Shown here piece after piece: positions 1 through 53,787 of a DNA stretch of 53,787 nt; within the stretch, counting starts at the first letter, position 1, and the number at the start of each line of letters is the position of its first letter. Made by a program: the position numbers and the translations under genes. Where the stretch lies: positions 1 through 53,787 of IMG/VR virus record IMGVR_UViG_3300008267_000208, one strand, 5' to 3'. Below the pieces are notes generated by a model. It searched no databases. It was given only the letters and a program-made list of their open reading frames with translations, and had not been told where the DNA came from. The stretch comes from a virus.

Positions 1-302
1 CGTGTTGGTGGAAGATTTATATTTTCACAATAATTCTTATACGCATCTCCTGTCCAGATATTGCAATCGTTTTTTAAGAGATATTCTATTGATGTCTCAC
101 CACGTAAGAACCATAATAACTCTGTTACAATTGATTTCCAACTCATCTTCTTGGTTGTAAGAAGTGGAAATCCTTCACTCATTTTATGACGGATTTGTCT
201 ACCAAATACACTTAGTGTTCCACCGTTTCTAGTTTCTTTTTTTACACCATTTTCTAAAATATCTTTTAGTAAATTTTGGTAATCTAAATCTAATTTATTC
301 AT
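1..302 (-). CDS. td: Thymidylate synthase family protein, N-terminal part (runs off window)
   Basis: About 100 codons read from an ATG at 302 to the window edge. The product shows the thymidylate synthase N-terminal signature: a [11 protein letters not shown]-type loop carrying the phosphate-binding arginine, then [19 protein letters not shown] and NIWTGD. The enzyme would methylate dUMP to dTMP using methylene-tetrahydrofolate, feeding phage DNA synthesis with the nrdA/nrdB pair in this window. The start overlaps the stop of the upstream endonuclease gene as ATGA, so translation is probably coupled. The catalytic cysteine lies outside the window. dUMP or dCMP hydroxymethylases belong to the same superfamily, so that alternative cannot be excluded from this fragment alone. 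Confidence 0.9.
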
Positions 303-961
303 AACCAATAACGGTTTTTATAAGGTTTATTTTCTTTTTGTTTTTTTAAAAATGTAGTATAATCAAAACCTAAATTATTTTCTTTGTAATAAGATATTAA
401 TTCATTTACTGAATTCCAAGTTTGGATGAAATTTTGTTCTAAATCATATTCTTTTATTTGTTTTTTAGGTTTGTTATTATTACCTAATAAAGCTTTACTC
501 ATTTTTTGTTTAGTTTCTTCTGTTCTTTTTTTTCCTAAATTAGCTTTTTTTAGTTTTTCTGTTCTTTCAGGATTTTTATAGCACTCATGTCCTTTTCTTA
601 AATTATCTAATGCTTCTCCTTCTCTTTTTTTCCCTTTATTTTTATTAGATATTATTATTCTTGTTTCTTCAGAATGAGTAATAGGACCAAATGGTTTTGT
701 TGTTTTATTGTAATATAATGGATTATTAACTACATCAAAATATTTTAACCAGTATTCTTCTCTTTCATCTAATTGATTAATATCCCCAACATATTCTAAA
801 ATTTCAGTTATAATATCCTGGTTCCAATCTATGTTGTATTTTTTAATATCTTTTTTCCAATCTACTCCACTTCCATAATAGTTAGGATCATTTCCATTGT
901 GTTGACCTATATATGATTTTTCGGTCAGAAGTAATGTTTTTTTATAAATGTATGCTTTCAT
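299..961 (-). CDS. GIY-YIG homing endonuclease with NUMOD-type DNA-binding repeats
   Basis: A 220-aa protein. The N-terminus is a degenerate GIY-YIG nuclease module: an initial YIYKKT strand followed by SYIGQHNG, with an E in the [10 protein letters not shown] helix as the likely metal ligand. Residues about 95-160 hold repeated SEETR..IS..NKGKK and [12 protein letters not shown] elements typical of NUMOD3 DNA-binding modules. The C-terminal third contains [14 protein letters not shown], a NUMOD1-like segment. The gene is free-standing, with no intron seen, and is placed directly in front of thymidylate synthase, sharing an ATGA overlap. T4 also carries a GIY-YIG endonuclease at td, there inside an intron. 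A late-promoter-like motif lies just upstream (975-984). Confidence 0.88.
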
Positions 962-974
962 AATATTGTTTTTA

Positions 975-984
975 TTATAAATAT
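975..984 (-). promoter_or_regulatory. Late-promoter-like motif upstream of the GIY-YIG gene
   Basis: The coding strand reads ATATTTATAA, the same decamer found upstream of most structural genes here, about a dozen bases before the ATG at 961. Function is inferred from recurrence only. Confidence 0.5.
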
Positions 985-1060
985 TATGAAATACAGGAAC
1001 ATTATCTATTTTCGGAAAAATCCATTGTCAAGTATGTCTTGAAGGAGGTTTGTATATGTT

Positions 1061-1186
1061 TTATCTAGATTGTTCATTCACTATAATTTTAACTTTACCT
1101 GATGTAATTAATCCAATTACTTTCTCACATTCTTTCCAGTTTTTACAACCGCTTAAATCAATTTTAATTATATTTCTCTTATTCAT
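1061..1186 (-). CDS. Small hypothetical protein (41 aa)
   Basis: A short ORF starting MNKRNIIKIDLSGCKNW and ending IIVNEQSR. It overlaps the end of the ORF at 1179-1331 by 8 nt through the string ATGAATAA, the same arrangement seen between the ORFs at 1542-1685 and 1328-1549. That shared overlap geometry, in a run of four small genes, is the main reason to accept it. The predicted product is basic, with a central alternating hydrophobic stretch and no recognised domain. No function is assigned. Confidence 0.5.
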   Translation of the reverse strand: MNKRNIIKIDLSGCKNWKECEKVIGLITSGKVKIIVNEQSR

Positions 1187-1331
1187 ACAAATGTGGATTA
1201 TTTTCTAAAATGGTAGCAATTGCTCCAACTATTTCCTCAGGACCAAATGAAGTCTTCCAATCACATTCCTCTGTAACTTGTTCTACCCACTCCATGTAGA
1301 GTTTGTATAGTTCTTCTCTATTGACTTTCAT
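1179..1331 (-). CDS. Small hypothetical protein (50 aa)
   Basis: The ORF begins MKVNREELYKLYMEWVEQV and ends ENNPHLYE. Its ATG overlaps the TGA of the upstream ORF (1328-1549) as ATGA, and its tail overlaps the next start by 8 nt, so it sits in a tightly coupled string. The product is acidic and apparently helical, with the WVEQVTEECDWKTSFGPEEIV section looking like a small folded unit. No family recognised. Likely an accessory early gene, judging from the promoter-like element upstream of the string at 1953-1984. Confidence 0.6.
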   Translation of the reverse strand: MKVNREELYKLYMEWVEQVTEECDWKTSFGPEEIVGAIATILENNPHLYE

Positions 1332-1549
1332 TTATAAAGTTCTTTTAATAGGTCATCATACTTTTTTGATGAATGAGTTATAGATGAAAAAAACTCTCTC
1401 ATAGTACCTGCTAACTTCAGTTGCTTTTCGTATTGCTCCTGTTGAGCAGCTTTATAACCTAACTCAATAGCATCAATCATAGATGTATTATTTAAAGGTT
1501 TCCCTTCAAAATTCTCTTTATATATTTTTTCTAAAGTATCTTTATTCAT
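1328..1549 (-). CDS. Hypothetical protein (73 aa)
   Basis: The reading frame is open from an ATG at 1558, but the second ATG at 1549 (MNKDTLEKIYKENF) is preferred. It gives an 8-nt ATGAATAA overlap with the upstream ORF 1542-1685, matching the overlap used by the next gene pair. The product is helical and charged, with AIELGYKAAQQEQYEKQLKLAGTM in the middle and KKYDDLLKELYK at the end. No recognised domain. It lies in the coupled small-gene string between a promoter-like element (1953-1984) and the endonuclease/thymidylate synthase pair. Confidence 0.6.
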   Translation of the reverse strand: MNKDTLEKIYKENFEGKPLNNTSMIDAIELGYKAAQQEQYEKQLKLAGTMREFFSSITHSSKKYDDLLKELYK

Positions 1550-1685
1550 TGACTTCAAGTTTTGGTCGGTATGAGTTTACTAATTCCATTATCTCTCTAG
1601 TTAATGATCCTGCGGTTTTAGTTCCATCAAGATTCCATCGGATGATGAGATATTCAATTTCTGAGTATAGTATTTCGCTATTCAT
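1542..1685 (-). CDS. Small hypothetical protein (47 aa)
   Basis: The ORF starts MNSEILYSEIEYLIIRWNL and ends YRPKLEVNE. It begins 2 nt after the TAG of the ORF at 1688-1939 and overlaps the next gene by 8 nt. The product is mostly helical with no cysteine and no membrane segment. No family recognised. Support comes from gene packing and the start/stop overlaps rather than from homology. Confidence 0.55.
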   Translation of the reverse strand: MNSEILYSEIEYLIIRWNLDGTKTAGSLTREIMELVNSYRPKLEVNE

Positions 1686-1687
1686 AT

Positions 1688-1939
1688 CTAGTCTTCTAAA
1701 TTTAAACCATAGCTATTAAGTAGCTCTCTTATTTCTTCTCTAAGTTTATCTGCTACATCTATTTCTGTATCTGTAGCTTGATTTTTAGTTGAATCAAGAA
1801 TACCAACACCATGCTTAACAGTACTACGTAGCATTTGATCTAAATCCCACATAGCCATTTTCCATTTGTAACCATCTAATGCTACTCTTGCGTCTTGTGA
1901 TTCTTCAAGTGAATCGAATTCTAGAATTATCTTTCCCAT
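1688..1939 (-). CDS. Conserved phage hypothetical protein (83 aa)
   Basis: A small protein beginning MGKIILEFDSLEESQDARVA. The central YKWKMAMWDLDQMLRSTVKHG segment resembles a type of small protein common in T4-like and other lytic phages, with an N-terminal beta strand, a hydrophobic WKxAMWDLDQxLR helix and an ILNxxGLNL-like end (here LLNSYGLNLED). No function is known to me for that family. It is the first gene after the bipartite promoter-like element at 1953-1984 and has an AAAAAAGTT string directly before the ATG, so it probably leads an early/middle transcript. Confidence 0.75.
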   Translation of the reverse strand: MGKIILEFDSLEESQDARVALDGYKWKMAMWDLDQMLRSTVKHGVGILDSTKNQATDTEIDVADKLREEIRELLNSYGLNLED

Positions 1940-1952
1940 AACTTTTTTATTT

Positions 1953-1984
1953 TAAATATACGAATAAAAATCTTGTAGTCCTAG
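1953..1984 (-). promoter_or_regulatory. Bipartite promoter-like element, copy 1
   Basis: On the coding strand: CTAGGACTACA (1984-1974), 13 nt, then TATATTTA (1960-1953), with the ATG 13 nt further on. The upstream box overlaps the TAG stop of the preceding gene. It matches four other copies in the window with identical spacing. Confidence 0.7.
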
Positions 1985-2337
1985 TTTTTGATAAGAAATT
2001 TGTTTCTTAGTGGATAGTACCATTCATATAGGAAAAAGTTATGCCATTTAAAATGGCGATCTACATCATCAATAAATTGCATCAGGTACTCTGATAATTC
2101 ATGTAGTTCATCCTCAGTTGGTTTCTTGTCTTTGTAGTACTCCTTAACCTTCTGCATGACAGTATTCAGATCTGTAGTCATCAAGTCACCATATGTGATT
2201 GCATAACTTGGAAAGTCACAAATATCAAATACTTGATTGTACTTTAGTTTCTTAGTTGGTAATTTATACTTGGTTTCTTCTGATGAAGCAGACCAATATG
2301 TGTACCAAATGCTGTTAATCCATCTTGAATAGCTCAT
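1981..2337 (-). CDS. Hypothetical protein (118 aa)
   Basis: A tryptophan- and tyrosine-rich protein (MSYSRWINSIWYTYWSASS at the start, FKWHNFFLYEWYYPLRNKF at the end) with a central acidic helical region. No signal peptide is obvious and I do not recognise a family. The opening resembles the aromatic style of another unknown here (8140-8643), though that likeness is weak. Its stop codon lies within the next gene's promoter-like box, and its start overlaps the stop of the ORF at 2334-2528 by 4 nt, which places it at the end of the folE transcript. Confidence 0.65.
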   Translation of the reverse strand: MSYSRWINSIWYTYWSASSEETKYKLPTKKLKYNQVFDICDFPSYAITYGDLMTTDLNTVMQKVKEYYKDKKPTEDELHELSEYLMQFIDDVDRHFKWHNFFLYEWYYPLRNKFLIKN

Positions 2338-2528
2338 TTTTTATGTGGGTCTCTTTGAATGTCAATTCCGAATTGGAAATTTAAAAATTTAAAACTTAAT
2401 ACAAATTGAGGAGTATATACTCCTGTTTCGAAAAAACTATATTTGTTGTAAAGCAAACATATGGTAGGAATTAGGTGTATTTCACCTAATCCCTTAATAC
2501 CAAACCAATTAAAGTCGTACTTGCCCAT
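2334..2528 (-). CDS. Small hypothetical protein (64 aa)
   Basis: A 64-aa protein rich in aromatic residues and beta-branched strands: FNWFGIKGLGEIHLIPTICL, then FVLSFKFLNFQFGIDIQRD. It may be a small beta-sheet or membrane-associated protein, but there is no clear transmembrane helix and no family I recognise. It starts at the last base of folE (TAATG-like overlap) and overlaps the next ORF by 4 nt, so it is co-translated with folE. Confidence 0.6.
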   Translation of the reverse strand: MGKYDFNWFGIKGLGEIHLIPTICLLYNKYSFFETGVYTPQFVLSFKFLNFQFGIDIQRDPHKK

Positions 2529-3163
2529 TATAGATCTTTTCCGTTTTTAGCAATTGCATGTAAAAACTCTTCACGAATTAAATTTCCTGGTTCCATAAAT
2601 ACACCACTAAATTTATTTGTAGTCATAGTGGAGGTAGGATGTTTAATTCCTCGATTTGAACAACACATATGTTTAGAAGCAATACTAACTGCTACTGATT
2701 TGCAATCCAATTTATTAGCTAGGAAACCATGGATTTGTTGTGTTAGTGATTCCTGCATTTGTGGACGACGAGCAAACCAATCTACTACACGGTTCAATTT
2801 ACTTAAACCAACAATTTTTTCTCCAGGTACGTATGCTACTGAGGCATATCCTGTAAATGGAAGATTGTGGTGTGCACACATACTAACAACAGGAATACCT
2901 GTTTGAATTACTACACCTGTATAGTTTTCCTCATTGGGGAATACAGTCATTGATGGTTCTTCTGTAATTGAACCTAGTACTAGATCTTTCAACCATGCTT
3001 TAGCTACACGACGAGGTGTATCAATGGTTTGTGGATCAGCCATATGATCAAATCCCATTGATTTTAGAAATGCACCATAATGTACAGATGCTTCTGTAAT
3101 CATGTTTTCAATTTCCTCTGGTGTGCGAGGAGTATTTTCGTTTGCTTTTTGAATATATTTCAT
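2528..3163 (-). CDS. folE: GTP cyclohydrolase I
   Basis: A 211-aa protein converting GTP to dihydroneopterin triphosphate, the first step towards 7-deazaguanines (and folate). The FolE fold is clear. Zinc ligands lie in SMCAHHNLPF (Cys96 and the following His pair) and HMCCSNRGI (Cys at about 167), and between them run VAYVPGEKIVGLSKLNRVV and the ARRPQMQESLTQQI substrate-binding stretch. Length is normal for the family. It is separated from queC/queD/queE by three ORFs but supplies their pathway. It lies 1 nt after the ORF at 3165-3569, whose bipartite promoter element (3598-3629) probably drives both. Confidence 0.95.
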   Translation of the reverse strand: MKYIQKANENTPRTPEEIENMITEASVHYGAFLKSMGFDHMADPQTIDTPRRVAKAWLKDLVLGSITEEPSMTVFPNEENYTGVVIQTGIPVVSMCAHHNLPFTGYASVAYVPGEKIVGLSKLNRVVDWFARRPQMQESLTQQIHGFLANKLDCKSVAVSIASKHMCCSNRGIKHPTSTMTTNKFSGVFMEPGNLIREEFLHAIAKNGKDL

Positions 3164-3164
3164 T

Positions 3165-3569
3165 TTAATTTAATTGATTTAGAATAGTGGTTAATCCGTT
3201 TAATTCGTTTTTAGTAGTATTTTTATCTACTGATTGACGATATTTTTCTACATATTTGAAAATAATACTGTATAGCATTTTGCAGAAAAATGGATCAAGT
3301 GATGTTTCAATAAAGATTTTGTGATTGGCAATTTTAACTCTATTTTCAGATAAAATCAATGCATAGTTTTTATCTTCTGTTTGAATGTGGACATGATTTG
3401 AAATAGGAGATACTAAAATAGAATTTTTTGAATTCGATGCCATTTTTACTACAACATCTTTGATTAGTTTCTCATTAGAATTCAATTCTCGTTTTCCACC
3501 ATATGAATTTCTCATACGAGTTTTGTAACGTAAATAAGCCCATTTTGCGTGAATTTTTAGCTTTTTCAT
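3165..3569 (-). CDS. Hypothetical protein (134 aa)
   Basis: A basic N-terminus (MKKLKIHAKWAYLRYKTRMRNSYGGKR) precedes a mixed alpha/beta body with repeated strands (SILVSPISNHVHIQTEDKNYALILS). It ends in a helical tail. No known motif is recognised. It is the first gene downstream of promoter-like copy 2 and sits directly before folE with a 1-nt gap, so it probably belongs to the early modification/nucleotide transcript. Its ATG is preceded by AAGGTT, a start context shared with other replication genes here. Confidence 0.65.
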   Translation of the reverse strand: MKKLKIHAKWAYLRYKTRMRNSYGGKRELNSNEKLIKDVVVKMASNSKNSILVSPISNHVHIQTEDKNYALILSENRVKIANHKIFIETSLDPFFCKMLYSIIFKYVEKYRQSVDKNTTKNELNGLTTILNQLN

Positions 3570-3597
3570 AACCTTAGTTGTTTAAATTTATTTAAGT

Positions 3598-3629
3598 TAA
3601 ATATATAAAATAAAATCTTGAAATCCTAA
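3598..3629 (-). promoter_or_regulatory. Bipartite promoter-like element, copy 2
   Basis: On the coding strand: TTAGGATTTCA (3629-3619), 13 nt, then TATATTTA (3605-3598). The ATG of the folE-leading ORF follows 28 nt later. Confidence 0.7.
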
Positions 3630-3637
3630 TTCTTTAT

Positions 3638-4147
3638 TTAATTTGTATTTAATATTACTTCTAATGGATCACAGCATGGTAACTCATTAATAAACAAAGT
3701 ATCTGAAGTTAACATGACGGGGCAGCTATATTGATATTTAGCAACTATAGTAGTAGGAGCAGGATATGTTCCGCTTAAACTAAATCCATTAGCTACAAGT
3801 ACTCCATTTACAAACCATTGAGGAGGTGGTACTGGGGAATTTGGTTTGAATCTCCATGCTTCTGCTGTATTTAGTGTATATAAAGATGTATTTCTACCAG
3901 GTGGAAATGCAGCTAATGTACCTGCATTATTTTGTATACCTAAACATGCTCTACCTCCATTCCAAGTAGCACATGTTTGTTTCTTTAGAATGTGAACTTC
4001 AATTATATTAGTAAACTCATGGATTGATATTTGAAATGTTGATTTTTGAGTATTACATTGAAAGTGAGCTACATCTGAAAAACTAGTCCAATCATTGATC
4101 TTGGAAAAAGTGCAGCAGCTGTTGGAATAGAGGCAGTAAATGCCCAA
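3638..4147 (-). CDS. Gliding-motility/T9SS-type secreted protein fragment, downstream half (frame-broken)
   Basis: From about residue 20, after a spurious N-terminus, the frame reads SFSDVAHFQCNTQ, IHEFTNIIEVHILKK, CATWNGGRACLGIQN and PPGRNTSLYT. This is the pattern of the repeated domain in Bacteroidota surface proteins with gliding-motility-associated C-termini. The matching N-terminal half is the overlapping ORF 4069-4503 in another frame. Relative to the usual domain, about 25-30 residues are missing at the join, so a deletion with frameshift seems to have broken one ancestral gene. The protein ends without a T9SS sorting domain. The ATG assigned here is probably not a real start. Origin from a host genome is inferred. 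Confidence 0.55.
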   Translation of the reverse strand: MGIYCLYSNSCCTFSKINDWTSFSDVAHFQCNTQKSTFQISIHEFTNIIEVHILKKQTCATWNGGRACLGIQNNAGTLAAFPPGRNTSLYTLNTAEAWRFKPNSPVPPPQWFVNGVLVANGFSLSGTYPAPTTIVAKYQYSCPVMLTSDTLFINELPCCDPLEVILNTN

Positions 4148-4503
4148 GGAGAAAAATTATTAGCATAAGCTAAATTGAAAGATATAATTCCATTTGTACT
4201 CAAAACATATTGAATATATGGTTGTCCGTAAAAACAAAACGTAAATGGTAATGTTTGTACTGGAGACCATCTATCATCAATTGGAATTGGTAATAAAGTA
4301 CCTGTTGTATAAGGGAATGGATTGTAGGGAATGGATTGAACCAAATATGTGTTAGTTCCTAGTACTGTTGTATCTAACCTACATGTTAAATTAAGAGAAA
4401 TGTCACCACATATAGTGGTATCATTTCCTCCCAATATGCGAATTGATGGTACTTGTGAAAATAGTAAATTAGATATTAATAATAGTCCTAATAATAGTCT
4501 CAT
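4069..4503 (-). CDS. Gliding-motility/T9SS-type secreted protein fragment, signal peptide half (frame-broken)
   Basis: It starts MRLLLGLLLISNLLFSQ, a signal peptide with the FSQ ending common in Bacteroidota secreted proteins. It continues through a beta-rich region to LPFTFCFYGQPYIQYVLSTNG and NNFSPWAFTASIPTAA, the first half of a domain common in Bacteroidota adhesins. The frame then ends at GLVFQM, whereas the domain's continuation (SFSDVAHFQC) lies in the frame of ORF 3638-4147. As it stands it would be exported as a truncated 144-aa protein. A host-derived surface or receptor-mimicking protein is the best guess for the intact form. Confidence 0.6.
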   Translation of the reverse strand: MRLLLGLLLISNLLFSQVPSIRILGGNDTTICGDISLNLTCRLDTTVLGTNTYLVQSIPYNPFPYTTGTLLPIPIDDRWSPVQTLPFTFCFYGQPYIQYVLSTNGIISFNLAYANNFSPWAFTASIPTAAALFPRSMIGLVFQM

Positions 4504-4516
4504 ATATTTTATATTT

Positions 4517-4636
4517 TAAAATGCAGACTGAAGCAGAGTACGTGTATTTACTTTCCTGCTAGCTTTTCAAAGATACACACTAGAGTCTTCCCAATCCTCC
4601 TCAGAAACCAGTTACGGTTACAGGTACTGCATTTTA
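4517..4636 (-). ncRNA. Candidate structured RNA between queE and the secreted-protein gene
   Basis: This 120-nt non-coding segment is closed by a perfect 10-bp inverted repeat (4517-4526 with 4627-4636). One arm includes the queE stop codon. Inside lies a second stem: 4542-4547 pairs with 4573-4578 and 4551-4554 with 4569-4572, with a 3-nt bulge and a 14-nt loop containing GCTAGC. There is no U-tract after the outer stem, so it is not a simple terminator. It could be a cis-regulatory leader for the downstream secreted protein, a processed small RNA, or a ligand sensor for 7-deazaguanines. None of these is shown. Confidence 0.4.
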
Positions 4637-5470
4637 TACATTTAATGTTTTATCCCAAGCTGAGATATGTAATCTTGTAAGACCCCTAAACACATACTTC
4701 TTAGCCATCTCTAGTACGAATTGAGTACGTTCATGAAAGTCAGTTTGGCTATCTAAACCTGGCATACAAACAACGTTTTTAAGTGGAATATTAAATGGCT
4801 CAATAAAGTCACGGAATATTTCCTTAACATCATCTTCAGTTGAAATAACGAACTTAAATTGATAGTTATTGTGCTCCATAATACGTTTGATGGCTGCAGG
4901 AACAATACGTTGTTTTTCAGTCATTCCTGAGTTGGATAGCTTAGGTGAGCAATTGATTTGATCTAACAGTTCAAATAATTCATCTGTAATTACTATAGTA
5001 CCATTTGTTTCTATCTCATTGTATGGAGTTTTACCATATACTCCTGGTTTCATTGGGTCTATTTGATCCCAATATTTAAAGAAATTAACAATAGCTTCTT
5101 GATGTCCTTTAATTGTAGGTTCACCACCAGTCCAAATGATATGGATAGTACCGTTCCTAATATGTTCATAGATGCCTTGTTCTTTCCATTGATCAATTAG
5201 ATATTGGAATTCTTTTTCTTCACCTCTCCATAACCATTGAGAAGTACTATCACAAGTCCATGTTGCCTTACCTTCTAATTCTAAATCGCCTTTGAATATT
5301 TCGCCATCCTCTAATGATGCTTCTTTTAGAAGTTTATTAGTGAATAAACGAGACATTCCGCATGTTAAGTTACAGTTTCCTAAACGAACGAAGTATGAAG
5401 GAATACCCGAAGATATCCCTTCTCCTTGAACTGAATAGAAATCACTACTAATTAGTAATTTATCTTTCAT
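4634..5470 (-). CDS. queE: 7-carboxy-7-deazaguanine synthase (radical SAM), atypical cluster motif
   Basis: A 278-aa radical SAM enzyme that contracts 6-carboxytetrahydropterin to 7-carboxy-7-deazaguanine. The N-terminus has the QueE opening (DFYSVQGEGISSGIPSYFVRLGNC in two pieces), cysteines at about 33, 37 and 73, and the SAM-binding IWTGGEPT. Cys37 and Cys73 are 35 residues apart instead of the usual 2, with a charged insertion between them, so the cluster motif is CX3CX35C. The end of the motif, TWTCDS, matches the usual WCDS. The gene follows queD and precedes a structured RNA candidate. The family call is secure; the altered motif is the odd point. Confidence 0.9.
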   Translation of the reverse strand: MKDKLLISSDFYSVQGEGISSGIPSYFVRLGNCNLTCGMSRLFTNKLLKEASLEDGEIFKGDLELEGKATWTCDSTSQWLWRGEEKEFQYLIDQWKEQGIYEHIRNGTIHIIWTGGEPTIKGHQEAIVNFFKYWDQIDPMKPGVYGKTPYNEIETNGTIVITDELFELLDQINCSPKLSNSGMTEKQRIVPAAIKRIMEHNNYQFKFVISTEDDVKEIFRDFIEPFNIPLKNVVCMPGLDSQTDFHERTQFVLEMAKKYVFRGLTRLHISAWDKTLNV

Positions 5471-5525
5471 TTTATAATATAATTAAATTGTATATCTCCG
5501 TATGTTGTAGTTGATGTCCACATAA

Positions 5526-5993
5526 TTAATTTCCTTTATAGATTGCTGTATTTTTATTGTGTTCCATAAATTCTACTTGAGTTACTTTTACTCTACCTTC
5601 GGTTTCTTCTTGAATAAAAATATTTAGTTTTTCGTAAATGTATTTAGCAAATTGTTCTGCTCCGGTAGCTGGGATAACACGTAGTTGAATAATACCATCT
5701 TTCCACATTTCATAAAATGTCTCTAAATATGGATCATCTTCTGCTACAATAGTGGTATGGTCAAACATATGATCCATCCATACTTTAGGATTCATACCGT
5801 CAATTCTACCTTTAGCACGTTTCATGCCGCCAAAGTCCCACACCCAATTGCGTTCGTCTAATTCACCTTCGAACCATACTCTAAATGATACTCCATAACC
5901 ATGCAGGAAGCTACAATGTGTTCCTTCTGCTTTCCATTGACGGAATACACAGCTAAAACCATCAAATAGTTTTGTTGATTGAAATTTACCCAT
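5526..5993 (-). CDS. queD: 6-carboxy-5,6,7,8-tetrahydropterin synthase-like protein
   Basis: A 155-aa protein of the 6-pyruvoyl-tetrahydropterin synthase fold. It should turn dihydroneopterin triphosphate into 6-carboxytetrahydropterin for QueE. Diagnostic pieces are THCSFLHGYGVSFRVWFEG (Cys27 as the catalytic cysteine, His31 as a zinc ligand), NWVWDFGGMKR, MFDHTTIV and GAEQFAKYIYEKL. The classic HGH zinc motif reads HGY, and the first zinc histidine near residue 15 is replaced within FSCVFRQW, as in a FRQW-type subfamily, so His26 may be a ligand instead. It overlaps the thioredoxin gene upstream by 8 nt and belongs to the dpdA-queC-queD-queE run. Confidence 0.88.
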   Translation of the reverse strand: MGKFQSTKLFDGFSCVFRQWKAEGTHCSFLHGYGVSFRVWFEGELDERNWVWDFGGMKRAKGRIDGMNPKVWMDHMFDHTTIVAEDDPYLETFYEMWKDGIIQLRVIPATGAEQFAKYIYEKLNIFIQEETEGRVKVTQVEFMEHNKNTAIYKGN

Positions 5994-6237
5994 TGATAAG
6001 ATTATTTAATTGTTGATAACTTAATACTCCTGTATGGCGACGAACTTCATTATCATTTTCTAAGATAATAGTAGTTGGAACACTTCTAATATTATATTTG
6101 TCAACAAAAGATGCATCGTAGTCTGTATCAATTTTTGTTACAGAAATATTCTTTTCTCGTTTTAATTGATCAACCATTGGACTCATAGATTGACATGCTG
6201 TACACCATCCGGCGCTAAAATAGATAATTTGTTTCAT
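5986..6237 (-). CDS. Thioredoxin-like protein, WCTAC active site
   Basis: An 83-aa minimal thioredoxin fold. The active site is AGWCTACQSM (CTAC in place of the usual CGPC), and a cis-proline loop SVPTTIIL follows at about residue 55. The size resembles phage glutaredoxin/thioredoxins that reduce class I ribonucleotide reductase, and this phage encodes nrdA and nrdB. Its place inside the que cluster, 1 nt after queC and overlapping queD by 8 nt, is unusual. It may also serve as reductant there, but that is speculation. No export signal is seen, so it is cytoplasmic. Confidence 0.88.
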   Translation of the reverse strand: MKQIIYFSAGWCTACQSMSPMVDQLKREKNISVTKIDTDYDASFVDKYNIRSVPTTIILENDNEVRRHTGVLSYQQLNNLING

Positions 6238-6238
6238 T

Positions 6239-7114
6239 TTAATTGTGGTTTGTTAAAATTTGTTCAACATGGGATACTGCTGTTTCCCAACTAACAGGAC
6301 CTGTTTCGTCTGCATAAGGTACAGGATCAGGACGACCTAATTTCATAAATGCTTCAATACGTTCTACTGAACTAGCTGATTTGTAATCTGAATACCATTG
6401 ACCTGACATCCCACTTAGTTTTTGTACTGGAATGAAAATTGGCTTATAACTTGTATTAGTACGATAATATACTTCATTAAAGTCTAAATTAAGTTTTCCT
6501 AAACAATCCATTCCATCTTTTAAGATACCAAACTTATCAGTATCGATATATGGAGTATAAATGTTTACATTTTCTGCTCCCCAATTTCCAATAATGAACG
6601 CATCAAAATCTGCATCTCTAAAATCTTGTCTACAATCAGGATAAATTTGATGATCTCCAGCATGGATTCCCATTGCAATAGAACATTCAGTACCTTTTTT
6701 ATCTGCAATTGATAAAGCAACTGCTTGAATAATTGAACTGAATATTTTGTTACGATTAGGTACTACTGTATCTTTCATGTTTTCAGCAGCATAGTGTCCT
6801 TCAGGTACTTCATCTCCACCTTCTACCAATGATGAATTTAACAATTGCGCTAAACCATCTAATTTAATGATTTGGTGTTTAACTTTAGGATATGGATTTT
6901 CTTTACTATTCCAATTATCCAAATTTTGATTAATATATTGTACTAAATCAGTAGCACGCTCTAATTCAACTTTATGTTTTTGACCATAGTCAAATGAAAG
7001 TGCTGTTACCTCATAATCGTTTGCTAATAAATGGATTAGTAATGTGCTGCTATCCATTCCTCCTGAAAGAGATAGCACTGCTTGTTTTTTAGAATGGGAA
7101 GCCAATTGATTCAT
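6239..7114 (-). CDS. queC: 7-cyano-7-deazaguanine synthase-like protein lacking the zinc cysteines
   Basis: A 291-aa N-type ATP pyrophosphatase that in QueC converts 7-carboxy-7-deazaguanine, through an amide, to preQ0. The PP-loop SGGMDS (residues 17-22) is intact, followed by ALSFDYGQKH, VVPNRNKIF and MGIHAGDH. At the C-terminus the usual zinc site (a TCY...CGKCDSC arrangement) is replaced by TNTSYKP and SDYKSASSVERIEAF, where serine or other residues occupy the cysteine positions, while the neighbouring VERIEAFMKLGRPDPVPY is conserved. The protein may therefore be structurally or functionally altered. It overlaps the small ORF upstream by 26 nt and leads into trx, queD and queE. Confidence 0.9.
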   Translation of the reverse strand: MNQLASHSKKQAVLSLSGGMDSSTLLIHLLANDYEVTALSFDYGQKHKVELERATDLVQYINQNLDNWNSKENPYPKVKHQIIKLDGLAQLLNSSLVEGGDEVPEGHYAAENMKDTVVPNRNKIFSSIIQAVALSIADKKGTECSIAMGIHAGDHQIYPDCRQDFRDADFDAFIIGNWGAENVNIYTPYIDTDKFGILKDGMDCLGKLNLDFNEVYYRTNTSYKPIFIPVQKLSGMSGQWYSDYKSASSVERIEAFMKLGRPDPVPYADETGPVSWETAVSHVEQILTNHN

Positions 7115-7349
7115 CAGTGGTAGTAGTTTTAGTTGGTTCAGTAATAGTAGTAGTTAGGCCATTAAAATATTTTCTTAAAAATTCTGGATTGTACATTACA
7201 ATTTTACCAGTATATTTTGGATTACTAACTTGTTTAATTATAGTTGATTGTGAGGATAATTGAGCAGCACGATATACTTCTTTGCCTAATTGTTGTCCTG
7301 CTGCTCTTCCTAGAAAATCATACAGCGATACGAATTCTTCTTGTTTCAT
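7089..7349 (-). CDS. Small conserved-looking phage protein next to dpdA (86 aa)
   Basis: The product begins MKQEEFVSLYDFLGRAAGQQ and continues with LGKEVYRAA, then VSNPKYTGKIVMYNPEFLRKYF and a threonine-rich tail. It looks like a small helix-plus-strand protein of a kind often seen in T4-like phages without assigned function. It overlaps the start of queC by 26 nt and the end of dpdA by 4 nt, so it is translated between them. Whether it takes part in DNA modification is unknown; only the location suggests it. Confidence 0.65.
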   Translation of the reverse strand: MKQEEFVSLYDFLGRAAGQQLGKEVYRAAQLSSQSTIIKQVSNPKYTGKIVMYNPEFLRKYFNGLTTTITEPTKTTTTDESIGFPF

Positions 7350-8134
7350 AAATTATTTATTTGTTTAAATTGTTTAACATTGTAATTGAGCAATTCAATA
7401 TCAATTTCACTTAATGACATTTCAAAACATTCATTCATATTTGCTGTTGGTTTTACTTCTAAACCAAGAGTGTCATATTTTAATCCTTGAATAGTAGCCA
7501 TTACTGGATTTGAAGTATCAATTGATTCAATATATGAACTATCTTTATGATATCCAAATTCTTGAGGTACTGAACATCCAAGAAGGTGAATTCTATCATT
7601 GTCATGAATTACTTCTATGTTGTGCATTTTATTGATAGTATCAATTCTACCTAATGCTTTACCTATTGCTTTATTTTCATGTGGGTGTACTTCATTGTAG
7701 TATGAAGCACCATAACTAAATGCTATCTTTTTATATCCTAAATCTTTGTAGATTTGGTAGCAAATAACTGCTTCATATAATGCTTTTGCTTGTACAACAG
7801 CAATAAATGTTGTGTCAGGGTATTTCTCTTGATATTGAATCCATCTTTTAGCAGATACAACTGATTGTGTTTGGTCTTCCCAATAATCAGGTACAAAAAA
7901 TTCATTAGGTTGCAATGTATCTAACCAATAAAATAGTCTATCTTCACTATATGGAACACCCAATTCATGAAGTGAATTATCCATCATAATGTGTCGTCCA
8001 TTTGCTTTAGATCTCATGAAGAAGTCCTTATATTCTTCATATTGATCCATTAAATGGGGCAAGCAGTAATCATAATCATTGAATTGTAAACTTTGTTCCA
8101 ATAAACATAATGGAACTTCATGTGAAATTTTCAT
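7346..8134 (-). CDS. dpdA: DpdA-like DNA 7-deazaguanine transglycosylase (TGT fold)
   Basis: A 262-aa protein with the order of motifs of tRNA-guanine transglycosylase and its DNA-acting relatives. HIMMDNSLHELG (about 48-59) fits the substrate-binding aspartate region, then come FVPDYWED, the barrel strand FIAVVQAK (TGT GVVQG), IAFSYGA, and HLLGCSVP (TGT LMGVGxP). SIDTSNPV at 204-211 carries the likely nucleophile Asp206. It is shorter than bacterial TGT and lacks the C-terminal zinc site, as in phage DpdA proteins. With FolE, QueD, QueE and QueC encoded nearby, the likely role is replacing guanine in phage DNA with preQ0 or a relative. The transglycosylase call is from motifs, not from an alignment. 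Confidence 0.82.
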   Translation of the reverse strand: MKISHEVPLCLLEQSLQFNDYDYCLPHLMDQYEEYKDFFMRSKANGRHIMMDNSLHELGVPYSEDRLFYWLDTLQPNEFFVPDYWEDQTQSVVSAKRWIQYQEKYPDTTFIAVVQAKALYEAVICYQIYKDLGYKKIAFSYGASYYNEVHPHENKAIGKALGRIDTINKMHNIEVIHDNDRIHLLGCSVPQEFGYHKDSSYIESIDTSNPVMATIQGLKYDTLGLEVKPTANMNECFEMSLSEIDIELLNYNVKQFKQINNL

Positions 8135-8139
8135 AAATT

Positions 8140-8643
8140 TTATTTTTTATTAATTAACCATTTTGGATATTCACTGAATGCTTCATCTAGTGTACCTTCA
8201 AATGTACTAATAAAATCATCAGCATCATATTTGCTACCTCTAAAATTACGTATTAATTCTTTCTTCAAGTACTCAATACGATTTGCTTCATCAACATCAG
8301 CATCTTCAAATAATTTCTTTAATCTTCGATTATACGAAGTAATAATATCTCTCTCAAGTTGAAACAGAGAATCTCTACCGCCTTTGTGATTATCACGAAG
8401 GTGTAAAACATCCTCAGCCATCCAGTAGTATTCGTATTGAATTTGGGTCCAGTATGGAGAATAGTCAAAATCTTTGTTTTTGATCTTGTCCTTATAGTAA
8501 GCCATGTTGGAGAGCGTTTTGTGAATAGGGAATCGCCTCCACCAATAGTACATGTTTTTGATTCTCTTTTTCTCTCTAACCGGGACTTTAATAGTTACTG
8601 TTCTATTAAATTCTTTTTTTAAAAACTCATTTATCCTATCCAT
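8140..8643 (-). CDS. Hypothetical protein heading the modification operon (167 aa)
   Basis: A highly charged, aromatic, helical protein: MDRINEFLKKEFNRTVTIKV, then MYYWWRRFPIHKTLSN, WTQIQYEYYWMAEDVLHLRD and a C-terminal acidic stretch FISTFEGTLDEAFSEYPKW. No recognised domain. It is the first gene after bipartite promoter copy 3 (8661-8692) and lies 5 nt upstream of dpdA, so it is co-transcribed with the modification genes. It could be an accessory factor for them, but nothing in the sequence shows that. Confidence 0.65.
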   Translation of the reverse strand: MDRINEFLKKEFNRTVTIKVPVREKKRIKNMYYWWRRFPIHKTLSNMAYYKDKIKNKDFDYSPYWTQIQYEYYWMAEDVLHLRDNHKGGRDSLFQLERDIITSYNRRLKKLFEDADVDEANRIEYLKKELIRNFRGSKYDADDFISTFEGTLDEAFSEYPKWLINKK

Positions 8644-8660
8644 AACTTCTTTGTGTACTA

Positions 8661-8692
8661 TAAATATATAAAGGAGGATTTTGTAATCCTAG
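8661..8692 (-). promoter_or_regulatory. Bipartite promoter-like element, copy 3 (modification operon)
   Basis: On the coding strand: CTAGGATTACA (8692-8682), 13 nt, then TATATTTA (8668-8661), 17 nt before the ATG at 8643. The downstream box runs into TATAG, so it also approximates the late motif. Confidence 0.72.
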
Positions 8693-8696
8693 TCCT

Positions 8697-9641
8697 TTAG
8701 TAGGTCTTTATTTCATCTTCATCAGATTTCTTTCGTTTAAAGATGGGTTGAATATAGTTGTACCATGATTTAGTTGGTTCAGAAGGTTCCACTACTGGTG
8801 GTTTCTCGTCGTATATTGCTAGTGGTTGTGGATTTTTTACTTGATTAAAAGCAAAATTAGCCGCTATAACTAAACTAATTGCTAGTGGATCAAACACCAA
8901 TATAATTAGTAAAATAAACCAGTTAATGATTTTATCCATTGGGTATCCCGTTAGCTTAGCTATATACTTGAGTGGACCTAGTTCGCCTGCTAATTCAGTT
9001 TTAGATTCGATTTCCAATATTTTCATATCTAAAGCAGTTATGCTGTCAGTTGAAGCTATTATTTTATCGTCAATTGCGTCTTTATTTTTGATAGCTGTAT
9101 TGAGTTGGGATTCAAATGCTTTTCGATTGCCTGAATTTGCTGTAGTAACAATCTGTCCTGTTTTTCTGTCTACTGATTGAGTAGTACTTCCTGTTGCTAG
9201 AGCATTTCTTAACTCACTTATATCTTTAGATAGTCCATTTTTTTCAAGTTTTCTATCTGTAAGCTGCTGTTCGAATCGTTCCTTTTTAACTTTATATACT
9301 TGAGTTTCTTTATCTACAACACCTACTTTATTGGCTGTTTCCTGATATGCATTACTTAGAAAGCCATAAATGCCAGCCGAAGTAATCAATATTAGTACTC
9401 CTAAAGCAATTGATAAATATGTTCTTAATATTTTATTTACTGTAGACCAGTATTGGTATAAGAATGAAGCGATAACTAATTTAGAAACTTCTAATGAAGC
9501 AGCCATTACCATAACCGCCATACTAGCTCCTACAAATAATTTAGATAACCCAGTAATTGAATACAGACCCGCCGAGGCACTCACGGACAAAGCCGAGAGT
9601 GCTATTAGGGTGGGTAGTATTAATTGTTTTATATTTTTCAT
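8697..9641 (-). CDS. Multi-pass membrane protein with central coiled coil
   Basis: A 314-aa protein. Hydrophobic segments lie at about residues 6-27, 35-60 and 74-97 near the N-terminus and at about 238-262 (IINWFILLIILVFDPLAISL). Between them is a ~130-residue charged, helical region (KKERFEQQLTDRKLEKNGLS and onwards) likely to form a coiled coil. A proline-rich, basic cytoplasmic tail follows. Similar proteins occur in many marine T4-like phages without known function. It follows nrdA by 3 nt, at the end of the replication transcript. Roles in lysis timing or superinfection exclusion are possible but unsupported. Confidence 0.7.
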   Translation of the reverse strand: MKNIKQLILPTLIALSALSVSASAGLYSITGLSKLFVGASMAVMVMAASLEVSKLVIASFLYQYWSTVNKILRTYLSIALGVLILITSAGIYGFLSNAYQETANKVGVVDKETQVYKVKKERFEQQLTDRKLEKNGLSKDISELRNALATGSTTQSVDRKTGQIVTTANSGNRKAFESQLNTAIKNKDAIDDKIIASTDSITALDMKILEIESKTELAGELGPLKYIAKLTGYPMDKIINWFILLIILVFDPLAISLVIAANFAFNQVKNPQPLAIYDEKPPVVEPSEPTKSWYNYIQPIFKRKKSDEDEIKTY

Positions 9642-9644
9642 AAC

Positions 9645-11369
9645 TTATCCTTCGCAACTTACGCAGTCACTTAAACGCTGTAAGTTGTCTCCTCTTAAAA
9701 CTGATTCTGTTCTTAAATAATATAGTGTTTTAATTCCTGATGTATGTGCTTCTTTGTGTACTTGTGAAATCCATTTTGGAGTATCATTTGGATCAAAACA
9801 TAGATTCAATGAAATTGCTTGATCAATATATTTTTGACGAATAGCATTTTGACGAACAATTTCTAATTGATTGATTTCTTTGAATGTTAAAAATACTTCT
9901 TTTTCTTCAGGAGTTAGAATATAGTCTGGCAAACCAATTACTGAACCTTGATCTTTTAGAATTTGTTCCCAAACACTATCAATGTTGTATCCTTTTTTCT
10001 TAAGTAGTTCCTCTAGAATTTTATTACGTTTAATAAATACTCCTTTTGCTGTTTTTAAATTATAAACATTTGCAGGAATAGGTTCAATTGAAGGTGAAAC
10101 CCCACCTGAAATGTGAGCATTAGAAACAGTTGGTGCAATTGCTAAGTGATGGGTATGTCTTAAACCTGTACCTTTACACCATTCTGGTTCACCATATAGT
10201 TCTGCTTGTTCACGAGATGCTTTTAATGCTTCTTGTTGAATAAATTCAGATATAACTCTTGTTTGAGCACTTGCTTGAATACCTACAAATGGTAGACCTT
10301 TTGATTGTAAATAAGTATGCCATCCTAAAACACCAATTCCAATTGCTCTACCTTTAGTAGCAGAACGAACTGTGTTTTCCATGAACTTAATGTTTTTAGC
10401 TCTATCAATAAATTCTTGTAATGCACCTTCTAGAAACCAACATGTTAGTTCAGGCAATGTCATTCCATTTTCAAATTTATAATCTTTCCATTCGTCCCAA
10501 CGTGCTAAATTCAATGAAGATAAACAACAAATAAATGAATGTAATTCATCTGTGTAAAGTGAAATTTCACTACAAATATTAGTCATTGAAACATGTAAGT
10601 TGTTTTTCTTATATGCTTCTGGAGATGCATTATTAACATTATCTTCAAACATAATGTATGGTTCGCCTGTTTCCAAACGTGTTTTAAGTATTTCACCCCA
10701 TAATTTTAATGCTTTAGGATCTCTGTTGTCCAAATCCGCCATGAATTTATCATCAATTACTACACATTGGTGTAGATTTAAACATTGACGATTCACATCT
10801 CCTTTTGGTCTGCGAATACTCATGAACTCTTCAATATCAGGATGATGTATACTTAAATTAACAGAGGCTGCTCCTCTGCGAACTGAACCCTGATTAGTGG
10901 CTAAAATTGTTGAATCATATATTTTACACCAAGGCACTACTCCTTCACTTACACCATTGTCTTTAATTGATTTACCGCGTCCTCTAATACGTGATACACC
11001 AATACCAACACCTCCACCTTGAGATGATAAACGCATTAGTTCTGAATTAGCATCAGCAATGCCTTCAATGCTATCGCCTACATCAATTCCAAAACATGAA
11101 ATAGGCATTCCACGTTCTGTACCCATGTTTGATAGTACAGGTGATGCTAAACATAGCCAATTTTTAACAATTGCTTCATAGAATAGCGGTTGTAAATCTT
11201 TACGTTTTAGACGGCGAGCAGCAAATTTACTTACTCGCTTATATGCATCAAATACATTTTCATCAGGTAATAAATATCCTTTTGAAATCATACTTACTGC
11301 AATATCATCCATCCAATTTGGGTAATCTTTACCCTTAATCCAATTTGTTGTGTCTACTTGTATGCTCAT
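9645..11369 (-). CDS. nrdA: Ribonucleoside-diphosphate reductase, large (alpha) subunit
   Basis: A 574-aa class I catalytic subunit reducing ribonucleotides for phage DNA synthesis. Visible motifs: ASPVLSNMGTERGMPISCFG with the first redox cysteine (about 92), SQGGGVGIGVSRIRGRG, the catalytic NICSE (N-x-C-x-E) segment, a downstream cysteine in FICCLSSLNL, PTVSNAHISGGVSPSIEP, and a C-terminal redox pair CVSCEG. It is shorter than the E. coli enzyme and starts directly at the NWIKGKDYPNW region, so the N-terminal ATP-cone allosteric domain is absent. The partner nrdB lies about 970 nt upstream, separated by three small ORFs including an HNH endonuclease. Confidence 0.96.
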   Translation of the reverse strand: MSIQVDTTNWIKGKDYPNWMDDIAVSMISKGYLLPDENVFDAYKRVSKFAARRLKRKDLQPLFYEAIVKNWLCLASPVLSNMGTERGMPISCFGIDVGDSIEGIADANSELMRLSSQGGGVGIGVSRIRGRGKSIKDNGVSEGVVPWCKIYDSTILATNQGSVRRGAASVNLSIHHPDIEEFMSIRRPKGDVNRQCLNLHQCVVIDDKFMADLDNRDPKALKLWGEILKTRLETGEPYIMFEDNVNNASPEAYKKNNLHVSMTNICSEISLYTDELHSFICCLSSLNLARWDEWKDYKFENGMTLPELTCWFLEGALQEFIDRAKNIKFMENTVRSATKGRAIGIGVLGWHTYLQSKGLPFVGIQASAQTRVISEFIQQEALKASREQAELYGEPEWCKGTGLRHTHHLAIAPTVSNAHISGGVSPSIEPIPANVYNLKTAKGVFIKRNKILEELLKKKGYNIDSVWEQILKDQGSVIGLPDYILTPEEKEVFLTFKEINQLEIVRQNAIRQKYIDQAISLNLCFDPNDTPKWISQVHKEAHTSGIKTLYYLRTESVLRGDNLQRLSDCVSCEG

Positions 11370-11378
11370 AATTTAATT

Positions 11379-11642
11379 TTAAAATCTGTCGTCTGCTCCA
11401 GGAGCAATAATATGTTTTGGATCTTTTTCTCCAAATGAATTTAATATTTTTTCTTGTGGGGTAATTTTAAAATGTACACCTTTAATGGTTATTTCACCTC
11501 CATCTTTAAGAGTTTTCTTAAACAATGTATCTTGTTTTTCACTCCATTCACTGCTTAATGCAATTATTTCTGGTTTTTCAGCTCGAATTCCATTGACATA
11601 AATAGTAACTCCTGATCTAATAGATTGTGGTTTAATTGACAT
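11379..11642 (-). CDS. Hypothetical protein (87 aa) upstream of nrdA
   Basis: The predicted fold is beta-rich: SGVTIYVNGIRAEKPEIIAL and GGEITIKGVHFKITPQEKIL. The tail HIIAPGADDRF is polar. No cysteines or membrane segment, and no family recognised. It lies 9 nt before nrdA and 1 nt after a 40-aa membrane ORF. Its position among nucleotide-metabolism genes is the only clue to role. Confidence 0.65.
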   Translation of the reverse strand: MSIKPQSIRSGVTIYVNGIRAEKPEIIALSSEWSEKQDTLFKKTLKDGGEITIKGVHFKITPQEKILNSFGEKDPKHIIAPGADDRF

Positions 11643-11643
11643 T

Positions 11644-11766
11644 TTATTTACTTAATAAATTAATTAATATGACTATTTGGATACCTAAAACTATAACGCC
11701 AATCATAGTTCTTATAAGTTCCATTCTGCTTTTATATTTTGCTAATTTTTGTTCTAAATTTCTCAT
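11644..11766 (-). CDS. Tiny membrane protein (40 aa)
   Basis: The ORF begins MRNLEQKLAKYKSRMELIR and ends in a hydrophobic helix (IGVIVLGIQIVILINLLSK), so it would be a single-pass membrane protein with a charged N-terminal helix inside. It fills the gap between the HNH endonuclease and the 87-aa ORF, ending 1 nt before the next ATG. Small size and lack of homology limit confidence. A plus-strand ORF over the same DNA is hydrophobic too but isolated and against the direction of all genes here. Confidence 0.5.
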   Translation of the reverse strand: MRNLEQKLAKYKSRMELIRTMIGVIVLGIQIVILINLLSK

Positions 11767-11789
11767 AAGTCATTTCCATATTCTCACAT

Positions 11790-12293
11790 TTATATTTTAT
11801 TGTATTTTTTTCTATTATCTGAGATCATATATGGTCTTGAATTATCCCATCGTATAGTTCCTCCTTTACTTAAAGGAATTATATGATCTACTTCCCAATA
11901 TGTCCCATAATTTCCCCAATTCATGTTTTCATCAAATTGTTTTTCTAAATGTAACATAAATTCTTCTCTACTACAACCTATAAGATCTAAAGTTTTTTGA
12001 CTTTTGTATTCTTTCAACATTAATTTGTAAACTCTATTTCTTAAATTAAATATTACTCGTTGTTGTGGAGTAGAATTTTTTTTATATTCTCGTTGGTATT
12101 TTTTCCAATCATCATTATTTTCTCTCCATTTATTATAATATTCTGTTCTAGCTTCTTTGTTTTGTTTGTTATATTTTTTACTTTCATTTCCCCAACATGG
12201 TTTACATTTTGGAGAATAGTTATTTCGAGTTTTTCTCCAATAAAAGTTTTCCACAGGTTGGATGATTTGACATTTTGTGCATTTTTTTTCCAT
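11790..12293 (-). CDS. HNH homing endonuclease
   Basis: A 167-aa protein. The N-terminus carries a zinc-ribbon of two CxxC pairs (KCTKCQ, then CKPCWG), a common DNA-binding part of phage HNH enzymes. A basic helical middle follows. The C-terminal HNH motif is YWEVDHIIPLSKGGTI, then WDNSRPYM and ISDNRKKY (D-H, N, and a final basic helix). It is free-standing and inserted between nrdB and the genes before nrdA, as endonucleases often are in T4-like nrd loci. The bases before its ATG (12306-12315) are a one-mismatch version of the late motif. Confidence 0.9.
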   Translation of the reverse strand: MEKKCTKCQIIQPVENFYWRKTRNNYSPKCKPCWGNESKKYNKQNKEARTEYYNKWRENNDDWKKYQREYKKNSTPQQRVIFNLRNRVYKLMLKEYKSQKTLDLIGCSREEFMLHLEKQFDENMNWGNYGTYWEVDHIIPLSKGGTIRWDNSRPYMISDNRKKYNKI

Positions 12294-12305
12294 GTATTGT
12301 TTTTA

Positions 12306-12315
12306 TTATACATAT
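12306..12315 (-). promoter_or_regulatory. Late-promoter-like motif (variant) upstream of the HNH gene
   Basis: The coding strand reads ATATGTATAA, one mismatch from the recurrent decamer, and the following AAAACAATA-like sequence resembles that before the GIY-YIG gene at 961. Confidence 0.35.
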
Positions 12316-12340
12316 TGTAAAAGGACAAATAGTTGACCCT

Positions 12341-13291
12341 TTATAAATCACTCCAGTCACCTGTGGATTTTGAGTAATTGGTTACCCGTCCTGCAAAGAA
12401 ATCTTGTTGGGTTTTTCCGCTTGTCAAGTGTCCAAACCATTCCATCTGTTTAAGCAAACTAGGCTCAATATCGTTATAGATAGCGTTATATCCTAATTCA
12501 GTTATTTTTTCATTTGCTCTTGACTTAATAAAATTCTTAAGTTGATCTACATTTAATCCTTCTACTTCTCCCATTTCGAATGCTTTGTCAATGAAATCAA
12601 ATTCTAATTGAACAGACAATTGACATGCTTCTATAATTTTATTTCTTAGTTCATCTGTATTTAATTCAGGCTGTTCTTGAAGTAATATCCTAAATAACCA
12701 GCATCCTGCTTTCGAATGTAATGATTCATCTCTAACACTCCACTCGACAATTTGAGAAGTTCCTTTCATTAAATTACGTAATTGAAAAGACATTAAAATT
12801 GCAAACGATGAAAATAAATTTACACCTTCAGTAAATGCTGAGAATATGGCTAATGAAATTGCTTTTTCCTCCATTGTATCACCTGGGACTTCAATTAAAC
12901 GTTCGATTTTGTTTTTGGAGGTTTCATCTTCCATGAACGCAGCAAAGTCATCTAATCCTAATTCCTCATTTAAACGAGCATATGCTTCAGCATGAATACT
13001 TTCAAAATCAGCAAACACACGAGCCATTGCTTGTATTTCTGGTTTAGGGAACCAAACAGATACTTTTGTTGACCAATAGTCATTTACATGCACCTCAGTT
13101 TGAGCAAACGATTTTAAAATATTTCCAATTAGATTCTTTTCAGACTCATTAAGTTTTAATTTCCAATCATTCAAATCAGAAGCTAATGGAACTTCATCTG
13201 CTAGCCAATGTGCTCTATGTTGATTCTTATAGAAATCAAATGCATCTTGGTATTCAAATGGCTTGTAAAATATACGTGGTTCAGTGATCAT
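12341..13291 (-). CDS. nrdB: Ribonucleoside-diphosphate reductase, small (beta) subunit
   Basis: A 316-aa di-iron/tyrosyl-radical subunit. Iron ligands can be placed at Glu66 (AQTEVHVND), Glu97 and His100 (FESIHAEAYARL), Glu155 (TEGVNLFSSFA), and Glu189 and His192 (VRDESLHSKAG). The radical tyrosine is Tyr104, four residues after His100. The C-terminal tail that docks into NrdA ends STGDWSDL. All expected residues are present, so the enzyme should be active. The gene starts 1 nt after the helicase gene stop and is followed by the HNH endonuclease that separates it from nrdA. Confidence 0.96.
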   Translation of the reverse strand: MITEPRIFYKPFEYQDAFDFYKNQHRAHWLADEVPLASDLNDWKLKLNESEKNLIGNILKSFAQTEVHVNDYWSTKVSVWFPKPEIQAMARVFADFESIHAEAYARLNEELGLDDFAAFMEDETSKNKIERLIEVPGDTMEEKAISLAIFSAFTEGVNLFSSFAILMSFQLRNLMKGTSQIVEWSVRDESLHSKAGCWLFRILLQEQPELNTDELRNKIIEACQLSVQLEFDFIDKAFEMGEVEGLNVDQLKNFIKSRANEKITELGYNAIYNDIEPSLLKQMEWFGHLTSGKTQQDFFAGRVTNYSKSTGDWSDL

Positions 13292-13292
13292 G

Positions 13293-14672
13293 TCAGTTAT
13301 TTAATTTAAAAAATTGTTGTGCTAAGTATTCTCTATCTAAGTCATCCACAACACTTCCGCTTGTTTTAGAATTTGATCTGTTACTTTTTACCATTTGTTC
13401 TTCTTCTTCTTCACTTATTTCATTTAGAATTTCAATGTGTCCTGTTGATGTATCTACATCAGCATTAAATGACATACCATCCATTCCATATCTATTTTTC
13501 ATAAAGTGAAAACGTCCTGTTCCATTTACTTTGTCTTTCTTTTGTCGCGAAAGTGATAGAGCTACATCTGCAATCATAATTTTATCATATGATCCAGCTG
13601 CCTTATCACCTTCAATGATGTTATCTTTTGCACCTGCTCGATTTACTTGAGATACACTCCAAATTGGTAATTTAAGTTCTCGTGCTAAACCTTTTGTGCT
13701 AGTATAAATATCATCAATTTCGTCTTTACGTTCACGATTCGTTCTTTTTGATGATAAAAGGTCAATATAGTCAATGATAATCAAATCTGGTTTGAAATCT
13801 AGGTCAATACATTTTTTAATATGTGATTCAATAGTTGAAATTGATGCTCTACCCATTGGATATTCACGTACAATTAAATTACCTGGTAGTTCATTTATTG
13901 CTTGTTCTACTTCGGGTCTGTGGTTTCGAATTTTATCAACAGGAATGTTTGTGAAGAAAGCATCGTATCGTCTTCCTACATAACTTTCACCTAACTCTAA
14001 TGTATAGTGAATAACATTGAAACCTAACTGTACAGCATACGCTCCCATAGCAATCAAACACCATGACTTACCACCACCTGGATTTCCGAATATTAAACCT
14101 AAATCGCCTTCACCTAATCCACCTTGAATCATTTCGTTAAATGTTTTCCAAGGAGTCGGAACAGGATTTCTATCATCTTCAGTGAATCGAGATTCGATAT
14201 CTTTGTTGTATTCATGGCCAATATTTTTGTCTTGACCTGAACGTAAAGCGCTATCAACTAATGTACGTATGGAGTCATAGTCGCCTGCTTTAAGTAAATC
14301 AACCGAATTTAAAAGCGCTCGTTTTAGTTGTTGATTTTTACAGAAGTTAGTAAATTCTTCTTTAACATAAGATAAATCGGATTCATCTGAAGAGCGATAT
14401 GCTTCTTTTAATTGTTCTTTAATGGACAGTTGTAGAACTTCATTATCTACTCGTTTCATTTCTACTTTTAAAACGTCCATTGTTGGGTTGGTGTGGTATT
14501 TTGTGTAATACCGAAGTACCTCATTTACAACCCATTTATGGGCTGTATTACTGAAATATTCATCCGTAATGATATCGCTAACATTTTGGAGGAATGGTTT
14601 ATCAGTTAGTAAGGCCGATATTACCTTAGTTTGGAACGAAATTCCATAACTTTCTAGACTTTGTAATGTCAT
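13293..14672 (-). CDS. gp41: Replicative DNA helicase, DnaB/T4 gp41 type
   Basis: A 459-aa hexameric 5'-3' helicase. The N-terminal ~140 residues are helical, as in the DnaB N-terminal domain. The RecA-like motor has Walker A GNPGGGKSW (about 196-204), the Walker B region DLIIIDYIDLLSSKR and the downstream WSVSQVNRAGAKD and MIADVALSLSRQ motifs. Length matches T4 gp41. It sits between the flap nuclease and nrdB genes in a single-direction replication run. No helicase-loader (gp59) or primase (gp61) gene is visible in this window. Confidence 0.95.
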   Translation of the reverse strand: MTLQSLESYGISFQTKVISALLTDKPFLQNVSDIITDEYFSNTAHKWVVNEVLRYYTKYHTNPTMDVLKVEMKRVDNEVLQLSIKEQLKEAYRSSDESDLSYVKEEFTNFCKNQQLKRALLNSVDLLKAGDYDSIRTLVDSALRSGQDKNIGHEYNKDIESRFTEDDRNPVPTPWKTFNEMIQGGLGEGDLGLIFGNPGGGKSWCLIAMGAYAVQLGFNVIHYTLELGESYVGRRYDAFFTNIPVDKIRNHRPEVEQAINELPGNLIVREYPMGRASISTIESHIKKCIDLDFKPDLIIIDYIDLLSSKRTNRERKDEIDDIYTSTKGLARELKLPIWSVSQVNRAGAKDNIIEGDKAAGSYDKIMIADVALSLSRQKKDKVNGTGRFHFMKNRYGMDGMSFNADVDTSTGHIEILNEISEEEEEQMVKSNRSNSKTSGSVVDDLDREYLAQQFFKLNN

Positions 14673-14681
14673 AACTTTTAT

Positions 14682-15728
14682 TTATTTTGTTTTATTATAT
14701 CTATCTACTGTACTCCAGTTATCTCTAATCCAATATTCAACATTTTTCAAAACATTTCCTAAACCATCTTTATGATAGAATCTTAAAAACGTTTCTGTAT
14801 CTAATTCATATGGGGATTCTTTAACTTGCTCTAATATATAACCTTTTTCTTGGTCATCCAACATAGGATTACTTAAATCCATAATCTTATAAGCTTTTCT
14901 TAAATTGTCAAAATTTTCCAATGCTCTACAATATATAACATGTTCTTTAAATTTTAAAGCACAAATATCATAAATGTGATCCATATTTAATTCTTCTGAA
15001 CCCATTACTTCAGGAAATAATTTTTGAAACTTACCTGGTCCTAATCCTTTAACACCACCTACTTTATCTGAGTCATCACCCATTAGTGTTTTATATATAA
15101 GAAAATTAGATGGATGCACACCAAATCTTTCTTTAACAGCTTGAGGTGTAATGAATTCCTTTTCTACAGACCGGTACATTACAATATTTTCATCTACTAA
15201 TTGTAAGAAATCGTTATCCGCTGATACAAGATATACTTTGTTTTCTTTATTTTTAGTAATTTCCTTGCTTAAAAATGCTATAATATCGTCTGCTTCAACT
15301 CCATCTAGTGATAGAATTTTAATAGGCAAACATTGTAAATAATGAATTAAATGAATAATTTGATTTGTTTTTGATTCATTTTCTTGATCCAAATTACTAA
15401 ACGAATTTTTATTAACTCGATTAACATTTCTTCCTGATTTATATTCGGGTAGTAAGTTCTTCCGGTTTATGGAAGAACCTACTCCATCGAATACAACGTA
15501 TACGGATGTTGGTTTTAGTTGTTTAACCAATGAACCTAACGAGCGTAAAAATCCACCTAAACCCCCGATATGTGTTCCTTCAGAGTTTATATAGTTAAGT
15601 ACCGCAAAATTTCTCAAAAATAGATTTAAACCATCTACAATTAAAATTCTTTCACCTTGTTCTTCTGGGGTTATTTGTTCCCCCTCCTTGACATTATCAA
15701 GGAGTTTAAGTAAATCTTTACTATTCAT
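14682..15728 (-). CDS. rnh: 5'-3' exonuclease / flap endonuclease (T4 RNase H-like)
   Basis: A 348-aa FEN-family nuclease that removes RNA primers from lagging-strand fragments. Metal-binding acidic residues are in LIVDGLNLFLRNF (about 30), VYVVFDGVGSS, LDGVEADDIIAFLS, VYLVSADNDFLQLVD and GDDSDKVGGVKGLGPGKFQKLF, which includes the helix-hairpin-helix. The basic stretch LLPEYKSGRN is the arch region. It is slightly longer than T4 Rnh. An N-terminal ~25-residue extension rich in charged residues precedes the fold. It lies between uvsX and gp41. Confidence 0.93.
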   Translation of the reverse strand: MNSKDLLKLLDNVKEGEQITPEEQGERILIVDGLNLFLRNFAVLNYINSEGTHIGGLGGFLRSLGSLVKQLKPTSVYVVFDGVGSSINRKNLLPEYKSGRNVNRVNKNSFSNLDQENESKTNQIIHLIHYLQCLPIKILSLDGVEADDIIAFLSKEITKNKENKVYLVSADNDFLQLVDENIVMYRSVEKEFITPQAVKERFGVHPSNFLIYKTLMGDDSDKVGGVKGLGPGKFQKLFPEVMGSEELNMDHIYDICALKFKEHVIYCRALENFDNLRKAYKIMDLSNPMLDDQEKGYILEQVKESPYELDTETFLRFYHKDGLGNVLKNVEYWIRDNWSTVDRYNKTK

Positions 15729-15734
15729 AACTTA

Positions 15735-16826
15735 TTAATCTTCAGATTCTACAATGTCAGAAATATCTGCTTTTTCATCCCATTCGGAATTATCTTCAAC
15801 AGTTTTATATTCTCCTTTACCTAAAATATCTGCCCATTCATGTGAATGTTCTTTTTTGTATTTATTAACTTCTTTAGGATCGTCAGCTATAAAACCATGT
15901 ACTGTACTGATAACAGTATTTTTAGTAGTAATTCCATTTACGTGGTTTTTATCACACGATACTTTTGTTCGTAAAGCAAATTCAACATCTTTTTTATCTT
16001 TAGTTGCTTTGATCTTTGAAGTACCACTATTAGTAATGTTACCAAATGTGATACACAATGAAGCATCATAATAAAATGTGTTTCCTCCTTTGTTAGTCAT
16101 TCTAGGGCGAGCCATAGGACCTTCTGCTGGTGCAACACCTGTTTTATTGATAATTAGGAATGTATTAGTGTATTTACTTTCCTCTTTACGAGATAAAATG
16201 ATTCTCTGATTAATAAAATTACCAAATTGTGTTGCAATTGCTCCTGCATTCCACATTGGGTTGTTTCTACCTTGTTCAATGCTCATTCTACATGCAATAG
16301 ATCCTACTGAATCCCATAGGAATAACAAATCGTATGGTAGATTTCCTTTGGCTTGTTCATCTAATATATCAACTATAAAGTCAGCTACGTCCTCAATTGA
16401 ACTCAACTTACCTCTATCTTTATAGATGAAAAAACCATCATAATCTACTATATTGCCTTCTTTATCTAGTACCTCATTTATTTCGAAACCCATTGTTCGC
16501 CAATGCTCCCAACTATGTTTCATTTCAGTAATGATAAGAATAGGTAATATACCCATCTTTTGAGCAGATACTGCGGCCTCAATAGACGTGGTGGTTTTTC
16601 CAGTGTTACTGGCACCACGTACTATATTGATATGCCCCATTGCTATTCCAGGAATCGATAATGCATCTTGCATTGCCGGTGAGAATGGAATCCATGCTTG
16701 TTCTTTGAATTTTACATTGCCTCCTAATGATTTTTTCTCCTTAAATTTATTTAAATCAAAATTAGATTTAAGTTCTTTAGAGACTGCTTCCATTAGTGAA
16801 TCTTTTTCACTATTTTTCTTGGCCAT
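15735..16826 (-). CDS. uvsX: UvsX-like RecA family recombinase
   Basis: A 363-aa strand-exchange ATPase. Walker A GASNTGKTT (about 71-79), Walker B region LLFLWDSVGSI, and the L2/ATP-cap area with MTNKGGNTFYYDASLCITFG follow T4 UvsX closely. The C-terminus is acidic (EDNSEWDEKADISDIVESED). In T4 this enzyme drives recombination-dependent replication and repair together with gp32, and here the two genes are adjacent. The start has the AAAAAGTTATG context common to replication genes in this window. Confidence 0.94.
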   Translation of the reverse strand: MAKKNSEKDSLMEAVSKELKSNFDLNKFKEKKSLGGNVKFKEQAWIPFSPAMQDALSIPGIAMGHINIVRGASNTGKTTTSIEAAVSAQKMGILPILIITEMKHSWEHWRTMGFEINEVLDKEGNIVDYDGFFIYKDRGKLSSIEDVADFIVDILDEQAKGNLPYDLLFLWDSVGSIACRMSIEQGRNNPMWNAGAIATQFGNFINQRIILSRKEESKYTNTFLIINKTGVAPAEGPMARPRMTNKGGNTFYYDASLCITFGNITNSGTSKIKATKDKKDVEFALRTKVSCDKNHVNGITTKNTVISTVHGFIADDPKEVNKYKKEHSHEWADILGKGEYKTVEDNSEWDEKADISDIVESED

Positions 16827-16843
16827 AACTTTTTATTTAAATA

Positions 16844-17692
16844 TTAGTCTTCGTCTTCTTCGAATAAAGCTTCGAATTTGTCTGCTTTTGATTTTTTAAC
16901 GGGAGTCTTAATCTCGTAATTGCTTGATTTAGCTGGTTTTTCATCTTCCCAAGGTAAATCGTTTTTAGGAGATTCAACTTCGTCTTCTACTTCATCAATA
17001 ACTTCATCACTTGCATCTTCTGGGTTTAGGAAATTTTGAAGTGTTTCTTTCAACTTATCAAAAGTCATTTTATATGCACTTTGAACTTCCAAAATATCTG
17101 GTTGTTCTTCCAACCATGCTTCGATATCAAGTTTGCTAGTACTTAGTGGAGTTGTTTTTGGTTTAATACGAATTGATGACTTCAATCCCTGACGACCACC
17201 AATATCACCCATAACTGCTTCAACTGTAAAGTCACGACCTTCATTGATGTCTGTGTAGTCACCATAATCTTCATCATCGGCAATACCTAACAGTTGCATG
17301 TAAATTTCTTTACCAAATTCCCAAAGGCGAACACCTTTGTCTTCTTCTCCACGTACAATTACTGGAGCGAATATACGCATTTTTGGTTCTAATTTTTTAG
17401 ATAGTTTCCAATTTTCCTTGTCGCTGGTTTGACGAAGTTGTTTTGTAAATTCTACAATTGGATCTTTTTCGCCCCAATTAGTAAGGGCATAAATTGGGAA
17501 CTTTGAGAACCCGTAATGTACAAAAATTTCCTTAAATGGATTGTTTTTGTCGTTTTTAGACGGCACAATACGAATTTGGTATTTACCTTCTTGTTTTGGT
17601 TTCCATAGATACTTTGCGTAATCTACTTTTTCTTTTTTCTGCCCGGATGTCTGTAAGGCACTCAGTTTGTTTTTGATTGATTTTAAATCCAT
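16844..17692 (-). CDS. gp32: Single-stranded DNA-binding protein, T4 gp32 type
   Basis: A 282-aa protein. The basic N-terminus (MDLKSIKNKLSALQTSGQKK) resembles the cooperative B domain, the core (KYLWKPKQEGKYQIRIVPSK, FKEIFVHYGF) is the OB fold, and the acidic C-terminal tail (ASDEVIDEVEDEVESPKND and KFEALFEEDED) is the protein-interaction A domain. T4 gp32 binds zinc through His and Cys residues; I see no cysteine in this sequence, so the zinc site is absent. It directly precedes uvsX and follows bipartite promoter copy 5 with a 26-nt leader. Confidence 0.92.
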   Translation of the reverse strand: MDLKSIKNKLSALQTSGQKKEKVDYAKYLWKPKQEGKYQIRIVPSKNDKNNPFKEIFVHYGFSKFPIYALTNWGEKDPIVEFTKQLRQTSDKENWKLSKKLEPKMRIFAPVIVRGEEDKGVRLWEFGKEIYMQLLGIADDEDYGDYTDINEGRDFTVEAVMGDIGGRQGLKSSIRIKPKTTPLSTSKLDIEAWLEEQPDILEVQSAYKMTFDKLKETLQNFLNPEDASDEVIDEVEDEVESPKNDLPWEDEKPAKSSNYEIKTPVKKSKADKFEALFEEDED

Positions 17693-17718
17693 CTTTATTT
17701 GGTTTTTATTATTACTAT

Positions 17719-17750
17719 TTAATATACTACCTTTTTTTCTGGAGGCCTAG
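17719..17750 (-). promoter_or_regulatory. Bipartite promoter-like element, copy 5 (gp32)
   Basis: On the coding strand: CTAGGCCTCCA (17750-17740), 13 nt, then TATATTAA (17726-17719). This is the most divergent copy (three box changes and one change in the downstream element), but the spacer length is unchanged. Confidence 0.6.
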
Positions 17751-17826
17751 TTTTAGCTATCGAAGCTCTTAGAATGCCTTTATATTTGTAGTGTTGTTCT
17801 TAGTGTAGTTATGCCGTTGATGTGGT

Positions 17827-18324
17827 TTATTTACTAGGTACTGCAATCAAAATTTCAACATTGCTTCCCACAGTTCTACTAAATTTAAAACTCTTAATGG
17901 GATTTTTAGCTTGTTGCATTACTAATTGCATAGCAGCGCCTTGTGTTTGGCCTACCGCTCTATATACCTTAACATTTTCAACTCCTGAAATCATTTTTGC
18001 TGGTATACTTCCTGGGATGGCTTCAAAACCTTCGTTTTTTACTAGTTTTTGGAAGTCTTTAAGACTTAAAACATCATTTTCTGTTTGTTTTTCAGTTTTA
18101 ACTATGTCTTTAATTTGATCTTTTTGTTCTTGACTAAAAGCACTATTGTTTAATAGTGAAGCTAAAATAGTAGCTGTGATTAGTCCTTTTTTAACGTAAC
18201 TTTTTACTTTATCCATAACATTTGAAAAATCTATAGCTTCATCTAATGACAAAATATCATCAAGTATATCTTGTTCTTTTGATGACAATTGAACCTCTTT
18301 TAATAAATCAACTAACTTTATCAT
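17827..18324 (-). CDS. Hypothetical protein with putative capsid-targeting N-terminus and membrane segment (165 aa)
   Basis: It begins MIKLVDLLKEVQLSSKEQDI, where LKE fits the (L/I)xE consensus of T4 prohead protease sites found at the end of capsid-targeting peptides. An acidic helix follows, then a hydrophobic stretch (LITATILASLLNNSAFS, about 49-65) that could be a membrane helix or an internal cleavage signal, and a ~100-residue basic beta/alpha domain (VYRAVGQTQGAAMQLVMQQA). The layout resembles ORF 50745-51188. A late-like motif variant lies immediately upstream, unusual among its replication neighbours, which supports packaging as an internal protein. Function is unknown. Confidence 0.65.
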   Translation of the reverse strand: MIKLVDLLKEVQLSSKEQDILDDILSLDEAIDFSNVMDKVKSYVKKGLITATILASLLNNSAFSQEQKDQIKDIVKTEKQTENDVLSLKDFQKLVKNEGFEAIPGSIPAKMISGVENVKVYRAVGQTQGAAMQLVMQQAKNPIKSFKFSRTVGSNVEILIAVPSK

Positions 18325-18326
18325 GG

Positions 18327-18336
18327 TGATAAATAT
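18327..18336 (-). promoter_or_regulatory. Late-promoter-like motif (variant) upstream of ORF 17827-18324
   Basis: The coding strand reads ATATTTATCA directly before the start codon. It marks this gene as possibly late-expressed inside the replication block. Confidence 0.4.
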
Positions 18337-18795
18337 TTACAAATCTATAATCTTATATATCTTTGTATTAAGTTGTTTAACTTCTCCGTGTTGAGTTAAT
18401 AAAATGCAATTACGATATTCTTGCCAATTTACTTTGAAAAATGGATCTGTTTCACCACCATTCAATTTTCTAATTAAATCGTTTAATGCATTTATCGTAT
18501 ATAGTGTATTTGATTCTTTTTTGCGATGTACCAATATTGTATTGGCGGGGATGCCATTGATATTTCCTTGCTCTACATTATATGTAACAACATACTCATT
18601 TGTGCTCTTAACAAAGAGAACAAACATTTTGTTGTACATAATATCATATGTAGTAGCCAAATTGGATATCAAATCGTCCAGATGGTTTTGCTGAGTAAAT
18701 GTAGCAAATAATCTATTGTTCATAGTGTCACTTTCAGTTATAAAATCGTACTGATTATAAATATCAACTGAGGGTTCAAACGCGAGTAATTCCAT
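18337..18795 (-). CDS. Conserved-looking phage hypothetical protein (152 aa)
   Basis: The product begins MELLAFEPSVDIYNQYDFIT and ends KVNWQEYRNCILLTQHGEV followed by KQLNTKIYKIIDL. It has mixed alpha/beta content with no nuclease, helicase or membrane features. I recall similar unnamed proteins in marine T4-like phages next to replication genes but know no function. It lies 7 nt after the polymerase-like gene, with the AAGTTATG start context, and is probably co-transcribed with it. Confidence 0.65.
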   Translation of the reverse strand: MELLAFEPSVDIYNQYDFITESDTMNNRLFATFTQQNHLDDLISNLATTYDIMYNKMFVLFVKSTNEYVVTYNVEQGNINGIPANTILVHRKKESNTLYTINALNDLIRKLNGGETDPFFKVNWQEYRNCILLTQHGEVKQLNTKIYKIIDL

Positions 18796-18802
18796 AACTT
18801 AT

Positions 18803-20083
18803 TTATATTATTGACATAGTTCCGTAATTAGAACCTTTTGTCATTTTGGTTTTTAAATTATATTTTTTAAATACTTGATTAATTTGTTCTAATATGTTGT
18901 CTTCTTCATTGTAATCAATTAAAATTGCGTCATAAGTGTATAATACAATCTTTGTTGATTTGCTCTTCAATATCTTAACAATATCCCACAATATAAGAAC
19001 ATTTGTTGATGTCTCCAAGTTTTGGAGTGTATAGTTGAATAGTTTTTGAGGATTTAAATCTTTTATTTCCTTAGTTAATTTATGGTCCGAAATAGGACAT
19101 TCTATAAATCCATCTGTTTGAAACGTTTCCCATAATTTATCTACATGCTTTTGAATTAACTGAAAATAAGGTATATGTTGGTATTCCTTATATATCCCCC
19201 CATACAATTGTCTAAACATTAATATTTTTGCTTCATCTATTTCTATACCTGCTTCTCTAGCAAAATATTGATATGGTGTTTCATTTTCAAAACTATATCC
19301 TACTAATTGAGCAGCTAGTGTTGGATGGTAAGCACTAATATCTATTTCAATAAAGTAATCATTTTCAGGAATAAATGCTTCTCTACAACCATCTTCTTTC
19401 TTTAAAGCTGCAAAATTAATACCATTGAAGCTATTGGAAGGCCTTCCGGTTGTAGTATGTAAGTTATATTGGGTGTATATTGCATCATCATGTATAGAAA
19501 ACGCGTCGTTATTTGGTTCAAAGAATTTATTAAATACATCTGGATTGGTTTTGATTCCGTTTCTTTCAATTGAAAAAAACACACTGGTTAATTTATTGTA
19601 AAACTTTACATTATGGGGCGTAACACAATGTTGTTTTATTTTGTCAAAAATAAGTTCACATTTTTCATAATGTTTAACAGCAGGTATAATGGTATTTATT
19701 ATCCCTTTATCTCCATGTCTTTGATAGAAAAAATCATGTGCCGACGTATTTGGTTCAATATATTCAGGTATACCAAATGAAATATCTACGGTGTTTCTAA
19801 GTGGAAAAAAATATATAAATGATTTTCTATTGCGTACATAAATTTCCTCGTAAGAAGCAAGTAAATTGTTTATAGGCGTTTTATTCAATGATAATGTCTC
19901 GGAATGATCAAGACATACCATATATCCTTTATCGTTATTTAACGGTTTAATATATAGTAAAGATACACGATTTAATGATGGATGTATATTGTCATTAAAG
20001 TATATAGGCTCTATAAATACTTTGTCATAACCTTTATAAAATAATTCTGCTAACTGTTCGTTAGTTTCCACTACATAAAACAT
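18803..20083 (-). CDS. Compact family A DNA polymerase-like protein
   Basis: A 426-aa protein with the family A palm and fingers signatures. TTGRPSN (about 211-217) matches the TGR(L/P)SS region. EIDISAYHPTLAAQL (Asp248) matches motif A. KILMFRQLYGG (Lys286, Phe290, Tyr294) matches the O-helix K...F...YG motif B. YTYDAILID (Asp385) matches motif C with HDE changed to YDA. The N-terminal ~110 residues look like a degenerate 3'-5' exonuclease without the usual acidic residues, and the whole is far shorter than PolA. It may be the replicative polymerase or an accessory. T4 uses a family B enzyme, which is not in this window. Confidence 0.75.
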   Translation of the reverse strand: MFYVVETNEQLAELFYKGYDKVFIEPIYFNDNIHPSLNRVSLLYIKPLNNDKGYMVCLDHSETLSLNKTPINNLLASYEEIYVRNRKSFIYFFPLRNTVDISFGIPEYIEPNTSAHDFFYQRHGDKGIINTIIPAVKHYEKCELIFDKIKQHCVTPHNVKFYNKLTSVFFSIERNGIKTNPDVFNKFFEPNNDAFSIHDDAIYTQYNLHTTTGRPSNSFNGINFAALKKEDGCREAFIPENDYFIEIDISAYHPTLAAQLVGYSFENETPYQYFAREAGIEIDEAKILMFRQLYGGIYKEYQHIPYFQLIQKHVDKLWETFQTDGFIECPISDHKLTKEIKDLNPQKLFNYTLQNLETSTNVLILWDIVKILKSKSTKIVLYTYDAILIDYNEEDNILEQINQVFKKYNLKTKMTKGSNYGTMSII

Positions 20084-20100
20084 AACCTATTTATTTGCCC

Positions 20101-20132
20101 TAAATATAAAAATTATTTTTATGGAATCCTAG
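20101..20132 (-). promoter_or_regulatory. Bipartite promoter-like element, copy 4 (polymerase gene)
   Basis: On the coding strand: CTAGGATTCCA (20132-20122), 13 nt, then TATATTTA (20108-20101), 17 nt before the ATG at 20083. It begins just after the terminator at 20143-20186, so a new transcript starts here. Confidence 0.72.
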
Positions 20133-20142
20133 TTCTTTAGTT

Positions 20143-20186
20143 AAAAAAAGAAAACACCCTAGGTAGCGACTCCGTTGGGTGTTTTC
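20143..20186 (-). terminator. Strong intrinsic terminator after the tail module
   Basis: A perfect 10-bp stem (20150-20159 with 20177-20186), a 17-nt loop and a run of seven T on the coding strand (20149-20143). It separates the tail/lysis transcript from the polymerase transcript. Confidence 0.92.
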
Positions 20187-20217
20187 ATAGCCGAAGCTAT
20201 AGACGGTCCTAAGCCGT
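20187..20217 (-). other. Two small hairpins preceding the terminator (one with a UUCG loop)
   Basis: On the coding strand, ATAGC-TTCG-GCTAT (20200-20187) forms a hairpin with an exceptionally stable UUCG tetraloop. Just 5' of it, ACGG/CCGT (20217-20203) can form another 4-bp stem. With the terminator they make a three-hairpin 3' end that may protect the mRNA from 3' exonucleases or form a processed small RNA. Confidence 0.55.
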
Positions 20218-20223
20218 ATATCT

Positions 20224-20640
20224 TTATATTTTACTCAATTGGAAATGCATTCCATCTTTTCTAGTCCAAGTACCACCCCAATCAAAACCAGCATCTGTAA
20301 AACATTTTACAAATCCTGCTGACAGTACTGGTGTTTTATTAAGACCATTCCATGCTGCATTCACATCAATTGCTATGCCCCAAGAATGTAGTGACATGCT
20401 AGATAAACCTCTCTTCTTTCTAATATTAAAACATCCGTCCCATGTTTTTAATTCTTTTACGAATCCTGTTGTGATGAGATTTTTAAATGCTAGTGAAAGT
20501 GGAGCAACTAAGTCTTTATTGCAATATAATCTTTTAGGTATAACACCTATTTCTAATTCAGTTGGTACATCCCATAGAACCATATTAGATTCTTTTGTTG
20601 GATCGCCATATTTTTTTAATGCTTGTTGTGAAGTTACCAT
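20224..20640 (-). CDS. M15-family peptidase, probable endolysin
   Basis: A 138-aa zinc peptidase. SLHSWGIAIDVN holds His85 and Asp92 (H-x6-D) and DGMHFQ holds the third ligand His132, the pattern of VanY/L-alanyl-D-glutamate peptidases used as endolysins by T5-like phages. The preceding KTWDGCFNIRKKRG positions the substrate cleft, and FDWGGTWTRKDGMHF is typical of this subfamily. No signal peptide is present, so a holin would be needed; none is identified nearby. It is the last gene of the tail transcript, directly before the three-hairpin terminator. Confidence 0.88.
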   Translation of the reverse strand: MVTSQQALKKYGDPTKESNMVLWDVPTELEIGVIPKRLYCNKDLVAPLSLAFKNLITTGFVKELKTWDGCFNIRKKRGLSSMSLHSWGIAIDVNAAWNGLNKTPVLSAGFVKCFTDAGFDWGGTWTRKDGMHFQLSKI

Positions 20641-21248
20641 TATTTATAATATTTTGTGAAATCGTTTCTTAAATACTCTGAGAGCATTGGTAATTTTTGT
20701 TGTTTACTTGTTAACTCAGTTATATTTTTGTTTGTTATAAATACTTGAGATTTATCTCCTGTTAACTGCCAAGGTAAATTAAATGGTTGGTATAGTTGAT
20801 ATAGAATACTTGAATCTTTATTTACTAATTTATCGTGTGTATCTTTATTGATTTCAAGATAAATAATTTCATTGGTTTTTTTACAAAAATATCTTCTGTA
20901 TTCTCCTATTTGGTAATCGGTTTGGGTTGGAATATTAGGAGAGAAAGTTGGTATTGATATAATTTGGTCTACATCGATTTTTTGTATATCAATATATTCC
21001 GCTGTTCGAATATCTTCTTGATTTATATTTAATATTATATCTGAATTCTGGGAAATTGAAGTTGAAGAATATTCAAATACAGGAATAAGTTTTTCTGAGG
21101 GAAGATCTTGAGGGGTTCTACCCGTAAATAATTCTTTTTTAGATGTTTTCCAATAGTATCCTATGTAATTTTCTTTTGTAGATGAGTAAACATATTCACC
21201 TCCATTAGTGTATAAATTTGCTTGTATTTGAGATAAAGGATAATACAT
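20640..21248 (-). CDS. Probable tail-associated structural protein (202 aa)
   Basis: The product begins MYYPLSQIQANLYTNGGEYV, then a YSSTKENYIGYYWKTSKKEL and FTGRTPQDLPSEKLIPVFEY section, a strand-rich middle, and FCKKTNEIIYLEINKDTHDK. The style matches unannotated structural proteins from marine T4-like phages that lie near the baseplate genes. No enzymatic motif. It begins 2 nt after the split peptidase fragment and its stop overlaps the endolysin gene start by 1 nt. Confidence 0.6.
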   Translation of the reverse strand: MYYPLSQIQANLYTNGGEYVYSSTKENYIGYYWKTSKKELFTGRTPQDLPSEKLIPVFEYSSTSISQNSDIILNINQEDIRTAEYIDIQKIDVDQIISIPTFSPNIPTQTDYQIGEYRRYFCKKTNEIIYLEINKDTHDKLVNKDSSILYQLYQPFNLPWQLTGDKSQVFITNKNITELTSKQQKLPMLSEYLRNDFTKYYK

Positions 21249-21250
21249 TT

Positions 21251-21883
21251 TTAAATTCTATTTGAAACGTGAACGTGATCATCATGATTTGCAAATCCAA
21301 AAGTTAATAATGCTTTTGGATTTCCTTTTTCGACATTTTTCTTATATCCTAATCTTTGAAGAGCAGCAACAAATTCATCTATTTTTGCTCGATTAGAAGC
21401 TCTTGGGTTAACAGCTATTCCATCTATTATTGCTATATCTACTGCATCTCCAGCAGTATGGCGACTTGGAGGAGTTGATTTATGTCCGCTTATTGCGGTT
21501 GTAATACTTACTACAACTCCCGCATCTACTGCTGCTTTACTTATATCTCTTAATAAACTATCTTTTATAGGATCTTTTGAAGGTGTAGATCCTCTTACTA
21601 CTCCATCTTTAAAATTTACATTAGGATATTTAGCATTAACTGTTCTTACACCATTAGAAGGAGATGGTGGATTAGTAGTAGTAGATGAAGGTTTTGATTG
21701 ACCTTGAGGATTAATATTTTTTGATACTGTTTCAGTGTATTCTCCTTTAGATATACAATATGAATCTAAAGTAGTAACCCATTTATTATTTTCTATTTTA
21801 TGTTCTAGATTTTTTATTAAAAACTCAACTGTTTCAGGATAATTAGATGGCAGGATAATTAGATGGCAAATAAGCAGCATCAA
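21251..21883 (-). CDS. C-terminal part of tail hydrolase, M15-like peptidase (split by duplication)
   Basis: The biologically meaningful sequence starts at LPSNYPETVEFLIKNLEHKI, the in-frame continuation of the gene at 21843-24050, which ends LPSNYPAI. The shared LPSNYP is the result of a 16-bp tandem duplication (21836-21867). After a proline/serine-rich linker comes a peptidase domain with SRHTAGDAVDIAIIDG (H-x6-D) and NHDDHVHVSNRI, the zinc motifs of M15-type D,D-peptidases. The ~200-residue part would be the cell-wall-degrading tip of a baseplate or tail protein. The assigned ATG (MMLLICHLII) is read from the shifted frame and is probably artificial. Confidence 0.72.
   Translation of the reverse strand: MMLLICHLIILPSNYPETVEFLIKNLEHKIENNKWVTTLDSYCISKGEYTETVSKNINPQGQSKPSSTTTNPPSPSNGVRTVNAKYPNVNFKDGVVRGSTPSKDPIKDSLLRDISKAAVDAGVVVSITTAISGHKSTPPSRHTAGDAVDIAIIDGIAVNPRASNRAKIDEFVAALQRLGYKKNVEKGNPKALLTFGFANHDDHVHVSNRI
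21836..21867. repeat. 16-bp tandem duplication (two copies)
   Basis: The unit AGGATAATTAGATGGC occurs at 21836-21851 and again at 21852-21867, with one identical base on each flank. Because 16 is not a multiple of 3, it shifts the frame of the tail gene. Removing one copy gives a continuous ~930-codon reading frame. Confidence 0.97.
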
Positions 21884-24050
21884 TTAAAAACTTACTATTA
21901 ATTTTCATACCTGAAAGTCCATCCATAGTTAAAGATAAATTGAATGGAATGAATCCAGTTCCTGGTTGGAGATTGGGTTTTAGTGTTTTAGGATCTGCAC
22001 CTTTTTTTACTAATTCATAATTTACATATGCATCGTGATAAAGTTGCTCATATTTAATTAAAGTAGTTATAGAATCTTTATAAGTATCGATTTCATCATC
22101 TGAATAAGTAAATTTTTCAAGGGATACTAAATATTTTACAAATGGCACATATACTCCTTCAAATTGATTTTTCATTTGAGCATATATGTCTTCATATTTT
22201 GTTACTAAATCTACCTTTTTAGTAGATCCATCATTTGTGTTTGAAATTAAATCTTTATATCTATCTTTTAATCCATTATTTAATCGGGATAAAGCAGTAG
22301 CGTTTTCTCCAACTGCTGAGCTATTAGCAGCAGCTGCTACTGTTATCATAGTAGACATAGCAGGAGAAAGTTCAGTTTTGAATCTAAAATCTCTTATAAA
22401 ACCTGACTGGTTATTATCTGGATTATATCCATATAGATAAAATTTAGCGTATTTATTATCTATATCATACGTATTTGATTGAATGCTTCCTGATCGAGCA
22501 AAGTGTTCTATTAATTTTTCACTATTAGGAAAAGGATTTTTATCAATGATTTTTATAGTATTGGTTATTTCATCAACAAATACTTCTAACTGATTCATTC
22601 CTCCTAATGCTCCATTAATTCCACTTACAATGCTTTTTAAAAAATCTATTAGAGCTACACTATTGGTTTCAACATCTACTAATTGATCAAGTTTATCTAA
22701 AATAAATCTAAAATTAACATATATGTTCATTATTTGACCATATTCTGATTTGCTAGAAGTGGAAATTTCAGAAAAAATAAATGGTTCTCCATCGGGTAAA
22801 AAATTATAAGTAAAGTTATTATCTATTAATACTTTACTAACAACGCACACTCTAGGATCTACACTTATTTGTAAAGGATTTAAATACATTAAATTAGATT
22901 CAGTATCGTAGTCAAATTTCATTAACGGAAGAGTTTTGTCTCCTGTTGTTACCTGATACATTACATATTTTTCTATGAATTCTAGAAAATTTCCTAGTCT
23001 GCAGTAATATTGGTGGAAGTTTGATGCTTTAATTGCATCTTTTCTTATTCCATCTACCGTTCCCGTTGTATTAATAGTAGGATTACTAAAATCAAAATTC
23101 CTTACAGTATCCGAACCATAAGGAATAAGGCTGCTCATAGTTTTAAGATATTGACCTATGTTGCTTCTAAAGGAGGCAACTTCAATTAATTCTGTTGTAG
23201 TAAGAGGAGCTCCACTTGATGATATAGCTGATGGGGTACCATTAACCATATTTGGGGAGAGAATATTGGTTTTAAAAGACTCAATTACGTCTCCAATACT
23301 TACTAAATCTAAAGTAATATCATAACTTCCATCTACATTAAAAGACCAATGAATATTGGAAACTTTAGCAAACATGGCATCATAATTTCCTTGAGAAGTT
23401 TTACGTTTTTGATTTATTTTTTTAAGAAATTCACCATATGAATTGCCTCCTTTTAAAAAATCACTTGCTAAACTATTATCTAAATCAGATCCTTTTTGTA
23501 ATACTCCATCATTAGTATAGTACATAGAATGTCCCCATTCTAATAAAACACTAAATCCTAATCTTAAATATAAAACATCTATAATATCAAATTGACTTTT
23601 ATTGAAAGCTTTAATTTGTACTGTTGCTCTTCTTAATGAACCTCTATTTTCATGTTTTATATGAGCAGATTTTATACCCATCATTGGGCGTAAACCAAAC
23701 TCTGTTCCCCCAATGCCGTATGCTGTAGATCCTAATATGCTGTTTCTTTCTGAAATTCCACTAAATAGTGTATTTCCACTATCTGATGTTCCATTAAACA
23801 GAACAAATCTTTCAGCTAATATATTATCTGATATTCCATCAATCTCTCTTAATGATATATTATTAATAATATCTTGCTTAATAATGTCTGTTGAAGATAC
23901 TAATTTTACCCATGAAGTATTAGCATTTAAATATACTATTTCTTCTGGGGTTCTTGTGCCTCCATCAACATATCCTGAACCATATATTTTTTGTCGTTGG
24001 TCAACCTGTTCATTTATTTCTTTGGGGAAACCTTCACCTAATAAATTCAT
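21843..24050 (-). CDS. Large tail/baseplate protein, N-terminal part of a split tail hydrolase
   Basis: A 735-aa structural protein starting MNLLGEGFPKEINEQVDQRQ. It contains AFNKSQFDIIDVLYLRLGFS and LLEWGHSMYYTNDGVLQKGS, a segment common in baseplate or hub proteins of T4-like marine phages, followed by SNIHWSFNVDGSYDITLDLV. Later regions are mixed, ending SLTMDGLSGMKINSKFLIDA and then YLPSNYPAI. Without the 16-bp duplication it would run on into the M15 peptidase domain at 21251-21850, making a hub-plus-hydrolase protein analogous in role to T4 gp5. It lies 3 nt after a LysM/gp53-like gene. Confidence 0.75.
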   Translation of the reverse strand: MNLLGEGFPKEINEQVDQRQKIYGSGYVDGGTRTPEEIVYLNANTSWVKLVSSTDIIKQDIINNISLREIDGISDNILAERFVLFNGTSDSGNTLFSGISERNSILGSTAYGIGGTEFGLRPMMGIKSAHIKHENRGSLRRATVQIKAFNKSQFDIIDVLYLRLGFSVLLEWGHSMYYTNDGVLQKGSDLDNSLASDFLKGGNSYGEFLKKINQKRKTSQGNYDAMFAKVSNIHWSFNVDGSYDITLDLVSIGDVIESFKTNILSPNMVNGTPSAISSSGAPLTTTELIEVASFRSNIGQYLKTMSSLIPYGSDTVRNFDFSNPTINTTGTVDGIRKDAIKASNFHQYYCRLGNFLEFIEKYVMYQVTTGDKTLPLMKFDYDTESNLMYLNPLQISVDPRVCVVSKVLIDNNFTYNFLPDGEPFIFSEISTSSKSEYGQIMNIYVNFRFILDKLDQLVDVETNSVALIDFLKSIVSGINGALGGMNQLEVFVDEITNTIKIIDKNPFPNSEKLIEHFARSGSIQSNTYDIDNKYAKFYLYGYNPDNNQSGFIRDFRFKTELSPAMSTMITVAAAANSSAVGENATALSRLNNGLKDRYKDLISNTNDGSTKKVDLVTKYEDIYAQMKNQFEGVYVPFVKYLVSLEKFTYSDDEIDTYKDSITTLIKYEQLYHDAYVNYELVKKGADPKTLKPNLQPGTGFIPFNLSLTMDGLSGMKINSKFLIDAAYLPSNYPAI

Positions 24051-24053
24051 AAC

Positions 24054-24380
24054 TTATAAATTATTCAAAATCTTAAAACTGTTTATTACTCCAACATAAT
24101 TTGCAGGGATACGAATTTGCATTGCTTCGGGAATAATTAATGAATCTTGGGGTAGATCTGAAGGTAGAGAAGTACCTGCTACTGCTGTATTAGCAATAGA
24201 AATAATCCACCATAATGATTGATCTCCGTAGTATTGTTGAGCTAACACATCAAATCTATCACCTTGAGTTGTATAAACATATGTATCGTTATCTGATAGG
24301 GGAATCTCAGGATACTTAGTTGTTTGATAACTAGGTTTCTTATCTATTACAGTTGTAGAAATTGATTGGTAACGATTCAT
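24054..24380 (-). CDS. LysM-like baseplate wedge protein (T4 gp53-like)
   Basis: A 108-aa protein. The central YVYTTQGDRFDVLAQQYYGD and QSLWWIISIANTA, followed by IPEAMQIRIP, match the LysM-like fold in T4 gp53 and in small tail proteins that connect the tube to the baseplate. No peptidoglycan-binding role is implied. It lies between the large tail protein and the 591-aa baseplate gene, as expected for a baseplate cluster. The gp53 assignment is by motif and context; other LysM tail proteins are alternatives. Confidence 0.78.
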   Translation of the reverse strand: MNRYQSISTTVIDKKPSYQTTKYPEIPLSDNDTYVYTTQGDRFDVLAQQYYGDQSLWWIISIANTAVAGTSLPSDLPQDSLIIPEAMQIRIPANYVGVINSFKILNNL

Positions 24381-24386
24381 AATATT

Positions 24387-26162
24387 TTATGTTACTATTG
24401 CTCCCTCTATAGGTTGAATGCCACTAAATCCTCCGGCTGGTGGGATAATTGAAACATTTTCTTGATCATTGGTATTATCATAATTGGTGGTTTTGGCTCT
24501 CAATGCTATAAATCTTTCATCTCCATATTCTGAGATACTGTTATTTATACCTTCATATATATTTTGTTGTAATCTTGGTACAAAATCATGTATTGGTATA
24601 AAGTTAAATCCGTTAACTTTAATCAAATGTGGAAGTTCTTTAACTGAATCGTCATTTCCTCCTTCATCATTGATTCCTATTTCCCAAGTTGCATTATCTT
24701 CATTCATTTCATAACTAAAACCAGTTATAATACCAGGTTGCTCATGAAAATACCCTCCAATTGTTAATGTAACAATATTTCCTCTCATGTATCCACTATC
24801 ACTATAATCTGGAGCACAAACTGATGCTAAATAGTTCAATTTTTTATACATTGGAATCAGTTCAGCTTTTGATTGAGCTGCTACCGTCCAAGATAATGAA
24901 ACTTTTCTATCAAACCCAGTGTAATTATAGAATTTTTCACCTCTTCCTATATATCTTGTATCACTCCATTCTGAAGCATATGTATCTGAGATTTGGTTTA
25001 TGAATGCTCTAAAATGAATGTAATTTTTCTTAAATGGATTATCTGTTCTTAAATCGTATACTCCTATTCTAAATTTTACTAAATCATTTACAATGGGGTT
25101 ATCAAATACGTTTTCACTTTGATATATAGGATATATATTTATTTTATCATATGAAGATATAGATGCTGCTCCAAATGGGGATTTACTTTCAAAAGCTCCT
25201 GAAGTGTAACTTCTTAAATCTTTGACTTTTGTGTCTCCTGGGGTTCCTAAGTTTACTCGTTGTTCAATATTTTGAGATGTATAATCTGGGGATTTAGTAG
25301 TTATGCCTAATCCTTCTGGACTTAGTCCTCTTTTTCTTAATAATGCTCTAAAATCCCCAACAACAGATGTAGATCTATTTTGAATTACAAATGACTCATT
25401 CGGAACTGCAAAATCTTGAGAGATTGGGATTTCAAATATTTCTTTATTAGTATAAGTAAGAACATTGTTTTGATCTAATTTATTACCAGACTCAAATGTT
25501 TTATCAGTATAAACAGTTCTTTGATCTGCAAATCTAATATTTGTTTTTCCTATTCCTAATATAGAACCTGGTCCTCCTCCATACGATATTAAATTACCTT
25601 GGAGATTATTAAGTGAAACTCCATTAAATCCAAAATTATTGGTGGTGGAGTTTGTAGATATAAGACTTTGGAGTTTTACTAATCTATTTAAATCTATATT
25701 TTGCTCTGGGGTTACTTTGACCCCATATAAATTTTCATTATCTGAGGTAGGACCTGTTGAAGCAAATGGGTTTAAACCTTGTTTATTAACATGCAGCCCA
25801 AAAGCATTTCCACCGGCTTGTGTTAATGTACTTAAAGGAGTATATATTCCTTCATTTAACAAACCACTAGTTTGAGTTTTAACAGCTGTTCTAGAAAGTA
25901 AATTTTGTTTTGCTACAAATAAAATCCCACTTGGGTTTTTAGTATCTGTAAAATATTTACCTAATCTCTCAACATCTATAAGTGAGTCCGTTACGGCTTT
26001 ACTTCCACCTCTTAGGATAAAATCCTGGTCTAGAAAGCCATATTCTCCAAGTTCATCAGGAATGGGGGTTTGAATGTAAGGTTGATTTGAAGAACCTCCA
26101 TCAAATTGATCATTCCCATACTTAAGAGACTTAAGATTGGTTTTGAGATTAATTAATGCCAT
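24387..26162 (-). CDS. Baseplate/tail structural protein (591 aa)
   Basis: The protein has a low-complexity N-terminal half (QPYIQTPIPDELGEYGFLDQ) and a C-terminal half with FINQISDTYASEWSDTRYIG, GRGEKFYNYTGFDRKVSLSW and ELIPMYKKLNYLASVCAPDY. It then has GGYFHEQPGIITGFSYEMNE. The last parts resemble tail-tube/baseplate proteins where a strand-rich domain stacks on the tube end. No enzyme motif is seen. It lies between the tape measure side and the LysM-like gene. An equivalent of T4 gp48/gp54 is a reasonable guess but not demonstrated. Confidence 0.65.
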   Translation of the reverse strand: MALINLKTNLKSLKYGNDQFDGGSSNQPYIQTPIPDELGEYGFLDQDFILRGGSKAVTDSLIDVERLGKYFTDTKNPSGILFVAKQNLLSRTAVKTQTSGLLNEGIYTPLSTLTQAGGNAFGLHVNKQGLNPFASTGPTSDNENLYGVKVTPEQNIDLNRLVKLQSLISTNSTTNNFGFNGVSLNNLQGNLISYGGGPGSILGIGKTNIRFADQRTVYTDKTFESGNKLDQNNVLTYTNKEIFEIPISQDFAVPNESFVIQNRSTSVVGDFRALLRKRGLSPEGLGITTKSPDYTSQNIEQRVNLGTPGDTKVKDLRSYTSGAFESKSPFGAASISSYDKINIYPIYQSENVFDNPIVNDLVKFRIGVYDLRTDNPFKKNYIHFRAFINQISDTYASEWSDTRYIGRGEKFYNYTGFDRKVSLSWTVAAQSKAELIPMYKKLNYLASVCAPDYSDSGYMRGNIVTLTIGGYFHEQPGIITGFSYEMNEDNATWEIGINDEGGNDDSVKELPHLIKVNGFNFIPIHDFVPRLQQNIYEGINNSISEYGDERFIALRAKTTNYDNTNDQENVSIIPPAGGFSGIQPIEGAIVT

Positions 26163-26488
26163 TAACCAGGTAGGTTATTGAGATATTGACCTTGAGCAAA
26201 TGTATTATTGATTGATCCTACACTTGGATCGCTTAATGGACCTGTTGGGATAGCTCCATCAATATCTAATAATGAAGGTTTTGGTAAAATGTTATTTACA
26301 CCATCATTGTATTGTTGAAATGCAGCATTTACTTCTGAAAAATCAGAACCATCTAATGAATAACCGGGTGCACTCCCATCCGCATGTAATTTTGACTGTT
26401 GAGTTGCTCCTGGGTTTGTTGATGGAGTTTGTCCATTACCATATGAGTAAGTTGAACCGTCCATTGTTAATTTATCTAAAAGTCCCAT
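26162..26488 (-). CDS. Small structural protein after the tape measure (108 aa)
   Basis: A glycine-, serine- and proline-rich protein: MGLLDKLTMDGSTYSYGNGQ, PSTNPGATQQSKLHADGSAP and LSDPSVGSINNTFAQGQYLN. It is low in charge and probably extended. No family recognised beyond a general likeness to small tail proteins of marine phages. It lies between the tape measure gene (27 nt) and the 591-aa baseplate gene (1-nt overlap) and has the late motif just before its start. Confidence 0.65.
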   Translation of the reverse strand: MGLLDKLTMDGSTYSYGNGQTPSTNPGATQQSKLHADGSAPGYSLDGSDFSEVNAAFQQYNDGVNNILPKPSLLDIDGAIPTGPLSDPSVGSINNTFAQGQYLNNLPG

Positions 26489-26499
26489 ATTTGTTTTTA

Positions 26500-26509
26500 T
26501 TATAAATAT
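26500..26509 (-). promoter_or_regulatory. Late-promoter-like motif (ORF 26162-26488)
   Basis: The coding strand reads ATATTTATAA, followed by TAAAAACAAAT and the ATG at 26488. Confidence 0.55.
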
Positions 26510-26514
26510 TGTGT

Positions 26515-28728
26515 TTATTGAGTTTTATATGTTCCAACTGTTACTGCTGTGCCTACTTTAGTAGAATCCATATATACTGATCCTTCTTTTGCTAAAATTT
26601 GGTTTAATACTGCTTTTACATTTTGCATTTCTACTACTAATGGAGAAATATCTGTTCCTCCTCCTCCACCACCACCTCCAGGAGATGATCTGCCTATGTT
26701 AGTTCCAATGACCATACCGTCATTTTTATCTAATTGGTATGTGCCTTTTTTAGTTGAAACTATTGTTTCACCCCCAGGCCCTATTATACCATCGCTCATC
26801 TTTGAATATACAACTCCTCCTACTACTGCGGCAGCTGCTAAACCTGCTAACGCGCCGATTGGATTCATAACTGCCCATGCTACTGCCATACCTGCAAGTA
26901 TTGCTGCTATTGAGGCGGCAACTATTTTTAAAGCACTAAATGCTACTTTCAATCTTTCAGTATTAGAAACAAAATTTACTATTTTATCTAACATTTTAGC
27001 CATAGGCCCTTCAACTAGACTTGCAACCATATTTTTTAACTTATCTATAGCTGCGTTAAATTTATCTTGGGCTGATATTCTTTCTAATGCTGATTGTGCT
27101 TGTTCTTCGTTTCCGATAGATGCCATTAATTGGTTAGCTTCTTCTACTTTTCCTGCAGCTTTTAATTCTTCAACTTTTGCTTTTATTTGAGCTTGAGTCT
27201 GTTCACCTAATTTATTTAAATTTTCTTGTTGTACCAAAGAATTAGCTAATTCATCGGCATTCATTCCTAAAGCTTTAGCTAAAGCCTCCTGTTGAATGAC
27301 ATTCATTTTAGAAAATTCAGCTGTTCCTCCTACTTGTTTAAGTATTTCAGCAGCTGCTTCTGCTGATTTACCATTTAGTGCTAATAATCTTGCTTGTTCT
27401 AAATTTAAATCTTTACCAGTAACTAATTCTGCTTCTAGTTCGTTTGCAATTGATGATTCAAAATCAAGCAAACCTTCCGCCATTTTTTTAGCTTGGTCTA
27501 AACTTATTCCTAATTTTTGAGTTTGTACAACCGCTTGTGCTATTAATCCTGGATTATTTTGGTATTGTAATCTTAATTGTCCTGAGATTTTGGCTACTTC
27601 ACCTAGTACTTTTTTATTATCTAGTTGAATTCCGGTTTGTTTGGCTAAAGAAGAGGTTTGTTTAATTGTAGATTTTACAACTTGATCTGCTGTTAATCCA
27701 TTGGACATAGCTATCTGTTGTAAACTTGCAGCTTCATCTACTGATAGTCCTATTTGTTTTGTTAAATATACTTGGTCTTTAACTTGTTGTTCACTAAACC
27801 CTCGAGTTGCACCAAAAGCACTTGCTAATTCTAGCTGGGCTGCTACTAAATTTTCTGTAGTTTCAAAAAGACTATTACCTGTGTTTTGAATTTCAACAAA
27901 TCTATCTCTTAAAGCTGTAGCTTCCTCTTTTGAGATAGCCATAGATTTAGATAAATTTGTAACTTGAGTATCTGCTTTAAATCCTAATTCTACTAAAGTT
28001 TTAAATGCTTTAATTATTAATCCTATAACTACTAGTGGGTCAGTAAGACTTGACAATAAACTTTTCCCCAAAGAACCTAATCCTGCACCTAATGCTGTAA
28101 GTCTGTTTCCACCTTCTGCTATGTTTTTATTCATAGCCTCTAATGCTGCATTTGTATCAACAAGATTTCCTAAAATTGGAATTTTAGATATCCCTTTTAT
28201 TAATTTCCCGGCAATTCCTAATTTTTGATTTATTCTTTCTTGTTCAGAGACTTGTTCTTGTAGTTGATCTACTTGTGTATTATTATATCCTTCAAGTTTT
28301 ATATATTCATTGATTAAAGTTCTTTGTTCATCTGTTAAACTAGAAGAAAGACTTAATGCTTCATCTTTTAAATTATTGATGTCTACTAAAACTCCACGCT
28401 CTTGGGATAAATGGGTAACCAATTGAGTAGCAAGAGCAGTTTGTTTAATATCTATCTGTTGGATTTGATTTTTAACATTCTTAACATCCAATAATCCTTG
28501 TCTAAGTTTAACTGCGTTGGATGCTATATCATCTGTTACTTTAGCCATTTTGTTAAACCTAGACTGAATATCTTTAGCGGTGGATTGAGATATTCTATCC
28601 ATTCCAGTCATTGCTGTTTCAAAAGCTGTTTGAATATTATCTGTAATGCTTCTTAAAGCATCTTCTACAATGGAGGCGGTTTGTAAAGCCCTATCTCTTA
28701 AATCATCTGGATTGTTTGGTGCAGCCAT
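26515..28728 (-). CDS. Tail tape measure protein
   Basis: A 737-aa, mostly helical protein. A ~180-residue N-terminal coiled coil (RSITDNIQTAFETAMTGMDR onwards) is followed by hydrophobic stretches at about 225-245 and 600-640 (ALKIVAASIAAILAGMAVAW). Alanine- and glutamine-rich helices lie between these, then a glycine-rich linker (eight glycines) and a small C-terminal domain. This is the usual composition of tape measure proteins, which set tail length and help DNA entry. Position fits: after the sheath, tube and the two overlapping chaperone-like frames, and before the baseplate genes. T4 gp29 is the functional counterpart. Confidence 0.82.
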   Translation of the reverse strand: MAAPNNPDDLRDRALQTASIVEDALRSITDNIQTAFETAMTGMDRISQSTAKDIQSRFNKMAKVTDDIASNAVKLRQGLLDVKNVKNQIQQIDIKQTALATQLVTHLSQERGVLVDINNLKDEALSLSSSLTDEQRTLINEYIKLEGYNNTQVDQLQEQVSEQERINQKLGIAGKLIKGISKIPILGNLVDTNAALEAMNKNIAEGGNRLTALGAGLGSLGKSLLSSLTDPLVVIGLIIKAFKTLVELGFKADTQVTNLSKSMAISKEEATALRDRFVEIQNTGNSLFETTENLVAAQLELASAFGATRGFSEQQVKDQVYLTKQIGLSVDEAASLQQIAMSNGLTADQVVKSTIKQTSSLAKQTGIQLDNKKVLGEVAKISGQLRLQYQNNPGLIAQAVVQTQKLGISLDQAKKMAEGLLDFESSIANELEAELVTGKDLNLEQARLLALNGKSAEAAAEILKQVGGTAEFSKMNVIQQEALAKALGMNADELANSLVQQENLNKLGEQTQAQIKAKVEELKAAGKVEEANQLMASIGNEEQAQSALERISAQDKFNAAIDKLKNMVASLVEGPMAKMLDKIVNFVSNTERLKVAFSALKIVAASIAAILAGMAVAWAVMNPIGALAGLAAAAVVGGVVYSKMSDGIIGPGGETIVSTKKGTYQLDKNDGMVIGTNIGRSSPGGGGGGGGTDISPLVVEMQNVKAVLNQILAKEGSVYMDSTKVGTAVTVGTYKTQ

Positions 28729-28747
28729 TAACTAAATTTATTATATG

Positions 28748-28757
28748 TTATAAATAT
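28748..28757 (-). promoter_or_regulatory. Late-promoter-like motif (tape measure gene)
   Basis: The coding strand reads ATATTTATAA about 20 nt before the ATG at 28728. Confidence 0.55.
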
Positions 28758-28760
28758 TAA

Positions 28761-29093
28761 CTATTTATATTTTGTTGTTGGTTTACCAGAAGGGGTAACG
28801 GGTTTTGGAACACTCCCCCAATTTTCACGATTTATATTTCCTGATGGATCAATTAATGTTGATTTATTACCACCATCTTTAGAAGATGCCTTTTCATATG
28901 CTTCATTTTCTTTTTGATAAAATTCATTTATTTTATTAAAAGTGAATTGGCGCAACCATCTAGGCATAGCATAGACAGTTGGCCAATCATATCCTCCTTT
29001 TCCATAAAAACAAATTTCATGAATTTGGGTAAATAAATTTGCTCTTACTATTGGAGCGGTATCAGAAGTCAGGCCAAAAAAACTTAACCCCAA
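28761..29093 (-). CDS. Tail assembly chaperone-like second frame
   Basis: A 110-aa product with FFGLTSDTAPIVRANLFTQI, then HEICFYGKGGYDWPTVYAMP and RWLRQFTFNKINEFYQ, an arrangement seen in small tail-assembly proteins encoded before the tape measure of marine phages. The frame has no ATG near its beginning, only a TTG at 29093 inside the end of the preceding gene. The two frames share a run of seven T (coding strand, 29082-29076), and B lies in the +1 (or -2) frame of A. Production as a frameshift extension of the upstream protein, as for lambda gpG/gpGT, is therefore plausible. Internal TTG initiation is the alternative. Confidence 0.72.
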   Translation of the reverse strand: MGLSFFGLTSDTAPIVRANLFTQIHEICFYGKGGYDWPTVYAMPRWLRQFTFNKINEFYQKENEAYEKASSKDGGNKSTLIDPSGNINRENWGSVPKPVTPSGKPTTKYK

Positions 29094-29781
29094 CTGGAAT
29101 ATCGATTCTATTGGTAGCCCCGTCGGGAAAAAAAGTTAAATCAACATCAGGCTGATTTTCTTTAATATGTTTTCTTAATTCCCTCGAGTCTCGAGCTAGT
29201 AAGTGATTATCAACAAACTCTCGAATTGTTTTTGTTTCTCTATCTCCATTAACTGAAGTGATCATATATTTCAAACGTGTTGAAAGTTCAGGAGAAGCGT
29301 TTTTATTAATTTTTTTAAGACCTTCTAATTCAGTTTGAATTTTTTGTTCATCGCCATGAGTTAGAATCTTATAAGTAATATTAACACCAGTTGATAATAA
29401 TGTATAATTAAATTCGTTAATACCTTTGTTTGAATGCTCAAATGGTTTATTGTCAATACCTGACAAATCTACAGTATATTCAGTTCCATCATAATCAAAT
29501 GAATAATCTTTACCATATCCTAAGACACGAGCCGCAACCATAATTGCGTTTTTATCTCCTACAATTAGATCATTATAGTTGATTTTAGAGACAATAAGTG
29601 CTTGTAGCAGTTTGTCTAACACAATGCCTTTTTGAATATATGATTGGTTAGTAAGGATATCTTCTTCCTTAGCTGTCATATATTTCATTTCAATTTTTCC
29701 GCTTGATAGGGGATTTTCTTCTGGGTAGAGCAGACCTTTTGAAGGTAATTCAATAACTTCCGTTGGGATGTTGTTTTCCAT
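29062..29781 (-). CDS. T4 gp26/gp51-family baseplate hub assembly or tail chaperone protein
   Basis: A 239-aa protein. The N-terminus VIELPSKGLLYPEENPLSSG with MKYMTAKEEDILTNQSYIQK, then GIVLDKLLQALIV and VGDKNAIMVAARVLGYGKDY, is the signature of the T4 baseplate hub assembly family (gp26/gp51). In many T4-like phages of marine bacteria this family member lies just before the tape measure gene and is thought to act in tail assembly. The last ~10 codons overlap the next frame and contain the T7 run discussed for ORF 28761-29093. The ending VGVKFFWPDF would be changed by a frameshift to VGVKFFGLTSD. Confidence 0.85.
   Translation of the reverse strand: MENNIPTEVIELPSKGLLYPEENPLSSGKIEMKYMTAKEEDILTNQSYIQKGIVLDKLLQALIVSKINYNDLIVGDKNAIMVAARVLGYGKDYSFDYDGTEYTVDLSGIDNKPFEHSNKGINEFNYTLLSTGVNITYKILTHGDEQKIQTELEGLKKINKNASPELSTRLKYMITSVNGDRETKTIREFVDNHLLARDSRELRKHIKENQPDVDLTFFPDGATNRIDIPVGVKFFWPDF
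29076..29082 (-). promoter_or_regulatory. Candidate programmed frameshift site (T7 run)
   Basis: The coding strand reads AAG TTT TTT TGG in the first frame. Skipping one T (+1), or slipping back two, enters the second frame at GGC CTG ACT. The run lies inside the short overlap of the two frames just upstream of the tape measure gene, where tail chaperone frameshifts are conserved. Confidence 0.5.
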
Positions 29782-29808
29782 AAATTTAATTTAATGTAAC
29801 TTATTTTG

Positions 29809-29818
29809 TTATAAATAT
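29809..29818 (-). promoter_or_regulatory. Late-promoter-like motif (gp26/gp51-like gene)
   Basis: The coding strand reads ATATTTATAA, located between the tube-gene terminator and the ATG at 29781. Confidence 0.55.
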
Positions 29819-29819
29819 A

Positions 29820-29857
29820 ATAAAAATAAAGGAGCTCGCCAAGTTTAGGCGAGCTTT
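29820..29857 (-). terminator. Terminator after the tail tube gene
   Basis: An 8-bp GC-rich stem (29833-29840 with 29848-29855), 7-nt loop, then TTTATTTTTAT on the coding strand. The A/T-rich flank on the other side could make it weakly bidirectional. Confidence 0.88.
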
Positions 29858-29879
29858 CTTTAATTTGTTTTTGTTTGAA

Positions 29880-30368
29880 TTAGAAATTCAAGATACAATA
29901 GTCCATTCCTAAGTTAACAGTCAATTCTTGAGCTGATGCTTCATCGTCCCAACTGTAATCACCAAACTTAGCAGATTTGATAAATGCTCCTTTGATAATC
30001 CATTCTGAAACGATATCGCCTACAGGTCCTAGAACGTTAATAGTTACATCTTTCTTATAGAAATCTGAGTAACCATCACGGCCAGTAACAGATTCATGAT
30101 GTAAACGTACCCATTCCATTACTGATTGAGCACCTGAGGGAGTGATAGGATCAAACAATGTCATTTCGATATCATCCCATACTGCTTTACCTTTGATTTT
30201 ACGGTAAACATTGATGTGGTTTAATTTGATTTCATCCATTGTTACTCCTACAGCACCAATCTTTTTAATTGTATATGAAGGAATACCATCAACATACATA
30301 ATAAAGCGATTTTTTACCTTAGGTTCAAATGCTGTGAAAAATATTTCGTTTGGTGATATAATTGCCAT
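29880..30368 (-). CDS. gp19: Tail tube protein (T4 gp19-like)
   Basis: A 162-aa protein. FTAFEPKVKNRFIMYVDGIP, SYTIKKIGAVGVT and INVYRKIKGKAVWDDIEMTL are the characteristic T4 gp19 tube strands, and the C-terminus ends SAKFGDYSWDDEASAQELTV then NLGMDYCIL. Length equals T4 gp19. It polymerises into the inner tube of the contractile tail. It is flanked by its own late motif upstream and a strong terminator downstream, in keeping with high expression. Confidence 0.94.
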   Translation of the reverse strand: MAIISPNEIFFTAFEPKVKNRFIMYVDGIPSYTIKKIGAVGVTMDEIKLNHINVYRKIKGKAVWDDIEMTLFDPITPSGAQSVMEWVRLHHESVTGRDGYSDFYKKDVTINVLGPVGDIVSEWIIKGAFIKSAKFGDYSWDDEASAQELTVNLGMDYCILNF

Positions 30369-30389
30369 TTTCTTTTATATTTTTATTTG

Positions 30390-30399
30390 TTATAAATAT
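30390..30399 (-). promoter_or_regulatory. Late-promoter-like motif (tail tube gene)
   Basis: The coding strand reads ATATTTATAA about 21 nt before the ATG at 30368, overlapping the 3' end region of the sheath gene. Confidence 0.58.
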
Positions 30400-30414
30400 A
30401 TACCTGTCTAATTT

Positions 30415-32160
30415 TTATGCGGGGAATGAAGCACCAGTTGGAGTAACGTTGAAATCTAAATAAATAAATTCAGCGGTTTTAGTTGGTTGTAAGTATATTT
30501 GACCAACTAACTCGTTTCTGTCAATTACATCAGGACCATTGTTTGTTTCGTTCATAATCACCTTAAACGCGTACAATCCTTGGCGTTGTTGAACGCTTGT
30601 TAAGTAAGGGTTAACTTGGCTTAAGAATTGATTTCTTGTTGCAATTGAGTTTTGTTCAAACACCAATGTATTTGCAATTTGAGAAATATACGATTTAAGA
30701 GCAATTAACAAACGACGAACGTTTACACGATCAAGAGCAGATGCTCTTAGTTGAAGTGTTTTCTGACCGTATACTACTACTCCTTGTCCTGGGAATGTTG
30801 CAATTGGATTTACTTTAGCAGCATACAGATCATTACGATTACCTTGTGATAATTTTTTCTCTGCTCTTACTACTGTATTTAATCCACCTCTGTTGATACC
30901 TGCTGGTGCAAACCAAGGTTCTGCTACTGAATCGTTATATGCATATACACCTGCAATTGCTGTTGAAGCTGGTACCCAAACGTATTCACCTGTTGAAGGT
31001 TCAACTACTTGCAACCATGGCCAATACATAGCTCCGTATGAAGTATCTCTTGAAGTAGCTGCTGATGAAGCATCAGAAATTGTTTTTCCATATGCTACTG
31101 GGTCAATTACATAGATAAAATCTCCACGGTTTTGAGCAACTTGAATTAACTCACCAACTGGTCCTGCAAAAGGAGCAGCACTATATAGTCCTGGAGTGAA
31201 TAATACATTAAATTTATAATCGTCAGTATTTGTAAACAAGTCAATCATGTTATCATAATCTGATCCTGTTACTCCTTGAGAATTACCATTACCTATTAAA
31301 CCAATTGTATTATAAAAATTAACTCCACCAGGTATGCTACCAATTGCTCCACCAAATGTTCCTGAAGCGTTTGTTGGAATTGAACCTGTAAATTGTGGTT
31401 TGAAATTTCCTGCGTTATCAAAGAAATTAGGTGTAGTATAGTTTACAGCACTTACTCTTACGTAATTTGATCTATTAGCAAATGAACCTGAGAATACAAT
31501 TTGAGAATTTGTTGAATCATATTCTTCTCTAAAATCACCAATTACACGAGAAATATAATTTGGAGAGTTTGGATCTAATGTTAAGTTTGTCCAAGTTTCT
31601 AGTACTACTGGTTGTAGTGTACCATCATTACCTCTTCTGATCAATAAATCAAATGTTCCAGAAGATGATCTAGCATTGACAATTTGCCATCTTACGTTAT
31701 CTGATGAACCACTAGGTAAATTTCCACCTGCTGTTTCAGTACTAGTACTATTCATAATAGTACCTTCAGAGAAAGTTTCAAGTACAAATGGAGATAATCC
31801 TGTTGATGGACCTCCAGAACCGGTTGGTATTCTTGAACTAGTTGCTGGAGAGTATGAAGCTCCTGAGCCAGATACTACTCTAGCTACTAATAGTGATTGA
31901 CCTCCATTAGCAAAATAATTATATGCTGTGATAGAGGTAAAATAAGTATAGTTTTTCTTGTTATCAGTACTACCGCTTTCTAAAGTAGTACCAAAAATAT
32001 TTTGGAATTGATTCCATGTAGTTACTACTGTTGGAATTTCAACTGGGCCTTTAACGGTTGGTCCAATGATCGCTGCTCCTACAGTAACTGGTCTTTTAGA
32101 CACAAAAGAAGAATCATTTTCTCTTGCTAAGACACCGGGTGATATTAGTACTTCTGCCAT
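30415..32160 (-). CDS. gp18: Tail sheath protein (T4 gp18-like)
   Basis: A 581-aa contractile sheath subunit. The N-terminus LISPGVLARENDSSFVSKRP with VTVGAAIIGPTVKGPVEIPT, then ITAYNYFANGGQSLLVARVV, is diagnostic. The C-terminal conserved domain includes INRGGLNTVVRAEKKLSQGN, LYAAKVNPIATFPGQGVVVY and RVNVRRLLIALKSYISQIAN, then a strand-rich end (GQIYLQPTKTAEFIYLDFNV). The variable middle, about residues 130-290, is likely surface-exposed. It precedes the tube gene, the T4 gene order. Confidence 0.95.
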   Translation of the reverse strand: MAEVLISPGVLARENDSSFVSKRPVTVGAAIIGPTVKGPVEIPTVVTTWNQFQNIFGTTLESGSTDNKKNYTYFTSITAYNYFANGGQSLLVARVVSGSGASYSPATSSRIPTGSGGPSTGLSPFVLETFSEGTIMNSTSTETAGGNLPSGSSDNVRWQIVNARSSSGTFDLLIRRGNDGTLQPVVLETWTNLTLDPNSPNYISRVIGDFREEYDSTNSQIVFSGSFANRSNYVRVSAVNYTTPNFFDNAGNFKPQFTGSIPTNASGTFGGAIGSIPGGVNFYNTIGLIGNGNSQGVTGSDYDNMIDLFTNTDDYKFNVLFTPGLYSAAPFAGPVGELIQVAQNRGDFIYVIDPVAYGKTISDASSAATSRDTSYGAMYWPWLQVVEPSTGEYVWVPASTAIAGVYAYNDSVAEPWFAPAGINRGGLNTVVRAEKKLSQGNRNDLYAAKVNPIATFPGQGVVVYGQKTLQLRASALDRVNVRRLLIALKSYISQIANTLVFEQNSIATRNQFLSQVNPYLTSVQQRQGLYAFKVIMNETNNGPDVIDRNELVGQIYLQPTKTAEFIYLDFNVTPTGASFPA

Positions 32161-32183
32161 TGTTTTTTAGTTATTTTAATTTA

Positions 32184-32193
32184 TTATAAATAT
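32184..32193 (-). promoter_or_regulatory. Late-promoter-like motif (sheath gene)
   Basis: The coding strand reads ATATTTATAA about 23 nt before the ATG at 32160. Confidence 0.58.
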
Positions 32194-32213
32194 GGCAAAA
32201 CCTTTTAAAAATA

Positions 32214-32462
32214 TTAGCTACTTATAAATTCCCCTTTTTCAAGGTTAATAGATCCGTCACCATATTTTTGTTGTAGAGTTTCACCTACCTTAATTTCCTC
32301 TTGACGTAGTTGTTGTAAGTTGATCTTGAGTTGTTCTTTTTGCAATTCAAGATCTTGAAATCTCATTTCTAAAACTCCAAACTGTTCAACTAGTTGGATA
32401 CGTTTTTCTTGAATTAATTTTAGTGATTGAATTTCTTCTTGTGTTAAAACTTTTGTTGTCAT
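32214..32462 (-). CDS. Small coiled-coil protein (82 aa)
   Basis: Almost the whole chain is one predicted coiled coil: LTQEEIQSLKLIQEKRIQLV, then EMRFQDLELQKEQLKINLQQ with heptad-spaced hydrophobics, and a short tail GDGSINLEKGEF. Such small coiled-coil proteins are frequent beside the sheath genes of marine T4-like phages and have no assigned role. It has its own late-type motif upstream. Confidence 0.7.
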   Translation of the reverse strand: MTTKVLTQEEIQSLKLIQEKRIQLVEQFGVLEMRFQDLELQKEQLKINLQQLRQEEIKVGETLQQKYGDGSINLEKGEFISS

Positions 32463-32486
32463 AAATTTTATTCTTAAATTGTACTA

Positions 32487-32496
32487 CTATAAATAT
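32487..32496 (-). promoter_or_regulatory. Late-promoter-like motif (coiled-coil gene)
   Basis: The coding strand reads ATATTTATAG, followed within about 25 nt by the ATG at 32462. Confidence 0.5.
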
Positions 32497-32506
32497 TTAA
32501 AAGTAT

Positions 32507-34174
32507 TTAATCTATAAAAAAGGTATATGAAGATAATAAAGGTTGAGATCCTACATTCCAATTTACTGTATCAGAAATAGTACCTGTAGTCCATATAGTT
32601 TGTCCATTTGAACTATCAATTTTGTAACCATTTACATTTTTTACATATTGAGTTGCTATTGGGTCTAATGACCAAGATGCTCTTAATAGGGATGTACTAG
32701 AACTTATAATGAGTGAAGTAGCTCCAGGAGCTGATCCGGATAGATAAGCATCATTTGTAGTTTTATATTCTACTCCACCTGCTAGTTTAATAGTTCTTCC
32801 TAATGGGGATGAGCTAGTTAAGTTAGAACAAATCCACCCTGCAGATCCTGTAATGGTAATTGGTTGGGAATTTGATGCAAGACCTAATAGTATATTAGAA
32901 GCAGTAAGAGAAGAACTAATAGTTATAGTATTATTTCCTTGTACTGTAAATCCTCCCCAATTGATAGTATTTGTATCTAAAATAAGACTTGAACCTGCAT
33001 TTGCTACAAGTGTAGTAGAGGTAGTACTTAAAGTTCCTCCTGTGGAGTTATTATATATTTTTGTTGCTGGTAGGCTGGTTCCATTTGTTATTGTTGAAGG
33101 AAATGTTACTGAACCCCCATTTGTTTTTATTTCTATGTCACTACTATTTAAATTAAGTAAATTGGTTATTGTTCTACCAGAAGCAGAGCCAGTTATTGTT
33201 AATGGAATTTTTATGAATGAGTCTGCTATAGAAATGTTTCCATAAATATTTACTCGATTACTAGAAGAACTTCCAGTAATTGTTCGAACTACGCCTACAG
33301 TTGAAATAGAAGAACTTATATTTAAACTTGAAGATAATATAACAGTATGTGTAGTACCATATAACCCATTATCTAAATATCTATTCCAGGTCATATTTCC
33401 TGTATCTAGAGCACATCCTATTGCTTGAAGATAATGACTATTAGTAAAAGTAATACCACTAGCGGTTACGTATGTTAATTTTCCACCTTTATAAATTAAA
33501 GAAGTAGCAAAGTTTATATATCCCGATCCACTAATAACTAAATTATTTTGAAGTATACCTTGAGGAGGAGGATTAACAGTAATTGAAGAAGTTCTATTTG
33601 TTAAAGGTGAAATATAGATAGTAGATGATCCACTAACTAAATTTACACTAGTCATATTTCCTTTTATAAATAAATTACTTCCATTTATATTCGTAATTAA
33701 ACTAGTAGTACCACTGTATATTGTTATGAAACTATCTGTAATAGAGCATGTGTCTATTAAATTAAGCGTTTTACCTAAGGATGACTGGATACTAAAAATT
33801 TTAAAATTAGATATAGATTTACCATTAGAAGTAATATTAATAGAAGTTGATAAACTATTTGAAGCATATGATACTATAGTTCCAGATCCTGTAATTCCAT
33901 TACTTCCCATTGATGGGGATAAAATTAAATCTCCTGCTACATTTAAATCACCAGATGCTGTAAATTGTCTATTGTATTCTGTAAAGCCAGATGATGAAAA
34001 AAATAGATTTCTAACATTTCCAGAAGATATGGTACAATTTCCACTATTAGAGGTAAAATAAGCATCATCATTAAATGTTGGAATCGCCCCATTTGCCGGA
34101 CCATTATCTGATAATGACCAACTTTGGGCTGAATTCCACACTCCATCTGAACTTCTAAAATAATATATAGCCAC
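32507..34174 (-). CDS. Adhesin-like tail fibre or receptor-binding protein A (555 aa)
   Basis: A serine-, threonine- and asparagine-rich protein beginning MAIYYFRSSDGVWNSAQSWS, followed by ~450 residues of irregular strand repeats (GNITISSG/GSGTI-like) suggesting a beta-helix. The C-terminal ~110 residues (IDSSNGQTIWTTG and WNVGSQP) are paralogous to those of ORF 38981-40543 (IDSSQGQTIWSFG, WATGSRP), and GRTIKLAGG matches GRTITLANS. It is probably an adhesion module on the virion surface. It lies between a fibre gene and the sheath gene cluster, starting 4 nt after the fibre gene at 34179. Confidence 0.68.
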   Translation of the reverse strand: MAIYYFRSSDGVWNSAQSWSLSDNGPANGAIPTFNDDAYFTSNSGNCTISSGNVRNLFFSSSGFTEYNRQFTASGDLNVAGDLILSPSMGSNGITGSGTIVSYASNSLSTSINITSNGKSISNFKIFSIQSSLGKTLNLIDTCSITDSFITIYSGTTSLITNINGSNLFIKGNMTSVNLVSGSSTIYISPLTNRTSSITVNPPPQGILQNNLVISGSGYINFATSLIYKGGKLTYVTASGITFTNSHYLQAIGCALDTGNMTWNRYLDNGLYGTTHTVILSSSLNISSSISTVGVVRTITGSSSSNRVNIYGNISIADSFIKIPLTITGSASGRTITNLLNLNSSDIEIKTNGGSVTFPSTITNGTSLPATKIYNNSTGGTLSTTSTTLVANAGSSLILDTNTINWGGFTVQGNNTITISSSLTASNILLGLASNSQPITITGSAGWICSNLTSSSPLGRTIKLAGGVEYKTTNDAYLSGSAPGATSLIISSSTSLLRASWSLDPIATQYVKNVNGYKIDSSNGQTIWTTGTISDTVNWNVGSQPLLSSYTFFID

Positions 34175-34178
34175 TATT

Positions 34179-35849
34179 TTATGATTTAATGTAGTTTATA
34201 GTTAAACTAACTTTTGTAACTGTTGGGACTGGTGAAGCAAGTACTCTAAATACAATTACATCATTAGCAGAGAATCCAGGTGTCCAAGTTGATAAACTTA
34301 AATCTCTTGCAAATCTAGCTCCACCTAATGAAGGAATCTCAGAACCTGCTATTGATGCTGAAGTAGCTAAAGAGTCAGTACTTACATATACACCAATATT
34401 ACATGCTCCTGCAGCATCCGATGCCATTGTCCATCCTGTAAATGTTCCATTACATGGCATAGATATGTATCCCTTTTCTCCTGCGGTTAATGTTCCTCCT
34501 CCTCCATCAATAGTGATACCAAAACTTCCACTTTTAATGTTTGGGGCAGTTGGTGCAAAAGAAGCACTTAATGCATAAGAAGAACTGAGAGCGTATGAGC
34601 TACTTAACGCATATGATGATGAAATAGAATATGAAGCACTTAATGCATATGAACTACTTAACGCGTATGATGATGAAATAGAATATGAAGCACTTACAGC
34701 ATGAGATGAACTTAAAGCGTATGAAGCGCTTAATGCGTAGGATGATGAAACAACATAAGAAGCACTTGTTGCGTAACTAGATGAACCTATTAAAGTAAAA
34801 CCGGAACCCATAGTTATATTACCAGCCATAGTACCACCAGCTAATCTAAGATATCTAGCATCTGCTGCTGTTTGATCTAATGGAGCTATTGGGTACCATT
34901 GACGTGATCCCGAGCTCCATATAAAACTATCACCATTATTTGCTGCAATGTCACCGGATATAATCCATACTAAACCATCAGATAATGAGGAAGTTACTGT
35001 TCCTGAACTGCTTAATATTAATGAAGCTGATGTACCTGTTGTTGTTGCTGATAATCCTGTTGCTATGTTGCCTGTAATTGAATCTGGAGATGTTCCATTT
35101 ACTGTTCTTACTGAAGATGTTATTGTTAGGCCATTTATTGTAATTCCGGGACCTTGTATTAAATTAACATATGAGGCAGTATCTGCTGTTCCTTTTAAAC
35201 TACCAGAAAAAGATCCAGTTGCTGTTAAATTAGTTCCGTCAAATTTTAATTTATTAACACCACCAAAAGCTCCTGCATTATTGTATTGGATTTCGGTATT
35301 ATTTCCTTGTGGGGACCCATCTCCACCTCCAAAAGCTGTAGAAGCAGTATAATACAATTCTCCTGTTGTATTATCAAATGTTACAACATGAGATTTATTA
35401 GCAGTTTCTAAGCCTTTAAATCTAACTGAACCTGTTGAATTTAATGATCCTGTAAAAATTAAAGTGTTAGTTGTATAATCAAATTTAAGATTAGATGAAC
35501 CACTAAAAGTACTTCCACTGTTAAATTGAATTTGAGTATCTTGACCTCCTGGAGTTCCTGATCCTCCCGATCCTGTATTGATAGTAATAGGAAATGTTGT
35601 TCCATTTCCTTTTGTAAAAGTAATTGTATTTGAAGTAACAGAAGCTGTTACTAAAGCATTTGGGGTAAAAGAAGCGGTTGTGGCTGTTCCGTTTAAAGAT
35701 CCACTAAATGAACCTGTAAATTGGGTATCTCCATTTCCTGTACCACTAACACTTCCATATATAGAATCAACGGGACCTATAAGATCATTTATGATACTTC
35801 GAGCGATGAAGCCAGAATCGCCATTATTTAATTCAGGTATATTACTCAT
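34179..35849 (-). CDS. Tail fibre protein with SSYALS repeats (556 aa)
   Basis: The N-terminus MSNIPELNNGDSGFIARSII is followed by modules (QIQFNSGSTFSGSSNLKFDY, ELYYTASTAFGGGDG) also found in the 1403-aa fibre. A run of about fifteen SSYALSASY-type heptad-like repeats covers residues ~360-430, encoded by DNA with a 54-bp direct repeat. The C-terminal ~115 residues (IKSGSFGITIDGGGG to LTINYIKS) are paralogous to the end of ORF 40782-41312. It is likely a trimeric fibre with an exchangeable tip domain. The late motif lies just 6 nt before the start. Confidence 0.75.
   Translation of the reverse strand: MSNIPELNNGDSGFIARSIINDLIGPVDSIYGSVSGTGNGDTQFTGSFSGSLNGTATTASFTPNALVTASVTSNTITFTKGNGTTFPITINTGSGGSGTPGGQDTQIQFNSGSTFSGSSNLKFDYTTNTLIFTGSLNSTGSVRFKGLETANKSHVVTFDNTTGELYYTASTAFGGGDGSPQGNNTEIQYNNAGAFGGVNKLKFDGTNLTATGSFSGSLKGTADTASYVNLIQGPGITINGLTITSSVRTVNGTSPDSITGNIATGLSATTTGTSASLILSSSGTVTSSLSDGLVWIISGDIAANNGDSFIWSSGSRQWYPIAPLDQTAADARYLRLAGGTMAGNITMGSGFTLIGSSSYATSASYVVSSSYALSASYALSSSHAVSASYSISSSYALSSSYALSASYSISSSYALSSSYALSSSYALSASFAPTAPNIKSGSFGITIDGGGGTLTAGEKGYISMPCNGTFTGWTMASDAAGACNIGVYVSTDSLATSASIAGSEIPSLGGARFARDLSLSTWTPGFSANDVIVFRVLASPVPTVTKVSLTINYIKS
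34600..34701. repeat. 54-bp direct repeat within the fibre gene
   Basis: Two copies offset by exactly 54 bp (starting at 34600 and 34654) differ by a single base over the first ~43 positions. They encode part of the SSYALS repeat array (18 residues per unit) and could expand or contract without frameshift. Confidence 0.85.
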
Positions 35850-35855
35850 TTTTTA

Positions 35856-35865
35856 TTATAAATAT
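35856..35865 (-). promoter_or_regulatory. Late-promoter-like motif (fibre gene 34179-35849)
   Basis: The coding strand reads ATATTTATAA followed by TAAAAAATG, so the element is almost on top of the start codon and any leader would be extremely short. Confidence 0.55.
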
Positions 35866-36728
35866 TAAGTATTTTTAATATCGTTTATGTTGTTTACTAT
35901 TTGTTCGCTTACTCTAATTTTAACTACATCTTGTAGTTTTTTCAATGCGGTTACATCCTTTTGTAATACATCGGGGATAATATATCCATTCATTTTAATA
36001 CTGAATGTACTACTTACTATTCTTTCTTCTTTATCTGCTAGTTCTGTTTTAATAGTAAATGAATCAATCATCGCTCTAAACTGAAAACGAGAAGGATCGC
36101 CCCAATATGAATCAGAAGCATATTCAATTGCTTCAATAATTTTATTGAGCTGATCCATGTAGTAAGTATTGATGGTACAGGTATAAGTTACTGTAATGTA
36201 ATCGGGAACTACGACTGCGTAATATTGCTTTTGGGGTCTAACATTATTTAGTATGCTAAAATTGTCGTATGCGTTTTTAGGGCTATAACTTTTTCCTTGT
36301 ATTGAAATATTGTTTGGATTATTTGCATCTAATTTATTAGCAATTGTTCTTACTTTATCAATGCTATCTCTTTTGAACATGATGATCGGCATCATGATTC
36401 TACCTTGAGAATCTCTAAAGTATCCGAACTTTTGAAATGAAGCCCATTTTTCTGGTGAACCATAAATTATTGGAACTTCAATTCTTGTTCCGTTTTGTAT
36501 TACAAATGGTCTAATTACATTTTGAAAGTAATACATTATGGATTCATCAATATCCTGAATACCAATTGAGAATGGTTTTGTAGAATCTCCTGTAAAGGAA
36601 ACTTGTTTTCCTCTATTAACACCATTAGCGCTATTAGGATTTCCCATCTCAGTATCGAACGCTTTATGCTGTTCAGTACTAAGTTCTCTTTGTGTTTTAG
36701 GGATTGGAGTTCTACTATTTTTAGCCAT
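35865..36728 (-). CDS. gp15: Tail sheath stabiliser / tail completion protein (T4 gp15-like)
   Basis: A 287-aa protein. DIDESIMYYFQNVIRPFVIQ with NGTRIEVPIIYGSPEKWASF, MMPIIMFKRDS, TVTYTCTINTYYMDQLNKII and SFTIKTELADKEERIVSSTF correspond to the gp15 family. In T4, gp15 caps the tail tube and sheath and joins the neck. In the window it follows the neck gene gp14-like, but a GIY-YIG endonuclease gene now lies between them, overlapping the start of this gene by 8 nt. The family assignment is from recognisable segments and position. Confidence 0.85.
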   Translation of the reverse strand: MAKNSRTPIPKTQRELSTEQHKAFDTEMGNPNSANGVNRGKQVSFTGDSTKPFSIGIQDIDESIMYYFQNVIRPFVIQNGTRIEVPIIYGSPEKWASFQKFGYFRDSQGRIMMPIIMFKRDSIDKVRTIANKLDANNPNNISIQGKSYSPKNAYDNFSILNNVRPQKQYYAVVVPDYITVTYTCTINTYYMDQLNKIIEAIEYASDSYWGDPSRFQFRAMIDSFTIKTELADKEERIVSSTFSIKMNGYIIPDVLQKDVTALKKLQDVVKIRVSEQIVNNINDIKNT

Positions 36729-37293
36729 TATCTTTATATTTAAATATGAACTTTTTACAAGTTTTATATTTTCCCCCCAAATGAAGTCTCATATTAACTT
36801 CATGTACTCCTACTGATTGAGCAGCTATTTTAGAAGATTCATATTCTTTTATAAAATTACCATTTAAGTCATATTGCATTGTGGGTTTGTTTCTAGCTAA
36901 TATTCCTGCTTCTATTTGATGTTGGGGAATAGTCCAGTTTCCTTTTCTTTGTTTACTCATCATATCTCCAAATCCATCAGGTTTTGGTTTTGAATTGGAT
37001 TTACCTATTTTAGTTTTAGTTTCTTCAGTAAGATGGTATCCTCCTGTAGGTCCGTTTCCTCCAATATTTTTATTTTCTAATTTAAATCCCCAAGATTTAA
37101 ACAATGATATGTAATGCTTTTCCCAAAATTTCCATTCGGAGGATGGAATTTCATCAATTACATTGATTTGTAAATTTTTATATTTTTTATAAGTATGATC
37201 CGCCAATCTTATATTTATTGGATTTTTTGTTTTTCCTATATAAAAAGGAACCCCATTTTCTTTACTTAGATAATATATGAATGTTTTTTCCAT
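36721..37293 (-). CDS. GIY-YIG homing endonuclease (between neck gene 14 and gene 15)
   Basis: The ATG at 37293 (MEKTFIYYLSKENGVPFYIG) is preferred over the upstream one at 37353. It starts exactly at the nuclease fold and 1 nt after the gp14-like gene's stop, whereas the longer version overlaps that gene. Residues 5-25 hold the GIY-YIG strands (FIYYLS and PFYIGKT), and a glutamate follows in EWKFWEKHYISLFKSWGF. The C-terminus carries TEETKTKIGKSNSKP and IPQHQIEAGILARNKP plus a NUMOD1-like end (MQYDLNGNFIKEYESSKIAA). It is inserted precisely between two late genes, overlapping the start of gp15 by 8 nt. Confidence 0.88.
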   Translation of the reverse strand: MEKTFIYYLSKENGVPFYIGKTKNPINIRLADHTYKKYKNLQINVIDEIPSSEWKFWEKHYISLFKSWGFKLENKNIGGNGPTGGYHLTEETKTKIGKSNSKPKPDGFGDMMSKQRKGNWTIPQHQIEAGILARNKPTMQYDLNGNFIKEYESSKIAAQSVGVHEVNMRLHLGGKYKTCKKFIFKYKDNG

Positions 37294-37294
37294 T

Positions 37295-37807
37295 TTATAG
37301 TAAACGAGTACGTTGAATGTTAATTCTGTCACTAGGCACGTAATGGGTTTCACAAGTTACTGAAACGTTATATCCAAATTCAGCTAATCCTGGATTTAAT
37401 GGATTTATTTCATTAGGATAGTCAGGATCTTTACCTGCCCAGAATTGAGTGATATTTGTATTATCTACTTCCCAATAACTTTCTTGATATAATATAATGT
37501 CTCCTACTTCAGGATGCACGTTTGCATCAACTAAATCATCTCTTAAGAATGCAAAAGTTACAGGCCAATCAAAGTTTACACCTAAATCACTTGTAGGACT
37601 TGTATTATCACCAACTGTAATTAATGCGTTTAATAGCACTGGTCCGTCAAAGAATTTCCCACCAGATGCTTCACCATACATGTTAATAACTGTTTCTTTT
37701 AACTTGTATTTATAAAAAGCACACTGTTGAGTGATGATGTCTCCCATCAACTCTCTATTCATTCTTCTTAGGAATGAAATATCTCTTGAGGATCCAAATA
37801 ATGCCAT
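37295..37807 (-). CDS. gp14: Neck protein (T4 gp14-like)
   Basis: A 170-aa protein: FLRRMNRELMGDIITQQCAF, YKLKETVINMYGEASGGKFF and NFDWPVTFAFLRDDLVDANV, then PEVGDIILYQESYWEVDNTN. These are the conserved parts of gp14-type head completion/neck proteins in T4-like phages. It is shorter than T4 gp14. Gene order 13-14-(endonuclease)-15 supports the call. It begins 1 nt after the gp13-like gene. Confidence 0.83.
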   Translation of the reverse strand: MALFGSSRDISFLRRMNRELMGDIITQQCAFYKYKLKETVINMYGEASGGKFFDGPVLLNALITVGDNTSPTSDLGVNFDWPVTFAFLRDDLVDANVHPEVGDIILYQESYWEVDNTNITQFWAGKDPDYPNEINPLNPGLAEFGYNVSVTCETHYVPSDRINIQRTRLL

Positions 37808-37808
37808 C

Positions 37809-38942
37809 TTATCCTATGAATATTACCATTGGTGACTTTGAGAGTTCGCTCATTGCTGAATCGCTTTCTGCTTGTTTTCTTGCTAATAATGCTTGACGAG
37901 AAGTTTCATCAAAATATACTCTTAATCTTTCTAGTAATGCTGTTTTATCTGTAGTAGCAGATGCTAATAAATCAGCTTGATTTAATGTAATTTCTCTATT
38001 TGGGATAGGAACTTGAGTATATTTTCCACGAACATATCCTAGCATTTCTTTACATAAAGCTAGTGTATATTCAAATATCCATTGTCTTCCTATTGAATTA
38101 ATTTGAGAGTATATTGGATTAGTGAAATTAGCATTTGATGCGTTTGTTACTGCTCCTGGTGCTTGTCCAATAACGCTATTATTTCTTTCCTCAATACTGA
38201 TATACTGGAACCAAATATAGTGATCATCATGAGGTGGTATAGGAAATATTCTTAATTTATTATTTATCAATTCAAATGAATATCCTGCTAATGAAATTTC
38301 ATTTTGCATTTCAACTGCTTGAGCAGATTGAAGTAATAGACTTGTTGGATACATTAGAAATCCTGTCGATCCAAATAAACCATAAGCACCAACTGCTGGA
38401 ACTCCACCTAGACCTGAGAATACACTTAAGTTATATACTTGGTTAACTGCTGGAGGTGGCTGCCAAAATATTCTTTTGATTTCCATTCCACCAGTTACGT
38501 TGTTTTCTATAGCCCATAGATTAAAATCATAATCTTGAACTCCAGCTATAGCTTTAAATGAACCACTATACCAAGTAACATTTCCTCCTACTCCTGCTTC
38601 AGAGCCATATTGTTGAGACAATCTAATTACTCCAGCCATTGAAGGTGTAGTAATAGCATGATTCATGTTTGAAGCAGTAGAAGAACCAATTACATTTAAT
38701 AAATTATCTCTTAATTGGAAAGCATATAATTCATTTCCGTATGTAGTAACGGCTTCTTCAAATGCAGCATAAAAATTTAAATCCTGCAATTCGACATCCA
38801 TAATTGGATATCCTAATCGTCTAGCGCAAAAAGTTGTTACTTTATCTGCGTCCGCTTGAAATTGTGGATCAAAATCATAGAATCCAAATGGAGTTTCTCC
38901 TGGAGAAAATGATGAGCTACCTGGATATATAGGAATATTCAT
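37809..38942 (-). CDS. gp13: Neck protein (T4 gp13-like)
   Basis: A 377-aa head completion protein. Recognisable parts: FCARRLGYPIMDVELQDLNF near residue 40, EEAVTTYGNELYAFQLRDNL, the strand-rich middle, and the C-terminal RQWIFEYTLALCKEMLGYVR with GKYTQVPIPNREITLNQADL. These are shared with gp13 proteins of marine T4-like phages. It forms the collar at the capsid portal with gp14. A late motif is placed about 15 nt before the start. Confidence 0.84.
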   Translation of the reverse strand: MNIPIYPGSSSFSPGETPFGFYDFDPQFQADADKVTTFCARRLGYPIMDVELQDLNFYAAFEEAVTTYGNELYAFQLRDNLLNVIGSSTASNMNHAITTPSMAGVIRLSQQYGSEAGVGGNVTWYSGSFKAIAGVQDYDFNLWAIENNVTGGMEIKRIFWQPPPAVNQVYNLSVFSGLGGVPAVGAYGLFGSTGFLMYPTSLLLQSAQAVEMQNEISLAGYSFELINNKLRIFPIPPHDDHYIWFQYISIEERNNSVIGQAPGAVTNASNANFTNPIYSQINSIGRQWIFEYTLALCKEMLGYVRGKYTQVPIPNREITLNQADLLASATTDKTALLERLRVYFDETSRQALLARKQAESDSAMSELSKSPMVIFIG

Positions 38943-38957
38943 TGGAAAGTCAATTTA

Positions 38958-38967
38958 TTATAAATAT
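38958..38967 (-). promoter_or_regulatory. Late-promoter-like motif (gp13 gene)
   Basis: The coding strand reads ATATTTATAA, 15 nt before the ATG at 38942. Confidence 0.58.
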
Positions 38968-38980
38968 TGACTTTTTCAAT

Positions 38981-40543
38981 TTAATTCACAAATGTATATG
39001 CTACTGTTCCTGGTCTTGAACCTGTAGCCCAGTTAGTTGTTCCGTTTAATGTTGCTCCAAAACTCCAAATAGTTTGACCTTGAGATGAATCTATACGTGT
39101 ACCATTAATATATACTAATGATTGTAGTGCTCCATTATCTAATGTCCAAATTGATTGTGTTGTCGCATTGTTTGAGGTCATTGTAATGGGTGAGGCAGCA
39201 GTTGCTGTTAATTGAGTATTAGCTGTTGTTCTATATGAAGCACCTGATGAACTATTAGCTAATGTGATTGTTCTACCTATTGTTGAGCAGATTAAATTCG
39301 CACAAGTCCAACCTCCTGAACCTGTAAACGTTGTATTTCCTGTTGCTGCTAGTGTTAGGTTATTTGCAATAGAAATTGGTGTGTCTATCGTGTATGTTGC
39401 AGCACCGGGAAGTGTCAAATTGTAGAAGGGCATCCCATTTATTGTAACACTAGTATTTATAGGTATAGTGAATGTAGAAGTGCTGGTGTTAATAGTTCCT
39501 GCGGTGTAGGTTAATGTTCTTGCTGTGGTACCCCACGTTACTGTTCCTGCAGGGAATGTTACTATTGCTTCTGCACTTTTATTGATAGTAAGATTATTTT
39601 GGATAGTACCTGCGGATATTGATGCATTACCTGATCCACTCATTTCTATGGTTGCTGTACCTGATAAAGCAACAGAAGAGAGTGTTAAATTTCCTCCTAC
39701 ATATATCACATAACTCGCTCCATTAGCAATTCCAGCAACCGTAGCTACTGATAAAGCTCCTGATATATTCATATTTGAATTTAGTAGTAGAGTTTGTCCT
39801 GCAGCTGCTCCGAATGCTATACTGTTAAATAAAATAGAAGATACGTTATTGAATGTATTAGTAGTACCCCCTATGGACAATGTACCCGTAGAATTATATG
39901 AACCCGTCGTATAAATAAAATTAATTCCTGCAAATGCTGTAGTTGCTTGTGTTATGGTTCCTACTGAACTACTAATTTGTATAGTAGTTGCAGCTGCAGT
40001 TCCTGTGTAAGTGCCAGATAAAGTTCCAGTTCCTCTAAGTAAGTATAGTATACCTCCTGTAGTTGTTGTGAGACCTCCAGGTGATGTTAAATTTCCTCCA
40101 ATGCTTGCTGTAAAACCTCCACCTGCAATGTTATTTTGACCAGTATTACCTCCAAAATTACCATTAATAGTCCAATTGCTACCAAATGTATGTGTTGTAC
40201 CACCACCCCCAGCAAGAGCTAGTGTACCATCTAACACAACTCCATTTGATATAAGAGTTCCATTTCCTGTTTTTGATATACCACCACTTCCAGTGATAGT
40301 CATCCCTGAATTTAATGTAAGATTACCTACGACGGTTAGAGTGTTAGCTAAACTCATTGTACCTACGTAGGCTGAGCAACTAAGTAGTGAGCAAGCTGCA
40401 CCGGCGGTAATAGTACAGTTTTTACTACCACTAACCCCAGCACCTGTAAATAATGCGGTTGTTGCTGATGTTGGAACTGCAGTATCCCAGTTTCCTATTG
40501 TGCTCCAGTTGTTATTAGCTCCTAATCCAGTCCACGTAGGCAT
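38981..40543 (-). CDS. Adhesin-like tail fibre or receptor-binding protein B (520 aa)
   Basis: It begins MPTWTGLGANNNWSTIGNWD, a motif typical of beta-helical adhesins in Bacteroidota and their phages. A long glycine/threonine-rich strand region (NLTLNSGMTITGSGGISKTG) follows, then a C-terminal domain with IDSSQGQTIWSFG and NWATGSRP. That end is paralogous to ORF 32507-34174. Probably displayed on the virion for attachment. Its start overlaps the preceding small ORF by 1 nt (TAATG), and its stop is followed by the neck genes. Confidence 0.68.
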   Translation of the reverse strand: MPTWTGLGANNNWSTIGNWDTAVPTSATTALFTGAGVSGSKNCTITAGAACSLLSCSAYVGTMSLANTLTVVGNLTLNSGMTITGSGGISKTGNGTLISNGVVLDGTLALAGGGGTTHTFGSNWTINGNFGGNTGQNNIAGGGFTASIGGNLTSPGGLTTTTGGILYLLRGTGTLSGTYTGTAAATTIQISSSVGTITQATTAFAGINFIYTTGSYNSTGTLSIGGTTNTFNNVSSILFNSIAFGAAAGQTLLLNSNMNISGALSVATVAGIANGASYVIYVGGNLTLSSVALSGTATIEMSGSGNASISAGTIQNNLTINKSAEAIVTFPAGTVTWGTTARTLTYTAGTINTSTSTFTIPINTSVTINGMPFYNLTLPGAATYTIDTPISIANNLTLAATGNTTFTGSGGWTCANLICSTIGRTITLANSSSGASYRTTANTQLTATAASPITMTSNNATTQSIWTLDNGALQSLVYINGTRIDSSQGQTIWSFGATLNGTTNWATGSRPGTVAYTFVN

Positions 40544-40785
40544 TACTCAATAGGTTTTTCTTCGTTAATAGCAATTGTTGGAATTAAACTAGTAATTATA
40601 TTAGTTGCATTAATTCTTGTTATTTCAGAGGAAGCTCTATTGATAATATTTTGTTCTATTTCTTCTGTTGATTGAGGCATAAAATGAGGTACCTCTGCTG
40701 TAACAATAGTAGTATCGAAATTATATTCAACTACTGTAATTAATGTTTCTCCTGCTTGTCTTGTTGAAATAATCTTGTATGTCAT
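40543..40785 (-). CDS. Small hypothetical protein within the fibre cluster (80 aa)
   Basis: An 80-aa protein: TYKIISTRQAGETLITVVEY, then TTIVTAEVPHFMPQSTEEIE and QNIINRASSEITRINATNII. A beta N-terminal half is followed by a helix. Small proteins of this style often lie between fibre genes in marine myoviruses, perhaps as fibre-assembly factors; no evidence for that beyond position. It is tightly coupled to both neighbours (ATGA upstream overlap, TAATG downstream). Confidence 0.62.
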   Translation of the reverse strand: MTYKIISTRQAGETLITVVEYNFDTTIVTAEVPHFMPQSTEEIEQNIINRASSEITRINATNIITSLIPTIAINEEKPIE

Positions 40786-41312
40786 GACTTAATTGTATTT
40801 ATAATTAAATTTAATCTTGTTATTGTAGCTGCAGTATTTAAAGTAAATCCATAGACATCACCTGCTGTTATAGCAGTATCCCATCCAGTTAATATGGATG
40901 AAGATGCTTTTTGGGTAGCAGACATAGTAATCGGAGCTGAACCAGTAATTGAGGTTTGAGTTGGGAATCCTGAGAATGTTGATTTTCTTACATCTATATT
41001 ACAGGTTCCTGCTTGATCAGCCATTATTTCCCAATCTGTAATTGTTCCGTTATATGGGACTGTAATGTACCCTTTTTGGCCTACAGCTATAACTCCACCA
41101 TTTCCATCGATGGTAACACCAAAGCTTCCACTTTTAATATTGGAAATAAAGGTATCAGGAAGAGTGTGAGAATACAAACCAGAGGCAGTATTGTATGTTA
41201 CAATGTGGCCTGAACCAGTTGAAGAAGTTGATCCGGTTACTGATAGTGAACCAGATATAACCGAGTTATTTTGTGCAATGACACCATTGCGAGCTACAAA
41301 TTCGTTTGCCAT
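40782..41312 (-). CDS. Short tail fibre tip-domain protein (176 aa)
   Basis: The N-terminal 55 residues are SGSLSVTGSTSSTGSG-type fibre sequence. The remaining ~115 residues (ISNIKSGSFGVTIDGNGGVI, then KGYITVPYNGTITDWEIMAD and QAGTCNIDVRKSTF) are paralogous to the C-terminal domain of ORF 34179-35849. It looks like a detached fibre tip that could pair with the large fibre upstream. A late motif lies about 35 nt before the ATG. Confidence 0.7.
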   Translation of the reverse strand: MANEFVARNGVIAQNNSVISGSLSVTGSTSSTGSGHIVTYNTASGLYSHTLPDTFISNIKSGSFGVTIDGNGGVIAVGQKGYITVPYNGTITDWEIMADQAGTCNIDVRKSTFSGFPTQTSITGSAPITMSATQKASSSILTGWDTAITAGDVYGFTLNTAATITRLNLIINTIKS

Positions 41313-41346
41313 AATTTTTTAGTTTTCCCTATCCAACTAAATTCTA

Positions 41347-41356
41347 TTATAAATAT
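41347..41356 (-). promoter_or_regulatory. Late-promoter-like motif (ORF 40782-41312)
   Basis: The coding strand reads ATATTTATAA, about 35 nt before the ATG at 41312. Confidence 0.52.
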
Positions 41357-41361
41357 GCCAA

Positions 41362-44300
41362 TTACATGAAAGTTGCTAACATTTTTACTTGCCATCCCGA
41401 TGGAGTAGAAGCTCCTGTGTTTATTTGGATCTGACCTGATACTATAGACGAAGCGAATGTAATTGTGGAAGTATCACCTATATCTACTGTTGAATTATCG
41501 TAGTAAGATACTGTTGTGCCATTCCATGAAGTTACAAATTCACCTGCTCTAGAATTAGATCCATTGTATATTGTATATTTACCAAATGCTGAGGTAAATG
41601 AACCTGTGTTTAGTGTAAATAAGTTGTTTATACCAGGACTTGTACTTGGTGAAATTGCGAAAAAGTCGGTTAATGTAGCATCTAATGTTAATGTTTGAGC
41701 TATATTAAAGTTAGGAGAATATGATGCAGTAGCAGCTGTACCAGCAAATGTTGATGAATTTGAACCAGTATAGCTGTTAAATGAAGATGTTGTTACAAAA
41801 TCACCACTTGGGCCTCCTCCAGTTGCACTAATAGTAACAACTCCTATTCCGTTTGTTGGTGAAATTGATATTCCACTACCTGTTAAAATTTGTGATACAC
41901 CTGATCCGCCTCCACCAAATGCGGATGAAGCGGTATAGTAAAGTTGACCGGTTGTTGAGTCAATAGTTACAACATTTGCTTGGTTTACTGATGTTAAGCC
42001 TCGTACAACTAAACTACCGCTAATATTTAGTGAACCAGTCATATTATGCTGGTTATTTGAATTTAGTTCAAATTTTCTATTAGCATCTGAATCAAAACCA
42101 CCTGCAAAAAACTGAATAGGCTTGTTAGGTGATGCATTTCCTATATGAAGATGACTTCCCGTAGTATATAAGTAAGCATCATTTGCATTACCTACAGGGC
42201 CAGTAAAGTTACTACTATTGATACCCATATCAATATAGTTACCATTCTCATCTCCATTATTAGCAGTTGCTACAACGTCTGATGATGCTACAGCTCCTGC
42301 ATTAGTATTATGGATATTAAGCTGTAAATAGTTATTTAAATTACCTTTACCACTTATTACATTAAATGAAGTTGGGTGAGTTTGTTGAACATATAGTGCT
42401 TCAGGATTAGCTGTTGTATTAACATCTGAATTAATAATAATACTTGTAGAACCTGATTGATATATTGAACTGGTTGCTAAAGTAGTATCTGTAATGAAGT
42501 ATGGAACATGTGGGGCTTTTCCACCTAAGATATTAGAAGCAGTTCTTGCAAAACTAGCTGTACCAAGTAAAGATCCAGTAAATCCACCAGTTGTAATAAC
42601 AGATCCTGTTATATTGATTTGATTTTGAGTAGCAAAATTTAATGCTTCTGTACCATCTAGGTATGTTATATATCTATCCTCATAATCAATAGTTATATTT
42701 CCAGTTGAGTCTTTTAATTCTCTTCTTCTATATAATATAGATTCATTACCTGAATCATCATATATAATTCTATTTTCAAAATCAACAGAAACAATACCTG
42801 CAGTATCATTTAATTGGGTTTGCAGTTGATATGTATCTGAGGTATTAATTTGCAGAATTTGACCTGAAGTACCAGTGGGTAGACCATTTAAAGCATATGA
42901 AGCTGTATCTGAATAGCTACTAGATAAACTATACGATGATGATTCAGCAAATGAACTACTTAAACTATAAGAACTTGATAAAGCATAAGATGAGGAAATG
43001 GCGTAGCTTGATGATATGGTATATGAACTACTTAGAGCATATGAAGCACTTAAAGCAGGATTTGCACTATTGAATACTGATCCAGTTACATATGATGCTG
43101 TTATAGCTTGAGAAGCCCAAGAAGCCGTACCAATTAATTGTCCTGTAAATGAACCTGTAAATGAACCTGTATTACTTAAAAATTGGTCTACTCGATTTGC
43201 TGTTACAATTAATGATGGAATTGCAGGAGAGGCATCGATAGCACCTGAGCCTGTAGAATATAATCTTATGTTATTATTTGTAGCCGCCCATATCAATTGG
43301 AAATAATCACCCGCAGAAGCATCTACAAACCAATTCCAAGCCGCTAATGCTTTATCATTTGCACCACCTGCTAATGTTACAGCTGTATTTGTTTCTGGGA
43401 GGTCAGTTCCATTTTTTCTAAGCCATATATATGCTATACCATTAGTACCTGTAGTTTTATCAAGTTGGGCAGAAAACTGGATATCATATACTCCAGCATT
43501 CTCCATTTTAATGTAAGTATTATATGGGTTTGTAGATCCAGATAATGATACTCCATTTGAAATAGGAGCATTATTAAGAGACATTGAATATACTGCACCT
43601 ACTGTACCTATAGTTTGAATAGTAGTATCATAAAAACTACCATAAGATCCGGTTGCTGTATTATTTCCTCCACCTCCTCCGGTTGAGCTAATAGTAATAC
43701 CACCTACACCATCATCAGATAAACTAACATTGGAACCTTGTTTTAGATTTAAAACAGTTTGTGATCCATTATTTGTACCATTAGTTTGAAGTGTGATTGA
43801 AGTACCGGTACCTCCACCACCTCCACCACCTACACCTCTAAATAAACCTCCAGGTAATATAGTAAAGTCAGCAGCTACTGCAAATGTACCATCCCCTTTA
43901 ATTACTATAGCTCCTAAATAAATAGCATTCGCTGCTGTATTGGGGGCTTCAGAGAAAGTTTCAATGTTTAGATTAGCAATAGCCTCTGATTCGCTTGAAT
44001 ATATTGCATTACCATAATAAACTACTATGGCTTTAGATACTGAGTTTGGATACCAAAATACTCTTTGAGTTGACCAGCTATTATTAGCTACACTCGTTAA
44101 AGTACCGTTAAGTGAGTATTGAGTTGGATCAATTGTGGTGTATCCTGTTCCATTATTTGTATCATATACCCAATCAGATCCTGATTGTCTATATCTAAAT
44201 ATTTTAGAAACATTTGTTCCTGGATCAGTTACGTATGATGGATTATTTGGATCTGTTGGGTAATTAGCTCCATCGGCAAATGAAGTACCACTTCCGACTG

Positions 44301-45573
44301 TTAATCCACGAGAAGAGCTTGTTGCTAAAGCATGACCTGATAGTTTTAAGGGACCAAAAGCAGATATAAATATATTTGATCTTTGTTTCCAACCATAGGC
44401 TAAAGAAGGTTGTGTTTTTACACCATTTATCGTTGAATGATTTTGATGTAAAACAATACCTACAGGAATATATGTGTCTACTTGCCCATCAAAATATGGA
44501 GTACCTTGAGCATGTATCTGATTGCTTGAGCTTATTGATATAAACTGTTGATCAAATGAAGCACTTAAAGCATCGATAGTTTTAGTTAGGTTACCCCATT
44601 GTAGGTATTGGATTGTAGGATATGGATCATTATTTAATGATGCGTTAAGATTAACAATCATACCGCTACCACTTGATACCTGATATGTGTTTGAATTTAC
44701 CTGAGTTACTACTCCTCCGTGTAGTAAACCAGTATACAAATTACCTTCCATCCAACGTAAACGAGTTACGTTATTGAATCCACTACCGTTTTGACTAAAG
44801 TATAGGTCATTTGTTGAACCAGATACATAAATATAAGATGCGGAGATTGAAGTGTTTATATTTGTACTTACAGGATCAAATCTTATATATCCATTAACTT
44901 CTGTATCTCCATATATTTGGACTGATGGTGTTAATGTTGCTCCTAGGGCATATGCTCCCGATATTATAATGCTGCCTGATAGTAAGGTATTTCCTAGTAG
45001 TGTATTATTACCTACTTGAATAGTTGAGCCAGATACACTAAGAGATCCAGTTAAAGTAGTTGTTCCAATTAATGAATTTGAACCAGTAGTAATCATACTA
45101 CCAGTCAACACCATATTATTAGAAGCGCTATCAAATGTAAAATTATTTGAACCACTAAATACTCCATTCCCATTAAATTGAATAGATTTATTTGGATTTC
45201 CAGGAGATGTGGTTGTTCCTCCACCGAATGCTGATGAAGCAGTATAGTACAATTGACCACTTGCTGTATCAATTGTTAGAACATTTAATTGACTTGTTGA
45301 TGTAATTGACGGAAATAAAACACTTCCTGTGGAAACTAAAGATCCACTAATATTGACAGTATTTGTATTTTTATCAAATGTAAAAGTTCCACTACCGCTA
45401 GTGGCACCAGCATCGTTAAATTGAACTGATTGATCTGGGCCAGCAGGAGCTGCTACAGCAGTAACTGTAAACAGTGAACCTGTTCCATCGTAAATATCTG
45501 TACCATCGGTCTGTAAAACTCGCTGGTATGTGTTTTCTATATTCTCGTTTGTAAAATCTAATGGTCCTGACAT
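41362..45573 (-). CDS. Long tail fibre protein (1403 aa)
   Basis: The largest gene in the window. It starts MSGPLDFTNENIENTYQRVL. Repeated modules (SIQFNGNGVFSGSNNFTFDS; QLYYTASSAFGGG appears three times) alternate with SGSL-type repeats. A globular section lies around residues 240-620, a tip-like section near 700-800 (YSMSLNNAPISNGVSLSGST, YIWLRKNGTDLPETN), then an SSYALSSSY repeat run at ~880-920 and a C-terminal fibre domain. The architecture and repeats match distal fibres in marine T4-like phages and suggest the main receptor-binding fibre. Shared modules with ORF 34179 show exchange within the cluster. Confidence 0.82.
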   Translation of the reverse strand: MSGPLDFTNENIENTYQRVLQTDGTDIYDGTGSLFTVTAVAAPAGPDQSVQFNDAGATSGSGTFTFDKNTNTVNISGSLVSTGSVLFPSITSTSQLNVLTIDTASGQLYYTASSAFGGGTTTSPGNPNKSIQFNGNGVFSGSNNFTFDSASNNMVLTGSMITTGSNSLIGTTTLTGSLSVSGSTIQVGNNTLLGNTLLSGSIIISGAYALGATLTPSVQIYGDTEVNGYIRFDPVSTNINTSISASYIYVSGSTNDLYFSQNGSGFNNVTRLRWMEGNLYTGLLHGGVVTQVNSNTYQVSSGSGMIVNLNASLNNDPYPTIQYLQWGNLTKTIDALSASFDQQFISISSSNQIHAQGTPYFDGQVDTYIPVGIVLHQNHSTINGVKTQPSLAYGWKQRSNIFISAFGPLKLSGHALATSSSRGLTVGSGTSFADGANYPTDPNNPSYVTDPGTNVSKIFRYRQSGSDWVYDTNNGTGYTTIDPTQYSLNGTLTSVANNSWSTQRVFWYPNSVSKAIVVYYGNAIYSSESEAIANLNIETFSEAPNTAANAIYLGAIVIKGDGTFAVAADFTILPGGLFRGVGGGGGGGTGTSITLQTNGTNNGSQTVLNLKQGSNVSLSDDGVGGITISSTGGGGGNNTATGSYGSFYDTTIQTIGTVGAVYSMSLNNAPISNGVSLSGSTNPYNTYIKMENAGVYDIQFSAQLDKTTGTNGIAYIWLRKNGTDLPETNTAVTLAGGANDKALAAWNWFVDASAGDYFQLIWAATNNNIRLYSTGSGAIDASPAIPSLIVTANRVDQFLSNTGSFTGSFTGQLIGTASWASQAITASYVTGSVFNSANPALSASYALSSSYTISSSYAISSSYALSSSYSLSSSFAESSSYSLSSSYSDTASYALNGLPTGTSGQILQINTSDTYQLQTQLNDTAGIVSVDFENRIIYDDSGNESILYRRRELKDSTGNITIDYEDRYITYLDGTEALNFATQNQINITGSVITTGGFTGSLLGTASFARTASNILGGKAPHVPYFITDTTLATSSIYQSGSTSIIINSDVNTTANPEALYVQQTHPTSFNVISGKGNLNNYLQLNIHNTNAGAVASSDVVATANNGDENGNYIDMGINSSNFTGPVGNANDAYLYTTGSHLHIGNASPNKPIQFFAGGFDSDANRKFELNSNNQHNMTGSLNISGSLVVRGLTSVNQANVVTIDSTTGQLYYTASSAFGGGGSGVSQILTGSGISISPTNGIGVVTISATGGGPSGDFVTTSSFNSYTGSNSSTFAGTAATASYSPNFNIAQTLTLDATLTDFFAISPSTSPGINNLFTLNTGSFTSAFGKYTIYNGSNSRAGEFVTSWNGTTVSYYDNSTVDIGDTSTITFASSIVSGQIQINTGASTPSGWQVKMLATFM

Positions 45574-45606
45574 AACAGATATAATATAACAAAGATTTTA
45601 CTGAAA

Positions 45607-46215
45607 TCAAAGTTTATTTAACAAACCTTCAACAATCTGATTTTTAGTTGATTCTGTTAATTCAACTTTTTGTGAATTAAGATATGTTGAAATGATTGAA
45701 TTTGCTTTGGTTTTCTTAAATACAATGTTATCTATACTTATGTCTTCTCTTAATAATAATCTCATTAAATTAACAACGTGTTCTTTAATGACCTTACTAA
45801 TATCGGGCGTAGATTCAGTTGGAGCAACGGTTGTAACAATGGATTCTGTGTTTTTAACATCCGTCACGGATACTTTAGGAGCGCTTTCTATAATCAAATC
45901 TGCGTCCTGTGATTTTACTTCAACAACTACTTTTTTAGATGCATCTACTGAAAATTCTGATTTCCAAGGAATGAAATATGTATCGTCTGCTATAACTTCT
46001 AATTTAATTTCCCCTTTCATGCTTTCAGGTAAAATTCCTTTTAGTCGTTTGATTGGGATTTTACAATTACCATGTTCATCAATTTTACCATTAAATAGTA
46101 GATTTAAATCTTCCGATTCTATGATTAAACGGGCTTTAGAATTTGAAAGTGAAGCACCATCGATTTTAACTTTACATTCAAATATTTCGGTTTTATCCGT
46201 GTATAATTTATACAT
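45607..46215 (-). CDS. Conserved-looking phage hypothetical protein (202 aa)
   Basis: The N-terminal ~100 residues are a beta-rich domain (MYKLYTDKTEIFECKVKIDG, ARLIIESEDLNLLFNGKIDE, KGEIKLEVIADDTYFIPWKS) resembling an immunoglobulin-like fold. A linker follows, then a helical C-terminus (VIKEHVVNLMRLLLREDISI). Possible roles are capsid decoration or fibre assembly, but no recognised family supports either. It overlaps the ORF upstream by 1 nt and precedes the long fibre gene. Confidence 0.6.
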   Translation of the reverse strand: MYKLYTDKTEIFECKVKIDGASLSNSKARLIIESEDLNLLFNGKIDEHGNCKIPIKRLKGILPESMKGEIKLEVIADDTYFIPWKSEFSVDASKKVVVEVKSQDADLIIESAPKVSVTDVKNTESIVTTVAPTESTPDISKVIKEHVVNLMRLLLREDISIDNIVFKKTKANSIISTYLNSQKVELTESTKNQIVEGLLNKL

Positions 46216-46535
46216 TATAGATCAATTTTAACATTTATTCCTAGTACTTCTTTAATTACCATTTCAACATCTTGAGCAGTTATTTTAACGTCTTTTACTT
46301 CTTTAGTTTGTTTCGTTTCATCGTATCCATTTACTTTACACCAAAGAGTAATAAAATGTTTTTTCTTTTTTTTATCTCCTAGAGTTTCAGCTGCTCCGCC
46401 TGGTCCTCCAGATATTATTTCAATTAATAGGGCAACATCATTCCAAGTAAATGGGTTTCTACTTTGATTTGGAAATGGATTTGTGTTCCAAGCAAAATTT
46501 GCATTTCCCCATCTAAAAGGAACTCTAGTTACCAT
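46215..46535 (-). CDS. Small phage hypothetical protein (106 aa)
   Basis: It opens MVTRVPFRWGNANFAWNTNP and has TWNDVALLIEI, then KKKKHFITLWCKVNGYDETK and ITAQDVEMVIKEVLGINVKI. Small proteins with a TWNDVALI...KKKK..I.L.C.V pattern are frequent in marine T4-like phages next to head or fibre genes; no function known to me. A late motif lies just 3 nt upstream of the start. Confidence 0.66.
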   Translation of the reverse strand: MVTRVPFRWGNANFAWNTNPFPNQSRNPFTWNDVALLIEIISGGPGGAAETLGDKKKKKHFITLWCKVNGYDETKQTKEVKDVKITAQDVEMVIKEVLGINVKIDL

Positions 46536-46538
46536 ATA

Positions 46539-46548
46539 TTATAAATAT
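46539..46548 (-). promoter_or_regulatory. Late-promoter-like motif (ORF 46215-46535)
   Basis: The coding strand reads ATATTTATAA and is separated from the ATG at 46535 by only 3 nt, so a leaderless or near-leaderless message is implied if it is a promoter. Confidence 0.5.
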
Positions 46549-46578
46549 ATAAAAACCTTAGGAATACTCAAACCTATC

Positions 46579-47001
46579 TTAGGTTGTCGCTATAAAGTAT
46601 TCGATTGTTGCTGAAGAACCAGATGGTTCTATTGAAACACCTGATATACTAGGTAATATAAAGTTAGATGAATTACTTCCGGATGCATTAGTTGATGTAA
46701 AAAATGAACTTCCAGTATCTACAGTAAACCAAAATGATTGAGCATTTGATGAGATCAATAATTGAATTGGAACTAAGGATTTATTAGTTACCCTAGCGTA
46801 TTTTATACTACCAGTAGTAAACGTTCCAGATGATGTTGGTGAAGTATTTATACTAAATAATGTCGTAATTGAACCACTAGGACAATTCATTATTCTATTA
46901 TCTATATTATTGATACCAGAGATAGTTTGAGTAGTATAAACTCCTCTATCTGTATCACCAATATTTATTTTTTCACTTATATATATTGTTAAATCAGCCA
47001 T
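46579..47001 (-). CDS. Small structural-type protein (140 aa)
   Basis: A neutral, serine- and threonine-rich beta protein: MADLTIYISEKINIGDTDRG, ARVTNKSLVPIQLLISSNAQ, FWFTVDTGSSFFTSTNASGS. Composition suggests a virion component such as a decoration or fibre-associated protein. No recognised family. It follows phoH by 4 nt. Confidence 0.62.
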   Translation of the reverse strand: MADLTIYISEKINIGDTDRGVYTTQTISGINNIDNRIMNCPSGSITTLFSINTSPTSSGTFTTGSIKYARVTNKSLVPIQLLISSNAQSFWFTVDTGSSFFTSTNASGSNSSNFILPSISGVSIEPSGSSATIEYFIATT

Positions 47002-47005
47002 GGTT

Positions 47006-47689
47006 TTAGTCTCTAAATTCTTCGTATGTTTTTAAAATTTCTTCTACTATCTCGTGACGGTGGTTTTTCTTTAAAGTAATTATTCTAACACCTTTAATTC
47101 GTTCTTCAAGTCGTGGAAAAAATCCAATACCCGAATCTTTTTTGCTTTTTAAATCCACCTGTGCTATATCACCACAGAAAACAATTTTACCACCTTTACC
47201 TAAACGTCCCAACATCATTTCTGTTTGACTATGGGTAATGTTTTGGCACTCATCAACGATTACAAACGCATTAGGAAACGTTCTACCACGCATGAATGCA
47301 AATGGTACAACTTCGATTTGATTTTCTAAAACCATTTTATCGATTTTTTCCTTATCGTATAATAGATATAAGTTAGCATATATAGGAGCCAACCATGGAT
47401 CCATTTTTTCCTTTAAATCACCAGGTAAGAAACCAATATCTTCTTTTGATACTGTAGCTCTAGTGATAATGATTTTATTCATTTCTTTCTTAAAAACCAT
47501 ATCTAAGGCTACTTGACAAGCTACTAATGTTTTACCTGAACCTGCCATTCCTTTTAATAGCACAACAGGGTTGTCTATAATCACTTGCTTAGCTTCCTTT
47601 TGTTCTTCGTTTAGGGATAATTTAAATTTAATATCTCCTTTTGGTTTTCTTTTCTCTAAGAAAACATCGTCATTTGGATTTTGAGGCAT
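47006..47689 (-). CDS. phoH: PhoH-like ATPase
   Basis: A 227-aa P-loop protein. Walker A is LKGMAGSGKTLVACQVA (about 45-60), Walker B VIVDECQNITHSQTEMML, with the downstream GRLGKGGKIVFCGDIAQVDL and KKNHRHEIVEEI of the PhoH family. The N-terminus is short, lacking the PIN domain of PhoH2. Such genes are common in marine phages; RNA-related ATPase/helicase activity is proposed, and the true role in phages is unknown. It lies between the capsid gene terminator and structural genes, with its own motif upstream. Confidence 0.92.
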   Translation of the reverse strand: MPQNPNDDVFLEKRKPKGDIKFKLSLNEEQKEAKQVIIDNPVVLLKGMAGSGKTLVACQVALDMVFKKEMNKIIITRATVSKEDIGFLPGDLKEKMDPWLAPIYANLYLLYDKEKIDKMVLENQIEVVPFAFMRGRTFPNAFVIVDECQNITHSQTEMMLGRLGKGGKIVFCGDIAQVDLKSKKDSGIGFFPRLEERIKGVRIITLKKNHRHEIVEEILKTYEEFRD

Positions 47690-47698
47690 ATGTTTTAT

Positions 47699-47708
47699 TG
47701 ATAAATAT
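47699..47708 (-). promoter_or_regulatory. Late-promoter-like motif (variant, phoH)
   Basis: The coding strand reads ATATTTATCA just before the ATG at 47689, following the capsid gene terminator. Confidence 0.48.
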
Positions 47709-47720
47709 TACAAGTATTGG

Positions 47721-47753
47721 AAAAAAAAAGAAAAGCCGGACTAGGTCCGGCTT
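47721..47753 (-). terminator. Terminator after the major capsid gene
   Basis: A perfect 8-bp stem (47733-47740 with 47746-47753), 5-nt loop, and a downstream tract with nine T on the coding strand (47729-47721). Confidence 0.93.
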
Positions 47754-47781
47754 CTCAATTTTAATTCTATATTAAATCATA

Positions 47782-49512
47782 TTATAGGCTATTCAAACCA
47801 CTAACAACGATTTTACCGTAGAATTCAGGACGTAACATTTTCTTAGCGTAACGAGTCATTAAACCTTTACGTGGAGTGAAGGTTGCAGGATCGTACACAA
47901 GAGGTGTCATGATTAATGGAATATACGGAGCAAACACAGCACCTGTTTCTAGGAATTGTTTACCACGGAAACCCATCAAGATAACGTTTTCAGTCATATA
48001 AGGATTCTTATAAACTGTGTAACGGTTATTGATAGCACCTACTTTCTGAACACCCATTGCGTATTCCATATTTGCAGCATCACCGTTAGAGTTTGCAGCA
48101 AATCCTGGGATTGATTCAAGGACTGTTGCTACTGTTGGAGAACATACTAAGAAGTTAGCACCACCACGAAGGGTTAATTGATGAATCTTGTTAGATACTT
48201 TCTGCATTTTAGTACCAAGAGTTTGGAACCAACCACCTTGAGTGTTATAGAAACCTGTTTGGGTAGTAGATGTTGGGAAATCAAATCCATTAGGATTTGC
48301 TGGGTTGTAGACACCATTATTCAATACTGTCCAGTATTCAGTTGCAGCAGCTGCATCTTCGATCAACATATCAAGGATTTCCAAATCAATTTCCATTGAA
48401 ATATACTCGCTCATTACGTTAGTTAATTCGGCTTCAGCATCGATATTCTGATAAGCGTTAAGATCCTGAGCAAATTCAGGTGTCCATACTGCTCTCAACT
48501 TTTTAGTCTTAGCAACAATCGCTTGTGATTGCATCTTAATGTTGATTTCTGGAATCGCAATTGTAGATGCGTTTTGAGCGTTTGGAACTGAGAATGAAGG
48601 AGCGGATGTATCTTCGAAATCACCACGGTTGTTATCTGCAGTAATTTTATTATAGAATACAGTTAATTGAGCTGCTGGAGCACCAGAGAATGCTGTAGTT
48701 GAACCTGAAATAAAGAATGAAATAGTACCTGCTGTATAGTTGTAAGTAGTAAATGCTGGTAGAGAATTAGCTACAGTAAATCCAGAACCACTTACATAAA
48801 ACGCACGAACTGCATCTGGATCAAAGTTAGTAAGAACAGAAGCTGTTGAAACTGTAACTTTGTAAATACCATTTGCTTTTACAGAAGCTGAATAAGCTGA
48901 ATCGTATCCTAATTCTGCCCAAGATGCTGTAACTACTGAACCTGTACCTGCTGCAAGTACTGGAGTAGTACCACCATTGCTTGAACCTGACATCCAAATA
49001 GATGCTGAGAATTGGTTAGTAGAGTAAGCAAAACGGCCTGCACCATATAAACCACCTGTTGTATCAGTAGTTTGGATTGGGAATTGACCTAGTGGGTTAC
49101 GAGCACCATAAAGTGAATTATTTTGACCAAATGGGTTTACGTTAGTACCATATTGGAAATCTAGGAAGAATACTAGTCCAGAAGGCAAATTCATTGGTTG
49201 TACAGAAACGAATTCTTTAGCAGCAATCGATCCGAATACTTTACGTACTAACGGAAGAGCGATACCTGCCCAGTTTTCAGACTGACCAACTTGGAAGTTA
49301 CCTGCACCAGAACCAGCACCTGTTTGGCTAGTTTCTACTACTAATTGTTTTGCTTGGTTCTCGAGGATAAGAGCCATGTTGTTTTTTTCTACCTCTGAAC
49401 CAAACCCTTCAAGTAAGCCTGTTTTAGACCACTTGGTTGCTAATCTAGCAGCATCACTTTGAAGTGATTTCCACGGATTAGCGGATTCGAGTAATTGATT
49501 GATTGAACTCAT
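47782..49512 (-). CDS. gp23: Major capsid protein (T4 gp23-like)
   Basis: A 576-aa HK97-fold capsid protein. The N-terminal ~65 residues (WKSLQSDAARLATKWSKTGL and LILENQAKQLVVETSQTGAG) are a likely propeptide removed by the gp21-like protease; candidate (L/I)xE-like sites include ILE and VVE. Then GIALPLVRKVFGSIAAKEFV, SVQPMNLPSGLVFFLDFQYG, TKKLRAVWTPEFAQDLNAYQ and PYIPLIMTPLVYDPATFTPR are conserved with T4 gp23. The length and context (scaffold and protease upstream, terminator downstream) agree. Confidence 0.95.
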   Translation of the reverse strand: MSSINQLLESANPWKSLQSDAARLATKWSKTGLLEGFGSEVEKNNMALILENQAKQLVVETSQTGAGSGAGNFQVGQSENWAGIALPLVRKVFGSIAAKEFVSVQPMNLPSGLVFFLDFQYGTNVNPFGQNNSLYGARNPLGQFPIQTTDTTGGLYGAGRFAYSTNQFSASIWMSGSSNGGTTPVLAAGTGSVVTASWAELGYDSAYSASVKANGIYKVTVSTASVLTNFDPDAVRAFYVSGSGFTVANSLPAFTTYNYTAGTISFFISGSTTAFSGAPAAQLTVFYNKITADNNRGDFEDTSAPSFSVPNAQNASTIAIPEINIKMQSQAIVAKTKKLRAVWTPEFAQDLNAYQNIDAEAELTNVMSEYISMEIDLEILDMLIEDAAAATEYWTVLNNGVYNPANPNGFDFPTSTTQTGFYNTQGGWFQTLGTKMQKVSNKIHQLTLRGGANFLVCSPTVATVLESIPGFAANSNGDAANMEYAMGVQKVGAINNRYTVYKNPYMTENVILMGFRGKQFLETGAVFAPYIPLIMTPLVYDPATFTPRKGLMTRYAKKMLRPEFYGKIVVSGLNSL

Positions 49513-49552
49513 CGTTTTTAAAATTTGTTTTTAGTTTGTTTTTAAATTGTTT

Positions 49553-50542
49553 TTACTTGTTGTTTCCAAATGCTAATTCACGCATACGTGAGAAAGCATC
49601 ATTTTCGATAATTGGTTTTGATTTAGCTGTACCTAATGCTTTAGAAGCGGAACCTAATGATTCTTGAATTGGAGATTTTTTAACTGGTGTTTTCAAATTC
49701 TCTAATAGAGTTTCATAAACTAATTGTGCTTCTTTTTTAGATGTAGCTTTATCAAATGCTGTTAAAACCTTTACTTTTTGTGATTCAGTCAAAGACTTGT
49801 TACGGAAAATTTTGTTAGTGTAAAGAAGTTTAGCGTTTAATAAATTGATTTCGTTAAGTTCTGATTTAAGAGTTCTGATTGCCTCATAAGCTTCTTCAAG
49901 TTCCTCTTGCATTTCATTTTTAACGTCTTCTTCATAAACGTTTTCACTTTCAAGTTCAGCAAGAAGTTCATCAAGACCAATTTCTTCGTCCATATCTTCT
50001 TCAGCTAAAAGCTCATCAAGATCAACCATTTCATCGATTTCTTCTTCTTCAGATTCTTCAGCTTCAGCACCTTCTTCATTTTCCATACCTTCATGACCAG
50101 CTTCAAGTTCACCTGCGCTAACCATGTCTTTAATAACATCTTCAATGAAAGATTTTAAATCATCTTCGTCCATGTCTTCAATAGACATTTCTTCTTCAGA
50201 TTCTTCTTCTTCGGATTCCTCTTCTTCAGATTCTTCTTCTTCCTCTTTAGCTTCAAAAATAGATTCCTCCATTTCTTCACCTTCAAGTTCAGCAAGAAGT
50301 TCATCTAATGAAATTTCATCCATAGATTCTTTTTCTTCCATCATTTCTTCTGCCTCGTCTTCATACATTCCTTCCATCTTAGTTTCCTCTTCTTCCATTT
50401 CCTGGAGTTTAGCGGAGAGTTTTTCCTTAAGATACGGAGTGAATGCTTCTTCGAGAGCAGCTTTTGCGTTTGCTATTGCTGTTTCTTTGACAGATTTAGC
50501 ATCGGCGATTGCTTCTTTAAGCAAATCTCTGTTTGTTGCCAT
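49553..50542 (-). CDS. gp22: Prohead core scaffold protein (T4 gp22-like)
   Basis: A 329-aa, extremely acidic and helical protein. The N-terminus (RDLLKEAIADAKSVKETAIA, ALEEAFTPYLKEKLSAKLQE) and C-terminal third (EAYEAIRTLKSELNEINLLN, KLLYTNKIFRNKSLTESQKV) are the conserved gp22-like segments; the middle holds three EEEESE-type repeats and IDEMVDLDELLAEEDMDEEI. Scaffold of this type fills the prohead and is chewed by the protease. It lies directly upstream of the capsid gene, as in T4. Confidence 0.88.
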   Translation of the reverse strand: MATNRDLLKEAIADAKSVKETAIANAKAALEEAFTPYLKEKLSAKLQEMEEEETKMEGMYEDEAEEMMEEKESMDEISLDELLAELEGEEMEESIFEAKEEEEESEEEESEEEESEEEMSIEDMDEDDLKSFIEDVIKDMVSAGELEAGHEGMENEEGAEAEESEEEEIDEMVDLDELLAEEDMDEEIGLDELLAELESENVYEEDVKNEMQEELEEAYEAIRTLKSELNEINLLNAKLLYTNKIFRNKSLTESQKVKVLTAFDKATSKKEAQLVYETLLENLKTPVKKSPIQESLGSASKALGTAKSKPIIENDAFSRMRELAFGNNK

Positions 50543-50571
50543 TTTTTCCTTAAATTTGTTTGTTGGAAATA

Positions 50572-50600
50572 CGTTTAATATGAGGAGAACCCTCGAAACG
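50572..50600 (-). promoter_or_regulatory. 5' leader hairpin of the scaffold/capsid transcript
   Basis: On the coding strand CGTTT (50600-50596) pairs with AAACG (50576-50572), and within it GAGG pairs with CCTC across a 5-nt loop, about 30 nt before the ATG at 50542. It may influence mRNA stability or translation. Upstream AT-rich sequence contains TTGCTTATAAT, a possible -10-like element. Confidence 0.4.
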
Positions 50601-50685
50601 TAATAAAATTATTATAAGCAATGCCTCATAAATTGGGCACATTCTAATATACGTATATATGGATATACTCAAAGTCGCAGAAATG

Positions 50686-50717
50686 AAAAAAAGAAGCGCT
50701 CCTTTATAGGGAGCGCT
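50686..50717 (-). terminator. Terminator after ORF 50745-51188
   Basis: A perfect 8-bp GC-rich stem (50695-50702 with 50710-50717), 7-nt loop, then a tract with seven T on the coding strand (50692-50686). A smaller hairpin (50718-50722 with 50727-50731) stands just 5' of it. Confidence 0.92.
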
Positions 50718-50744
50718 AGTCTAAAGAGACTATCTTTAGAGAGG

Positions 50745-51188
50745 CTATTTTCCTATTTGATAAATACCACCATCTACCCCAACAGCAAATTGGTTTGGGT
50801 GTGCTTTAATATAATCTTGGGCATAATCAATGATAACTTTTTTATAAGTATTTGAGTCCATATTTGTATTTCCTTTTAGATCTCCAGTTTTGTCAGCAAT
50901 TTTACTACCTAAATCAAAAAGATCATCTTCACTCATTTTATTTGCTTCTTTACCAAGAACATTATTGTAATATTCAGTTTGTTTATTTTTATCTTCTTTA
51001 GCTTGTTGATCCATTTGATATACTTTACCAATTCCTCCTAAAGTAGTTAAAGCTATTAATCCTTTAATAATCCAATCTTTAATTCCTTCATCAATATTTT
51101 CATTTTCTAAAACAACAATGGCATTGCTATATTGACTCTCAGTAATTAAACCTGCGAGTTTTTGCATGTGTAAGAATTCTTTATTCAT
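50745..51188 (-). CDS. Putative internal head protein with capsid-targeting-like N-terminus (147 aa)
   Basis: The frame is open further upstream, but the ATG at 51188 (MNKEFLHMQKLAGLITESQY) is chosen. The late motif lies ~26 nt before it, and the longer version would overlap the protease gene by ~100 nt. LAGLITESQ contains ITE, fitting the IxE cleavage consensus of T4 prohead protease and resembling the start of T4 Alt (MELITE). A hydrophobic helix (DWIIKGLIALTTLGGIGKVY) and a helical acidic region follow. It lies between the protease and scaffold genes, where T4 keeps core genes. ORF 17827-18324 has a similar layout. Confidence 0.72.
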   Translation of the reverse strand: MNKEFLHMQKLAGLITESQYSNAIVVLENENIDEGIKDWIIKGLIALTTLGGIGKVYQMDQQAKEDKNKQTEYYNNVLGKEANKMSEDDLFDLGSKIADKTGDLKGNTNMDSNTYKKVIIDYAQDYIKAHPNQFAVGVDGGIYQIGK

Positions 51189-51214
51189 GTTTTTATTTTT
51201 ATTTATGTTTTTAT

Positions 51215-51224
51215 TTATAAATAT
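51215..51224 (-). promoter_or_regulatory. Late-promoter-like motif (putative internal head protein)
   Basis: The coding strand reads ATATTTATAA, at the very end of the protease gene and ~26 nt before the ATG at 51188. Confidence 0.55.
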
Positions 51225-51225
51225 A

Positions 51226-51843
51226 TTAAAATATCGGACACGTACCGTTTGAACAAAGTATTTCAGTAAGTATAGAATTAACTTTAGAATAGGGGTTTGA
51301 ATTAATTGATGTAGATAATCCCTCATGTATTTGTCCTACAGGATGCATCCATGAACCTGGATTTGAAGGTGTGGAAACAAAATCAAAACATAGTAGTTCA
51401 AAGTCGTCTTGTACTTCTAATACTTCACCTACTTGTTTTAAGCTGCCCATTCCACGAGATGAAACACCTACCTTAATACCTGATTCAATTAATGCTTTAA
51501 GGATATTTCCTGATGGTGTAGGTAAAATTTCAATTGCACCCATTACCATATCTCCTTTCCACCATATTTTTTTAATATTGTGGGATACATTTTTCAAGTT
51601 AATGATTTGAGAATCTGGATGGTCTAGTTCACCTAGAGCTCTATTTTCTCTAACCATATCCATGTATTTGTCTATCTCACGTTCCCATAACTCTTTAGCA
51701 TAGTATCTACCATTACCATTTTTTACTTCACAAGTAGCCAATATCCCTTCAACTATTGGGTTGCCAGATATCCTATCACGAGACTCAGTAAGTGATTTAG
51801 GTGATACATTGAATGGGGTGACTTCTATAAGTAGTGGTTTCAT
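51226..51843 (-). CDS. gp21: Prohead core protease (T4 gp21-like)
   Basis: A ~205-aa serine protease. The ATG at 51843 (MKPLLIEVTPFNV) is preferred over 51867 because the longer form overlaps the upstream gene, and the shorter one starts 4 nt after its stop with an AAATT leader. GNPIVEGILATCEVKNGNGR, LGELDHPDSQ (His75, catalytic) and GVSSRGMGSL (Ser128/129, catalytic) are the signature of the T4 gp21 family. It cleaves the scaffold and capsid propeptides after (L/I)xE-like sites. It also contains a C-terminal cysteine-rich tail (LCSNGTCPIF). Confidence 0.93.
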   Translation of the reverse strand: MKPLLIEVTPFNVSPKSLTESRDRISGNPIVEGILATCEVKNGNGRYYAKELWEREIDKYMDMVRENRALGELDHPDSQIINLKNVSHNIKKIWWKGDMVMGAIEILPTPSGNILKALIESGIKVGVSSRGMGSLKQVGEVLEVQDDFELLCFDFVSTPSNPGSWMHPVGQIHEGLSTSINSNPYSKVNSILTEILCSNGTCPIF

Positions 51844-51847
51844 AATT

Positions 51848-53787
51848 TTAGTATCCTTTAATGTCAAATCCTATGCCACCTGATTTATATTGAGTGTCAG
51901 GATTAATATGTTGAGCTATAAGTGATAATATACGAGCATCTGTTCTGGTTATTTCTTTGTCTATCTCCCATTGATCTGCCCTAACATTATAATAGATATA
52001 TCTAGTTTTTGTTTCGCCAGGAACAACAGGTGATGGGGATTTAATTTGTATAATAACTTCTTCATATTCACCTTGTTGTGGTTTGGTATAAGTTACATCT
52101 TCAATAATACCACCCATTAAAGGTTTACCTCTAAATTTATTAAAAAATAGTTGGCCTAATTTCATTGTTCTTTGATCCTGACCTCGTTCGCGAGATACAT
52201 CAGTTGCTCTTTTGAAAAGTTCAGGTGATATTTCATTTACTAATTCTTCTTTAATAAGATTACGAATCAATGAACGAAGTTTTTGTTCCATTAAATTTTC
52301 ATTTATTTTTATTGATTGCATTCCTACTCTTTCTTTAACCATTTTTACAGCCATTTCTACTTTAGGAGAATTAACAACCATTACTTTGTTTCCATCTGTT
52401 TCGAATTTAACACCGTTATTTTTTAATTCAGATTTCAACATTGAAATTGCTTTATCTATACCTGAAATGGTTACTTTTTGGTTTTGTTCTTCGTTTTCTT
52501 TAAGTGCATTCAAGTTAGGAAGTAATAAATCTCCCTTACTCCAATATTGCTTAGAACCATCTTTATTGAATTTATCTTCTTTTGCCATTTCTACTGGTGC
52601 TTTAAATGGAAAATATTGTTTGAAGCTTTTACCTTTAAGAAGTGTAAATGGCTTATAGTTTTCTGATTTAGTAAGTAGAATTTTTGTTTGTTGAGGTATA
52701 TCTTTAATACAATCTAAAATGTATGGGTTGTTAGCACCTTTCATTAGATTATTATATAGAATACCAGATACATATAAAGTTCCATCTTCAAACACCATAA
52801 GGTCTTTCATGGATTGACTATTAGCAAAACGATTGAAGATTTGACCAGGAAGAGCAAGAACTGGGGGCACAAATCGTTTTCCGCCTCCTCCTCCTTTGGT
52901 TGAGATAGTCATCATTCCATAATTTCCTCCTCCTCTTACTTCATCTAAATTTTGTTTAATCCAGTTTTTAGCTTCATCTTCAGAATTAAATGTTTTTTCT
53001 TTTTTTCCATCCATTGTACTGTAAGTAAGAATCCAAAAACGACCTTCGGGTTCAAGACTCCATGTTTCGTTATGTCCTAAATTGCCTTCTTGTAACTTCA
53101 TTTTTTTTTCAACACCAGTAACACCTTTATCAGGCATTTCTTTTACTTTTTTAGGCATTGAAGTTTCTGCTTCTTTATCACCTAATGAGTCTTGAACATT
53201 TGATTTTGGTTCTTTGATTTTTATTTCAGTATCCAAATCACCATATCCACTTGACTTGTGTTTACCTTTAGGTTCTTTAGGTTCACCTAAACCTGGGGCT
53301 TCATTAGTGTATCCTAAACCTTTAACTCCAAACATTCCGTCTTTAGTATAGAATAAAGGATCCTTAGCTAAGTTTTTAACAACCATAGCTTTAATTTCAT
53401 CACCTGTTTTTCCAGCATTTTTCTCATCTCTCATTTCAGCATAAAAGCCTTTCATGATTTCATTGAAATTAATGTTATCAGCATTTTTAGTGTCTGAATT
53501 ATCGTAGGCGTGTGTTTGTTTGTCTTTAACTTCTTTGGATGTTTCTTTTTCTTCGGCTTTAACTTCTTCAGCTAAAATTTTCTTCCAATCGTAGATATCA
53601 AATCCTTTAGCTACAACACCACCTGCGGCTTCGCTAATGATTTGTTTTGATTTCAATACATTAGTTGCTGTATTAAAGTCAGTATATTGATTGAAGTATT
53701 CTGGAAATAAGCTACGAGCGTGTTTTAAGAATTGGTCTTTATTTCCGTTGCCACTCTTAATTGAGTTATATTGTTCTTGAAGTGTCA
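51848..53787 (-). CDS. Large phage structural-type protein, runs to window edge
   Basis: The frame stays open to the window edge, beyond the GTG/TTG region near 53656. The extra 43 codons read TLQEQYNSIKSGNGNKDQFL, then KHARSLFPEYFNQYTDF, and the two bases at the edge fit an ATG, so the true start is probably at 53788 just outside. Regions: a helical N-terminus; a charged linker (KEPKGKHKSSGYGDLDTEIK); glycine-rich RGGGNYGMMTISTKGGGGGK; a domain around 270-400; and SLIRNLIKEELVNEISPELF near 470-490. The opening recalls proteins common in Bacteroidota and marine phages upstream of the protease gene. Function is unknown. Confidence 0.72.
   Translation of the reverse strand, partial: TLQEQYNSIKSGNGNKDQFLKHARSLFPEYFNQYTDFNTATNVLKSKQIISEAAGGVVAKGFDIYDWKKILAEEVKAEEKETSKEVKDKQTHAYDNSDTKNADNINFNEIMKGFYAEMRDEKNAGKTGDEIKAMVVKNLAKDPLFYTKDGMFGVKGLGYTNEAPGLGEPKEPKGKHKSSGYGDLDTEIKIKEPKSNVQDSLGDKEAETSMPKKVKEMPDKGVTGVEKKMKLQEGNLGHNETWSLEPEGRFWILTYSTMDGKKEKTFNSEDEAKNWIKQNLDEVRGGGNYGMMTISTKGGGGGKRFVPPVLALPGQIFNRFANSQSMKDLMVFEDGTLYVSGILYNNLMKGANNPYILDCIKDIPQQTKILLTKSENYKPFTLLKGKSFKQYFPFKAPVEMAKEDKFNKDGSKQYWSKGDLLLPNLNALKENEEQNQKVTISGIDKAISMLKSELKNNGVKFETDGNKVMVVNSPKVEMAVKMVKERVGMQSIKINENLMEQKLRSLIRNLIKEELVNEISPELFKRATDVSRERGQDQRTMKLGQLFFNKFRGKPLMGGIIEDVTYTKPQQGEYEEVIIQIKSPSPVVPGETKTRYIYYNVRADQWEIDKEITRTDARILSLIAQHINPDTQYKSGGIGFDIKGY

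Follow-up and report, generated by a model that had tools for sequence, protein, structure and literature searches.

What does it mean that a phage tail gene changes reading frame at a short, perfect repeat? The window analysed here is the whole 53,787-nucleotide stretch of IMG/VR record IMGVR_UViG_3300008267_000208, and a first-pass annotation had proposed that a 16-bp duplication in it splits a natively single gene for a tail hub and its hydrolase. Three origins were offered, namely a reversible slippage switch controlling the tail-tip enzyme, a fixed mutation, or an assembly artefact. If the switch were true it would be a new way of tuning phage entry; the evidence described below instead favours a broken copy of an ordinary gene.

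Results

The duplication and the two reading frames

Two adjoining copies of AGGATAATTAGATGGC lie at positions 21836-21851 and 21852-21867, back to back as previously described. With a further 2 bp, the whole periodic tract at 21835-21868 (minus strand) comprises 34 bp with a period of 16 and 100% identity. This tandem match-run is not due to chance. For periods of 10-60, a run like the observed one (18 matches at period 16) has an expected count of about 3e-4 in the window, and the longest run seen in 40 Markov-1 simulated sequences was 12. There is only one equal match-run elsewhere in the window, a perfect 12-bp tandem of 2.5 copies at 43142-43171, which adds whole codons within a 1403-aa ORF and is the same in the one-copy contig described below.

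The 5′ part of the split gene (24050..21843, minus strand) encodes 735 residues of a putative baseplate or tail hub protein, an assignment made from the ORF, its relatives and low-confidence AF2/Foldseek results. This frame reads ...DAAYLPSNYP, after which the second copy gives AI and a stop, such that residues 1-733 are native and the last two are read from the duplicated copy. The second frame, which holds the 3′ part of the gene (21883..21251, minus strand), reads the repeat as LPSNYP and continues ETVEFLIKN...HDDHVHVSNRI. When the repeat is counted once, 733 and 194 residues join into a single frame of 927 aa. The PAI-stop, the read-through into LPSNYPETV with one copy and the fused protein of about 930 aa that had been noted earlier are all recovered in this analysis. 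The view that the second frame has no credible start needs some adjustment, as an internal ATG (21880) and a TTG (21883) are present as its sole possible starts, but the context of the ATG is indeed weak. It sits inside the hub frame, 37 nt before that frame ends. Scored on its upstream sequence, it ranks with the lowest-scoring quarter of a set of 41 presumed starts from the window, a level that 15% of random ATGs also reach. Reinitiation may occur there, although the hub would still be without its own end.

The hub and its C-terminal domain

Searches of Pfam, PHROGs and NCBIfam did not place the hub in any usable family. An AF2 model of the one-copy form (mean pLDDT 57) has Foldseek neighbours that are largely gp27/VgrG/Mu gp44-type hubs, all of them weak matches (E >= 0.006). 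For the C-terminal domain, alignment, AF2 and Foldseek together point to an M15-like zinc peptidase domain (clan MD, Hedgehog/DD-peptidase fold) at 21254..21625 on the minus strand. Its 124 residues carry the motifs SRHTAGDAVD and HDDHVH, which contain the M15 zinc ligand patterns S-x-H-x3-G-x-A-x-D and H-x-H, and the SRH, AVD and H-x2-H-x-H positions are invariant in all eight aligned sequences. The domain was modelled confidently (pLDDT 87). Its best Foldseek neighbours include Sonic Hedgehog, MepA and the zinc DD-peptidase 1lbu, and VanX ranks below these, all at E = 0.03-4.7. The earlier label of M15 peptidase can be kept at the level of motif and, more tentatively, of fold, but not as a Pfam assignment, as the M15 models fall below the cut-off on this domain (E = 0.21).

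Several side observations were also recorded. On a shared hub, the C-terminal enzyme is swapped among relatives (seen in the C-terminal thirds of the hub ORFs of L002, L004, L007, L011, L013 and L031), the types seen being VanY carboxypeptidase, SleB-type Hydrolase_2, M23, phage tail lysozyme-like and M15-like. Shortly downstream of the hub, the window carries a second, separate M15-type peptidase gene that is endolysin-like (20224-20640; Pfam Peptidase_M15_4, E = 6e-15). In most relatives the hub is followed by a gene that lies at 20640-21248 in the window; L023 has it twice (7169-7834 and 8924-9556), the duplicate copies being interleaved with two similar genes (MPIIAEFTLTVS.. and MAISAEFTLTMS..).

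A near-identical contig with one copy

Without recourse to reads, an apparent frame break can be tested against a second, near-identical contig. The only near-identity carriers of this hub gene known in IMG/VR from this analysis are the window itself and IMGVR_UViG_3300008459_000215 (32,034 bp; G001, locus L003). Compared base by base, the latter equals window positions 21738-53787 with zero substitutions and the same last right-hand base, and the sole difference is that it has one 16-bp copy instead of two. The shared right-hand end and the lack of substitutions suggest that the two contigs come from the same or sister samples. In the one-copy contig the hub frame stays open through the site to the contig end, which lies 98 bp past the duplication site and precedes the M15-like domain. 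The one-copy allele has only 2 bp (TG) of flanking microhomology.

The two-copy junction was not found in any other IMG/VR contig. An exact 41-base probe for a left-hand partner contig from the one-copy sample had no IMG/VR match, and the flank plus repeat had no match in GTDB genomes. Other 18-mer matches (L024-L027) were put aside as probable chance matches, and only their ORFs were listed.

Relatives at the junction

At 30-60% identity, hub relatives comprise 14 further IMG/VR contigs found with the hub query, L023 found with the C-terminal-half query, and the Flavobacterium phages immuto. Judging by these Flavobacterium phage relatives, the host probably belongs to the Bacteroidota. With the M15 domain alone as query, a further nine loci were recovered, of which five have a hub-like N-terminal part. 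The junction could be placed by tblastn in 19 hub-related loci besides the window, these being the one-copy contig and 18 others, including the near-duplicates L005/L006/L007 and L016/L017. This placement leaves out L009, which ends before the junction, and L032 and L033, where the short query had no match but hub and C-terminus share one ORF. We see a single open frame with no stops in 19/19 placed loci, and the repeat is present at the junction in none of them.

Directly after LPxNYP, a block of the form (E)FLIKNxxHxIENNKWxTxxES is recognisable in all 19 loci and is strongly conserved in the closer ones. In the window it corresponds to residues 734-765, ETVEFLIKNLEHKIENNKWVTTLDSYCISKGE, at 21740..21835 on the minus strand, and in the one-copy model, with modest pLDDT, it is predicted to form a β-hairpin (strands 737-748 and 751-761). 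By alignment and model, the hub region closes with this conserved block, which the duplication removes, as the two-copy hub frame stops ahead of it.

Some relatives do divide this gene, at other places. Three lineages split the hub in its N-terminal half into two ORFs, within about residues 263-449, each second ORF having its own ATG. The last hub residue of ORF 1 and the first of ORF 2 are 316/348 in L012 (6001-9055), 266/347 in L014 (5995-9818) and 263/449 in L016/L017 (5986-9665). In L010 and L023 the hub ORF covers residues 1-763/764 and thus retains the 734-763 block, with separate genes after it, that of L010 being transglycosylase-like. None of the relatives with a divided gene is split at residue 733, and because the break in the window precedes a block that is conserved in the placed loci, it does not lie where relatives split the gene. 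Two-gene arrangements do occur, yet they leave a break at 733 unexplained.

It had been proposed that the fused form be sought in related phages, and the hydrolase is indeed found in the hub frame in L031, L032, L033, L036, L039, L004, L007, L011 and immuto. In the window as deposited, the hydrolase domain and the hub are in different frames. The window was also compared with the ORFs of a relative, G005 (76.8 kb), where about 43 ORFs match and the hub alone is spread over two frames, the change of frame falling at 21852-21853. Judged by this ORF comparison, the duplication is the single lesion in the window. The near-identical contig and the open frames of the relatives bear out the proposal of a natively single gene: on the sequences compared, this is one continuous hub-hydrolase gene, which the extra copy splits.

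Discussion

The second 16-bp copy was most likely, though by no means certainly, made by assembly, and the native gene would be continuous and of about 927 aa; we infer assembly rather than mutation as the source. Two contig ends sharing 16-18 bp may have been abutted rather than overlapped, or a branch may have been mis-resolved. The duplication would then be without function, and the phage would presumably produce the fusion, in which a gp27/VgrG-like baseplate hub bears a C-terminal M15-like peptidoglycan peptidase in a single frame. Several observations agree with an assembly origin: the one-copy contig matches window 21738-53787 in everything but the 16 bp, it ends 98 bp past the site as though the spot were hard to assemble, and the two-copy junction is seen in no other IMG/VR contig. 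The placed loci are open through the junction, L031 has hub and C-terminus adjacent in one ORF, and only the hub is split between frames relative to G005. The baseplate hub should be essential in contractile-tail phages, and because the two-copy form loses from it a block kept by relatives, that form is implausible as the main one. There are points that fit less well. A clean duplication without Ns and with 2-bp microhomology also fits genuine replication slippage, and assemblers usually retain the majority path. The end of the one-copy contig could also mean that genomes of both copy numbers were truly present, and it does not lie exactly where a simple branch would end at a commonly used k-mer size; with 97 bases beyond the shared 18-bp word, k would have to be 116, an even number, and a de Bruijn branch end was rejected as giving no clean fit. 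A genuine, private loss-of-function duplication, arising by slippage at the TG microhomology in part of the phage population, is a less probable but quite possible origin. Such genomes would survive transiently or by complementation in mixed infections. The perfect copies with 2-bp flanking identity and the lack of any other substitution over the shared 32 kb are as expected of one recent mutation, and the break of the other contig near the site could mean that both alleles are present. However, an allele that deletes conserved hub sequence together with the enzyme should be selected against, and assembly normally reports the commoner allele.

The remaining explanations are all improbable. A reversible switch, with the tail-tip enzyme on with one copy and off with two, is very unlikely. 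It would agree with the occurrence of both copy numbers in otherwise identical contigs, though the two-copy contig may itself be an artefact, and deletion between tandem copies of 16-18 bp is easy in principle. The off direction would be rare, however, as a copy would have to be gained from just 2 bp of flanking identity in the one-copy form. The off state would lose the conserved hub end as well as the enzyme. The slippage-permitting tract of a phase-variable contingency gene is absent from the ON allele, and no such tract is conserved in relatives. A literature search on slipped-strand phase variation of phage tail genes found nothing relevant. We consider it very unlikely that a real two-copy allele persists at appreciable frequency in the phage population and reverts by slippage, leaving some of the virions with hubs that lack the terminal peptidase. 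It is slightly harder still to credit two genes, a 735-aa hub and a separate M15-like protein made from ATG 21880. The gene is divided in some relatives (after residue 763 in L010 and L023, and within ~263-449 in L012, L014 and L016/L017) and an ATG is available in the second frame, but no relative is split at 733, the later-split ones keep 734-763 on the hub, the ATG context is weak, and the one-copy contig is continuous through the site. Least credible of all is translational recoding, wherein bypass of the 16-nt repeat between matched CCT codons, or a +1 shift, restores the fusion. The duplication places matching take-off and landing codons 16 nt from each other and a stop shortly afterwards, a superficial likeness to T4 gene 60 (PMC11194080). 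Against this, RNA folding at the site is no better than for shuffled sequences (z +0.84 and +0.48), the stop lies two codons past the take-off codon rather than adjacent to it, and no slippery +1 motif was seen in the overlap.

In short, the one-off duplication in this record almost certainly stems from faulty assembly or an isolated mutation rather than from a switch. Of the three origins first offered, artefact and mutation remain, and the switch is the least supported, given the 2-bp microhomology and the lack of a repeat in relatives. Whether artefact or private null variant, the duplication is not a new system. In practice, annotators of this record should merge its 735-aa ‘tail protein’ and its separate ‘M15 peptidase’ into a single gene of about 927 aa.

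Comparison with known systems

Bypassing in gene 60 of T4 relies on stem-loops and a signal from the nascent peptide, with the stop directly adjoining the take-off codon (PMC11194080). The likeness in the window is a repeated codon flanking a gap that holds a stop; the window differs in having no stem-loops, in that its gap is a perfect duplication, and in that the arrangement is found in no other locus. The hubs T4 gp27, VgrG and Mu gp44 are weak Foldseek neighbours of the one-copy model, with no family match at the sequence level. The closest M15 domain is that of L031 (IMGVR_UViG_3300017784_002723), where the hub match ends at base 2902 and the C-terminal match begins at 2903 within one ORF of at least 1162 aa. 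Its C-terminal part is 55% identical over 198 aligned positions and its peptidase domain 65%, whereas it has no duplication and a differing hub sequence (33-44% identical). Flavobacterium phage vB_FspM_immuto_2-6A encodes a 938-aa carboxypeptidase-hub (QQO91917.1) that aligns at 26% identity with 99% of the query. It differs from the window in being an intact single gene, in its distant sequence and in having a VanY-type rather than an M15-like enzyme. Its gene order resembles that of the window, running from the tape measure through a small gene, a large gene and a 101-108 aa gene to the hub, and it carries its C-terminal D-Ala-D-Ala carboxypeptidase (VanY, E = 3e-11) in the frame of the hub.
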